64,000 bases of DNA from Nitrosarchaeum sp. (GTDB taxonomy: Archaea; Thermoproteota; Nitrososphaeria; Nitrososphaerales; Nitrosopumilaceae). A program made the position numbers and the translations under genes. The stretch spans positions 1 to 64,000 of the forward strand of contig NSIR01000004.1 of NCBI GenBank assembly GCA_002737445.1. The letters run 5' to 3'. Under the pieces are notes generated by a model. That model worked only from the letters and a program-made list of their open reading frames with translations. It was not told the origin of the DNA and made no database searches. Of the stretch, positions 1 through 64,000 are shown in pieces; the first letter of the stretch is position 1, and each line of letters opens with the position of its first letter.

Positions 1-981
<981 letters not shown>

Positions 982-1073
982 TTCTGAACTCTTTTTGTGA
1001 CTGCGATCTTTTATCTATAATTGGTATAATGACGGAAAGCTAGCTCTCAACTTTAATATAATTAGTAATTTTT

Positions 1074-1742
1074 TTGGAAATTAGAAATACATTGCTAGCA
1101 ATTTTTGATGTTGAAGGAGTTCTATATGATGCGGAATATCTACCAATTCTTGCAGAAAAACTCCACAAAGAAGATGAAATTTGGGAAATCACAAAACAAG
1201 GTATTCAGGGTGTTATTAATTGGGAAGATGGTCTTAAAACTCGGGTTGAGGCACTAAAAGGTCTTGATTTTACAACATGTAAAGAAATTGCTGATGCCTT
1301 ACCAATAATGACTGGAGCAAAGGAGGCATGTAGAATTTTAAAAGCAGCTGGATGGAAATTGATGGCAATCTCAGGTGGATTTACAATAATGACTGATAGA
1401 TTAAAAAAAGAATTAGATTTAGATTATATTTTTTCAAATGAACTAATTTTTAAAAATGGAAAATTAGATGGAGTTACACTACAAGTCGATTCAGATAAAT
1501 CCAAATCCGCCAAAATCAAAATTGCAGAATGGAATGAAAAAAAAGAGAATATTGTGTGCGTAGTTGACGGTGCAAATGACATAAAATTATTTGATGTATC
1601 TGGATTAGGCATTGCATATAGAGCTCAAGATGTGGTAAAAGATTTAGCAACTACTACCCTGGAAGAAAAAGATCTTTCAAAAATACTTGATATTATAAAT
1701 AAACACTACCATATAAAATTGGAAACCACATCTAATACATAA
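1074..1742 (+). CDS. HAD-superfamily phosphatase, phosphoserine phosphatase-like
   Basis: A 222-residue HAD hydrolase. Motif I is FDVEGVLYD near residue 11, with the nucleophilic Asp followed by Glu-Gly-Val rather than the common DxDGT. Motif II is AISGGF near residue 100. Motif III is VVDGANDIKLF near residue 165, with the Asp that holds magnesium. A helical cap of about 70 residues sits between motifs I and II, as in SerB. A phosphoserine phosphatase role would suit serine and cysteine supply, and a cysteine synthase family gene lies 1 kb downstream, but the DxE variant of motif I leaves the substrate open. It starts at a TTG; the next gene, cofE, begins 34 bases after its stop. Confidence 0.65.
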   Translation: MEIRNTLLAIFDVEGVLYDAEYLPILAEKLHKEDEIWEITKQGIQGVINWEDGLKTRVEALKGLDFTTCKEIADALPIMTGAKEACRILKAAGWKLMAISGGFTIMTDRLKKELDLDYIFSNELIFKNGKLDGVTLQVDSDKSKSAKIKIAEWNEKKENIVCVVDGANDIKLFDVSGLGIAYRAQDVVKDLATTTLEEKDLSKILDIINKHYHIKLETTSNT

Positions 1743-1776
1743 CCAATATCTTACAGTATTTTCCGTTCTATTATAA

Positions 1777-2502
1777 TTGCAAATCATTCCAGTATACCTT
1801 GAAAAAGAAATTGATTCTAGTGATAATTTGTCTAAATTAATAATTAATTCTGAAGAAATCCACAATGGAGATATTTTGATTATTGCCCAGAAAATTATCT
1901 CAAAATTGGAAGGACGTGTAGTTGAATTATCTAAAGTAGTGCCTTCATTATTAGCTGAAGGTATTAGTTCTGAGTATAAAAAAAATCCGCAGATAGTAGA
2001 ATTAATTTTAAATGAATCAGAACAAATCATACGAATGGATAATGGTATATTGATTGTTGAAACAAAAAATGGATTCATTTGTGCAAATGCTGGTATTGAT
2101 GAAAGTAATGTGAAAAATGGATTTGTAACATTACTACCTAAAAATTCTGATGTTTCAGCGGAAAATATTCGAAATGATATTTTTAAAATGATTCAGAAAA
2201 ATGTGTCTGTTATTATTTCTGATACATTTGGGCGTCCATTTAGAATGGGACAAACTAATTGCGCCATTGGAATTTCTGGTATGAATCCAATACTTGATTA
2301 TGTTGGAACTGAGGATTCTTTTAAAAAAGTATTACATGTTACTGCAATTGCAATTGCTGATGAGCTTTGCTCTGCGGCTGAATTAGTGATGAAAAAAGTT
2401 ACTAATTGCCCTGCAGCAATTATTCGTGGCTATGATTTTAAAAATGAACCTTCATCCATCCGTAATCTAATTCGTCCTAAAAATGAAGATTTGTTTAGAT
2501 GA
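1777..2502 (+). CDS. cofE: Coenzyme F420-0:L-glutamate ligase (CofE)
   Basis: CofE adds gamma-linked glutamate to F420-0 using GTP, finishing the deazaflavin cofactor F420. The 241-residue protein carries the family landmarks in order: AQKIISKLEGR near residue 37, ICANAGIDESNV near residue 104, and ISDTFGRPFRMGQ near residue 147 followed by CAIGISG. Its length matches archaeal CofE without the C-terminal nitroreductase domain found in bacterial FbiB. The start is a TTG at 1777. A HAD phosphatase lies just upstream and a TusA-like gene just downstream, so no cof cluster is visible here. Confident by motif. Confidence 0.85.
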   Translation: MQIIPVYLEKEIDSSDNLSKLIINSEEIHNGDILIIAQKIISKLEGRVVELSKVVPSLLAEGISSEYKKNPQIVELILNESEQIIRMDNGILIVETKNGFICANAGIDESNVKNGFVTLLPKNSDVSAENIRNDIFKMIQKNVSVIISDTFGRPFRMGQTNCAIGISGMNPILDYVGTEDSFKKVLHVTAIAIADELCSAAELVMKKVTNCPAAIIRGYDFKNEPSSIRNLIRPKNEDLFR

Positions 2503-2575
2503 TTCTTGATAATATCATAAAGTGATAAAAATAGATTTTAATATGACAAAACGTGTATTCTGAATTAGATATCTA

Positions 2576-2812
2576 ATGTCTGAAACAAATGATAAAAAAT
2601 TAGACGCGACTGGATTATTTTGTCCCGAACCTGTATTTAGAACTAAAATTGAGATTGAAAGAATGCAAGTAGGACAAGTGTTAACTGTATCTGCGGATGA
2701 TCCTGCAGCAGAGGATGACATTACACGATGGGTCACACGAAACGGTCATGTGTTATTGGATGTAAAAAAAGATGGTAACACGATCACTTTTCAAATTAAA
2801 AAGGTGAAATAA
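2576..2812 (+). CDS. TusA/SirA-like sulfur carrier protein
   Basis: A small 78-residue protein with the TusA fold signature LDATGLFCPEPVFRTK: Leu-Asp-x-x-Gly-x-x-Cys-Pro-x-Pro. Cys16 is the persulfide-bearing residue in this family, and the following Pro is conserved. TusA proteins relay sulfane sulfur to tRNA thiolation, molybdopterin or other acceptors. A cysteine synthase family gene starts 9 bases downstream, so the two are probably co-transcribed and linked by sulfur handling. The target of the sulfur cannot be read from the sequence. Confidence 0.85.
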   Translation: MSETNDKKLDATGLFCPEPVFRTKIEIERMQVGQVLTVSADDPAAEDDITRWVTRNGHVLLDVKKDGNTITFQIKKVK

Positions 2813-2821
2813 AACAAAATC

Positions 2822-3820
2822 ATGGGATCTGAAAATAGTTCTGATATTTTAAACCAAATCGGGAATACCCCTCTTGTAAAATTAGATTCTCTTTCAATTG
2901 ATAATGCTACATATTTTGCAAAACTTGAAGGTCACAATCCATTTGGCTCTGTTAAAGATAGAGCCGCATACTGGATGATTAAAGATGGTGAGGAAAAAGG
3001 TAAACTCACACGGGGTAAAAGTATCATTATTGAGCCTACCTCTGGAAATACAGGTATAGGTTTAGCTGGTATTGCAAATGTACTTGGTTACAAAGTTGAG
3101 ATTGTAATTCCTGAAAAAGCTAGCGATGAAACTAAGAATATTATTAGAAGTTTAGGTGCCAAAGTTTTTGAGACAAGTGATGATCTTTGCCCAAAAGTAG
3201 GTGCCGGTACTGATCAAAGTATTGCATTAGCGACTTCTATAGCTTCATCAAGACCTGACACATATTATTCTCCAAATCAATATGCAAATGAGGCAAATTT
3301 TATGGGTCATTATATGGGGACAGGTCCTGAAATTTGGAAACAAACTGATGGTAAAATCACTCACTTTTTTACAGGTGTAGGTACTGGAGGTACAATTACT
3401 GGAATTGGTACATTTCTTAAAGAAAAAAATCCAAATGTCAAAATTATCGGTTGCCAACCTCAACAAAATCATTTAATTCAAGGATGGCGAAATTTTGAAG
3501 AATCCTCAAAACCTGATTTATTTTTAAAACGGGAAAGTGTCGTTGATGATTGGGTATCTGTAAATAATGATGAAGCGTTTTCTGTTGTAAAAGAAGTACT
3601 AGTAAAAGATAAACTATTGATCAGTCCTTCCTCTGCGGCTGTCTATGCATGTATGAAAAAATATAAAATTGGTGGCAATAGGTGTGTTGTTGGAATATTT
3701 GCTGATGATGGGAGAAAATTCAAGAGTATCTATGCTGCACAAAATATAATGAACGAACAAGAATTTAATGATGGACTTAGAGAAGCAAAACACATGTCTA
3801 AATTAGCATATTCATTGTAA
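2822..3820 (+). CDS. PLP-dependent cysteine synthase family protein
   Basis: A 332-residue fold-type II PLP enzyme. The Schiff-base lysine is in NPFGSVKDRAA near residue 45, the substrate loop is EPTSGNTGIGLA near residue 73, the phosphate cradle is GVGTGGTITGIG near residue 180, and SPSSAA is near residue 265. These make it a CysK/CysM relative that forms cysteine from an activated serine and sulfide, or from protein-bound sulfur. The adjacent TusA-like gene (9-base gap) hints at sulfur delivered by a carrier. The acceptor could be O-acetylserine or O-phosphoserine; the nearby SerB-like HAD gene does not decide this. Cystathionine beta-synthase is an alternative within the same family. Confidence 0.8.
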   Translation: MGSENSSDILNQIGNTPLVKLDSLSIDNATYFAKLEGHNPFGSVKDRAAYWMIKDGEEKGKLTRGKSIIIEPTSGNTGIGLAGIANVLGYKVEIVIPEKASDETKNIIRSLGAKVFETSDDLCPKVGAGTDQSIALATSIASSRPDTYYSPNQYANEANFMGHYMGTGPEIWKQTDGKITHFFTGVGTGGTITGIGTFLKEKNPNVKIIGCQPQQNHLIQGWRNFEESSKPDLFLKRESVVDDWVSVNNDEAFSVVKEVLVKDKLLISPSSAAVYACMKKYKIGGNRCVVGIFADDGRKFKSIYAAQNIMNEQEFNDGLREAKHMSKLAYSL

Positions 3821-3832
3821 ATTTTATTTTGA

Positions 3833-4312
3833 CTAGTCTTGTTTTTTAATATCTTTCAAGCTAGTTTCATAGAATTCTCGAAAAAATTTATTCATATCTG
3901 TTTCATATTGAAAACATGCATTATTTGATTCAACTAATCTTTCTCTAAGTTCTTTGCTCCATTTACTTTGTTGTTTATCTTTTAATTTAATTACTGAAGG
4001 ATTATTTTTGACTTCTTCCATATTTGCTATAAATTTTAATGCCATCTGGGAAAATTTACTTATTCTAAGTAAAAATAATCCTGCTTGTTCTTTATTTTTT
4101 AAATTCATTAATTCATGTGCTTGAATATAGTATTCTTTTCCTTTTTCATAATATTTTTTAAATTCATTAATTCTGTTTTGCCAAAATAACTCTGTTGAAT
4201 TTTCTGTTATTTTATAACTAAAATGAATTGCTGATAATTCCTTTCCCAATTTTGCCAAAACATCGCTATTTTCACTGATAATTTCTTTGACTTTTTCTAT
4301 TTCATCATTCAT
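3833..4312 (-). CDS. Uncharacterised helical protein
   Basis: About 159 residues from an ATG at 4312; a TTG at 4336 would add 8 residues. The sequence is almost entirely charged and helical, with no signal peptide or membrane segment, and includes FWQNRINEFKKYYEKGKEY and an Arg/Lys-rich stretch near residue 120. No family is recognised. It lies convergent to the cysteine synthase gene with only 12 bases between stops. Confidence 0.6.
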   Translation of the reverse strand: MNDEIEKVKEIISENSDVLAKLGKELSAIHFSYKITENSTELFWQNRINEFKKYYEKGKEYYIQAHELMNLKNKEQAGLFLLRISKFSQMALKFIANMEEVKNNPSVIKLKDKQQSKWSKELRERLVESNNACFQYETDMNKFFREFYETSLKDIKKQD

Positions 4313-4356
4313 TATAATGCATAATTTTTTCTCCAATAAAGAGTTTGAAACTAATT

Positions 4357-4569
4357 TTATGTATCATTTTTCCATACATTATTTAGTATTTTTGAATAAT
4401 CCATTAAACAATTTTCACAAAATGAATCCCATTCACCAATTTCTAATAATTTAAAAAATTCTAATGTCCATTTGTATGGAGGCTCTTTTGTATATTGAAA
4501 TTGCTGAATTGTAAAAATTTTCTTTTCTTCAAATTTATTTAGGCATTTTTTACACTGCGCATTTTTCAT
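4357..4569 (-). CDS. Small protein with two CxxC pairs
   Basis: A 70-residue protein with CKKC at residues 6-9 and CENC at about 52-55, spaced like a four-cysteine zinc site. The middle is aromatic and acidic (YKWTLEFFKLLEIGEW). It probably binds zinc and may mediate protein or nucleic-acid contacts. It is transcribed with the uncharacterised gene at 3833-4312, 44 bases apart. The protein at 59084-59278 has a similar layout. Confidence 0.6.
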   Translation of the reverse strand: MKNAQCKKCLNKFEEKKIFTIQQFQYTKEPPYKWTLEFFKLLEIGEWDSFCENCLMDYSKILNNVWKNDT

Positions 4570-4597
4570 TAGATATTTTTATAAATTAATTGGTTAT

Positions 4598-5590
4598 TTA
4601 GGAATTTTCTGTAAGATACTTGTCTACATCTATTGCTGCCATACATCCAAATCCTGCCGCTGTGACTGCTTGTCTATAACTTCTATCATGTACATCACCT
4701 GCTGCAAAAATACCTTCAATATTTGTATGCGTTTTATTTTTTAAAATAATGTATCCATCAGCATCTAAATCAATTTGTTTTTTAAACAATTTTGTATTTG
4801 GTTCATGACCTATTGCAACAAAAAGTCCTGCAACGTCGAGTGTTTTTTCTTCATTAGTTTTAATATTTTTTAGTACGGCCTGTCGCATTTTTTGATCCCC
4901 TTTAATTTCTACTACTGTTGAATTCCAATGGAATTTTATTTTGTTATTCTTTATTGCTCTTTCTTGCATTATTTTACTGGCACGTAATGTTTCTTTCCTG
5001 TGCACCAAATGTACAGTTGTTGCAAATTTTGTAAGAAATGTTGCTTCCTCTAATGCTGAATCTCCGCCACCAACTACTATCAATTCTTGATTTTTGAAAA
5101 ATGGTCCATCACATGTTGCACAATATGACACTCCTTTCCCTGCAAAAGTTTGTTCTCCCTCTAATCCCATTTTTCTGGGATTGGCTCCTGTTGAAATAAT
5201 AACTGCTCGTCCTTCATACTCTTCTGACGCTGTTAGTATTTTGAAAGGTCTATGTGTAAAATCCACATTTACTACTTCATCATCTATTATTGTAGTTCCC
5301 ATTCTTTGTGTTTGTTTTCGCATTTCAATCATTAAATCTGGACCCATTATTCCTTTTTCAAATCCTGGATAATTCTCAACTTCTGTTGTATTGACTAATT
5401 GACCCCCTGGCAATATGCCTGATAAAATGAGTGTATCATATCCTGCTCTTGAACAATAAATTCCCGCCGTATACCCTGAAGGACCTGCTCCAATAATTAC
5501 AATATCAAATTTTGTTTTCTTTTTATCTGGACTTTTTGGTGTTTTGTCTTTATTTTCTAATATTGTTGCACCTGAATCTGCAGCCATCAT
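4598..5590 (-). CDS. trxB: Thioredoxin reductase
   Basis: A 330-residue FAD/NAD(P)H disulfide reductase of the low-molecular-weight type. The FAD dinucleotide motif GAGPSG is near residue 34, the redox pair C157-A-T-C160 is followed by DGPFF, the NADPH motif is GGGDSALEEA near residue 174, and the closing FAD motif is GIFAAGDV near residue 300. An N-terminal extension of about 27 residues rich in Lys, Asp and Pro precedes the fold. It reduces thioredoxin-like proteins in the cytoplasm. Start choice between the two adjacent ATGs is unresolved. Confidence 0.93.
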   Translation of the reverse strand: MMAADSGATILENKDKTPKSPDKKKTKFDIVIIGAGPSGYTAGIYCSRAGYDTLILSGILPGGQLVNTTEVENYPGFEKGIMGPDLMIEMRKQTQRMGTTIIDDEVVNVDFTHRPFKILTASEEYEGRAVIISTGANPRKMGLEGEQTFAGKGVSYCATCDGPFFKNQELIVVGGGDSALEEATFLTKFATTVHLVHRKETLRASKIMQERAIKNNKIKFHWNSTVVEIKGDQKMRQAVLKNIKTNEEKTLDVAGLFVAIGHEPNTKLFKKQIDLDADGYIILKNKTHTNIEGIFAAGDVHDRSYRQAVTAAGFGCMAAIDVDKYLTENS

Positions 5591-5651
5591 AATATAATAT
5601 CTCTAAATTTGATTAATTTAAGTTGTTGAATATCTGCCAAATCATTTAATC

Positions 5652-6419
5652 TTAAATTTGAGTTATTTTTTCTAGTACACTTTGATGAAAATCACATAAT
5701 CTATTAATTTCTAATTGTGAATAAATCAGATCTTTTTGCCAATGTGCATTAAAAAGTCTACATTCTAATTTATCGCAAAATGCTACTCCTGTTTCAAAAT
5801 AAAATATTGCTTGTAAGAGATATCCTTCTATAATTTTTGACAATCGTTTATCATTATATTCTAGATATGTTGACTTGTGTTTTTGTTTAACTGATTCTAT
5901 GTTTTCACCTTGTCTGAGATTTGATATCATATCTAAATGATATTCCACTGATTTTGCTGGAGCTTCAATTATGCCTGTAGTTGAAATTATTGTGGGATTG
6001 GCACTTATCAATGCCCTTCCATGATATCTATAATCTGAATAATCATATGTGCCTAATAATTTGTCTGTAAATACAACATGAAACATGTTTAACGATTTTT
6101 CATCCTCATGTATTATCTCGCTCAATATATTTTGAATTTTAAATCCGTCATACATTGTGATATTTTCAACATCTGCATCATTTTTTTTATTTACTGAAAT
6201 TTCATTCGTATTGAAAGTTTGTTTTTCATATGGTTTTCTTAGATTTAAAATTATATGTGATTCTATTTTTTGACTCATATTTTTTTCTGATAAATTTAAG
6301 ATATTTTTCCTTATTTCAACTTCAACTGGAAATGTTTGTTTTAGAAAAGTTGCTAATTTTCGAGGTTTAATTTCTGAAACGGTTGGTTCATCATACAAAA
6401 ATATTTTTGATATTTTCAA
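5652..6419 (-). CDS. Conserved archaeal protein, possible DUF6775-type metallopeptidase
   Basis: A 255-residue soluble protein. The C-terminal part has a distinctive block with Phe-x-Thr-Gly and two cysteines, FETGVAFCDKLECRLFNAHW, near residues 208-227. From memory this resembles the DUF6775 family of putative metallopeptidases in archaea, and the block is reminiscent of cysteine-rich zinc sites in archaemetzincins, but no classical HExxH is present. It sits 23 bases downstream of thi4 on the same strand, so the two could share a transcript. Function is unproven. Confidence 0.55.
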   Translation of the reverse strand: MKISKIFLYDEPTVSEIKPRKLATFLKQTFPVEVEIRKNILNLSEKNMSQKIESHIILNLRKPYEKQTFNTNEISVNKKNDADVENITMYDGFKIQNILSEIIHEDEKSLNMFHVVFTDKLLGTYDYSDYRYHGRALISANPTIISTTGIIEAPAKSVEYHLDMISNLRQGENIESVKQKHKSTYLEYNDKRLSKIIEGYLLQAIFYFETGVAFCDKLECRLFNAHWQKDLIYSQLEINRLCDFHQSVLEKITQI

Positions 6420-6442
6420 TGAATTGATTTATTGTTGATTGT

Positions 6443-7273
6443 TTATCTTTCTAACTCTTTGATTTTTTCTGCTGTAATTTGAGCTGCTTTTCTACCTGAA
6501 AATAACATTGAGCCATAAGTTGGACCCATTCTAGCTAAACCGTACGTTTCAGTGACAGACATTCCTGCTGCAACCAACCCTGGATACACCTCACCAGTTT
6601 TGTTAACCACGTGTTCTTCACCTTCATTTACATACATTGGATTCATTCCCTTCCACTCTACTAATCCTCTATCTACAAGACGTTTTACTGCAACTGAATC
6701 ATGTCCTGATGCATCAATGATCATTTTTGCTTCAAGTGCAATAGGATCAACACATGTAATGTTTCTTGGTAATGCTGACACTGGCATCCAATTAACTACT
6801 ATACCACAAACTCTACCGTTTTTTAAAACAAGATCGTCGAACTTTGTAAGATTTAGGAATTTTACCCCTGCATCGCATGCAGCTGCAATTAATTTTGAAA
6901 CTGCATGTGGTCCTGGTGTCAAGTATAATCCCTCAGAAACTTTTTTGTATGGAATTCCTAACTCATCCCATATTTTTTGTGCAGGCTCTCTTACGGTTAC
7001 TGGGTTCATCATATACCCACCCAACCAATATCCGCCACCGAGATAATTATTTTGTTCAACAACTAATACTTTGTAACCCATATTTGAAAGATCTCTACTT
7101 GCAGTTAATCCTGCAGGTCCTGCTCCTATTATTATCACATCTGATTCTGCTCTATCTATTAAAACTGAATGAAATTCGTTTACAATTGCACGAGTAATTT
7201 CAACCTCACGAACATCTGTGAATATTTTTGTTGATTTTTCTGCGACTGTAGCTTCTTGCATGAAATTAATCAT
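6443..7273 (-). CDS. thi4: Thi4-type thiazole synthase
   Basis: A 276-residue enzyme making the thiazole moiety of thiamine from NAD, glycine and sulfur. An FAD/NAD-binding motif IIGAGPAGLTA is at about 48-58, and the family glycine loop NNYLGGGYWLGG follows at 75-86. A Cys at 174 (TCVDP) occupies the position of the sulfur-donating Cys of yeast THI4; methanogen enzymes have His there and use free sulfide. The C-terminus carries the conserved ETYGLARMGPTYGSM. An ATG at 7261 is an alternative start. A thiamine-binding family protein is encoded at 58347-58664. Confidence 0.9.
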   Translation of the reverse strand: MINFMQEATVAEKSTKIFTDVREVEITRAIVNEFHSVLIDRAESDVIIIGAGPAGLTASRDLSNMGYKVLVVEQNNYLGGGYWLGGYMMNPVTVREPAQKIWDELGIPYKKVSEGLYLTPGPHAVSKLIAAACDAGVKFLNLTKFDDLVLKNGRVCGIVVNWMPVSALPRNITCVDPIALEAKMIIDASGHDSVAVKRLVDRGLVEWKGMNPMYVNEGEEHVVNKTGEVYPGLVAAGMSVTETYGLARMGPTYGSMLFSGRKAAQITAEKIKELER

Positions 7274-7445
7274 TCTGAGAACCCATTAATACTTTCGCAC
7301 ATGTTTTTAAAATTAGGGCAAACTAATTCTAACTATGTGGAATTATTTTCAGTATGAGGAAAATTAATGTCTAACTTGAAACCTTGTTACCTAAACTTTC
7401 CAATATCAAAAATTTATATCATAACTCAAAGTACTTTCTATTGTA

Positions 7446-9254
7446 TTGACATTATCTGAATCTGTTAACTCTAACCCAATTTCTTCCAAATCTAAAATAA
7501 ATTGGGGAAAAATGGAGGAGGCTGAAGACTTTGCAGCGACTGTAAAATTATACCGTCAGGGAAAATTCGATGAAGATAGTTTTAGACGATATAGATTACA
7601 ACATGGCGCATATGGCACAAGAATGACTAATGATTATGCTATGGTTCGTATCAAATTACCTGCAGGTGAAGTTTACCCATATCAACTTGAAAAAATATCT
7701 CAATTAAGTGAGCAATTTTCTATAGGTAGTGCTCATTTTTCTACACGAGAAAATATCCAGTTACACTGGGTCGTATTGGAAGATGTTTCAGAAATTTTAC
7801 GAGGTTTAGCTGATGTTGGTCTTACATCCCGTGAAGCATGTGGTAATTCTGTTCGAAATGTAATGTGTAGTCCTTTGTCTGGTGTTTGCCCTGATGAGGA
7901 ATTTGATTCTACTCCATATGCTCTTGCTACAGCTAGATTTTTCCTGAGAAATCCGTTATCTCAAAGTCTTCCAAGAAAATTTAAATTTAATTTTACATGT
8001 TGTGAAAAACATGGAATGGTGAGAATGGTGGATGTTGGATTAATTTCACAAACTAGGGATTTAGATGGTTCAACTCAAAAAGGATTTAAAATTTTTCTTG
8101 GTGGTGGGTTGGGTAACAAATCTTTTGTTGGTCATCAATTGGAAGAATTTACTCCTGAGGAAGATCTTTTGTATACTTCCATTGCAGTGATTAGAATTTT
8201 TGATAGATTAGGTGATCGAAAAAATATGGCACGAAATAGAATGCGATATCTTGTTAATGATATGGGGTGGGAAAAATTTCGTAATCTTGTTCTTAAAGAA
8301 AGAGCCATTGTACGTGCAACTCAATCAGTTGTCACTCGTCTTGATGTAGATCATGCTCCAAACCTGATAAAACGACCTATTCAAATATCTGATGAAAGTG
8401 GTGGATCTATTCCAGAAGGATATGCACGATGGATTAAAACAAGCACTCTAAAACAAAAACAATCCGAATATCATTCAGTATTCATAACACTTGAGGCAGG
8501 AGACATAACCTCAAATCAGTTAATTTCACTAGCTAGCATAATTCAAGAATTTTCATCAGAAGGTAATGCTAGAACTGGATTTATACAAAATATCGCAATA
8601 CGTTATGTTCATGAAGAAGACTTGCCAAGACTATATTCCAAATTACTTGGGGTAGGGTTGGCAAAATCCGGCTCTCTTACTATGGCTGCACCTGTTGGTT
8701 GTTCTGGAACTACCTCTTGTAATTTAGCTTTGACCAACTCCCATAGATTGGCAAAGGAAATTCAAAGAAAATTCCTTGAACTCAAATTAGATCAAGATGA
8801 TGATTTATCTGATTCATCCATCAAGATAAGTGGGTGTCCTAACGCATGTGCCCAACATGGAATTGCAACAATTGGCTTTTTTGGTGGAGGAGGAAGAGTT
8901 GGAAAAGAAATGTATCCAAACTATCAAATGTCATTAGGTGGTCGTTCTGATGGCGAGACAACACTTGGTTCTACTTGTCATAGAATTCCTGCAAAAAGAG
9001 TAATTCCGGTAATTTTAAAAATAATTGAATTATTCAAGGAAAATAAAAAATCCAACGATACTCTAAAAGATTGGCTTCATAGAATTATAAATGGTAAGGA
9101 AGACACTGCAATAAAATCAATGCATGATATGAAAATCGCTTTGGATTTTTTAACAATTCCTCCTACTAAAGAGGAAGATCCGGATTTTTACAATGACTAT
9201 GGAAGTGATTCAAGTTATCATACAAAAACTGGAAAAGGTGAATGTGCAGCATGA
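7446..9254 (+). CDS. Siroheme- and [4Fe-4S]-containing sulfite/nitrite reductase
   Basis: A 602-residue protein of the ferredoxin-dependent assimilatory type. It has two half-domains with the siroheme-contact motif STRENIQLHW near residue 99, then the cluster cysteines in GCSGTTSC near residue 420 and SGCPNACAQHG near residue 461, giving the Cys-x5-Cys and Cys-x3-Cys pattern. It catalyses six-electron reduction of sulfite or nitrite. The gene overlaps a rhodanese gene and lies in a sulfur-rich neighbourhood, which favours sulfite, but the sequence alone cannot settle the substrate. It starts at a TTG at 7446. Confidence 0.85.
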   Translation: MTLSESVNSNPISSKSKINWGKMEEAEDFAATVKLYRQGKFDEDSFRRYRLQHGAYGTRMTNDYAMVRIKLPAGEVYPYQLEKISQLSEQFSIGSAHFSTRENIQLHWVVLEDVSEILRGLADVGLTSREACGNSVRNVMCSPLSGVCPDEEFDSTPYALATARFFLRNPLSQSLPRKFKFNFTCCEKHGMVRMVDVGLISQTRDLDGSTQKGFKIFLGGGLGNKSFVGHQLEEFTPEEDLLYTSIAVIRIFDRLGDRKNMARNRMRYLVNDMGWEKFRNLVLKERAIVRATQSVVTRLDVDHAPNLIKRPIQISDESGGSIPEGYARWIKTSTLKQKQSEYHSVFITLEAGDITSNQLISLASIIQEFSSEGNARTGFIQNIAIRYVHEEDLPRLYSKLLGVGLAKSGSLTMAAPVGCSGTTSCNLALTNSHRLAKEIQRKFLELKLDQDDDLSDSSIKISGCPNACAQHGIATIGFFGGGGRVGKEMYPNYQMSLGGRSDGETTLGSTCHRIPAKRVIPVILKIIELFKENKKSNDTLKDWLHRIINGKEDTAIKSMHDMKIALDFLTIPPTKEEDPDFYNDYGSDSSYHTKTGKGECAA

Positions 9255-10054
9255 GTCAAGAAAAAAATGTAAAAATAACAATGGATATTGATTCGCTTAG
9301 ATCTGAACTTAGAGACAATAGTGTTAGAGTGATTGACGTACGAAGAGAAGAAGATTATAAAAAAAGCCATATTCCAAATGCCGTAAATTTACCACTTGCA
9401 AATTTATTATCTGATGATAGTCCTGAACGTGTTGTAAAACTTGTAAATACAATTGGTATTGATGATGAAACTCCTGTAGTAGTTTACGATGATACATTTG
9501 GTGCACTTGCATCTAGAGTTGCATGGACATTGGAATATTTGGGTCATTCTAAAGTATCTTTGCTTGAAACAACTTTTAGTAAATGGAAATCCCTTGGGTT
9601 AGAACACGATGATAAAATTCCACAAATACAAAGTAAAGAACACACTATTCAACTTAATTCAGAAATTTTATCAACAACTGATTATTTAGAAACATCCAAA
9701 AATAAACCAAATGTACTTTTAATTGATAATAGGGAACGATTGAACTATTTGGAACAACACATTCCTGGTGCAATCAATCTACCTTATAGAACACTTGCAA
9801 CACAGGATAAAATTTTACGACCAAAGGAAGATATGAAACGTCTTTTAGATAATAGAGGAATTACAGGCGAATTTGAAATTATCACTTATTGTGGAAGTGT
9901 TGGAACTCTTTCAGGATTAGCTTACTATGCATTAAAATCAATTGGATTATCTAATATCAAATTGTATGTACGCTCTTTTAAAGAATGGAAGGGTCTTGAA
10001 AAACCAACCGTGAAACAAGAGGATGCCCATTATTGGGATCTCTCTGCAGAATAA
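9251..10054 (+). CDS. Two-domain rhodanese-type sulfurtransferase
   Basis: About 267 residues from the ATG at 9251, which overlaps the reductase stop (ATGA); an ATG at 9242 would add three residues. Two rhodanese domains are visible. The first has VIDVRREEDYKKSHIPNA and lacks a catalytic Cys, having YDDTFGA at the loop. The second has LLIDNRERLNYLEQHIPGA and an active loop YCGSVGTLSG with the catalytic Cys. This is the arrangement of thiosulfate or 3-mercaptopyruvate sulfurtransferases. Translational coupling to the siroheme reductase suggests work on the product or supply of that enzyme. Confidence 0.85.
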   Translation: MSQEKNVKITMDIDSLRSELRDNSVRVIDVRREEDYKKSHIPNAVNLPLANLLSDDSPERVVKLVNTIGIDDETPVVVYDDTFGALASRVAWTLEYLGHSKVSLLETTFSKWKSLGLEHDDKIPQIQSKEHTIQLNSEILSTTDYLETSKNKPNVLLIDNRERLNYLEQHIPGAINLPYRTLATQDKILRPKEDMKRLLDNRGITGEFEIITYCGSVGTLSGLAYYALKSIGLSNIKLYVRSFKEWKGLEKPTVKQEDAHYWDLSAE

Positions 10055-10055
10055 A

Positions 10056-11177
10056 TTAAGCTATTTCGTTTCTAAGCTTTTTAGTGATTGTTACTTCTAC
10101 ATTGTCTAAAAGAATTATCATTTTACCTTTGTTTTCAATGAGATAATCTATTCCTCTATCTTTTAATCTGATTTTCCATAATCTTATTTCTCTGTGTTCT
10201 TCGAAAAATTGCTCAATCATTTGTTCTCCTGATTTTGTAGAATCTATGAATTCATCAAAAATTTCAATTATTTTTTCTATGTTCTCTTCTTCTATTGCCA
10301 CTCTTGCTGATTGTATGGCTTGACTAATTTCTTTTAAGTTTTTAATTGGCTTTGATAATTGTTTTTGTGATATTCCAAATAATCCTTTTTTATCTTTTCC
10401 CATTCTTTCTGCAACATCTGCAGTGAGATCATATATTGGAATTTTACTTAAACCATCTCGTTTTTCATGCTGAACAATTAATCCTTTTTCAAGTAATTTT
10501 CTTAGTGCATTTTCTGTATCTGCTTTATCTAGAAACGTTGTCCACACAATTGCTCCAATTGTATGGTACCCTTGTCTAATTGATTCCAATACCACCACTT
10601 CCATAATTCTTTTAAAACCTTCTTCAATTCTGACATTTCTGAAATCTTTATCTCTTATTGATTTTCTTGCATTTTTAACATCGATTTCAATTGAACGTTT
10701 GAGTGCTTCTAGTGATTCTGGAACTTGATTAACTAGTGAAAGAAAACATGCCTTGTTATACCATGCCATTCCATATGTTGGATCTGATTCTACTGCTTTT
10801 TCAACAGCATCTAATGCTTTCGCATAATTTTTTTGCTCATAATGTACTAGTGCTTTCAAATTCCAAGTTTCTGGATTTGTTACATCTATGTCTAAAATTT
10901 TATCATAAATCTTTAGTGCATCATTATACTCTTCTAAATGAAATCTGACATAGCCCAATTTTATTAAAGTCTCAATATTGTTTGGCTCAATTCTTAACGC
11001 TTGCTCAAAAATGACTGCTGCATCTTCAAGCTTTTCATCTGCCATGAGATTTACACCTTTTTTAAATAATTTTTTACGATTATAGTCTGGATCCACTAAT
11101 GATGTTTCTTCAACTGGATCAACAATTTTAGATTCTATCTTGTTTTCCTCTGTTTTTTTCTGGAATATCTTCTTCAC
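10056..11177 (-). CDS. TPR protein with winged-helix-like C-terminal region
   Basis: 373 residues. Residues about 35-170 hold three to four tetratricopeptide repeats (for example ALRIEPNNIETLIKLGYVRF and KAVESDPTYGMAWYNKACF), a protein-interaction scaffold. Residues about 195-270 look like a winged helix-turn-helix (TIGAIVWTTF, then ALRKLLEKGLIVQHEKRDG and YDLTADVAERMG), with a helical tail after it. It resembles a cytoplasmic regulator or adaptor. It is convergent with the rhodanese gene, the two stops being one base apart. Confidence 0.7.
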   Translation of the reverse strand: MKKIFQKKTEENKIESKIVDPVEETSLVDPDYNRKKLFKKGVNLMADEKLEDAAVIFEQALRIEPNNIETLIKLGYVRFHLEEYNDALKIYDKILDIDVTNPETWNLKALVHYEQKNYAKALDAVEKAVESDPTYGMAWYNKACFLSLVNQVPESLEALKRSIEIDVKNARKSIRDKDFRNVRIEEGFKRIMEVVVLESIRQGYHTIGAIVWTTFLDKADTENALRKLLEKGLIVQHEKRDGLSKIPIYDLTADVAERMGKDKKGLFGISQKQLSKPIKNLKEISQAIQSARVAIEEENIEKIIEIFDEFIDSTKSGEQMIEQFFEEHREIRLWKIRLKDRGIDYLIENKGKMIILLDNVEVTITKKLRNEIA

Positions 11178-11530
11178 TAGCTCAATCTTTCTATTATCTA
11201 GATAAATACCATACTGAATAGAATTTACTATGTGTTATCTTTAATGACTGACTTAAAATTTTACTTTAAAATCACTATCATAATTTGATTTTATCTAATG
11301 TCTGATAGATCTTGTAATATTTTATTTTACCAGTATTTTTAATTTTATTTCTGCATTTCTAACTTTTGTAATACTGTTAATTCATAAAAGTGTCTAAATT
11401 TAAGAATATTTTTTATTTTATCCTCTTTTGAATATTGCCTTTTTACCATTTTTGAGGCTAATTTTGATCTAGAAAAAAATGAATGATTTTGCACCAAATA
11501 TAGAAATACTTGATATCCCCACAATCGATT
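11178..11530. other. Divergent intergenic region
   Basis: About 350 bases between the divergent TPR and collagen-like genes. It is very AT-rich with runs of T, has no open frame of note and no clear hairpin. It should hold the promoters of both genes, but no single TATA box stands out. Confidence 0.5.
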
Positions 11531-13006
11531 ATGTCCAATCGCGAAAGATTAGAAATTCATGGCAAATCCCCATTTACACAATCTGGTATCTATGAGGTTG
11601 AAATCTTTATTTCTGATTCAAAACCTACTCCTGATAAAATTAAAAACAAAAAATTTCCTTCTTTATGGAAAGGACATTTTCATCTTAGAGTTAAAGATGG
11701 ATTATTTACAGAGACACTTGGGTCTGATGTTAACCCAATACCCTCTTCTGTCTACGACCTTGATAATGCTTGGATTATAGTAGTTGATTTATTTTCTTCA
11801 TTGCATTCTATTTTTAATGTCTTTTTTGAAAAATCATCAGATGAAAATAAATCTGAAAATATATCTAAAACTAAATTATCAAAACAAGCAGGTACTGTAA
11901 AAACAAATCCTGATTCTTTCAAGCCTTATGGGTATGGTGGTCCACAAGGTGACAAAGGTTCAACTGGCCCCCACGGCATATCTGGCGACAAAGGTCCACA
12001 AGGTGACAAAGGTTCATCTGGCGACAAAGGTTTACCTGGCATTCAGGGAGTTCCTGGTGACAAAGGCGACAAAGGTCCACAAGGTGACAAAGGTACACTT
12101 GGAGAAAAAGGAATTACTGGTGACAAAGGCGATAAAGGTGACAAAGGCATTTCAGGTCCACCTGGTGACAAAGGTGACAAAGGACTTACAGGTTCATCTG
12201 GCGATAAAGGTCCAGATGGATTAAGAGGTCCACTTGGCCCACAAGGTGACAAAGGACTTACAGGTTCATCTGGTGATAAAGGTCAAATTGGTTTACGTGG
12301 AGTTCCTGGTGACAAAGGCGATAAAGGTCCACAAGGTGTAGTAGGCGATAAAGGCATAACTGGTCCTGCTGGTTCATCTGGTGATAAAGGTCCAACTGGA
12401 CAATATGGTATTCAAGGTGACAAAGGATTACAAGGTCCATCCGGAGAAAAAGGTCCACAAGGGCCACTTGGTCTTTTAGGTGATAGGGGTCCAAGAGGTC
12501 CTGAAGGTCCATTAGGTGATAAAGGTCCACAAGGCCCACAAGGCCCTGCTGGCGCAAAAGGATTGACTGGTGTGCCTGGTCCAGAAGGTGAAAAAGGAGA
12601 AAAAGGTCCTCTTGGATTACAAGGCGACAAAGGACTTACTGGTCAATTAGGTCCATTAGGCGATAAAGGTCCACAAGGTCCACAAGGTCCACAAGGTGAA
12701 CGAGGTTTATCCGGTCCATCCGGAGAAAAAGGATCTCAGGGTCCACAAGGAATTCAAGGCACACAAGGTGAACGAGGTCCAACAGGTCCATTTGGTCCAC
12801 ATGGTGAAACTGGTCCAACAGGAGAACAGGGGCCTATCGGATCTATGGGTCCAAGAGGTCCGCCTGGTCCACCTGGAGAAAAAGGTTTAGCTGGTGGAAT
12901 GTCTATGGAGCAAAAAGCACTATTCAAAGATCTTTTAGAAATTTTGATTAATAAAAATATCATTAGCACTGAAGAACAAATTAAATTAATGAGTTATCTT
13001 TACTAA
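11531..13006 (+). CDS. Collagen-like protein
   Basis: 491 residues from the ATG at 11531; a TTG at 11510 would add 7. Three parts are visible. Residues 1-105 form a beta-rich head with [20 protein letters not shown] and [12 protein letters not shown], which resembles the head domain preceding repeats or tail-fibre domains in bacterial surface proteins. Residues 137-454 are 106 uninterrupted Gly-X-Y triplets dominated by GDK, GPQ, GEK and GLT. Residues 455-491 are a helical end ([18 protein letters not shown]) that could act as a trimerisation foot. There is no signal peptide, no membrane segment and no Cys. The Lys-Gly-Asp pattern provides inter-chain salt bridges known to stabilise prokaryotic collagens without hydroxyproline. 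Role unknown. Confidence 0.88.
11939..12892 (+). repeat. Gly-X-Y coding repeat, 106 triplets
   Basis: A 9-base periodic region built from GGT-N3-N3, with frequent ggtgacaaaggt and ggtccacaaggt units. It is not made of long identical units, so it has drifted while keeping every Gly. It generates spurious long frames on both strands, which are left out. Confidence 0.9.
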
Positions 13007-13028
13007 TGATAAAAAGTGTGAATTATCG

Positions 13029-13313
13029 ATGACTGAAACCCCCGAAAAAATAGAATTTAAAATGTTGGATTACAAACGTATTGAAAATGATTTTGTATCA
13101 TTTGAATTAGAAGACGGTACAATTGTAAAAGTGAAAGTTGATTTAGATAGAGTGGGTAAGGCTCTTAATTTTCAAAATCCTGACGGCACTCCACACTATG
13201 CGATTAACACTTCTGTAAAGTTATCTATCACTCCACCTGACAAGAAATTCACCGTACAAAAAAATAATTTAAAAGAAAAGAATTCACAACCCCCAGATCA
13301 AATGTTTAGCTAA
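13029..13313 (+). CDS. Small uncharacterised protein next to the collagen-like gene
   Basis: 94 residues starting at ATG 13029, 22 bases after the collagen-like stop, so probably co-transcribed. Residues 10-75 look like a small beta-barrel (DFVSFELEDGTIVKVKVDLD and NTSVKLSITPPDKKF), followed by a Lys/Asn/Gln-rich tail. No family is recognised. The tight spacing suggests it works with the collagen-like protein. Confidence 0.6.
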   Translation: MTETPEKIEFKMLDYKRIENDFVSFELEDGTIVKVKVDLDRVGKALNFQNPDGTPHYAINTSVKLSITPPDKKFTVQKNNLKEKNSQPPDQMFS

Positions 13314-13669
13314 ATTTACAAATTTAATTAAAAAAATAAAAACAATCATTCTATGTTCATAATTGTTAATTTTTAATGGTATTATCGTTTTCTTGGATCT
13401 GCTTTACTTCCTGAAGATATGTATGACAATCTTTTTTACAGAACTATATTTAGATACAATTTTTCTTTTTGTTGCCATTATAATTTATATTATTTTATAT
13501 TCAAATTTTTCAAAATCATATTTTTTCATTAAATATTTTATTTTTCCTATATTTTATGCCTAAATAAAATCATTTTTGGATGATAGAACCATATTTTAGT
13601 TTATTTTTATGTGATTTATTTGTAAATTAATTTTTAATCCTGATCTATTTAATTTCTAAAAGTAAAAAA
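13314..13669. other. AT-rich intergenic region
   Basis: Between convergent genes. It holds T-rich and A-rich runs of the kind that end archaeal transcripts. A hydrophobic frame at 13363-13563 is judged to be a by-product of base composition. Confidence 0.45.
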
Positions 13670-14779
13670 TTATGCCCCTCGTAATTTGATTATAGTTAAA
13701 ACATCTTCATCCTGCACAATGTGATCCAATCCTACTCGCTGTCCTCCGAATTTTACGCTTTTCCCCCATATCAGTCCATATCTAAATTGCTTTTTCATAC
13801 TTCGATGCAATTTATTACAAATGTCTTCTACTGAATCCCCCTCCCTTGCAATCAATGGTTCGACGAAATCTGCTTGACCTCCTTTTGGTCTCAGATATAT
13901 TCTAATAAAATTAAGTTTATCGTAAATTTTTTCTTTTAACAATTCTATGTTTATCTCTGAATTTGCTGAAACTTCAATTACCTCTGATTTTATTTTTGTT
14001 TTTAAATCTTCCAAGAATTCCCTATTTACTAGATCTATTTTATTTAAAATTGTGAGTGATTTTGAATAACTAATATTTCCTGCAATATGATCTGCCAATT
14101 GCTCTGATGTAATGTCTTCTCGAATTACTACTCTGGCACTAACTAAACCGTAAATATGTAAAATATCTTTAAGATGTTGTTCTGAAATTTTTGTTAATTT
14201 TACTTGTTGTGCAACTGCAATTCCCCCCATAGGTGATTTTTCAATTGTGATATTTGGAGGTAATTTATTTAATCTTATTCCTATGTTTCCTAATTCATTC
14301 ACCAACACATCTTCATGAAATGGTTGAAACACATCTAGCATCAATAAAACTAAATCTGCTGATCTTGCAACTGATAATATTCTTTTACCTAAACCTTTTC
14401 CACTTGAGGCGCCTTTGATAATCCCTGGCAAATCTAAAACTTGAATTTTGGCTCCTCTATAATCCATCATTCCTGGAACTACTGTTAAAGTTGTAAATTG
14501 ATAAGCTGCAACTGCCGACTTTGCATCTGTTAATTTATTTAACAGAGTAGATTTTCCAACACTTGGTAGTCCAATAAACACCACTGTGGCGTCCCCTGCC
14601 CGTCTAACATCAAATCCATCTGTCTTAACCCCGCTTTTTTGAATTTCTTTATCTTCTTGTTCCCGTTTTAATTTCGCAATTTTTGCTTTTAGTATGCCTA
14701 TGTGGTGATTTGTGGCTTTATTGATCTGAGTTTTTGCCATTTCGTCTTGAATCGCTTTAATTTTTTCAGGAATTCCCAA
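13670..14779 (-). CDS. DRG-family GTP-binding protein
   Basis: 369 residues, the full length of archaeal and eukaryotic DRG proteins of the Obg-HflX group. A basic helical N-terminus (to about residue 45) precedes the G domain: G1 GLPSVGKST near residue 70, G3 DLPG near residue 116, and G4 NKID near residue 245. The C-terminal TGS domain covers about 290-369 (RIYLRPKGG and onward). DRG GTPases associate with ribosomes and translation. The neighbouring genes give no operon clue. Confidence 0.92.
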   Translation of the reverse strand: MGIPEKIKAIQDEMAKTQINKATNHHIGILKAKIAKLKREQEDKEIQKSGVKTDGFDVRRAGDATVVFIGLPSVGKSTLLNKLTDAKSAVAAYQFTTLTVVPGMMDYRGAKIQVLDLPGIIKGASSGKGLGKRILSVARSADLVLLMLDVFQPFHEDVLVNELGNIGIRLNKLPPNITIEKSPMGGIAVAQQVKLTKISEQHLKDILHIYGLVSARVVIREDITSEQLADHIAGNISYSKSLTILNKIDLVNREFLEDLKTKIKSEVIEVSANSEINIELLKEKIYDKLNFIRIYLRPKGGQADFVEPLIAREGDSVEDICNKLHRSMKKQFRYGLIWGKSVKFGGQRVGLDHIVQDEDVLTIIKLRGA

Positions 14780-14917
14780 ATCTATTCAATCTTTAACTGA
14801 ACTCTTTCAAATAAAATCCTATGATTTTTCTTTTATGTTCTCTTTACTTGATAATTATAATTTTATGCATGATTTTACATACGTTAGTATTTAAGATTGT
14901 AAATCATAAAGTAATTC

Positions 14918-15013
14918 TTGGTTACTTGTGATAAATGTTATCATGAACATCATGATCAATGTATGGGAAAAGCAGGAATGTTTGATTGTGAATGCAAATG
15001 TGTGAAACAATGA
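14918..15013 (+). CDS. Tiny Cys/His-rich protein
   Basis: 31 residues from a TTG at 14918, preceded by an in-frame stop. It contains CDKC, HEHH, a further Cys and a closing CECKC, so 6 Cys and 3 His in 31 residues. Such density is very unlikely in random AT-rich DNA and predicts a metal-binding knob. The style matches the microprotein at 47803-47937. It is too short for family assignment. Confidence 0.5.
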   Translation: MVTCDKCYHEHHDQCMGKAGMFDCECKCVKQ

Positions 15014-15089
15014 ATTATTTGCACTAACCCCTTATCTTTATTTTTTTGATTATTCTTTGCTTTAAATTACAATGAATTTTTAGTAATTT

Positions 15090-15227
15090 ATGCCTCAATT
15101 ACAAATAACTGCTGAAACAATGACTAGGATAAAGACTATTACTGGAATTAGCCATGTTCGCGATGGTGATTTCATGGTAAATGAATTGATCGATATTTTA
15201 GAACGAAAAATCAGAGAAAGACGTTAA
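15090..15227 (+). CDS. Small ribbon-helix-like or helical protein
   Basis: 45 residues from ATG 15090. It has a short beta-like start (MPQLQITAETMTRIK), then GISHVRDGDFMVNELIDIL and a basic end (ERKIRERR). The shape resembles a ribbon-helix-helix DNA-binding unit, though this is inference. It lies 28 bases upstream of the next gene on the same strand. Confidence 0.55.
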   Translation: MPQLQITAETMTRIKTITGISHVRDGDFMVNELIDILERKIRERR

Positions 15228-15255
15228 TCATACCCTCTTTGATATATTATTCAGT

Positions 15256-15543
15256 ATGATTGCCGCTATAATTATACCACTTTTTATCTCTCTTACAATT
15301 GGATTGATTGGATATCTGAGTTATAGATTTATTATTTTTGATTATTTATGTAATCGAACTGTTAATTTAACTTTAAAAAAATACGATATTAAAAAAACAC
15401 AGTATCAAATAATAAAAGAATTTTATGAAAAAAATCACTCTCAAATATCTGATAAAAAAATTCTACATCTTACTAAAAAATACAGACAAAAAGAACCTGA
15501 AAAGTTTCTTACAATGTATGATTTTATTAGAGATAATTCCTAA
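15256..15543 (+). CDS. Small membrane-anchored protein
   Basis: 95 residues with one N-terminal transmembrane segment (about residues 3-29, IIIPLFISLTIGLIGYLSY) and a highly basic helical cytoplasmic tail rich in Lys, Tyr and Gln. No recognised domain. Convergent with the SPFH gene. Confidence 0.6.
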   Translation: MIAAIIIPLFISLTIGLIGYLSYRFIIFDYLCNRTVNLTLKKYDIKKTQYQIIKEFYEKNHSQISDKKILHLTKKYRQKEPEKFLTMYDFIRDNS

Positions 15544-15562
15544 ACTTTAAAAAAATCTTACA

Positions 15563-16429
15563 CTATGGCTCTCTTGGTATCTGAATAAATGGTGTAGCGC
15601 CCTCACCTCCTACCACCATTGGCAATTTACCATCCCATGACTGTATTTTGAGCCATTCTAGATAATTTGGATTTTCTGCCAATGCTCCATTGATTATTTT
15701 AATTGCCTCAGCTTCACCACTTGCTTCTGCGACATTTGCAGCAGCTATACCTTTTGCCTGTTGCTCTTGTTGTCTTGCTTCAACTTCAATTCTTCTAAGG
15801 TCATTTTCAGCTTTGAGTGCTTTTTGTTCAGCTTCTACTTTAGATTCAATGGCTTGTGCAAATAGTGGTGAAAATTGAAAATCTGTAATTGAAATTGCAT
15901 CTGTATTGATATTGTAAGGATTAAGACGGGCGGTAATTTGTGTCTCTATATCTGTTTTTACTAGAGGTCTTTTTGTGATCAATTCTTCTGCATTATATTT
16001 TGCAGTTATTTGCTTGACTACTTCTTCTACTGCTGGCTGAATGATTCTACTTTCATAATCCGGTCCAACTTTACCATACAAAATATTCACTGAATTTGCA
16101 GAAGCGTGATAATTGACTGTAACCTCAGTTGTTACCGTCTGAAGATCCTTTGAAGCACCGGATGTTCCTTTTACGAATTTAAGGGTTCTAACTTCCATGT
16201 TTATGACTTTATCTGCAAATGGTGTCACAAAATGCAATCCTTCCTCTAAAGGTGGACTAGTGGTATCGACTGCACTCCAGTGTAGTAAAACTCCCCTATT
16301 ACCAGCTTCTACTATTTGTACTGATGCTGATGAAATTACTGCGATTACTATAATTGTGATTATGCCAACAATTAGTAACTTGGCTTTTCCAAAATTTACA
16401 TCCATTGGTGGTTGCTGATATTTTGACAC
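15563..16429 (-). CDS. SPFH/Band 7 (prohibitin-like) membrane protein
   Basis: 288 residues. One N-terminal membrane anchor covers about 18-38, followed by the SPFH domain (VEAGNRGVLLHWSAVD, PLEEGLHFVTPF, VTTEVTVNYH) to about residue 190. A long Ala/Glu-rich helix follows (VEAEQKALKAENDL to GEAEAIKIINGAL) and drives oligomerisation. The layout and length fit prohibitin more than stomatin. These proteins form ring-like scaffolds that organise the membrane or protect membrane proteases; no protease gene is adjacent. Confidence 0.9.
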   Translation of the reverse strand: MSKYQQPPMDVNFGKAKLLIVGIITIIVIAVISSASVQIVEAGNRGVLLHWSAVDTTSPPLEEGLHFVTPFADKVINMEVRTLKFVKGTSGASKDLQTVTTEVTVNYHASANSVNILYGKVGPDYESRIIQPAVEEVVKQITAKYNAEELITKRPLVKTDIETQITARLNPYNINTDAISITDFQFSPLFAQAIESKVEAEQKALKAENDLRRIEVEARQQEQQAKGIAAANVAEASGEAEAIKIINGALAENPNYLEWLKIQSWDGKLPMVVGGEGATPFIQIPREP

Positions 16430-16574
16430 ACAAATTTATTCTATTTACTATACTTATATGATGCTATACTAACAAAAATCATTTTAATCAGTACGTGGTA
16501 ATTTATTTTTAATCACGATTTTAATTTATTAATAAAATGACAATGATGAAATAGTTCTAAATGAAAATTAGATT

Positions 16575-17003
16575 ATGGTTGAAGATGGATTTATGTGGAT
16601 TTATTTGGTATTCCTTTTAATTCCATTATCTAGAATAGTGCCACGTTTACTAAAAAAATGGAAATCAAAGAATTCTGATATTTCACAACAATTACCTAAT
16701 GATCAATTCCAATTTTCCAATAATACTATATCTGAATCCGCACGGGAGCCACCTATAGCACGATCTCAAAGTGACTCAAAGCCTGCATCCATTGACATGC
16801 TGGTTCTAGGTGAAATCAATCATGGCACAAAATTTTTTAATTCAATTCAAAACAAATTGGGTATTGATACTGATTCTCTTAATTCTGTTTTAGAAGATTT
16901 GGAAAATCATGGATTGATTCGAGTTGAACAAAAACAAGGTCTTTTTGGTTCAAAAATAGAGTTACATGTTACAGATAAAGGACTCAAAAAGTTTTATTCC
17001 TAA
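16575..17003 (+). CDS. Membrane-anchored winged-helix protein
   Basis: 142 residues. A single N-terminal hydrophobic segment (about 6-24, MWIYLVFLLIPLSRIV) is followed by a basic stretch and a flexible Ser/Pro/Gln linker to about residue 75. The C-terminal 65 residues form a winged helix: DSLNSVLEDLENHGLIRV then the wing KQGLFGSKIELHVTDKG. The layout suggests a DNA-binding regulator tethered to the membrane, but the DNA target is unknown. Confidence 0.65.
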   Translation: MVEDGFMWIYLVFLLIPLSRIVPRLLKKWKSKNSDISQQLPNDQFQFSNNTISESAREPPIARSQSDSKPASIDMLVLGEINHGTKFFNSIQNKLGIDTDSLNSVLEDLENHGLIRVEQKQGLFGSKIELHVTDKGLKKFYS

Positions 17004-17183
17004 TTGTCCTTACAAATTATGATGTTTGATTTTTGCTAATTCTATTACCTTCTAATTTTTTACATTATAATTTGTGATGATGACTACAAAATTATTGATT
17101 TTTATGTATTTTGTATTGTTTTTTGTTGATTCAAGCAAGAAATTACACGTAGCAAATATTATTCGGTTCCAAAAATAATATGT

Positions 17184-17879
17184 ATGAAACGTAAAACATT
17201 TGCTGTAGACATTGATGGAACTATAACTGAAAATGGGGCTGGACGAATTAATTTGGATGCTCTTACTGCCTTAAGACATATGACGAATATTGGACATAAC
17301 GTAATTTTTGTAACTGGTAGGTCATCTGTTGAAGCATACATGCTGTCTGTTTTTGGAGGAACAACAAAAATCGCTGTAGGTGAAAATGGTGGCAGTATAA
17401 CTCTCAGTACAAATGAGCATATTTTACTTGGCAATTTACAAGAATGTCAGCATGCATTTCAAATTATAAAAAAAGAGATTGATAATGTTGTCGAAAAATC
17501 TGTTTTTCCACGAATGACTGAGATAGTATTAGAAAGAACATTTGATTTAGAATTGGCCAAACAATTAGTTTTAGACAAAAATTTGGATGTTTTACTTTCA
17601 GACAGTCAATATGCATTTCATATAAATTCACACGGAATAGACAAAGGTACCGGATTTCAAGAAATTATGAAAAGATTGTCAATTTCCAGTGAGGATGTAA
17701 TTGCAATAGGTGACAGTGAAACTGATATTCCGTTATTTAAAATTGCAAAAACAAGTATTGCACTTGGAAATTCTTCAGAACATGTAAAATCTAGCGCAAC
17801 AATGACAATGTCTGCTAAATCTGGTGATGGCGTTATAGAAGCACTAGATAAATTAGCATCTAAATTATCTGAGATATAG
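17184..17879 (+). CDS. Phosphoglycolate phosphatase-like HAD enzyme
   Basis: 231 residues, matching the archaeal phosphoglycolate phosphatase group (HAD type IIB, Cof-like). Motif I is AVDIDGTITE near residue 8, motif II is VTGRS near residue 48, the lysine of motif III lies near GIDKGTG at about 153, and the metal-binding motif IV is GDSETDIPLF near residue 174. It would salvage 2-phosphoglycolate. The argS start follows after two bases, so the two are one operon. Substrate assignment is by family resemblance only. Confidence 0.75.
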   Translation: MKRKTFAVDIDGTITENGAGRINLDALTALRHMTNIGHNVIFVTGRSSVEAYMLSVFGGTTKIAVGENGGSITLSTNEHILLGNLQECQHAFQIIKKEIDNVVEKSVFPRMTEIVLERTFDLELAKQLVLDKNLDVLLSDSQYAFHINSHGIDKGTGFQEIMKRLSISSEDVIAIGDSETDIPLFKIAKTSIALGNSSEHVKSSATMTMSAKSGDGVIEALDKLASKLSEI

Positions 17880-17881
17880 AC

Positions 17882-19768
17882 TTGTCATTTAAATTATTGA
17901 TAGATGAAATTGATAATAATATCCATAAAATATTGGATGATCTATCTGTATCTGATATTTTATTTTCAGTAGAGCCCGCAAAACCCGGATTTGGTGATGT
18001 GAGTTCAAATGTTTCATTTTTACTTGGTAAACACTTTAAGAAAAATCCTAAAGAAATTGCTGATATGTTGTCTGAAAAATATAATCAATTACAATCTACT
18101 CTTGTGTCTAATGTAGAATCGCACCCATCTGGCTATCTTAATTTTTTTGCAAATTGGGAAAAACTGAATCAACTTATTTTATCTGAATCTAATTTAGATT
18201 ATTATGGCTCAGTTGATCTTGGAAAAAATTCTATCATTGTAGTAGAACATACAAGTGTTAATCCGAACAAAGCTCTTCACATTGGTCATATACGTAATAT
18301 TGTTTTAGGCGACACGATATCTAGAATTCTAAAAAAAGCTAACTACAAAGTAAATGTGCTCAACTATGTTGATGATTCTGGTCTTCAAGTGGCAGATATT
18401 ATTGTAGGTTTTAGACATTTAGGATTTGCTCAAGACCCTCCAAATGAAAAAAAGTTCGATCATTACTGTGGTGATGATATTTATGTTAAAACTACTGAAA
18501 AATATGAACAAGATCCTAGTTTGGAAAATATCCGAAAAAATATTTTAAAAGAATTAGAAGATGGAACTTCTGAAATTGCTCAGTTTGCTGATAAAATCAC
18601 GCGACGTGTTTTAGAAAATCAGATTGAAACTTGTTGGAATTTAGGTGTATATTATGACTGCCTGAATTTTGAATCTCAGATAATTCGTTCAGGACTATGG
18701 AATCAAATCTTTGAAAAATTAAAAGAAATGAATCTCATAGAATTTGAAAACAACGGTAAAAACATTGGCTGTTGGGTGATAAGAGGTGAAAACAATGACG
18801 AGGATAAGGTACTTGTAAGAAGTAATGGAACTGCAACATATATCGCAAAAGATATTCCATATGCTGCATGGAAATTGGGATTAGTGAATGATCCATTTAA
18901 CTATGAAAAATATGACAAATTACAGCCTGATAATCATATTCTTTGGCAAACCACTTTGGTACCAAATAATAATTTTAAACAAAATTTCATTGGTGAAAAA
19001 GTAATCACTGTAATTGATTCTCGGCAAGACAGACTCCAAAAAATCATTACAACCATAATGTCTAAATTTAAATCCAAACAGGATGTTTACATTCATCTTG
19101 GGTATGAATCAGTTACACTAAGCGCTGACACTGCAAAAACACTTGGCTTAAACACGGATGGCAAACAAGCTCAAATGTCTGGCAGAAAAGGTCTCTATGT
19201 TAATGCTGATTCTGTTTATGATTTATTAAAAAATAAAACTACTGATGAAATTAGACGAAGACATCCAGAAATGTCTGATTTTGAAATCAAACAAATTGCA
19301 CATCATATCTCTGTTGGAACTTTACGTTATGAAATGATAAAGCAGGATTTGGACAAGATGATTACATTTGATTTGACAAAATCACTGAGTTTGGATGGTG
19401 ATACTGCACCATACATTCAATATGCTTTTGCACGAGCATCAAGGATAATTGAAAAATCTACACGTATTCCATCAATCGATATAGACTTTTCTTTATTAAA
19501 TGATCAATTTGAAATAAATCTAATCAAAACAATTGGATTGTTTGATATGCATGTCATGGATGCTGCCAAAAATTTATCTCCCAAAGTTATAGCAAGATAT
19601 TGCCATGATCTAGCCGTATCTTTTAATTCATTTTATGAACATGTAAAAGTAATTGATCTAGGTAATGAAAAATTAGAAAATTCTAGATTATGCATTGTAA
19701 ATTCATTTAAGCTAACACTTGAAAAAGCACTTGAATTATTAGGTATTACCGCTCCTGATAAAATGTAG
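17882..19768 (+). CDS. argS: Arginyl-tRNA synthetase
   Basis: 628 residues, a class I synthetase of normal length. An N-terminal additional domain (residues 1-100) is followed by the HIGH signature in NPNKALHIGHIRN near residue 133, a KMSK equivalent as QMSGRKG near residue 433, and the DALR anticodon domain at the C-terminus (YIQYAFARASRI, then the last 120 residues). It charges tRNA-Arg. It starts at a TTG two bases after the preceding gene, implying coupled translation. Confidence 0.95.
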   Translation: MSFKLLIDEIDNNIHKILDDLSVSDILFSVEPAKPGFGDVSSNVSFLLGKHFKKNPKEIADMLSEKYNQLQSTLVSNVESHPSGYLNFFANWEKLNQLILSESNLDYYGSVDLGKNSIIVVEHTSVNPNKALHIGHIRNIVLGDTISRILKKANYKVNVLNYVDDSGLQVADIIVGFRHLGFAQDPPNEKKFDHYCGDDIYVKTTEKYEQDPSLENIRKNILKELEDGTSEIAQFADKITRRVLENQIETCWNLGVYYDCLNFESQIIRSGLWNQIFEKLKEMNLIEFENNGKNIGCWVIRGENNDEDKVLVRSNGTATYIAKDIPYAAWKLGLVNDPFNYEKYDKLQPDNHILWQTTLVPNNNFKQNFIGEKVITVIDSRQDRLQKIITTIMSKFKSKQDVYIHLGYESVTLSADTAKTLGLNTDGKQAQMSGRKGLYVNADSVYDLLKNKTTDEIRRRHPEMSDFEIKQIAHHISVGTLRYEMIKQDLDKMITFDLTKSLSLDGDTAPYIQYAFARASRIIEKSTRIPSIDIDFSLLNDQFEINLIKTIGLFDMHVMDAAKNLSPKVIARYCHDLAVSFNSFYEHVKVIDLGNEKLENSRLCIVNSFKLTLEKALELLGITAPDKM

Positions 19769-19855
19769 TTTTTTATAATATTTGAATACAAATTTAATAT
19801 TTTGATTTATGGAAAAACACTGTAAATTACTATTGGATAATTTATAAAAAAATGA

Positions 19856-19993
19856 TTAGTGACTATGTCCACAGCCACAAGAATCATGACTTTCACTTCC
19901 ATGAGATTCATTTCCTGCACATCTGGAACATTTGTCTGCTCCAGTTGGAGAAAAGAAACCAATCCCGCATGATACGCATTTCATATTTGACAT
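19856..19993 (-). CDS. 45-residue zinc-binding protein
   Basis: Starts at an ATG at 19993 and reads MSNMKCVSCGIGFFSP, then CSRC, then a His/Ser/Cys tail ending CGCGHSH. Two CxxC pairs form a zinc ribbon, and the His-rich end could bind another metal. It is the only clear gene in the roughly 360 bases between argS and the tRNA methyltransferase gene. Confidence 0.7.
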   Translation of the reverse strand: MSNMKCVSCGIGFFSPTGADKCSRCAGNESHGSESHDSCGCGHSH

Positions 19994-20127
19994 AATACGA
20001 GTAACTAATTGCCGTATTTATTTAATACGATTTATGTGAAATCTTGTAAATAAAATTAATTTGCGTCAATTTTACATCTATATGTGATATCAGTTAGGTT
20101 CTTATCTAAAATTTTTAGAAAAAATGC

Positions 20128-20991
20128 ATGGCTAAGATTAAACAAAATTCATATGTTTTATTTTATTATAATGCATCTAAAAAATGGCTTGTTAAAATAT
20201 CTAAAAAAGAATCGCTTCATACCCATATAGGCGTAATTAAACATGCAGATGCTCTAGGAAAAGAATTCGGTTCTAGATTAACAACTAACAAAGACAAGTA
20301 TGTGTATCTAATTGAACCTACAATGTATGATCATGTTATGAAACTTCAACATGGCACACAAATTGTATATCCGAAAGATATAGGTTACATTATTGCAAGA
20401 GCTGGTATTGGAAATGGTCAAAAGATTTTAGAAATTGGCACTGGTAGCGGTTCTCTTACATCATTTATTGCAAGTGTAATAAAACCAAAAGGACATGTAT
20501 ACACTTTTGATGTTGATGAAAATTTTATGAAAATAGCTGAAAAAAATATCAAAAAAGCTGGAATGTCAAAATATGTCACACAACAAAATTTAGATTTAAA
20601 AGTTGCAAAAAAAATGCCACTTGAAGAAGTTGATGTGGCTCTAATTGATCTTGGTGATCCTTGGACTGTACTTCCACAAGTTAGAAAAATGCTAAAGGGT
20701 AGCGGTTCTCTTTTTGCAATTTGTCCAACTATGAATCAACTAGAAAAATTAACAATTGCATTAGTCGAAAATGAATTTACTGATATTGAATCTACTGAAC
20801 ATATTATTAGGACGATTGAAGCACGTGAAGGAAAAACTAGGCACTCTTTTCAAGGAATAGGTCATACTACCTATCTATGCTATGCTCGAAAAGCATTTTT
20901 CGGTAGAGGTACAAAGAAAAAATCAGTCCCTGCAACTTTTGAAGAAATTGCGATTCAAGATGATGCTGAAAATGATGAAAAATCTACATGA
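20128..20991 (+). CDS. trmI: tRNA (adenine-58-N1)-methyltransferase TrmI
   Basis: 287 residues. An N-terminal beta domain of about 80 residues (TIGVIKH-like region HTHIGVIKHADALG) precedes a Rossmann methyltransferase fold. The SAM motif is EIGTGSGSLTSF near residue 97, the acidic loop is YTFDVDENFM near residue 127, and the catalytic-side motif is VDVALIDLGDPW near residue 169. TrmI makes m1A58 in the T-loop, which stabilises tRNA. The C-terminus ends in an acidic tail. Promoter position was not resolved. Confidence 0.88.
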   Translation: MAKIKQNSYVLFYYNASKKWLVKISKKESLHTHIGVIKHADALGKEFGSRLTTNKDKYVYLIEPTMYDHVMKLQHGTQIVYPKDIGYIIARAGIGNGQKILEIGTGSGSLTSFIASVIKPKGHVYTFDVDENFMKIAEKNIKKAGMSKYVTQQNLDLKVAKKMPLEEVDVALIDLGDPWTVLPQVRKMLKGSGSLFAICPTMNQLEKLTIALVENEFTDIESTEHIIRTIEAREGKTRHSFQGIGHTTYLCYARKAFFGRGTKKKSVPATFEEIAIQDDAENDEKST

Positions 20992-21049
20992 TTTTAAATT
21001 TTTCTAGTTAAAACAAGATTTATCCAGTCATTATTTACTATATTTTGTA

Positions 21050-21913
21050 ATGACTAGGAGAACATTACAAATCACAGATGTAAAAAAATTCATACCTGCA
21101 AGAAAAGTAAATTCACACAAAGGTGATAATGGAATTACATTAGTTATTGGTGGTAGTTTTATTTATCATGGAGCCCCAATTTTATCTTCAATTGCTGCAT
21201 TGAGGTCTGGTGTTGATCTAGTGTATACTTCAGTTCCAAAAATTAATGTGTCTGCAACTCGTGCAATATCTCCAAATCTTATCGTGATTCCACTAGTTGA
21301 TCAAAAATTAACCCGCGGTGCTGTGAACAAACTTCTTGGTTTGATTCCATCAAAATTAGATTCTGCAACAATTGGAATGGGTCTTGCAGTGCAAGATCGA
21401 GAGGCATTACTGCTTTTAATTAAATCACTTTTGGATAGAGACATTCGACTTTCATTGGATGCAAGTGCTCTTGTTCCTGAAATATTGCCTATTTTATCTG
21501 ATAAAAATGTCGTAGTCACACCCCATGCCGGAGAGTTCAAGCATTTATTTGGAACGACTCCAACAGATTCAAAAAAAGAACGTATTATGCTAGTTGAAAA
21601 AAATGCTAAAGATTACGGAATTACTGTTTTACTCAAAGGTGCAACTGATATTATTTCTAATGGTGATACCACATATCTTAACGAAAAAAAAATACCCGCA
21701 ATGACGGTAGGTGGTACAGGTGATGTTTTATCTGGATTGGTTGCAGGAATGCTTGCAAAAAATCGTAATACTTTGGAATCTGCAGCGGCTGCAACTTTCA
21801 TCAATGGATTAGCTGGAAAAGCCACTCAAAAAAAGTTTGGATTACACATGACTGCAATGGATCTATTAGATGAAATTCCAAATACAATGAAACCCTTTGA
21901 TAGAATTGTATGA
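21050..21913 (+). CDS. nnrD: ADP-dependent NAD(P)H-hydrate dehydratase
   Basis: 287 residues, a stand-alone YjeF C-terminal (carbohydrate-kinase-like) domain without the epimerase half usually fused to it. Landmarks are NSHKGDNGITLVIGGS near residue 22, DASALVPE near residue 142, VVTPHAGEFKHLFG near residue 155 and TVGGTGDVLSGLVAGML near residue 219. It repairs hydrated NADH and NADPH. It overlaps the following M20 peptidase gene by four bases (ATGA), so the pair is co-translated. Confidence 0.88.
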   Translation: MTRRTLQITDVKKFIPARKVNSHKGDNGITLVIGGSFIYHGAPILSSIAALRSGVDLVYTSVPKINVSATRAISPNLIVIPLVDQKLTRGAVNKLLGLIPSKLDSATIGMGLAVQDREALLLLIKSLLDRDIRLSLDASALVPEILPILSDKNVVVTPHAGEFKHLFGTTPTDSKKERIMLVEKNAKDYGITVLLKGATDIISNGDTTYLNEKKIPAMTVGGTGDVLSGLVAGMLAKNRNTLESAAAATFINGLAGKATQKKFGLHMTAMDLLDEIPNTMKPFDRIV

Positions 21914-23268
21914 GTAAATTGTCCACTTTTAAGTACGTTGATTCTCATATGCCTAATCTGATTTTTGATTTACAAACACTAATTCGACAACCAAGTATAT
22001 CTGCAAAAAATGAAGGCATTGAAAAATGTTCACATCTAGTAAAAAAAACACTAGAAAAATCAGGAATTAAATCTGAAATACTAAAAATAAAAAATGCCGC
22101 ACCAATAGTTTATGGTGAAATAAAATCAAAACAAAATCCACGTAAAACTTTGATGTTTTATAATCACTATGATGTTCAACCGGTTGAACCTTTTGAATTA
22201 TGGGACGACCACCCATTCAGTGGAAAAATTAAAGGAAATAAAATATTTGGTAGAGGTGCATCTGATGATAAGGGTGAATTAATTACCCGAATAAAAGCAG
22301 TTGAAGCACATCTAAAAACCAATGGAGATGTTCCTTGCAATATTAAATTTGTAATTGAAGGTGAAGAGGAAACTGGCAGTGCACACATTAATCAATATTT
22401 AAAAAAATTTAAAAATAAATTTTCATGCGATGGCGTAATCTGGGAATTCGGATATGTTGATTCACAAAATAGGCCAATTATCGGTCTTGGAATGAAAGGA
22501 TTGTTGTACGTTGAATTATCTGTAAGAGAATCAATTCGTGATGCACATTCAAGCTTGGCTGTTTTAATAAAAAATCCTGCATGGCGATTAATTGAAGCAC
22601 TACAAACACTTAGGGATTCAAATGGAAAAATTTTGATTAAAGATTGGTATAAAGAAATGACTAAACTATCAAAAAGTGATTTAGAAATAATATCTAGAGA
22701 GCCTTTTGATGAAAAATCATTTAAAAAAGAATTTGGAATTAATTCATTTGTTGATAACCTACATGGTTTGAATGCCAAAAAAGCTCTTGTTGGAGGTGCT
22801 ACTTGCAATATAGCTGGCTTTATTTCAGGGTATATTGCAAATGGTGCAAAAACTGTACTTCCAGGAGAGGCGTTAGTAAAAATTGACTTTAGATTGGTTC
22901 CAAAAATGGATCCAAAAAAACAATTTCATAGATTAAAAAAACATTTGAAATCAAAAGGATACGGGGATATTAAAATTAAAATTTTCCACGGTGAATCTGC
23001 TGCTAGAACAAATCCAACAGATCCATTTGTTTCAAAAGTAAAGGAATCGGCAGATCATGTATTTGGAAAATCAATTTTGAATGTCTCCAATGCTGGTACT
23101 GGACCAATGCATTCTTTTGTAAATATTTTAAATGCCCCATGCATCTCTATTGGCAGCACATACATGTTTTCTAGAATTCATTCACCTAATGAATTCACTC
23201 GAATCGATTTATTGAAAAAAACTACAAAATGTATTTGTCTTATTATGGAAAAATTTGGAAATGATTAG
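21910..23268 (+). CDS. M20 family metallopeptidase
   Basis: 452 residues of the dipeptidase/ArgE/DapE/CPG2 group. Metal-binding sites are seen in NHYDVQPVEPFELW near residue 83, GRGASDDKGE near residue 114, and EGEEETGS near residue 152 with the catalytic Glu. A dimerisation insert follows (IRDAHSSLA near residue 212), and a final metal His is probably in RIHSPNEF near residue 422. It is cytoplasmic and likely cleaves dipeptides or deacylates amino acids. Translation is coupled to nnrD. Confidence 0.88.
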   Translation: MSKLSTFKYVDSHMPNLIFDLQTLIRQPSISAKNEGIEKCSHLVKKTLEKSGIKSEILKIKNAAPIVYGEIKSKQNPRKTLMFYNHYDVQPVEPFELWDDHPFSGKIKGNKIFGRGASDDKGELITRIKAVEAHLKTNGDVPCNIKFVIEGEEETGSAHINQYLKKFKNKFSCDGVIWEFGYVDSQNRPIIGLGMKGLLYVELSVRESIRDAHSSLAVLIKNPAWRLIEALQTLRDSNGKILIKDWYKEMTKLSKSDLEIISREPFDEKSFKKEFGINSFVDNLHGLNAKKALVGGATCNIAGFISGYIANGAKTVLPGEALVKIDFRLVPKMDPKKQFHRLKKHLKSKGYGDIKIKIFHGESAARTNPTDPFVSKVKESADHVFGKSILNVSNAGTGPMHSFVNILNAPCISIGSTYMFSRIHSPNEFTRIDLLKKTTKCICLIMEKFGND

Positions 23269-23684
23269 TGTACATAACTTGGTAATTTTTTTATAATTTG
23301 TGCAAGTGATATTTTTCCAGGACCTGCAGTAATTATTACCAGTGATGCGGCAAGTAATATGAGATCCAATTCATATCCTCCCTGACCAATTAAATTAGTT
23401 GCTTTTTTCACATAAAATATTGCACCAAGCATGATTACACATAACATAGATGCAGAAACACGTGTTAGAATTCCAGTAATTAATAATATCCCTGGAATAA
23501 TTTCTGCCAATGCAATTGGTATCTGCATTTCTGGTGCAAATCCCAACTGTCCTGTTAGAAATCCAATAAATTGTGGATTTAGTTTTCCTAGACCATGTGC
23601 TAAAAAAATCACTCCTACAGACGCTCTTAATCCAAAATTAGTAATGTCATTTAATTTTGTTTTACTGATGATGGCATCTGTCAA
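23265..23684 (-). CDS. DoxX family membrane protein
   Basis: 139 residues with four transmembrane helices. The DoxX-like signature RASVGVIFLAHGLGKL is near residue 19, and IALAEIIPGILLITGILTRV near residue 57. DoxX proteins occur in redox and oxidative-stress membrane complexes and as a subunit of a thiosulfate:quinone oxidoreductase in Acidianus; the role here is unknown. It overlaps the M20 stop by four bases in convergent orientation. Confidence 0.82.
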   Translation of the reverse strand: MTDAIISKTKLNDITNFGLRASVGVIFLAHGLGKLNPQFIGFLTGQLGFAPEMQIPIALAEIIPGILLITGILTRVSASMLCVIMLGAIFYVKKATNLIGQGGYELDLILLAASLVIITAGPGKISLAQIIKKLPSYVH

Positions 23685-23771
23685 TTCACAAACTTGATTA
23701 TCATTCTATAAAAATTGGCCTTTTTCTATAATCTCAGAAAGCCCTTTATTATGCCCTCAGTAAGTTGAGAT

Positions 23772-24365
23772 ATGTCCATGTATATGCCAGGCGCGACGGC
23801 TGTGGGAATTACTTTTGATGGCGGTATTGTTCTTGCAAGTGAAAAAAGGATCGCATTTGGTAATTTTCTTGTAAGTAAATCCTCAAAAAAGACCTTTTCA
23901 ATCACTTCAAAAGTCGGTGCATCTTGTGCTGGTCTTGTGGCTGATATGCAGATTTTAACATTACAAATTGCCGCATTAGCAAAAATTAGAAAAATGGAAC
24001 TTAAACGTGATGTTCCTCCAAACACTATCGCAAAAATGATGTCAAATATGATGTATGAACGAAGATACTTTCCATTACTGACTCAAGTTATTGTTGGCGG
24101 TGTGGTTGACAAACCTATTTTGTATACATTAGACCCATTGGGTTCTGTTCTTCCAGATGATTATGCAGCAGTTGGTACAGGCGCTGAAATGGCATTAGGA
24201 GTTTTAGATCCACAATTCAAAGAAAATATGACTCAAGAGGATGCAATTGATTTAGCAAAAAGAGCAGTACGAGCTGCAATACTACGAGATTCTGCAAGTG
24301 GAGATGGATTAGATATTCTTGTTATCACCAAAGACGGAACAAAAGAATTTACAGAAAAAATCTAA
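23772..24365 (+). CDS. psmB: Proteasome beta subunit lacking catalytic Thr1
   Basis: 197 residues, clearly a 20S beta-type subunit (VGITFDGGIVLASEKR, GLVADMQ, VGTGAEMALGVL, RDSASGDGLDILVI). At the processing junction the sequence is PGATAVGI, where active archaeal subunits read GTTTVGI, so the position of the nucleophile Thr1 is Ala. Glu17 and Lys33 equivalents (ASEKR; SSKKT) are kept. The propeptide is only 7 residues. It is probably a structural, non-catalytic beta subunit that pairs with a catalytic one elsewhere. A TATA-like ctttatta lies about 25 bases upstream, consistent with a leaderless transcript. Confidence 0.85.
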   Translation: MSMYMPGATAVGITFDGGIVLASEKRIAFGNFLVSKSSKKTFSITSKVGASCAGLVADMQILTLQIAALAKIRKMELKRDVPPNTIAKMMSNMMYERRYFPLLTQVIVGGVVDKPILYTLDPLGSVLPDDYAAVGTGAEMALGVLDPQFKENMTQEDAIDLAKRAVRAAILRDSASGDGLDILVITKDGTKEFTEKI

Positions 24366-24470
24366 TCTTTGTAATAACTGTATTTTCATAATTAAAATTT
24401 ATCTGTTCTATTTTTTTTGTGTTACAATTATTTTGATTTTACTAAATAATTTTAATTAGATTAAAACAAA

Positions 24471-24947
24471 TTAATTGTTAATAGTTTTTCCAATCTCCCA
24501 AAATTTATCTGAAATATAGTGGATGTTTTTTATAATTTCTCCTTTTTCCATATTTTTTAAATCTGAGCTTGAAACAAGTGCTTTTCCAACGGCAATAAAT
24601 TTATGTTGTGATTCTTCAATCACACAAACAATTTTTTCTTTTTCAAATTCACTATGATTTTTAATTCCAGGGCGCATGACGTTTGCTCCCTTACACATGA
24701 ATTTGACAGCTCCCATATCCACTGTAACATGAGGGAATTTTTCAAGCATTTCTATTTCTGATAAAAATGGGATATACTCGTCATTAACCTTTAAAATTTT
24801 TATCCCCTGACCCATAATTATTTGTGCATCATCTGCAATTTCATGTACTTTTAGATTTTTTATTTTAGGAAATTGAATTCCCCATTTCTCTGAAACAATT
24901 TTAAGGAATGTGACTGTTTCACTTTTTGAAATTAAATTTGATTTCAA
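24471..24947 (-). CDS. PUA-domain RNA-binding protein
   Basis: 158 residues. The C-terminal half is a PUA domain with VTVDMGAVKFMCKGANVMRP and GKALVSSSDLKNMEKG. The N-terminal half matches the pre-PUA region of the MCT-1/Tma20 family. In eukaryotes these proteins work in translation initiation and recycling; archaeal members are likely tRNA or ribosome binding. It overlaps hom by four bases and is read after it. Confidence 0.8.
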   Translation of the reverse strand: MKSNLISKSETVTFLKIVSEKWGIQFPKIKNLKVHEIADDAQIIMGQGIKILKVNDEYIPFLSEIEMLEKFPHVTVDMGAVKFMCKGANVMRPGIKNHSEFEKEKIVCVIEESQHKFIAVGKALVSSSDLKNMEKGEIIKNIHYISDKFWEIGKTINN

Positions 24948-25954
24948 ATTTTTGCAATCTCTTGTCTTATCTCTAACAAATCTCTAAGAATTGAACTTGC
25001 CGTTTCTATACCTCCTGCACCTTTACCAATAATTGTTTGAGTTCCAGAATGTTCAGATGTAAATGCAATTGCATTTAATGTTCCATTAACGCACAATGGA
25101 TCATCTATTGACACTTGTCGTGGTTGTACTTTTAGTTCTTTATCGCATGATGCAATTAATTTTATGCTGCAATTATTTTTTATTGCTTTTTTAATATCCT
25201 CTGTAGTTACATTGCGAATACCTTTGCAATCAATATCTGGCAATGTAACTTTCATGTCCATGACCCAATTTGCAAGTATTACTAATTTTGCAGCCGCATC
25301 TAATCCATCCAAATCTAGTGATTCATCAGCTTCAACGTATCCTTTGTCTTTTGCATCTTTTAGAGCAATATCAAATGACGATCCATTTGTCATATTCGTT
25401 AAAATATAATTGGTGGTTCCATTGAGAATGCCTGAAAAAGACATGATCCTTTCTCCTCTGAGACTGTTTTTTGCATAATCTAAAATCGGTGTTCCTCCAC
25501 CAACTGTTCCACTAAATTTAAAAATTACTTGATTATATGTTGCAAGTTCAACTAATGACGGAAATGCTAAAGCCAACGGTCCTTTATTTACTGATATTAC
25601 ATGCATTTTTCTTTTCATTGCTGTTATGATGTGTGACATTCCAGGTTCTGCATCTTTGTAGTTGCTAGCTGTAGTCTCAATCATCACATCTGCATCAATG
25701 TTTTTGATTAGATCTATTCCTGACATGTTATTTTTTATATTTCCATAATTTTTTATAGTTCCAAATTTTTTTTTTACTTCAATTAATTTTTCTAATGATA
25801 ACCCTGCCGTATCCACTGCACTCCCTTTACTATCTGACACAGCTATTATTCGTGGTTTTAATCCATATTTTGCATACAGATCATCTGATCTTGAATTCAA
25901 TAATTTTACTAGGCTTTGACCTACAACCCCAAAACCACAAAGTATTATTCTCAA
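24944..25954 (-). CDS. hom: Homoserine dehydrogenase
   Basis: 336 residues without an ACT domain. The NAD(P) motif GFGVVGQSL is near residue 7, the conserved VSVNKGPLA near residue 118, the GGGTPILDY substrate loop near residue 152, and the catalytic-region DESLDLDGLDAAAK near residue 205. It reduces aspartate semialdehyde to homoserine for threonine and methionine. The start is a TTG. The absence of an ACT regulatory domain suggests no direct threonine feedback through this chain. Confidence 0.9.
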   Translation of the reverse strand: MRIILCGFGVVGQSLVKLLNSRSDDLYAKYGLKPRIIAVSDSKGSAVDTAGLSLEKLIEVKKKFGTIKNYGNIKNNMSGIDLIKNIDADVMIETTASNYKDAEPGMSHIITAMKRKMHVISVNKGPLALAFPSLVELATYNQVIFKFSGTVGGGTPILDYAKNSLRGERIMSFSGILNGTTNYILTNMTNGSSFDIALKDAKDKGYVEADESLDLDGLDAAAKLVILANWVMDMKVTLPDIDCKGIRNVTTEDIKKAIKNNCSIKLIASCDKELKVQPRQVSIDDPLCVNGTLNAIAFTSEHSGTQTIIGKGAGGIETASSILRDLLEIRQEIAKI

Positions 25955-26070
25955 ATTTCTTCTATCCGTACTAGATTACTATTATTAGTTATTTTTTCTG
26001 TTTTCATATGTGTTTTATTAATAATTCCTGAATGCATTATCTGATCATTTCTTTGCTCAAAATGTACCAT
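25951..26070 (-). CDS. Possible 39-residue leader protein upstream of hom
   Basis: An ATG at 26070 opens a 39-codon frame whose TGA overlaps the TTG start of hom (TTGA). The peptide is polar, starts MVHFEQRNDQIMHSG and ends LVRIEEI. The overlap geometry suggests coupling or a leader peptide, but composition alone does not prove coding. Confidence 0.25.
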   Translation of the reverse strand: MVHFEQRNDQIMHSGIINKTHMKTEKITNNSNLVRIEEI

Positions 26071-26083
26071 AGCCCATCTTATT

Positions 26084-26485
26084 TTAATTATCATTCTTGT
26101 CAAGTTCAAGAGAAATTGAGTTAATACAATATCTTAGATTAGTTGGTTTTGGACCATCGTCAAATACATGACCTAAATGTGCACCACATTTTTTACAATT
26201 TACCTCTGTGCGAACCATCCCGTATTCATTATCTGATATGTATTCCATCTTTTCATCTGAAATAGGCTGCCAAAAACTTGGCCACCCAGAGCCTGAATCA
26301 TATTTTGTATCTGATTTGAATAATGATTCTCCACAGCAAACGCATTTGTACATGCCTTTTTCTTTATTGTTGTAAAATTTACCTGTAAATGGTGGCTCTG
26401 TACCTTTATTGATGCATACTTCAAATTGATCTGGTGTCAGTATTTCCTTCCATTCTTTTGATGTTTTTATAATTTTATCTACCAT
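26084..26485 (-). CDS. msrB: Peptide-methionine (R)-S-oxide reductase
   Basis: 133 residues, the usual length. Two zinc CxxC pairs are present (CVCC near residue 46, CKKC near residue 97), with SGSGWPSFWQPI near residue 68, GHVFDDGPKPTNLRYC near residue 106 and the catalytic Cys in RYCINS near residue 121. It repairs oxidised methionine in the cytoplasm. It lies 23 bases downstream of the ThyX-like gene on the same strand. Confidence 0.95.
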   Translation of the reverse strand: MVDKIIKTSKEWKEILTPDQFEVCINKGTEPPFTGKFYNNKEKGMYKCVCCGESLFKSDTKYDSGSGWPSFWQPISDEKMEYISDNEYGMVRTEVNCKKCGAHLGHVFDDGPKPTNLRYCINSISLELDKNDN

Positions 26486-26508
26486 GTTTTCTATTTTCTC
26501 TAATTCTA

Positions 26509-28185
26509 TTATATATTTTCTATTTTTTTAATATTCACTCTTTTTTCTTGTATTTTTTTTTCTGATTCAAACCTCTCCAAATCATATTCTTTCAAATCTA
26601 CAAATTTCATTATTTTACTTAAATTTGGATGAACCTTGTGTATCTCTTTGAACATTTGCTGTGCAACCCTTCTATAATCAATGTGTCCTTGTGGAATGGT
26701 TCTTAATTCTATTAAATGACATGCCTCTCGAAGATTAAATTTTATAAAATATGGATAATTATATGCAAAATTTACTACATACTGTCCTTGTTCTGGATAC
26801 TTTATTCTAATTTTATCAAATGTTTGTTTTGTTTTTTCCATACATTCTTGATAATCTTTTTGGATTCCGAGAATTTTTATTTCATCTGGAGTGTTGTATC
26901 CATGATCTGTTGTAAGTAATTGTCTTTCAAGTGTGAGTACTCTATGTCTATGAAAATCTCTAAACATTCCAAAATTATTGAGTAAATCAAATGTATAGTA
27001 TACACTTTCAAATGCCCTTGGTGGTCTATGGCGTCTATTTTGACGTAATTTAATAAATTCATTAATTATTTTTATTTTCTTTTGCTCTGATAATTTTTTT
27101 ACTTGTTGCATTATCTCATGATATGACGTGCTTGGGGATTGCTCATACATTATACTTGTAATGATTTTATCTATTGCTGTTTTTTCTAATTCGTGATCAA
27201 CTAGATGTGTTTTTACACCTAAAATTATTTTTGGTTTTATCTCTTTTGTTATTTTTTTTGATGTTTTTTTGAGTTCTTGTAAATATTTTTGTAATGCTTT
27301 TCCATATTTGTCATCTGATCTTCTGATAAAAGATTTGATAACTGTGTCTAGTTCTTTTTTGATTTTTGAGGCTAAATCTTGCTCTTCTTCCAGTTCTGAT
27401 GATTCTAGTATTGTGAGCATATACTCAAAGGCTCTACCATTGCCTGTAATTCCTACATTAGTTAGTGTTGATGCTGGTAAAATTCCACGCAAAATATCTA
27501 ATGCTTTTGCTTTTGTTGAACCATTGTAAATTATGTTTGCCGATTTAATGTCGTGCTCTTGTGTTAATTTGGAAAATGATTTTTCTATTCCTGTTTTTGA
27601 GTCTTTGAAACTATATTTTTCAATTGGATATTTTTCACGTATGTATTTTATCATGGGTTCAATATTTTTAGAGTAAATATCAAATGAAAAATTACATGTC
27701 TCTACATAATCTTCACTAAATTTTGATTTCATTAATGTAGGTTCTTTATAGAATCTATATTCTCCATTTATTTTTTTATTCCATGCTACATACCTTGATG
27801 ATTTTTCTAAATATGATAGTCCTATTCTTCTATCTTCTATTTTTTTAACTGCAATATTCGAGAGTCCCTCAATTGCAATTTGTGCCTCCCCTAATTCTGC
27901 AACAGAATCATCACCGTATTCTAAAAGTACTTTATTGTAAAATTCATCACCTCTATTTTTATTTTGTAAAAACTCATCCAAAAATATTCTACGCATACTC
28001 TTGTCTGTTCTGCTGTATCTTGACATTAGTGCACCCCGATCAACTTGTCTTGGTGTAGTTATCGCAAATACATTATCGTCTGTATTTGAAAAATGATTTA
28101 GAATAACTTTTTTTTCTTTAATTGAAAATTCTGACAATGTTTTTTCTTGTTTTTCAATTATTAATAGTCTATTTCTTTTTTCCAA
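26509..28185 (-). CDS. Tandem ThyX-like protein
   Basis: 558 residues, about twice the length of a flavin-dependent thymidylate synthase, with two ThyX-like halves. The first half has [17 protein letters not shown] near residue 94 and [15 protein letters not shown] near residue 118, where the flavin motif RHRxxS is degraded to DRRIGLS. The second half has [15 protein letters not shown] at 410-424: the RHR is present, but the Ser of the canonical RHRx7S is not at the expected place. It may be a catalytically altered paralogue. It overlaps the following upstream gene by 17 bases. Confidence 0.7.
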
Positions 28186-28453
28186 TTTGTATTAGATCGG
28201 GGCCTTGATTTTTTTCCATTCCTTTTGTTTGCCATCTTAAAAGTACCTCTTTGAATGCATTGGCATCTCCCTCATTTTCCGTATACATTAATGCAGTTAC
28301 CCATTTGCCTTTCCCTGCTTTTCCACCCACAGAATTCATCCAAAAATCACTTGGAAGTGATTCCATAATCTTGTTGTTTGGCTCTTTTGTGATCTCTTGC
28401 CATCTTTTTGCTACAAAATTCAAAATATACTCTAGTTCTTCTTTTTGGATCAT
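28169..28453 (-). CDS. Uncharacterised 94-residue protein
   Basis: Starts at an ATG at 28453 and overlaps the start of the ThyX-like gene by 17 bases, so the two are co-transcribed. Soluble, with an aromatic and Gly-rich centre ([19 protein letters not shown]). No family recognised. The overlap suggests a partner role. Confidence 0.6.
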
Positions 28454-28528
28454 ACTGTGGTATGTTTGTCACCCAATTTTAAAATTTCTACATTTATTGA
28501 ATTATTTTATTCTTGAATTGAAGATTGG

Positions 28529-28537
28529 TTTATAATA
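28529..28537 (+). promoter_or_regulatory. TATA-like box for the TerC gene
   Basis: The sequence tttataata is centred about 29 bases upstream of the TTG at 28562, the distance expected for a leaderless archaeal transcript. This supports the TTG over the ATG at 28628 as the start. Confidence 0.4.
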
Positions 28538-28561
28538 ACACGGTCTAAAAATTGAATCAAT

Positions 28562-29578
28562 TTGTCAGAGTCAAGTGTTGTTGCTGCAGAGTCAAGTGTT
28601 GTTGCTGCAGAGTCAAGTGTTGTTACAATGGAACTTTGGATTATATTTTTTGTAATTTTGGCAGTAACTATTGCAATTGATCTTGGTCTATTTCATAAAA
28701 TTAAACAAAAATTAAACAAAACACCACAATCTGAAACAGAACATGTAATGTCTTCTAAAGAGGCGTTAGGTTGGACTTTAACATGGATTTCACTTGCTGG
28801 TGTTTTTGCAGGTTTCATTTATCTTACATTAGGTAATGCCAAGATGGTAGAGTTTGTCACAGGGTATGCTCTGGAAAAATCACTTAGTGTTGATAACATG
28901 TTTGTATTTTTACTAGTGTTTAGCACTTTGGGAATTCCACACAAATATCAACACCGAGTTCTTTCTTATGGAATTTTAAGTGCTATTGGAATGCGAATTG
29001 CACTTATTGTTGTGGGTTCATCATTACTGGATAATTTCCAATGGATGATCTATATTTTTGGTGGATTACTTTGGTACACTGCAATTAGAATGATACTTCA
29101 AAAAGAAGAAAAGAAAATTGAACTAGAAAAAAACATTGCAGTCAGACTTTTGAAAAAATTAATGCCTGTTAATTTGAGTCTGGTTGGAAACAAGTTCATT
29201 ATCCCAATTAATGGAGTAATGCATGCTACTCCATTGCTAGTTGCACTTGCAATAATTGAATTAACTGATTTAGTGTTTGCGATGGATTCCATACCTGCAG
29301 TTTTGTCAATTACTAGGGATCCATTCATAGTAATTACCTCTAACATATTTGCAATTTTAGGTCTACGTGCACTTTACTTTTTAATTGGAGGCATGATGGA
29401 GAAATTCCATTATCTCAAGCCTGGATTGATTATTTTATTGCTATTTATTGGAACAAAGATGATAGTTTCAGATATTTATCACATTCCAACTATGACCTCA
29501 CTGCTTATCGTGTTTGCAATTTTGGCAACCGTGATTATAGCATCTGTATTAAAACCAAAAACTGTAAAAAACAAATAA
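28562..29578 (+). CDS. TerC family integral membrane protein
   Basis: 338 residues with seven to eight transmembrane helices. The TerC signature is clear: YALEKSLSVDNMFVFLL near residue 102 and ELTDLVFAMDSIPAVLSI near residue 229, both with membrane-embedded acidic residues, then GTKMIVSDIYHIP near residue 298. TerC proteins have been linked to tellurite resistance and to metal (Mn) handling and membrane protein assembly. The first 22 residues are three repeats of ESSVVAA-like sequence and are absent from typical relatives. Start at TTG 28562 is favoured by the TATA spacing. Confidence 0.88.
   Translation: MSESSVVAAESSVVAAESSVVTMELWIIFFVILAVTIAIDLGLFHKIKQKLNKTPQSETEHVMSSKEALGWTLTWISLAGVFAGFIYLTLGNAKMVEFVTGYALEKSLSVDNMFVFLLVFSTLGIPHKYQHRVLSYGILSAIGMRIALIVVGSSLLDNFQWMIYIFGGLLWYTAIRMILQKEEKKIELEKNIAVRLLKKLMPVNLSLVGNKFIIPINGVMHATPLLVALAIIELTDLVFAMDSIPAVLSITRDPFIVITSNIFAILGLRALYFLIGGMMEKFHYLKPGLIILLLFIGTKMIVSDIYHIPTMTSLLIVFAILATVIIASVLKPKTVKNK
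28568..28624 (+). repeat. 21-bp tandem repeat at the TerC N-terminus
   Basis: Two identical copies of a 21-base unit beginning gagtcaagtgttgttgctgc (28568-28588 and 28589-28609), then a 15-base partial copy. In frame it encodes ESSVVAA. Perfect identity implies recent slippage. Confidence 0.85.
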
Positions 29579-29584
29579 ATTAAA

Positions 29585-30109
29585 TTATTTACTTTTAAAC
29601 GCCAAAATGAATCCCATGCCTCCGCATATTACTCCTAGTGCAAGTATGGTGATAAATCCGCCAATTGGTGCTATGAATGAATCCATTATTTCTAAATTTG
29701 TTGGACCTATTTTTCCTTCTGTGAATAGTGTGATTACGCCTGTCCCTGCCAACCCTGCAAATGCCATTATAATCATTGCACCGCCTCCGCCAACATTCAT
29801 TCCAACTAGATGAATCGCTGCAAATATGTTTGATATTTTAGAGAATTTTTTATTTAATGTTATTTCAAGATGACTGTAAAATAGCGCAGATACTGCAACT
29901 GCCAGAACCACAATTAGATAAAATATAATTCCTAAAAAGAACCACTTTGCAGTTCCTTCAAAAGATAATGATAGATATTGAATTATGTTAACTTGTGTAT
30001 TTGTCATTTGTAATGCTACAATAACTATGGACATTGCAGTTATTACTCCGCCTTGGAGAATTGCAGCAATTATGAATCTGTTAGCCCATTTACTACCGAT
30101 CTCGTCCAT
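29585..30109 (-). CDS. Four-helix membrane protein
   Basis: 174 residues with four hydrophobic segments (about 11-32, 54-78, 96-125, 143-168) and a glycine-rich third helix (GMNVGGGGAMIIMAFAGLAG). Strongly hydrophobic, with no catalytic motif seen. Convergent with the TerC gene. Function unknown. Confidence 0.65.
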   Translation of the reverse strand: MDEIGSKWANRFIIAAILQGGVITAMSIVIVALQMTNTQVNIIQYLSLSFEGTAKWFFLGIIFYLIVVLAVAVSALFYSHLEITLNKKFSKISNIFAAIHLVGMNVGGGGAMIIMAFAGLAGTGVITLFTEGKIGPTNLEIMDSFIAPIGGFITILALGVICGGMGFILAFKSK

Positions 30110-30366
30110 TATTTGATTATATACAAATTATGTGTTAAGTATCTTTTAGATTTGAATTTTGGTTCAAATTGTTAATTTTTTGTAACAGTTTTTAATGTGA
30201 TTGTTTCTAATTGACTGGAATTTTGATTGTATCTTTCCTTTGTTACTATGTGATTTAAAAGTACTTTTTCGTAAATAATGTCTCATAAATTCCAATTAAC
30301 TGTTTAAACTATCTCTGACTTTATAGGATTGTTTGTAAATTCTGTGTATGATTATATTTAATTTTA

Positions 30367-30675
30367 TTAATTCTCATAAATTTGTCTTTTGATATCTAAT
30401 ATGTGGTCATTGAATATCTTAATTTCAGCATCGAATAATTCCATTGAACTTTCTACCGTATTTATTTTATTTTCATCAGTTATTTTATTTTTTAGATATT
30501 GCCCTGAATCATGAATATACTTTTCAAACACCATTCCAAATATACATTCATGTGGATTTTTAATTTCCCATTTTTCATTTAAAGAATTTATTAAATTAAA
30601 ATATTTTGGAATTTGACTAGTTGCTATTTTTAATAAATTTTCTAATTCGTGTTTATCTTCAATTTCAAATATCAT
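30367..30675 (-). CDS. Uncharacterised small helical protein
   Basis: 102 residues, acidic and helical, with no membrane segment. A central PHECIFGMVFEKYIHDSGQYL may be a conserved core. The 257 bases downstream are AT-rich with nothing recognised. Confidence 0.55.
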   Translation of the reverse strand: MIFEIEDKHELENLLKIATSQIPKYFNLINSLNEKWEIKNPHECIFGMVFEKYIHDSGQYLKNKITDENKINTVESSMELFDAEIKIFNDHILDIKRQIYEN

Positions 30676-30846
30676 TAGTGATCATTAATATTGTGTTTTT
30701 ACTAAAATTAAAAGTTTTGATTATCCAAAACTCTTCTTTTTTATGATCTTTTTTTATTTTGTATCAAATTACAGTCAAAATAATCTCACTAAAACTAGTA
30801 ACCTTTCTCACACTTTGTCAGTTATACAAATCCATAAAGAATAGCC

Positions 30847-31683
30847 ATGACACATGGCGATATCGATATCATCGGTAAAAACGTCAAAGACATGTACGGA
30901 ACATTCATGGGTAAAGTCATTGGAACAATAACTGATATTGATGGAAGCATCCAATCAGTAGGCATTGACTGCGGTTCTCAAGGATTACAGCAAATCCAAT
31001 TTGAGCAGCTAGTGGTTCAAGGCAATATTGTAATTTTTATTCCAAGATGGAGACTTGACTCACAGAAACTTCTTCGCGAAAAACAACTAACTCTACGTCG
31101 TCTAAAGGCATTGATTGACATTGTTTCAGAAAATGATGACATGAAAGCAGATGCAGAAATAATTCATGAAAAATATAAATCAAAACTTGCATCATTGGAT
31201 GAAGCAGAATACGAAATTAAAATCAAACTTGAAACAAGATTGACAGAGTTGGATGAACAGATGAAGTCTGCAAAGATGTTGCTATTTGATGCAAAAGTGC
31301 AATACAAGAGTAATGAAATATCTGATAGCACATTTGAAACTGTAAAGACATGCTCTGCAGAATTAATTGAGCACGTTACACACGAAACTACAGAAATCTC
31401 AAATGTGAAAAGAAGAATTTCAGATCTTGATGCCGAAGTGGTCAACATAACCACTCCTCCACAAAAACATCTACAAGAATTAGCCGTTTCATATCTAGAC
31501 AATTCTGAATCACGACACATTCAGAACATGCTTCCAGAGGCACCAACAGAATCCGTCACTTACTCTTCAGCAGTACCAATTACTTCTGAATCCCTACAGA
31601 CAATTCCAGAGCCACCCAAACAGGTGAAACCAACAACTTCTAACAACGAAGACGATTGGCTTGCCAGAATGGAAGCACAATAA
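30847..31683 (+). CDS. cdvA: Cell division protein CdvA
   Basis: 278 residues. An N-terminal PRC-barrel (about 1-75, GKNVKDMYGTFMGKVIGTI to IFIPRWRLDSQKL) is followed by a long coiled coil (about 75-205) and a Pro/Thr/Ser-rich tail with a conserved acidic tip (NNEDDWLARMEAQ). This is the architecture of CdvA, which forms membrane-bound filaments and recruits ESCRT-III-like CdvB to the division site. CdvB and CdvC are not next to it. Codon choice is less AT-biased than neighbours, consistent with strong expression. Confidence 0.88.
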   Translation: MTHGDIDIIGKNVKDMYGTFMGKVIGTITDIDGSIQSVGIDCGSQGLQQIQFEQLVVQGNIVIFIPRWRLDSQKLLREKQLTLRRLKALIDIVSENDDMKADAEIIHEKYKSKLASLDEAEYEIKIKLETRLTELDEQMKSAKMLLFDAKVQYKSNEISDSTFETVKTCSAELIEHVTHETTEISNVKRRISDLDAEVVNITTPPQKHLQELAVSYLDNSESRHIQNMLPEAPTESVTYSSAVPITSESLQTIPEPPKQVKPTTSNNEDDWLARMEAQ

Positions 31684-31741
31684 TTTTTTTAACTTATTTT
31701 TTTCTTTAACCTTTACAAGCTAGGCGCTATAGATAATTTTC

Positions 31742-33658
31742 ATGTCTGAAATTAATATTGGTCTTGGAAATCATGATGATAAAACAAGATTAGAGGCAAA
31801 ATCTAACTATGTTCATTTTTGGGAAAAGCAAGCAAAAAATCTATTTTGGTTTTCACCTTGGACCAATCCTCTTGATTGGAATCCACCATTTGCAAAGTGG
31901 TTTGTTGGTGGTACCATAAATGCATCATACAATACTTTGGATATTCATCAAAAAAATAAATCTGATAAACCTGCTATTTTTTGGGAAGGTGAAAATGGTG
32001 AATCCAGAATTCTTACTTACCATGATATGTGGATTCAAGTGCAAAAATTTGCAAATGTACTCAAATCATTAGGTGTTAAGAAAGGTGATAGGGTAACTAT
32101 CTACCTTCCAATGATTCCAGAATTGCCAATATCTATGCTTGCATGTGCAAGAATTGGTGCGATACACACCGTGATATTTTCTGGATTTAGTGCATCATCA
32201 ATAAAAGATAGAATTACTGATTCTAAATCTAAAATTGTAATTACTGCTGATGGTGGATATAGGCGAGGAAATATAATTTATTTAAAACAAGTAATTGATG
32301 AGGCAATTGTTAAATTAGATTTTGTTCAAAATGTTATTGTAATAGAAAGAATAAAAAATAAAATAAAATTATCTTCTAAAGATTTAATGTGGAATGATCT
32401 AATGAATAATATTTCTAATGTTTGTGTTGCAGAAAAATTAGATAGTTCACACCCATTATACATTTTGTATACCTCTGGAACAACTGGAAAACCAAAAGGA
32501 GTATTACATGGAACTGGTGGTTATCTAACACATTTGTATTCTACATTCAAATGGGTATTTGATATTAAAGATTCAGATATTTTTTTTTGTACTGCTGACA
32601 TTGGTTGGGTTACTGGACACAGCTATATTGTATATGGTCCATTACTGCATGGTGCGACTCAAGTAATGTATGAGGGTTCGCCAGATTTTCCTGACATCTC
32701 TAGAATATGGAACATTATTCAAAAATACAAGATAACACTTTTTTACACGACTCCAACTGCATTACGAATGTTTATGAAATTTGGAGAAAAAATTCCAAAT
32801 TCATTTGATCTTTCAACTCTTAGATTGTTAGGAAGTGTAGGTGAACCGATTAATCCGGAAGTTTGGAAATGGTATTTCAAAACAATTGGTAAAGAAAAAT
32901 GCCCAATTGTAGATACCTGGTGGCAAACTGAAACTGGAGGTATAATGATATCTGCTTTGCCTGGATTGGAAACAATTCCACTAAAGCCTGGTTCTGGAAC
33001 TCTGCCTATTCCTGGATTGGATATTTCTGTGATTGATGAATATGGAAAAGATGTATTGCCAAACACCAAAGGTTATTTGGTAATAAAAAATCCCTGGCCT
33101 GGAATGCTTTTGACACTTTGGAAAGACGATGAGAAATATTATGAAGCATATTGGTCAAAATACAAAAATTGTTACTATGCTGGTGATTATGCACTACAGG
33201 ATACAGATGGATATTTTTGGTTACTTGGAAGAGCCGACGATGTACTCAAGGTATCTGGTCATAGAATAGGAACGGCTGAACTTGAAAGCTGCCTTGTATC
33301 TCACACAGACGTGTCTGAATCAGCAGTATGTGGGATTCCAGATGAAATCAAAGGCGAGGCGATCATTGCATTTGTAGTTTTAAAACAAAATGTTCAAAAA
33401 AATAATATGACTTTACAAAATGAATTATTGCTAAAAATTCGAAATGATATTGGTGCAATAGCTACTCCTGCACAAATATATTTTGTAAGTGTATTGCCAA
33501 AAACTCGCAGTGGTAAAATAATGAGAAGATTACTTAAAGCGATAGCCAATAAAGAAATTATTGGGGATACTAGTACTTTGGAAAATGTAGATTCTATATC
33601 TGAAATACAATCTATTTTTGAACAATTACAAGAATCAATTCAAAAAAAATCTGAATAA
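31742..33658 (+). CDS. acs: AMP-forming acetyl-CoA synthetase family enzyme
   Basis: 638 residues of the ANL superfamily. The ATP loop is YTSGTTGKPKGV near residue 241, the hinge region is YAGDYALQD near residue 479, DDVLKVSGHRIG near residue 499, and the C-terminal catalytic lysine is in TRSGKIMRR near residue 587. The Trp of DTWWQTETGG near residue 394 fills the acyl pocket and favours acetate or propionate. It starts 58 bases after cdvA, but a role link is not implied. Related enzymes activate 3-hydroxypropionate; that alternative cannot be excluded. Confidence 0.85.
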   Translation: MSEINIGLGNHDDKTRLEAKSNYVHFWEKQAKNLFWFSPWTNPLDWNPPFAKWFVGGTINASYNTLDIHQKNKSDKPAIFWEGENGESRILTYHDMWIQVQKFANVLKSLGVKKGDRVTIYLPMIPELPISMLACARIGAIHTVIFSGFSASSIKDRITDSKSKIVITADGGYRRGNIIYLKQVIDEAIVKLDFVQNVIVIERIKNKIKLSSKDLMWNDLMNNISNVCVAEKLDSSHPLYILYTSGTTGKPKGVLHGTGGYLTHLYSTFKWVFDIKDSDIFFCTADIGWVTGHSYIVYGPLLHGATQVMYEGSPDFPDISRIWNIIQKYKITLFYTTPTALRMFMKFGEKIPNSFDLSTLRLLGSVGEPINPEVWKWYFKTIGKEKCPIVDTWWQTETGGIMISALPGLETIPLKPGSGTLPIPGLDISVIDEYGKDVLPNTKGYLVIKNPWPGMLLTLWKDDEKYYEAYWSKYKNCYYAGDYALQDTDGYFWLLGRADDVLKVSGHRIGTAELESCLVSHTDVSESAVCGIPDEIKGEAIIAFVVLKQNVQKNNMTLQNELLLKIRNDIGAIATPAQIYFVSVLPKTRSGKIMRRLLKAIANKEIIGDTSTLENVDSISEIQSIFEQLQESIQKKSE

Positions 33659-33725
33659 TTTAAATTAATTTTGATAATTTTATTTTTATCTTTATTATAA
33701 ATATTTTTTATTTTGAATTATTTAT

Positions 33726-34751
33726 CTAACTAAACCACTGATCTAAATTTTGACTCTTTCTTTCCAGTGCTTTTTTAAGCCTATTCAATGAAGATTGTAT
33801 TCTATCTTCGGAAAAACTTCTTTCTTTTACTAGATAATTCATCATTCCATCATAATCTACATTTCCAAATACTATCTCATCCACATTTGCTACTAGTGGT
33901 TCAAGAAAAATTTTTCGTATTTGTTCATAATCAATTGCTTGTAATTGTTCTTGAATTTGTGGTATGTCTTCCAAACGTGAATGCTGCTTGATCATTTTTA
34001 ATGCAGTTTTTGGTCCTATTCTCTCAAATCCATTTGGATTAAAATCTGTACCAATCAAAATTCCTATATCTACAAGCTGTTCTCTTGATACTCCCAACGC
34101 ATCTATTGTTTTCTGAGTTTCAATAAGTTCAGGCTCAATTTCAACAAATGTGTTTCTATTTGGAATTTTTCTCCTACCACTATTTGTAAAATTCCGTATC
34201 AATCTTTTTGCTCCGCATAATATGGAATCAAAATCCTGACTAGCTGATGCATAGGCTTGCCCTGTATTTGTTAAATGAGCCGCAGTTGCTTCCCCTTCTG
34301 AGGGTGCATCAATATATGGAATTCCAAAAAAAGTCAAAATTTGTTTTGATTCTTTCACCATTCCGTCTTTCATACTTGTTGTTTGCTGTGCAAATTTTCT
34401 TGCATCTTCCATGTTTCCCTCAGCAATTGCTTTTTCATATTTTACGGTTGCGTCTTTTTTGATTTGTTTTCGCCTCTCTATTTCAGCAGTTTTTAGTGAT
34501 GGTGGTTTTCCATCAAATACATACACTGGTTTAATTCCCAAAGATAAAAAATTGATATTTCTGTATAGTAATCCGCTTAGATGGCTAGTGATTCTCCCTT
34601 CTGAATCTGCCAATTGTAATCCGTCAGGACCTCGTATGCTTGCAAGAAATTGATAAATCGCATTGTAGGCATCAATTGCAATAACTTTGGATGAAAATAC
34701 TTGCAATGTAGTTTTTTCTCTAATTACAAGTTCTTTTAGATTTAATCCCAC
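33726..34751 (-). CDS. fen: Flap endonuclease 1
   Basis: 341 residues. The N-terminal nuclease block has [12 protein letters not shown] near residue 25 and [10 protein letters not shown] near residue 74. The internal block has [12 protein letters not shown] near residue 148, [13 protein letters not shown] near residue 170 and [22 protein letters not shown] near residue 230, including the helix-hairpin-helix. The extreme C-terminus SQNLDQWFS is a PCNA-interaction peptide. It removes Okazaki flaps in replication and repair. Confidence 0.95.
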
Positions 34752-34810
34752 AATATACCTCTTATTTTTCTACTATTTTGTGTTTATCGTTAAATGATGA
34801 CTGTACATGA

Positions 34811-35128
34811 TTGCAAATTCACTTTATTTTACTTGCATATATAAAAAAGAAAATATTGTCAAGCATTACGTCTTTGAATTTACCAATAGAACTTGCTGAT
34901 AAAATATATCAAATAAAGTTAAACTCTGATAATGATTTTTTAAAAATTATTTCTTATTTCCCATTATCTGAAATAGAAAAACAATTTATTAAAAATTTGG
35001 AAGATAAATTGAAATCTTTTAATAGTTTTAGTTCCATTTTTTCTGATGTTATATCTGATCAGGAATGGCAAAAATCTAAAAATGACATAAAAAAGCATTT
35101 TCAAGATGAAATATTTGAAATAGATTAA
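34811..35128 (+). CDS. Uncharacterised 105-residue protein
   Basis: Starts at a TTG at 34811; a later start at residue 20 or so is possible, since the first residues are hydrophobic. The rest is charged and helical (ELADKIYQIKLNSDNDFLKI and IEKQFIKNLEDKLKSF). No domain recognised. It ends about 45 bases before the tRNA. Confidence 0.45.
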   Translation: MQIHFILLAYIKKKILSSITSLNLPIELADKIYQIKLNSDNDFLKIISYFPLSEIEKQFIKNLEDKLKSFNSFSSIFSDVISDQEWQKSKNDIKKHFQDEIFEID

Positions 35129-35140
35129 CCTTTCATTAAA

Positions 35141-35150
35141 TTATTTATTA
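35141..35150 (+). promoter_or_regulatory. TATA-like box for tRNA-Ser
   Basis: The sequence ttatttatta lies 24-33 bases upstream of the mature tRNA 5' end, the normal place for an archaeal TATA box. Confidence 0.4.
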
Positions 35151-35173
35151 TGTGGGTATGTCTAAGATTTCTT

Positions 35174-35255
35174 GCCAGGTTAGCCAAGTGGTACGGCGGT
35201 CGTCTCGAAAACGACTACGCGCAAGCGTGCAGGGGCTCGAATCCCTTACCTGGCG
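35174..35255 (+). tRNA. tRNA-Ser (anticodon CGA)
   Basis: The acceptor stem GCCAGGT pairs with ACCTGGC, followed by a G discriminator, as expected for tRNA-Ser. The anticodon stem GTCGT/ACGAC closes loop CTCGAAA, giving anticodon CGA for codon UCG. A long class II variable arm (tacgcgcaagcgtgc) is present, and the T-loop reads CTCGAAT. No intron is seen and CCA is not encoded. The GC content is far above that of the surroundings. Confidence 0.95.
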
Positions 35256-35419
35256 TAGACATTTTCTCGTATGCCCTTACTTGCCGAATTTTTATTCATA
35301 AATCTTTAATTGAATACAAAATTTAGTAAAGTATTGAAAATTGACTCTAAAAAGAAAATAAAAGATTTATTGAAAACAGATTCTAAACTCTGGTTTTAAT
35401 CACTTTTTTTTGAAAAAAA

Positions 35420-35616
35420 TCATTTGAATGTGTTTTTTGTTTTAAATTTAAACTCTTTATAGTTACACGTTTTACATTTAGAAAGTACTAGTTTCCCTCC
35501 TTGTGAATCTAGTTGATTCTGTGGTGTTATGGTCAAATTATTTGTTGTATGTGACCGCATTTTACACATTTTATGGTCATTGCTTCTACACTTTTCTTAA
35601 CTTCTCTCTTGCCCAT
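35420..35616 (-). pseudogene. Zinc-ribbon gene interrupted by a frameshift
   Basis: Reading from an ATG at 35616, 27 codons give a basic start and the first zinc knuckle CVKCGH before a TGA at 35533. In a second frame, a block from about 35560 to 35420 reads NNLTITPQNQLDSQGGK, then SKCKTCNYKEF, supplying the second CxxC pair. Joined by one frameshift near 35545-35555, the two make a plausible zinc ribbon of about 65 residues. It may be a decayed gene, a sequencing error or a programmed frameshift. The rest of the 500-base gap is AT-rich spacer. Confidence 0.5.
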
Positions 35617-35764
35617 GATTGATAATTTGACATATCGTATATTTGCATTTGGTCTTTACATTTTCAAAAATATGATTGAAATTAAATTTAAACAATGACC
35701 GCAAATATTAATTCAATCAAGTCTAAATATTAAAAATCAAAATATTGTGTTTTGACTAATTATT

Positions 35765-36337
35765 TTATATTTTAGTTTTTGAAAATAACGCATATGTGCC
35801 ACCTATGGCATATGAAATTGAAATTAAAATTCTAGATAACAACACAGCGATATCTTGATGAGATACAAACAAGGACGTGTCAATCTTAATAGCTATTGGA
35901 ATTACCAGTAATGCTATCACGCCTACTAAAAATTGTTCTTTATTGTTTTGATGACTAAAAATTCTCATGAAGACATACGTTGAGGAGTTTCCTAATCCGA
36001 TTCCTAACAAAATCAGATATTGAAAATATTGTGGAAAAACCACAATTAGAATAAAAGGTACTGCCCAACAACTACCATTTATTATTTTAACATACAGTGG
36101 CCATGACAAACTGTTTTTCATACGATTTCGTATTAATGGAATTTTTTGTTTAAAATGCATAAAATAGAAGCCAAAAATTATCCCAAATGTTCCAAGCCAA
36201 ACAACTCCATACAAATAACTTGGTAAATGATTTAGAAATACAATTTCACTTGTAATTGATGCAATTGCCACCGCGGCTGCTACGCAAATAAATAAAAATC
36301 CAAAAATTCGTCTAATTTCATATTGAATAGATTCCAT
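35765..36337 (-). CDS. Multi-spanning membrane protein
   Basis: 190 residues with five to six transmembrane helices (first at about 11-33, last at about 165-186) and short charged loops. No transporter or enzyme motif is recognised. Same strand as the next gene but with 38 bases between them. Confidence 0.6.
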   Translation of the reverse strand: MESIQYEIRRIFGFLFICVAAAVAIASITSEIVFLNHLPSYLYGVVWLGTFGIIFGFYFMHFKQKIPLIRNRMKNSLSWPLYVKIINGSCWAVPFILIVVFPQYFQYLILLGIGLGNSSTYVFMRIFSHQNNKEQFLVGVIALLVIPIAIKIDTSLFVSHQDIAVLLSRILISISYAIGGTYALFSKTKI

Positions 36338-36375
36338 AAAGTCTAGTCATGAATGCATAATTTATGGTTGATGCT

Positions 36376-36909
36376 CTATGTTTTTGATTCTTTTTCTCGC
36401 AATAAATTATAATCTAACATTATCTTTGGGAGTCTGTCATCTGGATTTGATGTTATTCCATATTTTTGACAATACAGAAAATAATTTGGCCAATTTTTTC
36501 TAGCACTCTTGTTAAAATCCTCACCTACCATATGATCATACCAATCAATTATTATCAAACCATAAGCAAAGAATCTACTAAGATATTTGGCAATTCCTAC
36601 AGGAATTTTTTTGTGTATGTCTAGAAAAGCAATTTGATCTATAGTGTTTAAATAATCATTTGCATATCTTTGGCAATCTTCTGTAGTTTTAAGAATTGAA
36701 TTTTTGTCTAATCTGTTTGTAAGATCCTCATGAAATCCTCGTAATAATTGAGAATATGTCGCCTTTGTATTTTCTCTAACGTTTTTCCAAGTTATCACTA
36801 GTGTGACTATAAAAATTGTTGCAGTGATGGAACTAATAATTATTGCAAGCGTCGGCGTTTCGATCTTTTGAGTTAATTGTAAAAATACGTCTGCCAGATT
36901 TAGAAACAT
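36376..36909 (-). CDS. Membrane-anchored uncharacterised protein
   Basis: 177 residues. One transmembrane helix lies at about 20-42 (TLAIIISSITATIFIVTLVI) and the rest is a soluble helical domain with conserved-looking NDYLNTIDQIAFLDIHKKI and an aromatic C-terminal part (WPNYFLYCQKYGI). The layout resembles membrane proteins of the DUF4760 type, but that link is tentative. Confidence 0.55.
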   Translation of the reverse strand: MFLNLADVFLQLTQKIETPTLAIIISSITATIFIVTLVITWKNVRENTKATYSQLLRGFHEDLTNRLDKNSILKTTEDCQRYANDYLNTIDQIAFLDIHKKIPVGIAKYLSRFFAYGLIIIDWYDHMVGEDFNKSARKNWPNYFLYCQKYGITSNPDDRLPKIMLDYNLLREKESKT

Positions 36910-37003
36910 GTCGTTAATTATTTTGTCACTTATTATAATATGTCTATGATATCTTATTTGAGTAACAGCAATTTAAATTCTAATATGATTAATTTTTTCC
37001 TAA

Positions 37004-37204
37004 ATGAATTCAAGAATTAATCATGATAAACACATGGTTATCGATGTTGTTTTACACTCTCTTACAGTTGATCCACAAAGAAACCTTGTGAATACCAATA
37101 TCTTCAAAGACCGACTTTTACTAATTATGAAATTTGAGCAAATGTTTGAAAAAATTCAGGCTAAAATTATCTTCATAGTGACATTTTCCTTCACATATGA
37201 TTGA
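37004..37204 (+). CDS. Possible 66-residue protein
   Basis: An ATG at 37004 opens a frame overlapping the next gene by 8 bases. The first 50 residues (MNSRINHDKHMVIDVVLHS and onward) are mixed in composition and protein-like; the C-terminus is hydrophobic. No domain recognised. It could be real or a chance frame. Confidence 0.35.
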   Translation: MNSRINHDKHMVIDVVLHSLTVDPQRNLVNTNIFKDRLLLIMKFEQMFEKIQAKIIFIVTFSFTYD

Positions 37205-38711
37205 AAAGTTGAAATTATCAATGATTTTTGTAGGTATTACGTTACAAAATATGACATCAAAATTATGGTTATTTTACATAATACTGGCACTCACGATTAC
37301 TTTTCCGCTGTCTTTTGCTCAACATCACAGTGGTCAGCAAGCTCCACCGATTAGTTTTGGAGAAGGAGAAGTAACCGTAAGTGCATTCTTAATTCCGGCC
37401 GATTTTACTCCAGAGAAATATTCTAATGCGAATTTAAAAATTCGATTTTTTGATCCTGTGACTAATGTGAATATAGAGAGTGTCAGTTATAGAGTCCAAA
37501 TATTTTATGGCACACAGTTAGTTGCAAATCAAATGTTTTTTGATAAAGATGGGGATCTAGATATCAAAATACAACCTAGATCAGAGTGTCAGCAAGCAGA
37601 ACTGTGGAAATGTACAAAATATTATGGTGATGTTGATCCAATTGTACCCAACGCTTTAGCTTCTACCCCTTCTAGCATCCCTGTGATTTCTGGACCTGTG
37701 TTTGTTAATAGCGGACAATACACTGTGAAAACTGACATAATAGGTGCAAAAAATCCAAAAACACAAACTACTCAGGATATTCATTTTGAAACTATTGTAA
37801 TCATCCCTAATGAACAACAATTCAAAATAACTGCATCTGGTACTGAATATTCTATTTTGGCAAAAAATTTTCAAGAATCAATTACAGAATTACATTATGA
37901 TGAATCTTCACAATCAATAATTTTTCAAATGCCTTTTAATTGGGACCATTTGGAACACACAAATTTTGTGAAAAATTATTTTGAAATCCCAAAAAATTTT
38001 TTACCTTTTAAAAATACAGACAGCTTTTATGGCAAAGTTAATGGCATTCTAATTCTTCCAAAAGATCTGCACTATGATAAATATTCAGACAAAAATACTA
38101 ATATCATACATTTTATGATTAATAATGAAGAATTAAAACAATTCAAAAATTCTGATTCTAAAATAAATGTTGTAATTACTCCTGAATCTCAATCATCAAT
38201 AATAACTGAAGAACTTTTGTTTGATAATGGGTTTAAGGCTCTTGTATCTTATGATTCTCGATATTCTAAAAGCAAGGATTTTGTTTTTTCTATTGTAATT
38301 TTTGATCCCAAAGGAAATACTTCAACTGATATGCGATATGGGTATGGTTTGACTGATCCATCTGGAAAAGAAACCGTAGCCTTTGGAATTATTTTGCCAA
38401 ATGGCATTGATACACGAGTACTTGATGCACCTGTAGAAGGCAAGTATATGATGCAAGTAGCGCTATTGGGTATTGGACATGATGACTTTAAAAAACCTCT
38501 TTTTCAAAAATTTGAATTGAACATAGTAAAATCTGAAATGCTGAAATCTGAAATGCTGAAATCTGAAGTATCCTCAACTGTAATTACTCCGCCTACTATT
38601 CCAAAATGGATAAAGAACAATGCTGGATGGTGGGCAGATGGAAAAATTGATGATAACTCATTCATTCAAGGAATTCAATTTTTGATCAAAGAAGGCATAA
38701 TGAATCCTTGA
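37197..38711 (+). CDS. Secreted protein with thaumarchaeal C-terminal W-rich domain
   Basis: 504 residues from ATG 37197, or 486 from the ATG at 37251, which starts directly before a signal peptide (LWLFYIILALTITFPLSFAQ). The body is beta-rich, with two Ig-like or CARDB-like stretches. A short repeat of LKSEM forms a linker near residue 450. The last 38 residues (PKWIKNNAGWWADGKIDD, then FIQGIQFLIKEGI) match a terminal domain common in thaumarchaeal exported proteins. It probably sits at the cell surface. Function is unknown. Confidence 0.75.
   Translation: MIEKLKLSMIFVGITLQNMTSKLWLFYIILALTITFPLSFAQHHSGQQAPPISFGEGEVTVSAFLIPADFTPEKYSNANLKIRFFDPVTNVNIESVSYRVQIFYGTQLVANQMFFDKDGDLDIKIQPRSECQQAELWKCTKYYGDVDPIVPNALASTPSSIPVISGPVFVNSGQYTVKTDIIGAKNPKTQTTQDIHFETIVIIPNEQQFKITASGTEYSILAKNFQESITELHYDESSQSIIFQMPFNWDHLEHTNFVKNYFEIPKNFLPFKNTDSFYGKVNGILILPKDLHYDKYSDKNTNIIHFMINNEELKQFKNSDSKINVVITPESQSSIITEELLFDNGFKALVSYDSRYSKSKDFVFSIVIFDPKGNTSTDMRYGYGLTDPSGKETVAFGIILPNGIDTRVLDAPVEGKYMMQVALLGIGHDDFKKPLFQKFELNIVKSEMLKSEMLKSEVSSTVITPPTIPKWIKNNAGWWADGKIDDNSFIQGIQFLIKEGIMNP
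38530..38569 (+). repeat. 15-bp tandem repeat in a linker
   Basis: The unit aaatctgaaatgctg recurs two and a half times and encodes KSEML repeats, placing a variable-length spacer before the C-terminal domain of the secreted protein. Confidence 0.7.
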
Positions 38712-38761
38712 TATTGAATAGTGTGTTTAAATAAAAAATTCACAGCGATCTTCCAATGTTT

Positions 38762-38923
38762 CTATGGATTGACTTGTTGCCCTTTTGTCCTATGGATTAT
38801 CTCTGATCTTAATGTGGCAAAATCTGCTGTAATCTTTGTCTCTGTCTTTATTTCTAATAATTCTTTTAGGATTTTTTCTAGTAATTCGATTATTCTCTGT
38901 TGGTTTTCTTGATCATTTGACAT
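38762..38923 (-). CDS. Small coiled-coil protein
   Basis: 53 residues from an ATG at 38923 (MSNDQENQQRIIELLEKIL and onward), with heptad-like Leu/Ile spacing and a polar tail. The composition is more protein-like than that of the frame on the opposite strand, which is discounted. Confidence 0.5.
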   Translation of the reverse strand: MSNDQENQQRIIELLEKILKELLEIKTETKITADFATLRSEIIHRTKGQQVNP

Positions 38924-39509
38924 GTGATTTGATTATTTTTTTCGCTTTTTAAGTTTGATATGACCTCGCTTTGTATGTAGTTGATACTTGTTTTGATGTG
39001 TCTAACTAAATACAATGCAACTGCTAAACGATAATGCCAAAGGTCTTAAGAAAACCCATGAATTTTTGAATAAAACTTTGTTTTACTGGTTGTGCGTCAC
39101 TCATAAATTTTATGAACTATTTTTGTAATAAAAAAATATGATTGAAAATATCGACTCATCACAGTAAAATAAATTTCATCCTTTTTAGGCGATCATTTTT
39201 TTAGATTGAAAACAACATCTCCTTTGCATCTTATCAAATTGTTATTTTTCGTAAGCGTCTGGAAAATAAAATGAATTTGGCTTCTTTGTTTTCTAAGATT
39301 TTGTTTCTTCTTTCTTTGATTTTAGTTTGTTACAAATAGGACAATCTTGTATCATTGATTTGATTTTTTGCTTTAATCCCATATTGACACACTTTTTGTT
39401 CTGAATATAATTCACGACTATTTTACTAATTTGAGCAAAAATACCTCATTTTTTAGTGGGGACAAGATTGATCTAAACTTTGAAATATCATACTGTAGTT
39501 TGATGTATT
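38924..39509. other. Gene-poor region of about 590 bases
   Basis: AT-rich with no long frame. It holds a possible 29-residue minus-strand peptide at 39293-39382 (listed separately). No tRNA, C/D box pair or clear hairpin was found. It precedes a GTG-started gene. Confidence 0.45.
39293..39382 (-). CDS. Possible 29-residue CxxC peptide
   Basis: From an ATG at 39382 it reads MGLKQKIKSMIQDCPICNK, then a Lys/Glu-rich end. It has one CPIC pair. It may be a remnant of a larger zinc protein or a real microprotein; support is thin. Confidence 0.25.
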   Translation of the reverse strand: MGLKQKIKSMIQDCPICNKLKSKKEETKS

Positions 39510-39743
39510 GTGACTATTGCATATGTTTTGATTAATTGTGAACTAGGTGCAGAAGAGAGTATTATGGAGAAATTAAAAGAAATAGAACAGGCCAAAGAAG
39601 TGTTTGGAACTATTGGAACTCACGATATGATGGTAAAATTAGATGCTGAAAATTTTGAAAAAGTTAGAGATATTGTATCTAGAAACATCCAAAAAATAGA
39701 AAAAATAAGAACAATCTCCACACTTGTAAAAAAGGATAACTGA
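39510..39743 (+). CDS. Stand-alone Lrp/AsnC ligand-binding (RAM) domain protein
   Basis: 77 residues from a GTG, consisting only of the RAM/ACT-like domain (IAYVLINCELGAEESIMEKL, then FGTIGTHDMMVKLDA and IRTISTLVK) with no helix-turn-helix. Such single-domain members bind small molecules or pair with full-length Lrp regulators. A full Lrp protein is encoded at 54602-55045. Confidence 0.82.
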   Translation: MTIAYVLINCELGAEESIMEKLKEIEQAKEVFGTIGTHDMMVKLDAENFEKVRDIVSRNIQKIEKIRTISTLVKKDN

Positions 39744-39764
39744 ATTGTTGTTTAGGTGAATTAA

Positions 39765-39941
39765 ATGTCAAATGAAAAAAATGAGATTGAAAAATTAATT
39801 GATACAATGATATCTAATGGTGATGATTTAGTTCAAAAACTCAAGACCGTTTTGCCTGATTCCTTGTCTGAATCTATGATGTTGTTTCATGAATCTAATA
39901 TTGCAAATCTTAAAAAAATTAAAGAATTTCTGAATAAATAA
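39765..39941 (+). CDS. Small helical protein
   Basis: 58 residues from ATG 39765, 21 bases after the RAM gene, so probably the same transcript. Acidic N-terminus (MSNEKNEIEKLIDTMISNG), helical throughout, Lys-rich end. No domain recognised. Confidence 0.55.
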   Translation: MSNEKNEIEKLIDTMISNGDDLVQKLKTVLPDSLSESMMLFHESNIANLKKIKEFLNK

Positions 39942-39998
39942 CCAACTCACTAAGAATTTGTACTATGTGCTTTTTAATCATTAATTAGATATTATGGT

Positions 39999-40376
39999 AT
40001 GATTAGATCACGTACAATTTCTATTCTCGTTAATCGAAAAACAGGTGATACTTTTGACGCTATTTTGAATTGCCCTCCAAAAATGATGCCTGATGCTAAG
40101 ATGACTTCTGATGGGTGGTGGTCTTTTTCAACACCTAGAGGAAATGCTAAATTAAAATTTAATGAAAACAAATCTCTTGGAGTTTTAGATCATATGTTTA
40201 TTGATAAAGAATCAAAATGGGATGTTCCGATGAGAATAGTTTCTAGTGGTGATGAGTCTGAAGTAATAATTACTCTGATAAAACCAGATGAATTAACTGA
40301 TGAGCAATTCAATGAACGAATGATCGAAATAGAACAAGTATTTAGAAATATGAAAAAAATTATTGAACTCTATTGA
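39999..40376 (+). CDS. SRPBCC-like fold protein
   Basis: 125 residues. The start (SRTISILVNRKTGDTFDAIL) and later beta strands with DGWWSFSTPRGNAKLKF resemble the START/Bet v1 (SRPBCC) group, which bind hydrophobic ligands. A C-terminal helix closes the fold (FNERMIEIEQVFRNMKK). Ligand unknown. A second SRPBCC protein lies at 41056-41517. Confidence 0.6.
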   Translation: MIRSRTISILVNRKTGDTFDAILNCPPKMMPDAKMTSDGWWSFSTPRGNAKLKFNENKSLGVLDHMFIDKESKWDVPMRIVSSGDESEVIITLIKPDELTDEQFNERMIEIEQVFRNMKKIIELY

Positions 40377-40672
40377 CAAAAAATTACTTGTAACATTTGT
40401 TTAGGTGAATTTTTAGTCTTACCCTTTCAATCTTTTCTATTTGATAATATGTTTTGAAAAATTTTCATATCTTTTATAATTGAACTTTAGGCATGCATTA
40501 AGAGCCATGTATGTCTCAAGGTTGAATATAATTTTTGCAAGTAATATAGTACACAGTGCCTTACGAAGAAGTATATTTTCAACGATTAATTGAAGATGAT
40601 ATTAAATAATTTGAAGAATCATAATCCCTCAAAAATACCTGAATTTGTTCTGTGATTGATTTTATTTTCTAT

Positions 40673-41002
40673 CTAGTCTTTTTCTAGATTTTTGTCCCCG
40701 CCAGGACCCATCATGTCTTTTGATTTGACCTCATTATCCCATTTGCCTTTGATCCCCTTGATCAAAGATATGATTCCACCAACAATCAATACAGCAACAA
40801 TCATGAAAAATAAAACTTGATCAAATAATTTGGATGAGCAGTCTATCACAACTGGTTCTTTGTCGTCATAGTATTGATAACATTTACCAAATTCACTGGC
40901 TTCTATGTTTGCAATTTGATAATCATGCCCAAACACTCCTAAAATCAAAAACCCTGAAAAAATAAACACAATACAGATTATGATGTATCGTATGTCACTC
41001 AC
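40673..41002 (-). CDS. Two-helix membrane protein
   Basis: 109 residues with membrane segments at about 5-25 and 62-84, separated by an outward loop with two Cys (GKCYQYYDDKEPVVIDCSS), which could form a disulfide. The C-terminus is charged. No family recognised. Confidence 0.6.
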   Translation of the reverse strand: MSDIRYIIICIVFIFSGFLILGVFGHDYQIANIEASEFGKCYQYYDDKEPVVIDCSSKLFDQVLFFMIVAVLIVGGIISLIKGIKGKWDNEVKSKDMMGPGGDKNLEKD

Positions 41003-41055
41003 GAATCTATTTTTGTGACATCCTATTTACACTTTGATTTATTTATCTTCTAGTG

Positions 41056-41517
41056 CTATTTTTCTAATGACTTTTTTAGATTTTCTAAAGATGTTTCATA
41101 AAATGCACCCATGAATGTTACAAATTTGATAAATTGTTTTATTGACATCTTTTTGCTATTGAAATAAGATTGCCATGTTAATTGGGTTGTCTTTTTATTT
41201 TTTGTTTTGATTGAAATTGTTGCAACATATGCTCTTAGAGGTAATCCTTCTGTTGCAATATATGTGAAATATTCTCCTTCTTTCCATGCCACTACATGCT
41301 CTTCTATAGTGTTGCCATCCGTAAATGTAATCTTGCGTATTGTGCCCACGTTTCTCCTTTTTTTAGAAAGGTATGTTGTTTTTTTGACATCTACTACCCA
41401 TGATGAAAGTCCTGCGATATTACTTATTTTCTGCCACACTTTTTCTTTTGATGCTTTGATCGTAATAGTTTTCTTTACTGAATCAGTATGAAATGATTTT
41501 CTTACATTTTTTATCAT
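41056..41517 (-). CDS. SRPBCC family protein
   Basis: 153 residues with a clear polyketide-cyclase-like pattern: TITIKASKEKVWQKISNIAG near residue 17, VGTIRKITFTDGNTIEEHVV near residue 57, and a C-terminal helix FMGAFYETSLENLKKSL. Likely binds a small hydrophobic molecule. Divergent from the coiled-coil gene at 41594. Confidence 0.75.
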   Translation of the reverse strand: MIKNVRKSFHTDSVKKTITIKASKEKVWQKISNIAGLSSWVVDVKKTTYLSKKRRNVGTIRKITFTDGNTIEEHVVAWKEGEYFTYIATEGLPLRAYVATISIKTKNKKTTQLTWQSYFNSKKMSIKQFIKFVTFMGAFYETSLENLKKSLEK

Positions 41518-41593
41518 GGTTGTTTGTATTTCTGAGCGAGTTTTAAATTTTATCTATTTAACATATTTAATCCCCAGAGATCAACTGTAACAA

Positions 41594-42868
41594 ATGGTAT
41601 TTGGATGGAATAAAAAGAAAGAAGAAAAAAAATCTGAAGAAATTCATTCACAAAAACAAATTAAATTATCTGACGTATCTGAAATTATACGACAAATCTT
41701 TGAATTGAGAACATTGCAGATTCTATCTGATATCAAATCCATCAGAGACAGTACTGAGCCACTGATTAAAGAACTCGTCATGATTGGAAATACTCTTGAA
41801 AAAGACAATCTTCAGGTTGATGATATAGATAACCGTCTTAGAATAATTGTAGTCAGAGGCAAACAGCAAGTAATTGACATTATAAAAAAAGGCGCAGTAC
41901 ATTTACCTAATATTATCTCTTATGATGATGCTGAAAATATAAGTGCCATTTTAAATCAAATGTTGAAAAAAATTGGAGATGTTCTTGGACGACAAACAAG
42001 AGTAATACACATTTTTGCTAAAAAATACGCAGAAAAATTAAAAGAAATTCTAATCCAAATGAATTCAAACCATGTTAAAATTCAACAATTGTTAAAAAAT
42101 CATGATAATGCAAAATTCATATCTACTGAAATTTTGGAATCCCTCAAAGAAATCAATGATGTAGAACATAATCTTGCTAAAAAAGAACAAAGGATTACTG
42201 AAATTCATAGTTGTATGGATTCACTTGATAAAAAAATTCTTTCCTTTGAAGATTTAATTAAAAAAATAAAAACTTCGGATGAATATAGAAAATTTTTAAA
42301 TTGGAAACAAATTTTAGATGAATTTACTGTCAAAAAAAATCAAATGAGAAATGAAATCAATTCGCAATTTACAAAAATTTCAAGACCTCTTAGTAGATAT
42401 GAATATGCTTCATCAATGGATAAAGAACAAAAAAATCTATTATCTCAATTGATTGAAGATCCTTTTGCTGTATTACTTTCAAAGAATAAAGATTCAATAA
42501 TACTTATTTTAGAAAATGTAAGAAAAGGCATTTCCTCAGGTTCTATCTCTGTCAAAGACCAGGAAAAATCATTCTCTCAAATAACTGAAACCGAAGAAGC
42601 GTTGGAGGGATTTATCAGACAAGTAAATGATTTTGTAGATAAAAAACAAAATATCCAAAATCAAATGGTTGCACTTGAACCTGATAAATTATCCGATCTT
42701 ACAAGAGATCTGAAAAACGCCCTTTCAAATAAAGAAGATTCTGAATTAAAAATCAAAACATTTCAAGCTGAAATAAACGAAGATCATTCTAGTATCAAAA
42801 AATTAATCTCTGACGTTGAAGTCAAACTGAGGGCATTCTCTAATACTGTTTATACCATTACTTATTGA
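41594..42868 (+). CDS. Large coiled-coil protein
   Basis: 424 residues, nearly all charged helix. A short start MVFGWNKKKEEKKSEE may be a membrane-touching amphipathic end. Heptad-rich stretches cover about 30-110, 145-250 and 320-415. The mid-region has ILIQMNSNHVKIQQLLKNH and an Arg/Tyr spot SRPLSRYEYASSMD. There is no nucleotide-binding motif. It is followed at once by a JAMM protease gene, so it may be a scaffold or substrate. ESCRT-like similarity was considered but not established. Confidence 0.65.
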   Translation: MVFGWNKKKEEKKSEEIHSQKQIKLSDVSEIIRQIFELRTLQILSDIKSIRDSTEPLIKELVMIGNTLEKDNLQVDDIDNRLRIIVVRGKQQVIDIIKKGAVHLPNIISYDDAENISAILNQMLKKIGDVLGRQTRVIHIFAKKYAEKLKEILIQMNSNHVKIQQLLKNHDNAKFISTEILESLKEINDVEHNLAKKEQRITEIHSCMDSLDKKILSFEDLIKKIKTSDEYRKFLNWKQILDEFTVKKNQMRNEINSQFTKISRPLSRYEYASSMDKEQKNLLSQLIEDPFAVLLSKNKDSIILILENVRKGISSGSISVKDQEKSFSQITETEEALEGFIRQVNDFVDKKQNIQNQMVALEPDKLSDLTRDLKNALSNKEDSELKIKTFQAEINEDHSSIKKLISDVEVKLRAFSNTVYTITY

Positions 42869-42906
42869 TCCTAAATTTAATTAGATCTAAACTATATCAT
42901 CTTAAT

Positions 42907-43305
42907 ATGTTGTTTAAAAAGAAAAAACTTGAAAGACAAATTTCTTTACAAAAAAAAGTTTTAGATAGTATTTTATCCTATTGTCTAATGAAACATCCAA
43001 ATGAAGCCATTCTTATTTTAAAAGGAAATTCAAAACATGGGCATGTATTAATTGACGGGCTAGTAATTCCACCGTTTAATTATTCGGGACCTACATTTGC
43101 TGGATTTCCTCAATCTTTTTTGCCTTTTGATATGAGTTATGTTGGAATTGTACATTCCCATCCTACTGGGTCTGCAAATCCTTCTCTTACTGATCTTCAT
43201 AATTTCTTTGGGGTTGTATCTTTAATCGTTCAATATCCTTATGGGGATGATGATATTTTTGCCTGGGATAGCAGTGGATCTTTGATAAAGTTGGTAATTT
43301 TATAA
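42907..43305 (+). CDS. JAMM/MPN-domain metalloprotease
   Basis: 132 residues from the ATG at 42907; a TTG at 42865 overlapping the upstream stop is an alternative. The full catalytic set is present: Glu in HPNEAILIL near residue 37 and the zinc motif HSHPTGSANPSLTD, which fits HxHx7SxxD exactly. Such enzymes cleave isopeptide bonds to ubiquitin-like proteins (in archaea, SAMP or Urm1-like). It follows the coiled-coil gene, and a membrane zinc-ribbon gene is next. Confidence 0.85.
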   Translation: MLFKKKKLERQISLQKKVLDSILSYCLMKHPNEAILILKGNSKHGHVLIDGLVIPPFNYSGPTFAGFPQSFLPFDMSYVGIVHSHPTGSANPSLTDLHNFFGVVSLIVQYPYGDDDIFAWDSSGSLIKLVIL

Positions 43306-43368
43306 TTTCATATTTGTACCATTTTACTGTTAAAAAATGAAATTCACTTACAAAACTTTATAAGTATT

Positions 43369-43701
43369 TTGAGAAGATGTTTGGTGTTGTTTAATTATAA
43401 AAGTTATTTAATATTTTTGTTTGCCTCATTAGCAGTTAGTATTGGACTACAGATGATTCTACCATTCCCATATGGGCTTGTCGCTGCTATGGCAATTTTT
43501 ATACTATTTCCAATATTGTTACGAAAACGATATGCAAATCGCATTAAAGGAACAGGTGATTCAAGTGGTGGCGGAGGTTTCTTTGGTACGAATTCATCTG
43601 GTGGTGGTGGAGTACGTTATGTTTGTCTAGTTTGCAGAAATACTGTAAAGGGTGATTCCTGTTCTAGATGTGGTTCTAGACAAAAACGTGCTGATTTCTA
43701 G
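43369..43701 (+). CDS. Membrane protein with C-terminal zinc ribbon
   Basis: 110 residues from a TTG; several later TTG/GTG starts are possible. Two transmembrane helices (about 12-30 and 34-50) lead to a Gly/Ser-rich linker and a zinc ribbon with CLVC and CSRCGSRQKR. The basic end suggests a cytoplasmic binding face. It lies 63 bases after the JAMM gene on the same strand. Confidence 0.65.
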   Translation: MRRCLVLFNYKSYLIFLFASLAVSIGLQMILPFPYGLVAAMAIFILFPILLRKRYANRIKGTGDSSGGGGFFGTNSSGGGGVRYVCLVCRNTVKGDSCSRCGSRQKRADF

Positions 43702-43710
43702 AGAGTAACT

Positions 43711-44028
43711 TTGTCTCTGGATGAAATCCGAAAAAAAGTTTTATATCAAAACTCTATTGAGGTATGGATTGGATTAAGTAAAGAAAAAAACATGGACTGG
43801 GTTGATACTGAAAATTATAAAAAGTTCATTGCATTTCTTTTAAAAAATGATCTAAAAATGAAACAAATGTCGATTTGTTTTGATGAATCAGATAATGCCT
43901 CTGTAGGTGGTCACAGTAAAAAAGTATTTGCTAACAAGTTAGCAGCATTCAATGATGAAAATTCATCATGCTATTCAATCAAATTAAATGATAGTGCTAT
44001 TGAACTAATTCGAAAATTTGACCTCTAG
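43711..44028 (+). CDS. Uncharacterised 105-residue protein
   Basis: Starts at a TTG 9 bases after the zinc-ribbon stop, so likely co-transcribed. Alpha/beta composition with KNMDWVDTENYKKFIAFLL and SVGGHSKKVFANKLAAF. No family recognised. It is the last gene of the coiled-coil/JAMM run and is convergent with the ABC permeases. Confidence 0.6.
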   Translation: MSLDEIRKKVLYQNSIEVWIGLSKEKNMDWVDTENYKKFIAFLLKNDLKMKQMSICFDESDNASVGGHSKKVFANKLAAFNDENSSCYSIKLNDSAIELIRKFDL

Positions 44029-44033
44029 TTTTA

Positions 44034-45401
44034 CTATCTTTTTAATTTTGGATTAACAATGACCTCAAGTGTATTGCCAATAAACACAAACGCCAATCCT
44101 GTTATTGCTATCATAATTCCTGGTGGGATTATCCACCACCATAATCCTCGGGCTGATGCACCATAAACATTTGCGTCATGTAAAATTTGACCCCATGTTG
44201 GAAATGAAGGATCCCCCAATCCTAAGAAACTAAGTCCTGCTTCAGTGGTAATGGCAGCTGGAACTGATATTGCTATACTGGCAAATGCATATGGTAGCAA
44301 TTGTGGTAAAATGTGTCTTAGTACAATCTTTCTATCTTTTTGACCCATCATGTTGGCTGCCTCTACAAATCCTTTAATTTTAATTTGCAATGACATGCTT
44401 CTTGCAATTTTTGCAACTCCCACCCAGCCAAAAATCATTAAAAATCCAACCATTACAAAAATACTGTTGCTAATTGTGACTGATAAAATAATTAAAAAAG
44501 GAAGTGCAGGAAGTGCATACAACACATCATTAAATCTCATCATTCCTTCATCTGTTTTTTTACCTTTGTATCCAGCATATGCTCCATATAGTAAACCCAT
44601 AATTACTGAAGCAAGAGCTACAACCAATCCAATAAATAATGCCAACGGTGTTCCATAAAGTATTCCTACAGCTAAATCTCTTCTTAATTCATCTGTTCCC
44701 ATGATGCCGAATGCTTTACCTCCAATGATCATTTTTGAATATGTAATTTGATTTGCTTCGTTATTTCCATACATCTTGATTAAAAAAATATATTTTCCTT
44801 TTAGCGGTTCATTAATTCCTGTTTTGGAAAAAATTATGTCTTGCGAGGATAAATTAATTAATGAAAATTCAAATTTATTTGATTGCAGATACAGATTTTT
44901 TCTAATTAACTCATCTGTGGAAAACACTCTTTCATTATGATTTGAATATGAATTTGTAATTGGCATTGAAGTTGAATATAATTTTAATTGTATTCCGTCA
45001 GGACGCATTACATTTATTTCCAATAATGGCGATTCAGAGTATTTAGAAGTAAATTCATAAATAAAATCACTTGGAAAAAAATCATATTCAAAATCAATCC
45101 CAAACCTATGTGATATAATTGATAAATCATTAATTCTGTAATTGTTGATATTTGGATTATCTAAAATTTTATGTTCAGGAATTTTTTCATTTAAAAATAA
45201 ATTAATCCATACCGGAACTGATACTTTGGGATATGAAATCCATTTTTCAGGATTGTTCCATTCTTTAAAAGTATCAATTGGAATAAAAATTGCTACCATG
45301 ATTGACGTAAAAATTAAAATTGATAAAATTATAATTCCGGCTATTCCTATTCTGTTTTTAGAAAATTCTTTTATAATTTCTTTTAATGTAATACTTGTCA
45401 T
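44034..45401 (-). CDS. Peptide-type ABC transporter permease (DppC-like) with large insert
   Basis: 455 residues, about 150 more than usual DppC/OppC. TM1 is at about 15-37; an outward insert of roughly 190 residues follows, then GTDELRRDLAVGILYG near residue 235 and the permease core with the EAA loop EAANMMGQKDRKIVLRHILP near residue 342. It pairs with the DppB-like permease that overlaps it by four bases. The insert could act as a built-in extracytoplasmic binding or docking domain. No ATPase or binding-protein gene is adjacent. Confidence 0.85.
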   Translation of the reverse strand: MTSITLKEIIKEFSKNRIGIAGIIILSILIFTSIMVAIFIPIDTFKEWNNPEKWISYPKVSVPVWINLFLNEKIPEHKILDNPNINNYRINDLSIISHRFGIDFEYDFFPSDFIYEFTSKYSESPLLEINVMRPDGIQLKLYSTSMPITNSYSNHNERVFSTDELIRKNLYLQSNKFEFSLINLSSQDIIFSKTGINEPLKGKYIFLIKMYGNNEANQITYSKMIIGGKAFGIMGTDELRRDLAVGILYGTPLALFIGLVVALASVIMGLLYGAYAGYKGKKTDEGMMRFNDVLYALPALPFLIILSVTISNSIFVMVGFLMIFGWVGVAKIARSMSLQIKIKGFVEAANMMGQKDRKIVLRHILPQLLPYAFASIAISVPAAITTEAGLSFLGLGDPSFPTWGQILHDANVYGASARGLWWWIIPPGIMIAITGLAFVFIGNTLEVIVNPKLKR

Positions 45402-46453
45402 TGCTCTGTTCTCACTCTTGGATCAAAGTAGCCATAAAGTAAATCTGCAACAAATATGCTAATTAAGAAAAACACAGTCAAAATGTAAGTTGCGCCAATG
45501 ATCACTGGAAGATCCATTACTGTAATTGCTTCAAAATACAGTCTACCCATGCCTGGCCAATCAAATACTGCCTCGGTAATTATTGCTCCCCCAAGTGAGC
45601 CTGAAAGACTCAGCGCTAAAACGGTGATTATTGGTGGGGCTGCATTTTTTAAAGCATGTTTGTAAATTATTTTTTTCTGATTTATCCCGATAGTTTTTTT
45701 TGCAAATATAAAATCTTCTTGTACGATATCCACAATAAAATTTCTAACTAAATATGCCCATGATCCAAATCCTATCATTACAATTGTAATCAACGGTAAT
45801 GTCATATGATACAATAATGATCCAATATAATTTGGATCAGTGAAAGGAATCAACGGCGTTGCTCTAGCTGGAAAAATTTGATACGTAAATGAAAATAAGA
45901 ATATCATCAACATACCTATCCACCAGACTGGAAAACTAGAACTAATTATTGCAAAACTGGATGTTACTCTATCTGTTTTTGATCCAATTTTACTTCCAGC
46001 AAGTGTTCCTAGAAAAATACCTATTACTGATACTATGATAGTTGCAGTTGTAAATAATAAAATGGTTCTTGGTAATTTCTCCAAAATAATTTCTTTGACA
46101 TCTGATGATCCTGAATCACTTGTAAGGAATGTTGCATGACCAAAATCTAAAAATAATATTTTATACATGCTTAACCCGATTCTTTGTGGAGAATACCATG
46201 GCTCATCTAATCCCATAATTTTGATTCTTTGCGCAATTTGAGTTTGAATAAAAAAATCAAATTCAGTAACTGATGAGAAACTTTTTGCTATTGTGGGATT
46301 ATCTGTAATTTCGGTTCTTACTTGTATGCTTACTCCTTGTTTTAGTATGCTGTCCATATTTGATCCTACCAATGCAATTGTGATTAGTAGGGTAACCATC
46401 AAAACTATGAACATTGTAATTATTCGTTTAAACAGATATTTTTTTAAACTCAA
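45398..46453 (-). CDS. Peptide-type ABC transporter permease (DppB-like)
   Basis: 351 residues with six transmembrane helices. N-terminal YLFKRIITMFIVLMVTLLI is typical of DppB/OppB. The loop GINQKKIIYKHALKNAAPPIIT near residue 260 is the EAA motif, and ITEAVFDWPGMGRL near residue 295 is characteristic. It is the first gene of a two-gene unit with the DppC-like permease. Substrate could be peptides or nickel; the sequence does not say. Confidence 0.88.
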   Translation of the reverse strand: MSLKKYLFKRIITMFIVLMVTLLITIALVGSNMDSILKQGVSIQVRTEITDNPTIAKSFSSVTEFDFFIQTQIAQRIKIMGLDEPWYSPQRIGLSMYKILFLDFGHATFLTSDSGSSDVKEIILEKLPRTILLFTTATIIVSVIGIFLGTLAGSKIGSKTDRVTSSFAIISSSFPVWWIGMLMIFLFSFTYQIFPARATPLIPFTDPNYIGSLLYHMTLPLITIVMIGFGSWAYLVRNFIVDIVQEDFIFAKKTIGINQKKIIYKHALKNAAPPIITVLALSLSGSLGGAIITEAVFDWPGMGRLYFEAITVMDLPVIIGATYILTVFFLISIFVADLLYGYFDPRVRTEQ

Positions 46454-46604
46454 TAATCAGAAATGACTGCATGTGTTTATAATAATTACAGTTAGGTTGG
46501 TTTAGTTTCAATTTATGTGATCAAAATAGGTGTAAATTGATGATCTACTGGTCTAATACCTGAAAAAATTAAATAATAAAAAATAACAATTGAATTCAAG
46601 TACA

Positions 46605-46841
46605 ATGAGTGAAGCAACTAAAAGAAAAGCCAAAAAACTTGTTGAAATAGGTGGCGTGATTAAAATCGATGAAGATCTTTACCAAATAAAATCTTCCTCT
46701 GATCCTGAGAAATCTTACTTTGTTACTTCTGATAGCTGTGAATGCCCTGGATTCAAAAATTTTTATAAATTTCATCATGGTAAGGGATTAAAAGCGAATT
46801 GTTCTCACCTTGAGGCAATAAGAATTTTTAAAGACTCTTAA
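46605..46841 (+). CDS. SWIM-type zinc finger protein
   Basis: 78 residues from ATG 46605; a TTG at 46590 would add 5. It has the SWIM pattern Cys-x-Cys then Cys-x-His: CECPGFKNF near residue 45 and NCSHLEA near residue 65. An N-terminal basic helix (TKRKAKKLVEIGG) may contact DNA. SWIM domains bind DNA or proteins and often accompany SNF2 enzymes; one such gene lies 1.2 kb downstream. Confidence 0.75.
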   Translation: MSEATKRKAKKLVEIGGVIKIDEDLYQIKSSSDPEKSYFVTSDSCECPGFKNFYKFHHGKGLKANCSHLEAIRIFKDS

Positions 46842-47091
46842 AATTATTTTTCAATTTATAAATTAAATAAACATGATATCTTTGAATTAACTTTACACTT
46901 GTAATTATTTTATATTTTAAAATATAATTTTTTTATGTGAAACATATATTCTATTATTCTTTTTATTGTAATTTATGGTTGTTTAAAGTTCCAACTTGAG
47001 CCTATTTTTTTATCAAAATTATTTTTACATGAATTTACTATATTTGAATACTCATGTTCTTTAACTTGGATTATTATTCATTATTGATAAT

Positions 47092-47751
47092 ATGGATTTA
47101 GAAATGTTCCGTAATGATGTATGTACTTTAACCGATAAGCTGATTCTAAATTTAAAAGAATCTGATTTTCAAAAACTTGATCATGTGAGAGAACAATTAT
47201 TAGAATTATATAAAAAGAATCTTGTAAAAATTAATCATTCAGTTTTAGAACTAATATGCGCGTCTAATTTAATTGCACGTGGATATACTGTGGACGTAGA
47301 AAAACAAATTTCAGATATCTTGGTTTGTGATATATTTGCAGCAAAAGGTGATGGAAATACGATTATTGAAATTGAAACTGGCTTTACTCCCCCTGATCAT
47401 GCGATGGATACTATAGATTATTTTACCGCCAGAATAATAAGTAAAATTGCTAGATACAGTCAATATTGTTCAAAATTCTCTTTGGCAACACCTGCGATTG
47501 GATTAATGCCAATTCCAAAAATTTTTCTTATTCCTCCTCACGCACGAAATGAATCTGATGTAAAAAAAATTAAAGTTCTATGTGATAGATATTATAAAAA
47601 TCCAGAAATATCTTATTTTGATATCTTGAATGCTCATTTGCATTCAATCTATTTGATAAATATAGACAAGGGAATCACTCGAGAACTTGATCCTCAAGGA
47701 TATGTTGATCTTACTATTGATTTACTTCAAAGAAGCGATGTGGATTATTGA
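47092..47751 (+). CDS. Possible PD-(D/E)xK nuclease-fold protein
   Basis: 219 residues. A helical first part precedes ICASNLIARGYTVDVEKQ, then DILVCDIFAAKGDGNTIIEIETG near residues 83-105, which fits the D-x(n)-ExE core of restriction-endonuclease-like folds. After this come ARIISKIARYSQYCSKFSLA and a helical end. It could cut or bind nucleic acid. The fold call is from pattern alone and no partner methylase is present. Confidence 0.5.
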   Translation: MDLEMFRNDVCTLTDKLILNLKESDFQKLDHVREQLLELYKKNLVKINHSVLELICASNLIARGYTVDVEKQISDILVCDIFAAKGDGNTIIEIETGFTPPDHAMDTIDYFTARIISKIARYSQYCSKFSLATPAIGLMPIPKIFLIPPHARNESDVKKIKVLCDRYYKNPEISYFDILNAHLHSIYLINIDKGITRELDPQGYVDLTIDLLQRSDVDY

Positions 47752-47802
47752 GCCTAATTTAAAATTGAAAAAATACAAATTCATCTTCAATTTAGTACTA
47801 GT

Positions 47803-47937
47803 ATGATTTGTGCTGCATGTGAGACTAGAAAACACTATGAGTGTATTGACTGTGTAAAGAATCACGAAACCTATCTTTGTCAGTGTGATTGCCATGATGA
47901 AAATACAAAACCTCACCCTTTTGACAAGCCTCATTAA
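47803..47937 (+). CDS. 44-residue Cys/His-rich protein
   Basis: From ATG 47803 it reads MICAACETRKHYECIDCVK, then CQCDCHDE and a His/Pro end. Seven Cys and five His in 44 residues predict a bi-metal fold, resembling a B-box or cross-brace knuckle. It lies between the nuclease-like gene and the SNF2 gene on the same strand. Confidence 0.65.
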   Translation: MICAACETRKHYECIDCVKNHETYLCQCDCHDENTKPHPFDKPH

Positions 47938-48085
47938 TCTGAATTTTATTGTAATTTTCTTAAAATTTAGTGCCTAAGTCAAGAATTCATTCTTATTTTA
48001 ACTATTGTAGATTTTTTAGGATCAAAAGTATGATCGTAAAAAATATCAAGATTCATAAGTCAAAAAAACTTTCTATCCACAAATT

Positions 48086-49810
48086 ATGGTGACATCTATG
48101 GAAAATTTCGGAACATTGGAGTATGTTTTGGATAAATATTCGAAAATTTGGAGTTGGAAGGTGACAGGTCAACGTGCAGTTAGTATGATCTCACGATTAG
48201 TGCCTGAGGCATGGTATGGTGAAAACACTGATGAGGTAATAATTCCTGATAGTATAGAAAGTGTAAAGCAAATAAAGCTGATTATGGATAGATATCCACT
48301 TGAAATTCTATCTAAATCTGCTTGGCAAAGAAAAATCATTAAAACATATACTCCAAAACCAGTACAGCAACCAGCAAAATATCATCTAAATCGTGCAAAA
48401 GCTGGAGAACAATTTAGGGGAAAATTATTGAATTTTCAAAAAGAAGGATTGGATTTTTTATTAAAATCATCTGGTAATGCACTACTTGCAGATGAAATGG
48501 GATTGGGAAAAACAGTACAAACATTATCCTATGTTGCAACTGAAAAACAAACTTTTCCAGTACTTGTAGTTGCACCATTAGTGACATTAAATAACTGGGA
48601 AAGGGAAATTACCAAATTTATGAAGAAAAAAAGTAGGAATGGAAGAATTATTGAATCTGAATCATCATCATCTACGATTATCCGAACTGGAAAATCTAAA
48701 GACTTGCCTATTACTGATTTTTATATTATAAATTATGAATTACTTTACAAACGACTATCTGATTTATCTAAACTTAATATTCGCACTATAGTCTGTGATG
48801 AAGTTCACAATTTACGATCAAAAACAACACAAAAATACAAAGCAGTTAAAAAATTAGCTGCACTATCTTCACTTTCATATAGAATTGGTCTTTCAGGTAC
48901 GCCAATTTATAATCGAGGGTCTGAAATCTGGCCAATCGTAGATATTCTTAGACCTGGCTTACTTGGAAGTTTTAAGGAATTTTGTGAATACTTTTGCTAT
49001 GTAAATGAAAAAGGTAAAGCAATCGTGCTTGAAAATAAGCGAGCGTCACTTAGAAATGAATTGCAAAAACATGTGATGTTGAGACGAAAAAAATCTGACG
49101 TTCTTAAAGAATTAAAGGATAAAGTTCGATATAAGGAAGTAATTGATGCCGACGTTGATTATTATTTTGATGAATTAGGAAAAATATGGAGTAAATTAGA
49201 AGAAGAACAAAAACAGGCTGAAACCGCTTTTGATAAATCTGCATCATACCAGAGAGCAATTCAAAGTGAAAGACAGATTGCAGGTATTGCCAAAGTTCCA
49301 CATGTGATTAATTTTGTTAAAAATATTATGGAAATAGAAGAGAGTGTAGTAGTTTTCTGTCATCATAAAGTTATTCATAAATTATTACATGAGCGTCTTG
49401 AGGAATTTTCTCCAGTTTCAATTATTGGTGGACAATCAGATAAAAATCGTCAAGAAGCAATTGATAAATTTCAAAGAGGGGAATCAAAATTAATGATAGC
49501 AGGTATACGAGCTGGTAATGTGGGAATTAATTTAACTAGAGCTAAATACGTAATTTTTGCTGAATTAGATTGGAGTCCTGCAATTCATAGACAGGCTGAA
49601 GATCGTTTACATAGAATTGGTCAAAAGAATACCGTTTTTGCATACTATCTAATTGGAAAAGGTACTCTGGATGATCATGTTGCAAATATTTTAGTGGATA
49701 AAAGCTATGAAATTGATTCCATTATGGATGAAACTGCAGATACATATGAAAATAAAGACAAGGCAGAATTAATCCTTGCACAAATTCATGATAAAATACG
49801 ATCTAAATAA
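48086..49810 (+). CDS. SNF2-family helicase-like ATPase
   Basis: 574 residues of the SMARCAL1-like single-core type. A 120-residue lead-in precedes motif I DEMGLGKTVQTL near residue 137, motif II DEVHNL near residue 239, motif III GLSGTPIYN near residue 271, and the helicase C block DKFQRGESKLMIAG near residue 460 ending RQAEDRLHRIGQKN near residue 505. It remodels or translocates on DNA rather than unwinding it. Close to SWIM, nuclease-like and Cys-rich genes, which suggests DNA repair or fork handling. Confidence 0.88.
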   Translation: MVTSMENFGTLEYVLDKYSKIWSWKVTGQRAVSMISRLVPEAWYGENTDEVIIPDSIESVKQIKLIMDRYPLEILSKSAWQRKIIKTYTPKPVQQPAKYHLNRAKAGEQFRGKLLNFQKEGLDFLLKSSGNALLADEMGLGKTVQTLSYVATEKQTFPVLVVAPLVTLNNWEREITKFMKKKSRNGRIIESESSSSTIIRTGKSKDLPITDFYIINYELLYKRLSDLSKLNIRTIVCDEVHNLRSKTTQKYKAVKKLAALSSLSYRIGLSGTPIYNRGSEIWPIVDILRPGLLGSFKEFCEYFCYVNEKGKAIVLENKRASLRNELQKHVMLRRKKSDVLKELKDKVRYKEVIDADVDYYFDELGKIWSKLEEEQKQAETAFDKSASYQRAIQSERQIAGIAKVPHVINFVKNIMEIEESVVVFCHHKVIHKLLHERLEEFSPVSIIGGQSDKNRQEAIDKFQRGESKLMIAGIRAGNVGINLTRAKYVIFAELDWSPAIHRQAEDRLHRIGQKNTVFAYYLIGKGTLDDHVANILVDKSYEIDSIMDETADTYENKDKAELILAQIHDKIRSK

Positions 49811-49835
49811 GAAAATTTTTAATTTCACACTTGGA

Positions 49836-49844
49836 AGATATATG
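49836..49844 (+). promoter_or_regulatory. TATA-like box for superoxide dismutase
   Basis: The sequence agatatatg is centred 26 bases upstream of ATG 49866, which predicts a leaderless messenger. Confidence 0.45.
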
Positions 49845-49865
49845 TGGATAATACTTGATTAGATT

Positions 49866-50492
49866 ATGGTCAAATACGAATTACCTAAACTACCTTATGG
49901 ATATGATGAATTAGAACCATTCATAGATAAACAAACTATGGAAATTCATCACAAAAAACATCATCAAGCATATGTTGATGGATTAAATAAAACACTAGCA
50001 AAAATATCTAGTGAATTTCATCCACAATACATTTCAGCTGTATTATCTGATTTAGATGCAATTCCAGAATCTGTGAGAAGTGAAGTTAATTTCTTTGGTG
50101 GTGGTTTTGAAAATCATAAATTATTTTGGGAAACAATGACTCCAAAACCAATTGATCAACCAATTGGTAAATTAGGTGATGCCATAGATGTGTATTTTGA
50201 TAATTTTGAAAATTTTAAAAAAGAATTTTCAAACAAATCTATGTCTATACAGGGAAGTGGGTGGTGCTGGCTTGTATTTAATCAAACATTTAACAAAATA
50301 GAAATGATTACTACATCTAATCAGGATAGTCCATGGTCAATAAGAAAAATACCTCTTTTAGGATTAGATCTGTGGGAACATGCTTACTATCTTAAATATG
50401 AAAATAAACGACTTGACTATATTTCTGCATGGTGGAATGTGGTAAATTGGGACTATGTTGGAAATCGATTTTCTGAATTATCTCAAGATTAA
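49866..50492 (+). CDS. sod: Fe/Mn superoxide dismutase
   Basis: 208 residues. Metal ligands are read as His in MEIHHKKHHQAYVDGL near residue 27, His in GGGFENHKLFWE near residue 82, and Asp/His in GLDLWEHAYYLKYENKR near residue 166. The block GSGWCWLVFN near residue 134 is typical. It detoxifies superoxide in the cytoplasm, as expected in an aerobic ammonia oxidiser. Fe versus Mn cannot be decided. Confidence 0.95.
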   Translation: MVKYELPKLPYGYDELEPFIDKQTMEIHHKKHHQAYVDGLNKTLAKISSEFHPQYISAVLSDLDAIPESVRSEVNFFGGGFENHKLFWETMTPKPIDQPIGKLGDAIDVYFDNFENFKKEFSNKSMSIQGSGWCWLVFNQTFNKIEMITTSNQDSPWSIRKIPLLGLDLWEHAYYLKYENKRLDYISAWWNVVNWDYVGNRFSELSQD

Positions 50493-50535
50493 TTGTAACG
50501 AAAATCTTAAGTTTGTGGAAAAACATGTTAATTGA

Positions 50536-50610
50536 ATGAAAGACGACTTGGCGACTTGTGAGAATTTCAATGAACGAGTTTATGCTGTCTTTCATCTCAT
50601 AAATGTTTAA
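50536..50610 (+). other. Short frame bounded by an inverted repeat
   Basis: Between sod and the next gene, atgaaagac (50536-50544) and gtctttcat (50587-50595) form a 9-base inverted repeat around 42 bases that are less AT-rich than the surroundings. The same stretch is an open frame of 24 codons starting ATG. It may be a small RNA, a regulatory hairpin or a microprotein. Confidence 0.25.
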
Positions 50611-50634
50611 GTCACATTCATAATTTTAGGGAAT

Positions 50635-50985
50635 ATGAAATTAGTAGCTACAATTATCTTTTTTTTAATTATAGCCGGTGCAACATGGTATTTTGGATTT
50701 TATAATATTAACCCCATTCCTACTCCAGAATCATTCAAAGAAAAACTATCTGAACTAAATGTTCAATTTAGCACAACTAAAACACAATTTGAGAATGGAG
50801 TTATGGACGCAAAAACCTATAAAAAATCACTTGAAGACTTGATGGATAAGCAAGAAAAATTATATGCAGAAGTAAAAAAATACACTTGGACTGAATCACA
50901 AATAGCTGAATATACAAGCTGGGCTAGGGGAATAATGAAATTTCCAAGCGATATAGATAATGAATATCAAAAATATTTCAAGTAA
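50635..50985 (+). CDS. Small membrane-anchored or exported protein
   Basis: 116 residues with an N-terminal hydrophobic segment (about 2-21, LVATIIFFLIIAGATWYFGF) that serves as signal or anchor, then a charged helical domain (LNVQFSTTKTQFENGVMDA, then LEDLMDKQEKLYAEVKKY). No family recognised. Confidence 0.6.
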   Translation: MKLVATIIFFLIIAGATWYFGFYNINPIPTPESFKEKLSELNVQFSTTKTQFENGVMDAKTYKKSLEDLMDKQEKLYAEVKKYTWTESQIAEYTSWARGIMKFPSDIDNEYQKYFK

Positions 50986-51067
50986 CCTATCGTCATATGA
51001 TATCTATCTTTATTCTTCATTATAATTTCTAAAAAGATACTAATACTCAAAAAAATTTCAATAAATT

Positions 51068-51319
51068 ATGGATTTTATGCTTGAGGAAGAATTATTGGAT
51101 TTAATGACATTTTGTTTACAAAATCCTAACTCTGCTGAAATAATGGAAAAGAAAAAAAGAATTACTGAAATAGGTCAAGAACTTTTTTTGGATGGTGGGA
51201 TAGATGCACTTGAAAATTTTTTCTTTTCATTAAAAAATAGAATTATTCAAGAAATAGAAAAAGATCCAACTCCATTGCGTTCGCTATGGAATGGACTAAC
51301 TACTGAATGGCACTACTAG
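51068..51319 (+). CDS. Uncharacterised 83-residue protein
   Basis: Acidic N-terminus (MDFMLEEELLDLMTFCLQN), helical, ending in a Trp-rich stretch (LRSLWNGLTTEWHY). Soluble. No domain recognised. Confidence 0.55.
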   Translation: MDFMLEEELLDLMTFCLQNPNSAEIMEKKKRITEIGQELFLDGGIDALENFFFSLKNRIIQEIEKDPTPLRSLWNGLTTEWHY

Positions 51320-51335
51320 TTATCTGAAAGATTTT

Positions 51336-51479
51336 CTAGCCTCTACCGATTCTAAAAATAGCTGTACTGCATTTTGGACAGGTTCCTTTTAGAGCTGGTT
51401 TGCCATTTTTCATGGTGTATGGTTTTGCGCCATCGATGTCTCTTTTATCTCGGCACTTAACACAATATCCTATTGTCAT
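51336..51479 (-). CDS. 47-residue zinc-ribbon protein (DUF5679-like)
   Basis: From an ATG at 51479 it reads MTIGYCVKCRDKRDIDGA, then KNGKPALKGTCPKC, then IFRIGRG. Two CxxC pairs with a central Lys-rich Gly turn match the small DUF5679 group, which resembles the C4 fingers of topoisomerase I. Probably nucleic-acid binding. Confidence 0.75.
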   Translation of the reverse strand: MTIGYCVKCRDKRDIDGAKPYTMKNGKPALKGTCPKCSTAIFRIGRG

Positions 51480-51627
51480 AATCATACTAGGCTCATCCCC
51501 TATTAGCCGGATCTTGTTAAACTTTTTTTACTATAAAGCAAATCTCTGATCTTAATTTTTAACTTGTGATGCTATTTTAATTTAGTAAAAATAGGTTCCA
51601 TAATTCATTTTTGTGCAATAATTTCTT

Positions 51628-52065
51628 TTAACTTGTTATTGTAATAATTTTTTGCTCTGTTAAAGCTGCACCCATTATATCTGTTCCATCATCTGCAGCC
51701 TCCCAAACAAAAATCTCGACTGTATACACGTCTGAAATCTTTGGTACCCATGATAATGCGGGACTAAAAGTTTGCCCTGCATTTATGGTACTACTTATCC
51801 ATCCAAGTGACACAACAATGCCTTCTTGATTTTTAACTTGAACGATATATGTAAAATTCTGATTTTTTTCTTGATTATTTTTTACATCTGCTGAGATCTG
51901 AACTTGTTGATTTACATTGATTTGGTTTGGTAGTTTATTGTTAGACGCATCTACTAATCGTACATTACTAATATTCATTTTCTCTAATTGAGTGATTGCA
52001 AATACTGGATTAAATAAAATTATAAAAATCATTAAAACCGCAAAGATACTAAAAATTTGCTTCAT
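51628..52065 (-). CDS. Exported Ig-like protein
   Basis: 145 residues with a signal peptide (about 1-24, IFAVLMIFIILFNPVFA) followed by a single beta-sandwich of the CARDB type (VNQQVQISADVKNNQEKNQN, then YTVEIFVWEAADDG). Cell-surface adhesion or structural role is likely. Similar domains occur across thaumarchaeal exported proteins. Confidence 0.7.
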   Translation of the reverse strand: MKQIFSIFAVLMIFIILFNPVFAITQLEKMNISNVRLVDASNNKLPNQINVNQQVQISADVKNNQEKNQNFTYIVQVKNQEGIVVSLGWISSTINAGQTFSPALSWVPKISDVYTVEIFVWEAADDGTDIMGAALTEQKIITITS

Positions 52066-52174
52066 GATAATTTACTGAAATTTTTAATTAATAAATCATT
52101 TCTATGATAATGTACTTTTGACTATTTTTTTTTAAACACGTGAGCCTATATGATGTCTCTCAAAATTCTTGCGA

Positions 52175-53470
52175 TTAAATTTTAACTCTATAGTAATCCC
52201 ATCGTTCAGGATCAAATCTGGTGACAAATTCTAATTCTTCTTTATTTATTCTAGATTCAATGACATTTCGTAGTGCAAAACTAGTCAAATATTTGTATTT
52301 TTTAGCGTGAGCTTGCATGATAAACATATGGCGCATTTCACTACCTCCTTTTAATCCCCAATAACCAATTTTTAGTGCTAAAGGTTCTAGAAATATTGTA
52401 TTGTTAAGCCCATAATTCTCATCTTTAATTTCCGGTCTTAGTTTGTAATTTTCTAGAGGTCCGCCTTTGGAAAATCCGATTATCTCACCTTTGGAATCAT
52501 TTAATCTTAATGTGTTGAGAATCGTATTTTGATCTTTTACGGCTTCGTCAAAATTTTCTTTGCCAAATTGGAGTGGTTTTGGTAATTCTAAAAATATGGC
52601 ATGTATTGATTTGATAAACTGTGCATCTACACGTGTATTCATTTTTTCAATAGTTGGAACCAATTTTAGATTGTCATATGTGCAGTTTGCCTGTATTCTA
52701 ATTTCTTGCTGTCTGATATTCATAAAAGACAATACTGTATCAAAAAAATTCTTTCTCATGTGTTTTGGCAATGATTCTAAGATAAATTGAGACATTTCAT
52801 TTTCCTTGGTTAATAATTCTTCAAAATACACTACCGCATTTTTGATAATATCTGATGATCTCCATGCTAAGGCATGTGCATTCATTTTTGCCATTTCTAT
52901 TGCTTTTGTAAAATCTCCAACTACATACCCACTCATTCTATCCACAACTGAAAGATACCAACCTAAATTCATAAAGTGTTCTTGTTCTGTTTGGTTGTTC
53001 TTTGTTAATTCAGAATTTTTGAAAAATTCTTGAATTTGATGTTCTGCATCTTCTTTTATCTTACCGCTCCATGGGTATGATGTTCTTAGTATGAGTACTT
53101 TGATTAAATTTAAATCTAATTTTGTAATTTCTAAAAGTTTTCCAAATCTAGTATCATTTGAAATAAATTTCAAAACATTTTCTTCATGCGGTTTATCTGA
53201 ATTTTTTTCTGGATCAAAATCATGGAATAATGAGGCTACATACAAATATTTCAAATCTAGTAATGAAAACTTTTTTGAAGTGCTATTGAGATTGGCTGAT
53301 AAAAGTGAAATATGTGTAACTTCTAACTCATGATAGATATTGTGATATCCATAGTAGTCTTTACCCAATCCCTGGGTTTCAAATAACTCAATGACATAAT
53401 CTAGTATTTCAATATAACAATTTTCAGTGATACCGCTTTTTTGAATTAAATTAATTATCTCATTTTTCAT
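52175..53470 (-). CDS. HD-domain protein fused to an acyltransferase-like domain
   Basis: 431 residues from the ATG at 53470; a TTG at 53497 would add 9. Residues about 30-200 look like an HD phosphohydrolase: GYHNIYHELEVTH (metal His), then ASLFHDFDP with the HD pair at 83-84, and a later Asp in VVDRMSGYVVGD. Residues about 285-431 resemble a GNAT acyltransferase (GEIIGFSKGGPLENY, then NNTIFLEPLALKIGYWG and HMFIMQAHAKKYKYLTSFA). This pairing is unusual. Both halves are fold guesses by eye; substrate unknown. Confidence 0.55.
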   Translation of the reverse strand: MKNEIINLIQKSGITENCYIEILDYVIELFETQGLGKDYYGYHNIYHELEVTHISLLSANLNSTSKKFSLLDLKYLYVASLFHDFDPEKNSDKPHEENVLKFISNDTRFGKLLEITKLDLNLIKVLILRTSYPWSGKIKEDAEHQIQEFFKNSELTKNNQTEQEHFMNLGWYLSVVDRMSGYVVGDFTKAIEMAKMNAHALAWRSSDIIKNAVVYFEELLTKENEMSQFILESLPKHMRKNFFDTVLSFMNIRQQEIRIQANCTYDNLKLVPTIEKMNTRVDAQFIKSIHAIFLELPKPLQFGKENFDEAVKDQNTILNTLRLNDSKGEIIGFSKGGPLENYKLRPEIKDENYGLNNTIFLEPLALKIGYWGLKGGSEMRHMFIMQAHAKKYKYLTSFALRNVIESRINKEELEFVTRFDPERWDYYRVKI

Positions 53471-53665
53471 TGTGAGTTGATTTACAAATTCTTGCAATAA
53501 TCGTTGATTGTAATTGGTATTTTTAAATATGTTCGTGATTAATCTTTTTTCTTTAGATTGGGTTAATTTCTTTAGTGTGATTTACCTATTATTTTGGAAA
53601 GATTCAATAGAATTACATTTTTTCTATTTTTATTGTCAATTGATTTGAATCTACTTGAATGTCTT

Positions 53666-54037
53666 ATGAATATTCATGAAAAAGAATCTTTAGAATTTGT
53701 TCTTCACATTGAAGGACGTGATTATTCTTTATCTGATGTTTCTATAGTAAATTCCCCAATACCAGTTAATTCCCCTACAACCAGAGGTGGAGTATATTTT
53801 TCTGATACATTTGCCTTTAAAATAAAAGGAACAATTTATGATCTTTCTGTTATTCCATTATTATCAAAAACCATGTTGGGTCCAAATACGGAATTTGGTG
53901 AAATTAAAATTACAACACAAATTGTAGACCATGATAAAAAAATACCATTATCTATTTTTACAAATTTAATAAATAGTGTACAAAGTCCATCTAGTATTGA
54001 ATTAAATATGATTTTGTTGAGACTAGAATCTGATTAA
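53666..54037 (+). CDS. Uncharacterised beta-rich protein
   Basis: 123 residues from ATG 53666; an upstream TTG at 53594 would add a hydrophobic stretch that looks non-coding. Beta-rich with SLEFVLHIEGRDYSLSDVSI and GVYFSDTFAFKIKGTIYDL. No domain recognised. Stop overlaps the convergent J-domain gene by four bases. Confidence 0.55.
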   Translation: MNIHEKESLEFVLHIEGRDYSLSDVSIVNSPIPVNSPTTRGGVYFSDTFAFKIKGTIYDLSVIPLLSKTMLGPNTEFGEIKITTQIVDHDKKIPLSIFTNLINSVQSPSSIELNMILLRLESD

Positions 54038-54600
54038 TTTTTCTTAAAATATCTATCGTATTTTTTGCGTAACTCCTCATTTGATAATATCTCATACGCT
54101 TTATTGATTTGAACCATTATCTCTTCTGATTTTTTTGATTTGTTTTTATCTGGATGTATTTTTTTTGCCAATATCCTATATTGATTTTTTATTTCTACAC
54201 TTGATGCATTTTGTGAAATCTCTAATATTTTATAGTAATCTGGTAATGAAGAATTTTTTGACGTGATTCTGAATTCATTTTCCTCTTCTGAAATATTTTT
54301 TGATCCAATTGGTTCGTAATCATCCGTCCAATCCGAATGATATTTCTCATATGTCTTATCTTTTTTTGAATCAAATTCTGTAAAATCATATGGTGTTTTT
54401 CTTCTAAGAATTATATCTCTAGCAAGATATACAAATAGGCATATGACTATTAGTGCAAAACTTCCAAATAATATTATTTTTTGTTCATCTGTTACAATTA
54501 ACTCCGTTTCTATTTTTTTCTTATTATCTAACTGCCCTGAAACCGTATGAATCATGCCTATGAAAATTATACCAATTATGACCATGCTTATTTTTTTCAT
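54034..54600 (-). CDS. Membrane-anchored J-domain protein
   Basis: 188 residues. A signal-like hydrophobic start (about 5-22), then a transmembrane helix (about 43-61, IILFGSFALIVICLFVYLA), a charged linker, and a C-terminal J domain (about 122-186) with DYYKILEISQNASSVEIKNQ and the HPDK loop. The HPD tripeptide that stimulates Hsp70 ATPase is intact. It probably recruits DnaK/Hsp70 to the membrane. It starts one base after the stop of the Lrp gene. Confidence 0.85.
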   Translation of the reverse strand: MKKISMVIIGIIFIGMIHTVSGQLDNKKKIETELIVTDEQKIILFGSFALIVICLFVYLARDIILRRKTPYDFTEFDSKKDKTYEKYHSDWTDDYEPIGSKNISEEENEFRITSKNSSLPDYYKILEISQNASSVEIKNQYRILAKKIHPDKNKSKKSEEIMVQINKAYEILSNEELRKKYDRYFKKN

Positions 54601-54601
54601 T

Positions 54602-55045
54602 TTATGTCAATCTAAAATCTTCTTTAGCTGTATTTAGAACAACATGTGTGTTTGTATTTTCTATGTTTTGTATTGTGGCTAAACCTTTCACAAAATCACT
54701 CAATTCTTTACGCGATTTGAATTTTGCAATAACTAGAGTATCTGTATCCCCAGTAATATCATAAACCCCACACACATTCTCCATTTTTGATAGTTCTAAT
54801 TCAATGTCTATTATCTTATCTTTTTTTCCAATTATTTCGATTATTGCCGTAAGAGTATATCCTAATTTTTCATGATCTATTAGTGTCGTGTACCCTTTGA
54901 TTATTTTTTCTTTTTCTAATTTTTTTATTCTTGATAATACCGTTACTGTTGATATTCCAATCCTTAATGCAAGCTGCCTTGCAGATAATCTGGCATCCAT
55001 CATCAAATTTCTAAGAATTTTTTCATCAGTTTCATCAAAATTCAT
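54602..55045 (-). CDS. Lrp/AsnC family transcriptional regulator
   Basis: 147 residues from the ATG at 55045; a start at 55069 would add 8. Helix-turn-helix at about 3-50 (DETDEKILRNLMMDARLSA, then LRIGISTVTVLSRIKKLEKE), followed by the RAM domain (TAIIEIIGKKDKIIDIELEL, then GVYDITGDTDTLVIAKF). It senses an amino acid or similar effector. One transcript with the J-domain gene is likely. Confidence 0.92.
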   Translation of the reverse strand: MNFDETDEKILRNLMMDARLSARQLALRIGISTVTVLSRIKKLEKEKIIKGYTTLIDHEKLGYTLTAIIEIIGKKDKIIDIELELSKMENVCGVYDITGDTDTLVIAKFKSRKELSDFVKGLATIQNIENTNTHVVLNTAKEDFRLT

Positions 55046-55167
55046 ATCTATTCTATAAATCAAAAACATATTTAAATTTTAAGTGGTTTATCAAACAGGT
55101 GTTTGATTTTCTTTATTTTATATTTTATTTTAGATTGATTATAATAGAAAGGAAATGAAATTTCATA

Positions 55168-55395
55168 ATGGCACAAATTGACGAATTGATTTCTAAAGGT
55201 AAAAGTTTTTTAGAAATTGAAAACTTTGAGGATGCTTTATCATATTTTGAACAAGCATTAATTTTAAATAAAAAAAATCCTGAGATTTGGAATTTTAAGG
55301 CTGTATGCCTACGTAGTTTGGGAAGATACGAGGAAGCACTAGAATGTTTTAATCAATCATTAAAAATTGATCCAAGGGATAAACATGCTTCATGA
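55168..55395 (+). CDS. Short TPR protein
   Basis: 75 residues forming two TPR units (FLEIENFEDALSYFEQALIL and AVCLRSLGRYEEALECFNQ). Probably a small adaptor. Ends about 130 bases before the TFB gene. Confidence 0.75.
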   Translation: MAQIDELISKGKSFLEIENFEDALSYFEQALILNKKNPEIWNFKAVCLRSLGRYEEALECFNQSLKIDPRDKHAS

Positions 55396-55524
55396 TTAAT
55401 TTGATTTTTCCTTTAAATTATTTTTACAAAAATTTGAATTTTTTGGACTAGAGAATTATCCAACACAGTACTTGGAAAAAAAATCACACTAGTTATTATT
55501 AAGTGGCTCACATCTGTTATTATT

Positions 55525-56445
55525 ATGGTTTTAAAATCCTCCAACACACTTGATAACTGTCCTCGATGTGCAAAGAATTCTTTATTGACTGATGATGTAA
55601 CTGGTGAACGATTTTGTGAAAAATGTGGATATGTTATTTCTGAAAAATCTCAAGAATCTGGACCTGAATGGAGATCTTTTACACAAGATGAACATGGAAA
55701 CAAAGCAAGAGCTGGTGCACCAACATCACTTACTATGCACGACATGGGATTATCTACAATTATCAATCCAATGAATAAAGATGCATCTGGAAAACCACTA
55801 ACTGCTGCAATGAAGAGCACCATTGAACGATTAAGAACTTGGGATAGTCGAAGTCAAGTGCATGAATCAGTTGATAGAAATCTTAGACAAGCACTAAGTG
55901 AATTAAATAGACTTAAAGACAAACTTTCACTTTCAGATGCAGTAATTGAAAAAGCTGCATACATTTATCGAAAAGCTATTGTAAAAAAATTAGTACGTGG
56001 ACGATCTATATCTGCAATGATTGCATCTGCATTATATGCAGCATGTAGGGATACTGAAACCCCACGCACATTGAATGATGTTGGTGAGGCTGCAAATTTA
56101 AAGAAAAAAGACATTGCACGATGTTATAGATTATTGCATAGAGAACTTGATCTTAAAATGCCCGTTGTAGATCCAATTCAATGTGTTGCACGTATTGCAA
56201 GTAGAATCGGAATTAGCGAAAAAACAAAACGTTATGCTGCCAAAGTTTTAAAAATATCTCAAGAACATGAGGAATCTGCAGGAAAAGATCCTATGGGACT
56301 GGCGGCAGCTGCACTTTATTTGGCATGTGTAAAAAATGGTGAAGATATAACTCAGCGTGAAATTGCCACAGCTGCAAGTGTTACTGAAGTTACAATACGA
56401 AATAGGTACAAAGGTCTTAAATTAGATCAAAATATGGATCTATAA
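55525..56445 (+). CDS. tfb: Transcription initiation factor IIB
   Basis: 306 residues. An N-terminal zinc ribbon (CPRCAKNSLLTDD, then CEKCGYV), the B-finger region (GPEWRSFTQDE, then RAGAPTSLTMHDMGLSTII) and two cyclin-like repeats (about 110-200 and 205-300) are visible. TFB bridges TBP-DNA and RNA polymerase. Thaumarchaea often carry several TFB copies; this is one of them, and which promoters it prefers is unknown. Confidence 0.95.
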   Translation: MVLKSSNTLDNCPRCAKNSLLTDDVTGERFCEKCGYVISEKSQESGPEWRSFTQDEHGNKARAGAPTSLTMHDMGLSTIINPMNKDASGKPLTAAMKSTIERLRTWDSRSQVHESVDRNLRQALSELNRLKDKLSLSDAVIEKAAYIYRKAIVKKLVRGRSISAMIASALYAACRDTETPRTLNDVGEAANLKKKDIARCYRLLHRELDLKMPVVDPIQCVARIASRIGISEKTKRYAAKVLKISQEHEESAGKDPMGLAAAALYLACVKNGEDITQREIATAASVTEVTIRNRYKGLKLDQNMDL

Positions 56446-56503
56446 ATTAATTTTATTTTTTAATAATTGACTAATGGTGAATCTATATTATTGATAAAGT
56501 ATT

Positions 56504-57013
56504 ATGAAATACACCTTGAATAAAGAATTAGATAAAATGTTACAACATGCTTTAGATCTTTGTGAAGACGGCAATTTTTTAGATGCTCTTAAATTATATG
56601 ATTTGGCATTAATAGAAGATCCTACAAATATTCATGCGTTGATAGACAAGGGTGTCACATTACAAAATTTGGGTCGAATCACACAAGCAATAACATATTA
56701 CGATAAAGCACTGTTTGTTGAACCCTGCAATCTCAATGCGCTGATTAACAAGGGGGCTTCATTACATACAAGAAAAAAATATGATGATGCAATTCAGTGT
56801 TATGACACAATTCTTAAAATTGATCCAAAATATGCAATGGCATTAGCTTACAAAGGACTATCTTTAGGAGAACAAGGAAATTTTACAGACGCATTAAAAT
56901 ATTTTAAAAAAGCATTATCTATAAATCCTGATTATGATCTTGCCAGCATTAGCAAAGGCATGGTTAAGGAATTAATAAAATCAATACGTCTGGAAAAATC
57001 TAAAACACTGTAA
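56504..57013 (+). CDS. TPR-repeat protein
   Basis: 169 residues with four TPR units (for example GNFLDALKLYDLALIEDPTN and YDDAIQCYDTILKIDPKYA), then a basic tail. Its last 14 bases overlap the convergent C2H2 gene. The partner is unknown. Confidence 0.82.
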   Translation: MKYTLNKELDKMLQHALDLCEDGNFLDALKLYDLALIEDPTNIHALIDKGVTLQNLGRITQAITYYDKALFVEPCNLNALINKGASLHTRKKYDDAIQCYDTILKIDPKYAMALAYKGLSLGEQGNFTDALKYFKKALSINPDYDLASISKGMVKELIKSIRLEKSKTL

Positions 57014-57173
57014 CGTCTCCAGGTGCAGGTTCACGCTTTATGTTTTTTTCATGAGAATCAAAAAATTCGACATGTTCTGTATTTTGATGCTCTCTTAATT
57101 TTTCTATATTTTCAAATCCCAAATGACAAAGATAGCATTTTGGCTTGTGTTCATCTACAAGTGGTAATACCAT
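57000..57173 (-). CDS. C2H2 zinc finger protein
   Basis: 57 residues from an ATG at 57173. A classical finger is present: Cys13-x2-Cys16-x12-His29-x4-His34 (CYLCHLGFENIEKLREHQ, then NTEH). The tail is polar. C2H2 fingers in archaea usually bind nucleic acid. It overlaps the TPR gene by 14 bases tail to tail. Confidence 0.75.
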   Translation of the reverse strand: MVLPLVDEHKPKCYLCHLGFENIEKLREHQNTEHVEFFDSHEKNIKREPAPGDVTVF

Positions 57174-57252
57174 GTAATTGCTAATTTGTTTACATACTTA
57201 ATTCTTGAGATTGGTGCTTAAGAAATATATTCTTTTAAAATTAACTTTTTTT

Positions 57253-58350
57253 ATGCTGGACAAATTAATAGGTGAATCAAAAGCACTAGATCGAGCAATT
57301 GCTGGTGAGGAATTATCTTTTGATGATGGCATGGAATTGATGGATTATGATAATTCACATATTTTAAGTGCAGTTGCTGATATTGCTAGAAAGAAATTAG
57401 TCGGTGATACGGTAACTTTTGCTGCCTCATATTACATGAATTACACCAATGTATGTGCTGCAAGTTGTCAGATGTGTGCTTTTTACAGAAAAGAAGGGGC
57501 AGATGATGCATACACTCTAACTCCAGCCCAAATTGAGCAACGTGTTTCTATTGCAAAAGATATGGGTGCAACTGAAGTTCACATAGTTGGGGGATTTCAT
57601 CCAAAATTACCATTAGAGTATTATGAGGACATGATGCGCATAATAAAAAAAAATCATCCTCAATTAAAAATAAAAGCACTTACTGCAGCTGAAATTTTCT
57701 ATTTATCTAAATTAACTAAAAATTCTACCAAAGAAATTTTATCTCGTCTTAAAGATGCTGGTCTTGATTCTATGCCTGGCGGTGGAGCTGAATTATTTCA
57801 TCCTGAAATTAGGGGAAAAATTGTTAGGGGTAAATGTTCAGGTCAGGAATGGTTGGACACAATTGAACAAGCTCATAATCTTGGAATAAAAAGTAATGTT
57901 ACAATGTTGTATGGTCATATTGAAAAACCATCTCACATCATTGATCATCTCATAAAAATTAGAGAATTACAAAAAAAGACTGGTGGCTTTATCACTTTGA
58001 TTCCTCTTAAATTTAGTCTTGATAATACTGAACTTGAACAAGAACACTTGGTACAGCATGAATGCTCATCTATTTATGATTTAAAAATAATTGCACTATC
58101 TAGATTGATGCTTGCTAACGTGCTAAATAACATCTCTGTTTACTGGGTTGCATATGGTAAAAAACTTGCACAAGTTGCGCTTTCTAATGGCGGAAATGAT
58201 TTAGTTGGAACTGCATTTTCTGAAGAAATTTATCGTGCGGCTGGAAAAGAGACCAACTCATCTGTAGAAGAGTTGGCAAACATGGTTAAAGAAATTGGTC
58301 GTCAACCTGCTCAACGTGATACCTTTTTTAATACTATCAAAAGATTTTAG
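57253..58350 (+). CDS. Radical SAM enzyme, MqnE-like (futalosine pathway) or CofH-like
   Basis: 365 residues from ATG 57253. The radical SAM cluster motif is CAASCQMCAFYRK near residue 74. The later block SMPGGGAELFHPEIRGKI reads as MqnE (PGGGAE) rather than CofH (PGTAAE), favouring aminofutalosine synthase in menaquinone formation. The related CofH of F420 synthesis is the main alternative, and F420 is made here since cofE is present. Its stop overlaps the convergent thiamine-binding gene by four bases. Confidence 0.75.
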   Translation: MLDKLIGESKALDRAIAGEELSFDDGMELMDYDNSHILSAVADIARKKLVGDTVTFAASYYMNYTNVCAASCQMCAFYRKEGADDAYTLTPAQIEQRVSIAKDMGATEVHIVGGFHPKLPLEYYEDMMRIIKKNHPQLKIKALTAAEIFYLSKLTKNSTKEILSRLKDAGLDSMPGGGAELFHPEIRGKIVRGKCSGQEWLDTIEQAHNLGIKSNVTMLYGHIEKPSHIIDHLIKIRELQKKTGGFITLIPLKFSLDNTELEQEHLVQHECSSIYDLKIIALSRLMLANVLNNISVYWVAYGKKLAQVALSNGGNDLVGTAFSEEIYRAAGKETNSSVEELANMVKEIGRQPAQRDTFFNTIKRF

Positions 58351-58664
58351 ATTTTGTTTTCATTAAGATATTTTTTTACCGATTTTACTTTGTCTTCTAT
58401 TTTTACTTGCTTGTCTCTTCGTGAGTCTACTTTTAAAATCACTTCAACTCTGTTTACACCTAAATTATGAACTATTTCCATCATAATTTTTGCTGCCTCG
58501 TAAATTTTATCTATGTTCTCTGACTCCAAAATTGTGCCCATTGAATTAATTTCATATCTAATTTCTTTTATATTTTGTATTGCCTCTATTCCTTTTGCAA
58601 TGTAGAAACTTACACTTGTAGTATTTGTTCCGATTGGGTATATGCTAATTTGTGCATGAATCAA
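58347..58664 (-). CDS. MTH1187-type thiamine-binding protein
   Basis: 105 residues of the YkoF/MTH1187 ferredoxin-like fold, with IHAQISIYPIGTNTTSVSFY near the start and YEINSMGTILESENIDKIYE near residue 37. Family members bind thiamine or hydroxymethylpyrimidine. It may serve thiamine homeostasis together with thi4 at 6443-7273. Confidence 0.8.
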   Translation of the reverse strand: MIHAQISIYPIGTNTTSVSFYIAKGIEAIQNIKEIRYEINSMGTILESENIDKIYEAAKIMMEIVHNLGVNRVEVILKVDSRRDKQVKIEDKVKSVKKYLNENKI

Positions 58665-58704
58665 TGTATGGGATTATTGATTTTGCAATTAAAATGTTTG
58701 AAAT

Positions 58705-58992
58705 CTATGTAATTGGCTTTTTTTCTACTTTTTCTGGGCTGTTTTTTCTTTTTCTTTTGGCGCCAAAACTAATTAAAATTAATAAAAACCCAATTCCGAT
58801 TAAAATTCCTGCAAGCGTATTCATATTTTTATTATCTTCCTCCATTGCAATCAAATCTATTATTTCCTCTTCAGTCATTCCGGATTGCCCTACAGGCATT
58901 ATTGTATTTAGATAAACTGTTATGACCACACCTACAATTAACATTGATAATCCTCCTGCAAACATTTTTTTATCTATCAGCATTTTTCTCAT
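58705..58992 (-). CDS. Two-helix membrane protein
   Basis: 95 residues with transmembrane segments at about 11-30 and 58-77, separated by an acidic loop (MTEEEIIDLIAMEEDNKN) and ended by a Lys-rich tail. A common small thaumarchaeal layout; function unknown. Confidence 0.6.
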   Translation of the reverse strand: MRKMLIDKKMFAGGLSMLIVGVVITVYLNTIMPVGQSGMTEEEIIDLIAMEEDNKNMNTLAGILIGIGFLLILISFGAKRKRKNSPEKVEKKPIT

Positions 58993-59083
58993 TTAAAGTT
59001 AAATTTTATCATATATTAGGTATGTGTAAGTAGTGATTTTTTTGGTATTTATTTTCTATGAATAAAAAATAAATTATCTTGCA

Positions 59084-59278
59084 TTATAAATTATTTTTTT
59101 TATCAATACTTTTTTCTATTATTTTAATACAGTCATGACACATCATTGATTTATCTGTCATGTTGCGTATGGTTTGATTATTTTGAAATTCTGAATTAAA
59201 AGTAATACCTATAACTAATTTATTCCACCATACTTCATAGTCCTCTTTCTTTTTTCCACAATTAAAACAAATTGTCAT
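59084..59278 (-). CDS. Small protein with two CxxC pairs
   Basis: 64 residues. CFNC near residue 4 and CHDC near residue 47 can hold one zinc; the middle has YEVWWNKLVIGITFN. Layout parallels the protein at 4357-4569. Confidence 0.6.
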   Translation of the reverse strand: MTICFNCGKKKEDYEVWWNKLVIGITFNSEFQNNQTIRNMTDKSMMCHDCIKIIEKSIDKKNNL

Positions 59279-59506
59279 ATTTTTTAAATTTTACACTTGG
59301 ATTAAAGATTATGCAAATTTATATTGTGGAGCACATATTTTAAATGAAATATGGCACATCACTCATTAGCAAATTAAATTGTGTATATTGAATAAAAATA
59401 TTTAAAAAATATGTTTACTGTATATGCCAGTCATGATATTCCTAAAATAGAATCCTTTTATCTATTTTTAACTAGGCTTAAAATAAAGTAAAAATTTCCT
59501 CTCTTT

Positions 59507-60424
59507 ATGCAATCCATAAATTTTGTAGTTTTAGGAAAACAAGATATTGCAGCAGAATTTGGCAAAAAAGGAACTATAACTGATCTTTCTTTGTATGATA
59601 GAAAAGAATTAGACGTCATTAAAACATGGGTCACACCAAGTGGCTTTCCTGAAAAAATTCAACCTCTTTTACAGGCAATAAATCTTGCAGAATATGTGAT
59701 ATTTCTTGTTGACAAACTTGATAAATTCACTGGAGAGCAAATTATCGCACTTGATATATTAAAAAAAGATAAAGGAATTTTATCTCACACTTTTGATGTA
59801 GATGAATCTAAATTAAATTTAATGATAAAGGGAACAATAGTTGAAAAATATCTTGTAGTAACTCCAGATAAACTTAAAGAAGAAATGGATAAACTACAAC
59901 CCATTCCAAATACAGATTCACCAAAAATGGTCATTGATCAATGTTTTGATGTTAAAGGTGTTGGAACTGTAATTCTTGGCAAAGTACTATGTGGAAAAAT
60001 AAAACAATATGATAATCTGAAATTATATCCTTTAGGAATAGATGTAATGATAAAATCTATTCAAATGCATGATGATCCTGTAGATGAATCTGTATCCCCT
60101 GCTAGAGTTGGTCTAGCTGTAAAGGGTGTAAAACATGATGATGTTGGAAGAGGCGACATAATTGCACAGATGGGTACTGTTGATGTTAAATCTGAAATTG
60201 AACTTGATTTTATAAAAAACCCATTTTATAAAACAGATATTGCTCAAAATCAAGGATGCCTAGTCAATATTGGTTTACAGATAAAGGCTGCAAAATTCTC
60301 TTCAATCACGCCATTAAAACTAACATTTGAAAAACCAATCGTATGCAATTCTGGGGATATGGCAGTAATTCTAAAACCTGAATCAACAACAATTAGAATT
60401 TTAGGCAGCGGTAAAATAAAATAA
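59507..60424 (+). CDS. SelB/EF-Tu-like protein with a degenerate GTPase domain
   Basis: 305 residues. The C-terminal two-thirds (about 130-305) look like EF-Tu/SelB domains II and III (DVKGVGTVILGKVLCGKI, RVGLAVKGVKHDDVGRGD). The N-terminal 120 residues keep the overall outline but lack the P-loop GxxxxGK(S/T), the DxxG and the NKxD motifs, so GTP binding is unlikely. No selenocysteine system is seen nearby. It is probably a translation-factor paralogue of unknown role. Confidence 0.75.
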   Translation: MQSINFVVLGKQDIAAEFGKKGTITDLSLYDRKELDVIKTWVTPSGFPEKIQPLLQAINLAEYVIFLVDKLDKFTGEQIIALDILKKDKGILSHTFDVDESKLNLMIKGTIVEKYLVVTPDKLKEEMDKLQPIPNTDSPKMVIDQCFDVKGVGTVILGKVLCGKIKQYDNLKLYPLGIDVMIKSIQMHDDPVDESVSPARVGLAVKGVKHDDVGRGDIIAQMGTVDVKSEIELDFIKNPFYKTDIAQNQGCLVNIGLQIKAAKFSSITPLKLTFEKPIVCNSGDMAVILKPESTTIRILGSGKIK

Positions 60425-60568
60425 ATTTATTTAATTTAGAGAAATTATTTGTATCTAGTTCAAATATTCTAGTCATGTTTTAAACATAATTTAATTATTA
60501 AAAATGATACTAGATACACAAAAATCATTGGCGTAATATCTAAATCTGATTAAAATCTATGACATTTG

Positions 60569-60688
60569 ATGGAACCAGTAAGGGCTTGTCCCAGATGTCC
60601 AATATGTGGCTCAAAGAGATTTGAGCGCTTACCTGGCGATATAGTCACAGTCAAATGTCGTAGTTGCAATAAAATAATTAAAATTTGA
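60569..60688 (+). CDS. 39-residue zinc-ribbon protein
   Basis: From ATG 60569 it reads MEPVRACPRCPICGSKRFE, then KCRSCNK. Several CxxC pairs make a compact ribbon. It lies 41 bases upstream of ilvC. Probably nucleic-acid or protein binding. Confidence 0.65.
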   Translation: MEPVRACPRCPICGSKRFERLPGDIVTVKCRSCNKIIKI

Positions 60689-60729
60689 AATTCTATGGTT
60701 AATATTTGCAATATCTAGAGGTTACCATT

Positions 60730-61728
60730 ATGGTAAAAACCTGGAAGGACAAGGACATTAGTTTAGATCCAATAAAAAATGAAACTATAGCTGTTATCGG
60801 TTATGGCATTCAAGGTGATGCTCAAGCAAATAACATGAAAGATTCTGGTCTTAAAGTCATTGTTGGTCTTAAAAAAGGAGGAAACAGTTGGAAAAAAGCA
60901 GAATCTGACGGTCATACTGTAATGTCTATATCTAATGCATGTCAAAAAGCCGACATCATTCACATTTTACTTCCTGATATGGTTCAATCACAAGTATACA
61001 AAGATGAAATTGAACCACATCTTTCTAAAGGAAATGCATTATCTTTTTCACATGCTGCAGCAATTCACTGGAAATGGATTGTTGCTCCAAATGATGTAGA
61101 TATTATCATGATTGCACCAAAAGGTCCTGGTTCTAAAGTGCGAGAAACATATCTTGAAAATTTTGGAACTCCCTCAATTATTGCCGTACATCAAGATTTT
61201 ACTGGAAAAGCTTGGGATAGAACATTGGGAATTGGTAAAGCTATAGGTAGTGCACGCGCCGGATTGATTCAAACAACTTTTCAAGAAGAAGTTGAAACTG
61301 ATTGGTTTGGTGAACAAGCAGATCTTTGCGGTGGTTCTGCATCTATGGTTAAAGCTGCATTTGAGACACTTGTAGAGGCTGGATATCAACCAGAAATTGC
61401 ATACTTTGAGGTTTTACACGAATTAAAATTAATTGTAGATATGATTCAAAAATATGGAATCAATGGAATGTGGCGACGTGTTAGTGAAACTGCAAGATAT
61501 GGTGGTTTAACACGGGGTCCAATGGTAATTACAAGTGATACTAAAAATCACATGAAACATGTTTTGACTATGATACAGGATGGCACTTTTAATAAAGAAT
61601 GGATTGACGAGTACAAGAAAAATGGTTCAGACGCATTTAACAAATATATGAAAGAAACAGAAGAACACCAAATTGAAAAAGTAGGAAAACAAATGCGTAA
61701 AATGATGTGGCCTGATTCTACAGAATAA
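60730..61728 (+). CDS. ilvC: Ketol-acid reductoisomerase
   Basis: 332 residues from ATG 60730 (class I). The NAD(P) loop is IGYGIQGDAQANNM near residue 22, FSHAAAIHWKW near residue 104 has the catalytic-region His, and FGEQADLCGG near residue 195 with ELKLIVD near residue 237 holds metal-binding acidic residues. It makes the branched-chain precursors from acetolactate. The Asp in GDAQA, where most enzymes have His, appears to be a lineage feature. The TTG/ATG frame upstream at 60706 is ignored. Confidence 0.93.
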   Translation: MVKTWKDKDISLDPIKNETIAVIGYGIQGDAQANNMKDSGLKVIVGLKKGGNSWKKAESDGHTVMSISNACQKADIIHILLPDMVQSQVYKDEIEPHLSKGNALSFSHAAAIHWKWIVAPNDVDIIMIAPKGPGSKVRETYLENFGTPSIIAVHQDFTGKAWDRTLGIGKAIGSARAGLIQTTFQEEVETDWFGEQADLCGGSASMVKAAFETLVEAGYQPEIAYFEVLHELKLIVDMIQKYGINGMWRRVSETARYGGLTRGPMVITSDTKNHMKHVLTMIQDGTFNKEWIDEYKKNGSDAFNKYMKETEEHQIEKVGKQMRKMMWPDSTE

Positions 61729-61732
61729 TTTA

Positions 61733-62155
61733 TTATATTTTTCTTAATTTTGAAACGCCAATTGTTATGTGATCAATTATGTCTTTTAGTGGTGTACCTG
61801 GACCAAATATTTCATCAATCCCAGATTTTTTTAAATCTTTTTTATCTTCTTCTGGAATTACACCGCCCCCAAGAACAAGGACATCTTTAATTCCTTTTTT
61901 ATTTAGTGCTTGTACAACTCTTGGAAATAATGTGCCATGTGCACCATTAAGTAAACTCATTGCAATCGCATCTACATCCTCATCTTCTGCAATTTGTGCA
62001 ACTCTATCTGGAGTGGCAAAAAGACCTGTGTAAATTACCTCCATTCCGGCATCTCTAAAAGCTCTACATAATACCAATACTCCTCTATCATGACCATCCA
62101 AGCCCAATTTTGCAACTAGAATCTTTACCCGTCTGGAATCTGTCTTTTGTTTCAT
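61733..62155 (-). CDS. Methylmalonyl-CoA mutase, cobalamin-binding subunit
   Basis: 140 residues, the B12-binding domain as a separate chain. The cobalamin signature is KLGLDGHDRGVLVL near residue 16, then SLLNGAH near residue 67 and GGGVIPEEDK near residue 96. With a large subunit encoded elsewhere it interconverts methylmalonyl- and succinyl-CoA, a step of the 3-hydroxypropionate/4-hydroxybutyrate carbon fixation cycle. Convergent with ilvC, four bases apart. Confidence 0.9.
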   Translation of the reverse strand: MKQKTDSRRVKILVAKLGLDGHDRGVLVLCRAFRDAGMEVIYTGLFATPDRVAQIAEDEDVDAIAMSLLNGAHGTLFPRVVQALNKKGIKDVLVLGGGVIPEEDKKDLKKSGIDEIFGPGTPLKDIIDHITIGVSKLRKI

Positions 62156-62255
62156 TATTTGTGCTCATTATTCATTATTTTAAAGCCTTTATTTGATTTT
62201 CGTCTTTTTTTATTATTAGAAATTTACATAAAGCACTAGAAAAGTACCTTTCACT

Positions 62256-64000
62256 GTGAAGGTAATTCCTGTAAATTATACACTTGAATTTGAGCCTATT
62301 TTCAAAAATTTTACCTTTAATGGAAAAGAGATAATCACCATACAATGCAACGAACTTGTAAATTCAATTTCTCTACATTGTGCTGAATTAAAAATAAAAT
62401 CTTGTAATGTTAGGCAAAATAATATTTCTCAAAAAACTATCTCAAAGATTGATGAAAAAAAAGAAGAATTAACAATTCTTTTTAAAAATAAAATTAAAGG
62501 TACTGCTTTTCTTGAAATTGAATTTATCGGAGAATTAAATGATCGTTTATTAGGATTTTACAGAAGTCAATACAAACAAAATGGAAAAATAAAATATCTT
62601 GCAACATCCCAATTTGAAGCAGCTGATGCTCGAAGAGCATTTCCATGTTGGGATGAACCTCAATCAAAGGCAACATTTGATATTTCAATAATTGCTGAAA
62701 ATAAATTTACGGCAATCTCTAACATGCCTATTGAATCAAAAAAGAAATTAAAAAATAAAACCGTCTATAAATTTGAAAAAACTCCTGTAATGTCTACGTA
62801 TCTTGTTTATCTTGCTGTTGGTGAATTTGAATATCTTACAGGCAAGAGTGGAAAAATTCAAGTTAGAGTAATTACTACAAGTGGAAATAAATCTAAAGGC
62901 AAATATTCACTTGAGCTTGGAAAGAAATTACTTTTATCTTATGAAAAATATTTTGGAATCAAATATCCATTACCTAAATTAGATTTAATTGCAATTCCTG
63001 ATTTTGCTGCAGGTGCAATGGAAAATTGGGGGGCAATAACATTTAGAGAAACAATTCTTTTGTATGATCCAAAAACATCTTCAACTAGAACTAAGCAATA
63101 CATTGCTGAAGTAATTTCACATGAGATTGCACACATGTGGTTTGGAAATCTTGTCACAATGAAATGGTGGAATGATTTGTGGCTAAATGAGAGTTTTGCA
63201 ACATTTATGGCAACAAAGTTTGTTGACAAATTTTACCCTAAATGGGATTTATGGAATCAATTTGTAGAAGATGCAATGAACACGGCAATGGGCTTGGATT
63301 CACTAAAAAACACACACCCAATAGATGTCAAAGTAAATTCCACCTCTGAGATTCGTGAAATCTTTGATGCTATTTCATATGATAAGGGAGGATGTGTTTT
63401 AAGAATGCTAGAGCACTATGTTGGAGAATCAAATTTCCAAAAAGGATTAAAGCAATATCTTGCTGATTTCAAATACAAAAATGCAGAAGGCAAAGATCTT
63501 TGGAATGCTATAGGTAAGATTTCTAAAATGCCTGTTAGTGCAATGGTATCTACATGGCTCAAGCAACCTGGATTTCCTCTAGTTGATGTGGAAAAACATG
63601 ATTCAACAATACACCTCAAGCAAAGACGATACATGTTGGAATCAGGCAACAAACAAAATTCTGGATTGTGGGACATTCCAGTATCTGTTGGATTACACCG
63701 TGAATTGTTTCAGAAACTTTTGAGAAAAAAATCAATGTCTATAAAATTACCTAAAAATAATATTGGATTTATAGTAAATTTTGGAAGAAAAGGATTCTAT
63801 CGTGTAAAATATGACAAATCAACTCTGATTGATCTTAAAATGCTTGTTGATCAAAAACAAATTCCGGTAATTGATAGGTGGGCTATTCAAAATGATTTGT
63901 TTTCATTATGCATATCATGTGATGATACAGTTCGTAACTATCTTGATTTTTCTGATGCGTATTACAATGAAGATAGTTATTTACCATCTGTAAATGTAGC
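62256..64000 (+). CDS. M1 family aminopeptidase, 3' end missing
   Basis: The frame starts at a GTG at 62256 (VKVIPVNYTLEFEP) and is open to the window end, so about 581 codons are visible. The exopeptidase motif GAMEN is at residues 253-257 and the zinc site HEIAHMWFGN at 289-298, with the third ligand Glu in WLNESFA near residue 312. This is a tricorn-interacting-factor or aminopeptidase N type enzyme that trims peptides, for example those released by the proteasome. C-terminal domain is cut off. Confidence 0.93.
   Translation, partial: MKVIPVNYTLEFEPIFKNFTFNGKEIITIQCNELVNSISLHCAELKIKSCNVRQNNISQKTISKIDEKKEELTILFKNKIKGTAFLEIEFIGELNDRLLGFYRSQYKQNGKIKYLATSQFEAADARRAFPCWDEPQSKATFDISIIAENKFTAISNMPIESKKKLKNKTVYKFEKTPVMSTYLVYLAVGEFEYLTGKSGKIQVRVITTSGNKSKGKYSLELGKKLLLSYEKYFGIKYPLPKLDLIAIPDFAAGAMENWGAITFRETILLYDPKTSSTRTKQYIAEVISHEIAHMWFGNLVTMKWWNDLWLNESFATFMATKFVDKFYPKWDLWNQFVEDAMNTAMGLDSLKNTHPIDVKVNSTSEIREIFDAISYDKGGCVLRMLEHYVGESNFQKGLKQYLADFKYKNAEGKDLWNAIGKISKMPVSAMVSTWLKQPGFPLVDVEKHDSTIHLKQRRYMLESGNKQNSGLWDIPVSVGLHRELFQKLLRKKSMSIKLPKNNIGFIVNFGRKGFYRVKYDKSTLIDLKMLVDQKQIPVIDRWAIQNDLFSLCISCDDTVRNYLDFSDAYYNEDSYLPSVNV

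Follow-up and report, generated by a model that had tools for sequence, protein, structure and literature searches.

A long collagen-like protein with a fixed-register C-terminal module in the Nitrosopumilaceae, the product of a core gene and predicted to be cytosolic

Most known prokaryotic collagen-like proteins are extracellular, or occur in phage or spore structures. The streptococcal collagen-like proteins Scl1 and Scl2 (NCBIfam NF038330 and NF038329) share with the protein described here a long charged Gly-X-Y tract, the lack of hydroxyproline and non-collagenous flanks. They are, however, exported and LPXTG-anchored and carry an N-terminal trimerising domain, whereas our protein has no signal peptide or LPXTG motif; its head and foot are unrelated to theirs, and the likeness is essentially that of the tract. 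The E. coli prophage proteins EPclA-D form a trimeric collagen rod with two capping domains, a dumbbell in which the C-terminal cap trimerises (PMC3368898). A collagen rod between two caps is also the predicted layout of our protein; EPclA-D are phage-borne side-tail fibres with PfN/PfC domains, whereas ours is encoded by a core gene of an archaeal chromosome and its caps are unrelated to these.

Closer in taxonomy, secreted collagen-like proteins of ammonia-oxidising archaea (AOA) from the same class also carry Gly-X-Y repeats (Nitrososphaeraceae-type family f3: L184-L188 and L190; Nitrosopumilaceae: L200, L201 and L204), but they have signal peptides, different ends and a patchy distribution, and are not orthologous to ours. 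One of them, L200 (genome G076, C1:1250000-1262500, minus strand; genus g17, Nitrosopumilaceae), is of giant size, starts with a signal peptide and runs through 559 Gly-x-x triplets without interruption. Four genomes of the Nitrososphaeraceae-type genus g24 (G189, G195, G199 and G207) hold a separate secreted set of several collagen-like proteins (L184-L193), most of them with signal peptides. A highly expressed archaeal collagen-like protein from another phylum is described as a cell-surface protein, and is set beside ours by that description only.

The window analysed here is a stretch of 64,000 nucleotides from Nitrosarchaeum sp., a small-genome ammonia oxidiser of the Nitrosopumilaceae, on a contig belonging to a 1.19 Mb genome that is 99% complete. 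Its collagen gene (ORF 11531-13006, + strand, with the ATG at 11531 and the stop codon ending at 13006) encodes a 491-residue product, the parts of which are listed in Table 1 together with the neighbouring elements.

Table 1. Features of the collagen gene and its surroundings, in window coordinates
Feature	Position	Strand	Basis or remark
TATA-like core promoter element AAATAYARAAATAC	11496..11509	+	21 nt upstream of start codon
N-terminal head, residues 1-99, compact, beta-sandwich-like	11531..11827	+	alignment of 35 heads, AlphaFold2
Head-tract linker, residues 100-133, low-complexity, probably disordered	11828..11929	+	pLDDT, variability between genera
Collagen-like tract, residues 134-457, 108 uninterrupted Gly-X-Y triplets	11930..12901	+	Pfam, repeat count, dN/dS
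Fixed-register motif in tract, family consensus GPQGIQGPQGER, residues 404-415	12740..12775	+	27 aligned orthologues
GPP-rich clamp adjoining foot, residues 440-451, candidate nucleation site	12848..12883	+	34 orthologues
C-terminal foot, 34 aa, and stop codon	12902..13006	+	conservation, dN/dS
P2, 94-aa downstream neighbour	13029..13313	+	starts 22 bases past collagen stop

The tract is the longest perfect (Gly-X-X)n run of the protein, and a run of this length is not attainable by chance. The 106 perfect triplets counted in the preliminary description are the same tract less its edge triplets, the opening GYG and the closing GGM. It matches the Pfam Collagen model PF01391 with E = 3e-52 and 174.6 bits against a cut-off of 27.2, which identifies it as a collagen repeat. 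GDK occurs 23 times and GEK six times, and lysine plus arginine (37) balance aspartate plus glutamate (37) to a net charge of 0. If wholly triple-helical, at 0.286 nm per residue, the tract would be about 93 nm long. Against NF038329 and NF038330 the protein scores below the cut-offs (236 against 325 bits for the best-scoring named model, and 185 against 400), as do nine further orthologues.

Invariant positions in the alignment of 35 heads are G11, P14, E22, P32, W46, L52, F59, G64, P69, P71, D86 and S89. An AlphaFold2 monomer model of residues 1-119 has six strands, with a pLDDT of ~93-97 over residues 11-100, in keeping with the beta-rich head proposed from a first reading of the sequence; between residues 102 and 113 the pLDDT falls below 50, in a linker whose length and sequence differ between genera. 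The same reading had likened the head to those of bacterial surface proteins, a resemblance for which no support was found. Sequence and profile searches of Pfam, PDB, PHROG and NCBIfam gave no match for the head, none of its relatives was found in viral contigs, phages or plasmids (plasmid chance matches lay at E 7), and a fold search against the PDB and viral models gave no significant match. The top fold match, the ligand-binding region of the adhesin SgrA from Enterococcus faecium (PDB 5fce), has an E-value of 0.11, below significance, a TM-score of 0.48-0.50 and 10% identity.

The architecture is strongly maintained among relatives. From 57 complete reading frames, which collapse to 50 distinct orthologous proteins, the tract is unbroken in 49, with 68-185 triplets and most commonly 122-124 (~105 nm). 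The sole exception is L071 (single-contig genome G006, ORF starting at 7898), where a frameshift inside the tract may reflect either true decay or a fault of the assembly. L069, L079 and L088 only seem interrupted, since their assemblies contain runs of N at these places. Loss of the glycine periodicity through frameshifts in homologues, which the preliminary description had named as evidence that would speak against it, is thus not seen in 49 of the 50 orthologues. Selection on all three parts is purifying: in 12 close pairs, dN/dS is 0.10-0.32 for the head, 0.03-0.21 for the tract and 0-0.10 for the foot.

The foot is the most conserved part of the protein, with a mean column identity of 76% when taken with the last triplets, and its terminus (...L..S.LY) is invariant. 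It has no match in Pfam or the PDB and is probably a helical hairpin. Conservation without gaps extends from the foot into the last ~40 triplets, when these are counted from the C-terminal end; the block means here are 0.78, 0.53, 0.81, 0.60, 0.66, 0.47, 0.65 and 0.68, where shuffling gives 0.35 on average and 0.43 at most. Across the last ~45 triplets the conservation of register is 0.44-0.81 per block, and at the N-terminal end of the tract it is 0.31-0.46. In nearly all of 27 orthologues from ~20 genera, the GPQGIQGPQGER motif lies at a constant distance from the C-terminal GPPGPP, the order toward the C-terminus being the GPQGIQGPQGER core, more triplets, the GPP-rich clamp, three triplets and the foot. 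Within the clamp, each GPP is kept in 33 of 34 orthologues and GPR in 31 of 34, and the density of GPP, counted per ten triplets, is 2.3 over the final ten compared with 0.6 elsewhere. Even L069, from a 0.8 Mb genome, retains GPQGIQGPQG and a recognisable foot. The simplest reading of the fixed register would be that the C-terminal end serves for nucleation and docking and that the rest of the tract above it is a spacer.

To the eye, the GPQGIQGPQGER motif looks like the site cut by interstitial collagenase in animal collagens, a likeness that is probably coincidental. L069 and L102 (genomes G004 and G026; 0.8 Mb, genus g5) encode a divergent version of the protein in which a long insert separates the head from the tract; the foot of L069 has diverged as well.

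Separate searches with head and foot, as suggested in the preliminary description, found both to be confined to the Nitrosopumilaceae. The head is present, in one copy each, in 127 of 151 genomes of the family, in 91 of the 96 of good quality, in all 22 genera and in every one of the 24 single-contig genomes. Searches recovered no head outside the family among 150 genomes of the class or, with a profile, among 300 of the phylum, and in the 150 class genomes the foot profile matched the Nitrosopumilaceae only, two weak chance matches inside the family included. A scan of GTDB contigs returned 102 relatives, and the 80 that were kept carry Nitrosopumilaceae or thaumarchaeal or unresolved archaeal titles. 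One family genome lacking the head (G108) has foot and tract on a contig, and three draft genomes in which no part of the gene was found (G148, G203 and G223) have either assembly gaps or losses.

Gene order around the locus was compared in 40 stretches from the 22 genera and shows minor changes only: Thi4, sulfite/nitrite reductase, rhodanese, a divergent TPR gene, the collagen gene, P2 where present, a DRG GTPase, HAD and ArgS. In families f3 and f5, TPR and P2 face each other with no collagen gene between them. This synteny, together with the unoccupied TPR-P2 site in the sister families, dates the gain to the base of the Nitrosopumilaceae, where the collagen gene came to lie between TPR and P2. 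The gene belongs to the core set that the family has inherited vertically, an aspect overlooked in the first reading, as was the fixed register of the C-terminal part of the tract.

By the same comparison P2 is older at the locus than the collagen gene. Families f2, f3 and f5 have P2 but not the collagen gene, and most Nitrosopumilus have the collagen gene but have lost P2, so that P2 is not an obligate partner and the partnership proposed for this 94-residue product is not borne out by co-occurrence. A structure model of P2 has a low pTM of 0.47, and a fold search with it gave no match. RNA folding over the gap between the collagen stop codon and P2 showed nothing notable (z -2).

Upstream of the gene, the TATA-like box is kept 5' of the start codon at 30 of 40 orthologous loci, and AAATAYARAAATAC is the sole perfect match in both window and genome. 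Special conservation of this promoter was considered and dropped: the boxes of the neighbouring nirA (32 of 35) and TPR (27 of 37) genes are equally conserved, and the collagen promoter is therefore ordinary. With only 21 nt between the box and the start codon, the transcript may well be leaderless.

That the protein lacks a signal peptide, as noted at first reading, holds for all 50 distinct orthologues, none of which has a signal peptide, a Tat motif or an LPXTG motif. The 15-residue hydropathy maximum over the first 50 residues averages 0.51 among orthologues and is 1.30 at its highest, whereas secreted collagens from this class reach 1.88-3.37. Several genera have a stop just one codon 5' of the collagen start, which rules out a longer N-terminus in those genera. 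Other collagens examined in these archaea mostly have clear signal peptides, showing that these organisms can export collagens in the normal way; set against such signal-bearing relatives, the lack of an export signal makes the cytosol the best prediction for the site of this protein.

The main alternative is a surface fibre exported by an unrecognised route, with the foot anchored at the membrane or S-layer and the head outermost. In its favour, a surface location is the usual one for collagen-like proteins of prokaryotes, the head has diverged more rapidly than the remaining protein, and the top-scoring NCBI models are surface adhesins. Proteomics of low-salt Nitrosopumilaceae also records an ‘LPXTG-anchored collagen-like adhesin’, expressed at low salinity in ‘Ca. 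N. chungbukensis’ MY2 (PMC13037477); this may be the same gene as ours, but our orthologues score under the NCBIfam cut-offs and these genomes also encode secreted collagens. However, the NCBIfam scores that point to adhesins rest mainly on the Gly-X-Y tract and stay below the cut-offs in the ten orthologues tested, and a surface site fits poorly with the missing Sec, Tat and LPXTG signals in a class whose other collagens carry ordinary signal peptides. We consider surface display unlikely, while giving it appreciable weight.

The explanation that we favour, with modest confidence, is a cytosolic homotrimeric collagen-like fibre with a C-terminal nucleation and docking module, which would work inside the cell as a tether or scaffold. 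A head-collagen-foot layout had been recognised from the outset; the repeat count and the AlphaFold2 head confirm it, and a trimeric fibre is its natural reading. In such a fibre, three chains would join at the C-terminal foot, nucleate at the GPP-rich clamp beside it and zip toward the N-terminus, giving a rod that would measure 93 nm in this protein and ~75-107 nm in most members, with three beta heads on flexible linkers at the opposite end. The conserved C-terminal module would dock to a putative cellular partner, the N-terminal part of the tract would be a spacer of freer length, and the protein as a whole may act as the tether or scaffold. The faster divergence of the head than of the foot would fit a surface-exposed part too.

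As to what such a fibre might do, the least unlikely of the specific guesses is that it contributes to cell architecture. The Nitrosopumilaceae group is rod-shaped in its cultivated members and Nitrososphaerales, the relatives without this collagen, are irregular cocci (PMC4129164), and archaeal rod shape elsewhere accompanies crenactin or MreB (PMC7613921); in 16 Nitrosarchaeum genomes the actin family gave one weak match. The link between rod shape and collagen is weak, because this confounded phylogenetic co-occurrence counts as a single event. Nitrosopumilus maritimus has been studied by cryo-tomography, and the text of that paper is silent on filaments and fibres (PMC11082331), though single triple helices, ~1.5 nm thick, would be hard to see. 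An intracellular collagen cytoskeleton, in which a cytosolic triple-helical rod docks through its C-terminal module to another filament or the membrane and so contributes to the rod shape of archaea with essentially no actin/MreB homologue, is a quite doubtful proposal; to our knowledge no earlier prokaryotic collagen acts as an internal structural element, and a cytoskeleton of this kind, if true, would be the first.

The tract might instead form no triple helix and be disordered, a hydrophilic, zwitterionic spacer or crowding agent that might, for instance, help the cell to adapt to osmotic change. Its composition is compatible with this, with a near-zero net charge in most members, ~21-27% charged residues and 28 G(D/E)(K/R) triplets per 100, and a collagen-like protein is induced by low salt in a relative (PMC13037477). 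A disordered spacer, however, would not require glycine at every third residue, and the strict periodicity, which tolerates no break in tracts of up to 185 triplets, counts against it, as do the GPP-rich C-terminal clamp and the fixed-register motif; we regard it as improbable. Still less credible is a domesticated or active viral tail-fibre gene, for while phage tail fibres likewise join capping domains to a collagen tract (PMC3368898), this gene sits at a fixed chromosomal locus amid housekeeping genes in all genera compared, without phage-type neighbours, relatives in viral contigs or phages, a significant viral fold match or a meaningful PHROG match.

Nitrosopumilaceae are among the most abundant marine archaea. 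A single-copy repeat of 200-560 residues that is kept even in streamlined 1.2 Mb genomes is costly and must do something, and if cytosolic it would be an exception among collagens, which as a rule lie outside the cell or form parts of virions and spores. The fixed-register C-terminal module offers a defined candidate binding site, through which the structural system becomes testable. The family is undescribed in the literature that we searched on collagen in Nitrosopumilus, Nitrosopelagicus, thaumarchaea and ammonia oxidisers.

Two further repeat-bearing sequences were seen. Elsewhere in the window, positions 18-878 hold tandem repeats of 15 bases, AATCTTACTGGGGCA being one example of the unit, which suggest a pentapeptide-repeat protein. 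In another genome (G134), the locus L203 (C57:3500-9500) encodes a DnaK/Hsp70 whose C-terminal tail is made of GAEGQQ repeats and contains 18 Gly-x-x triplets.
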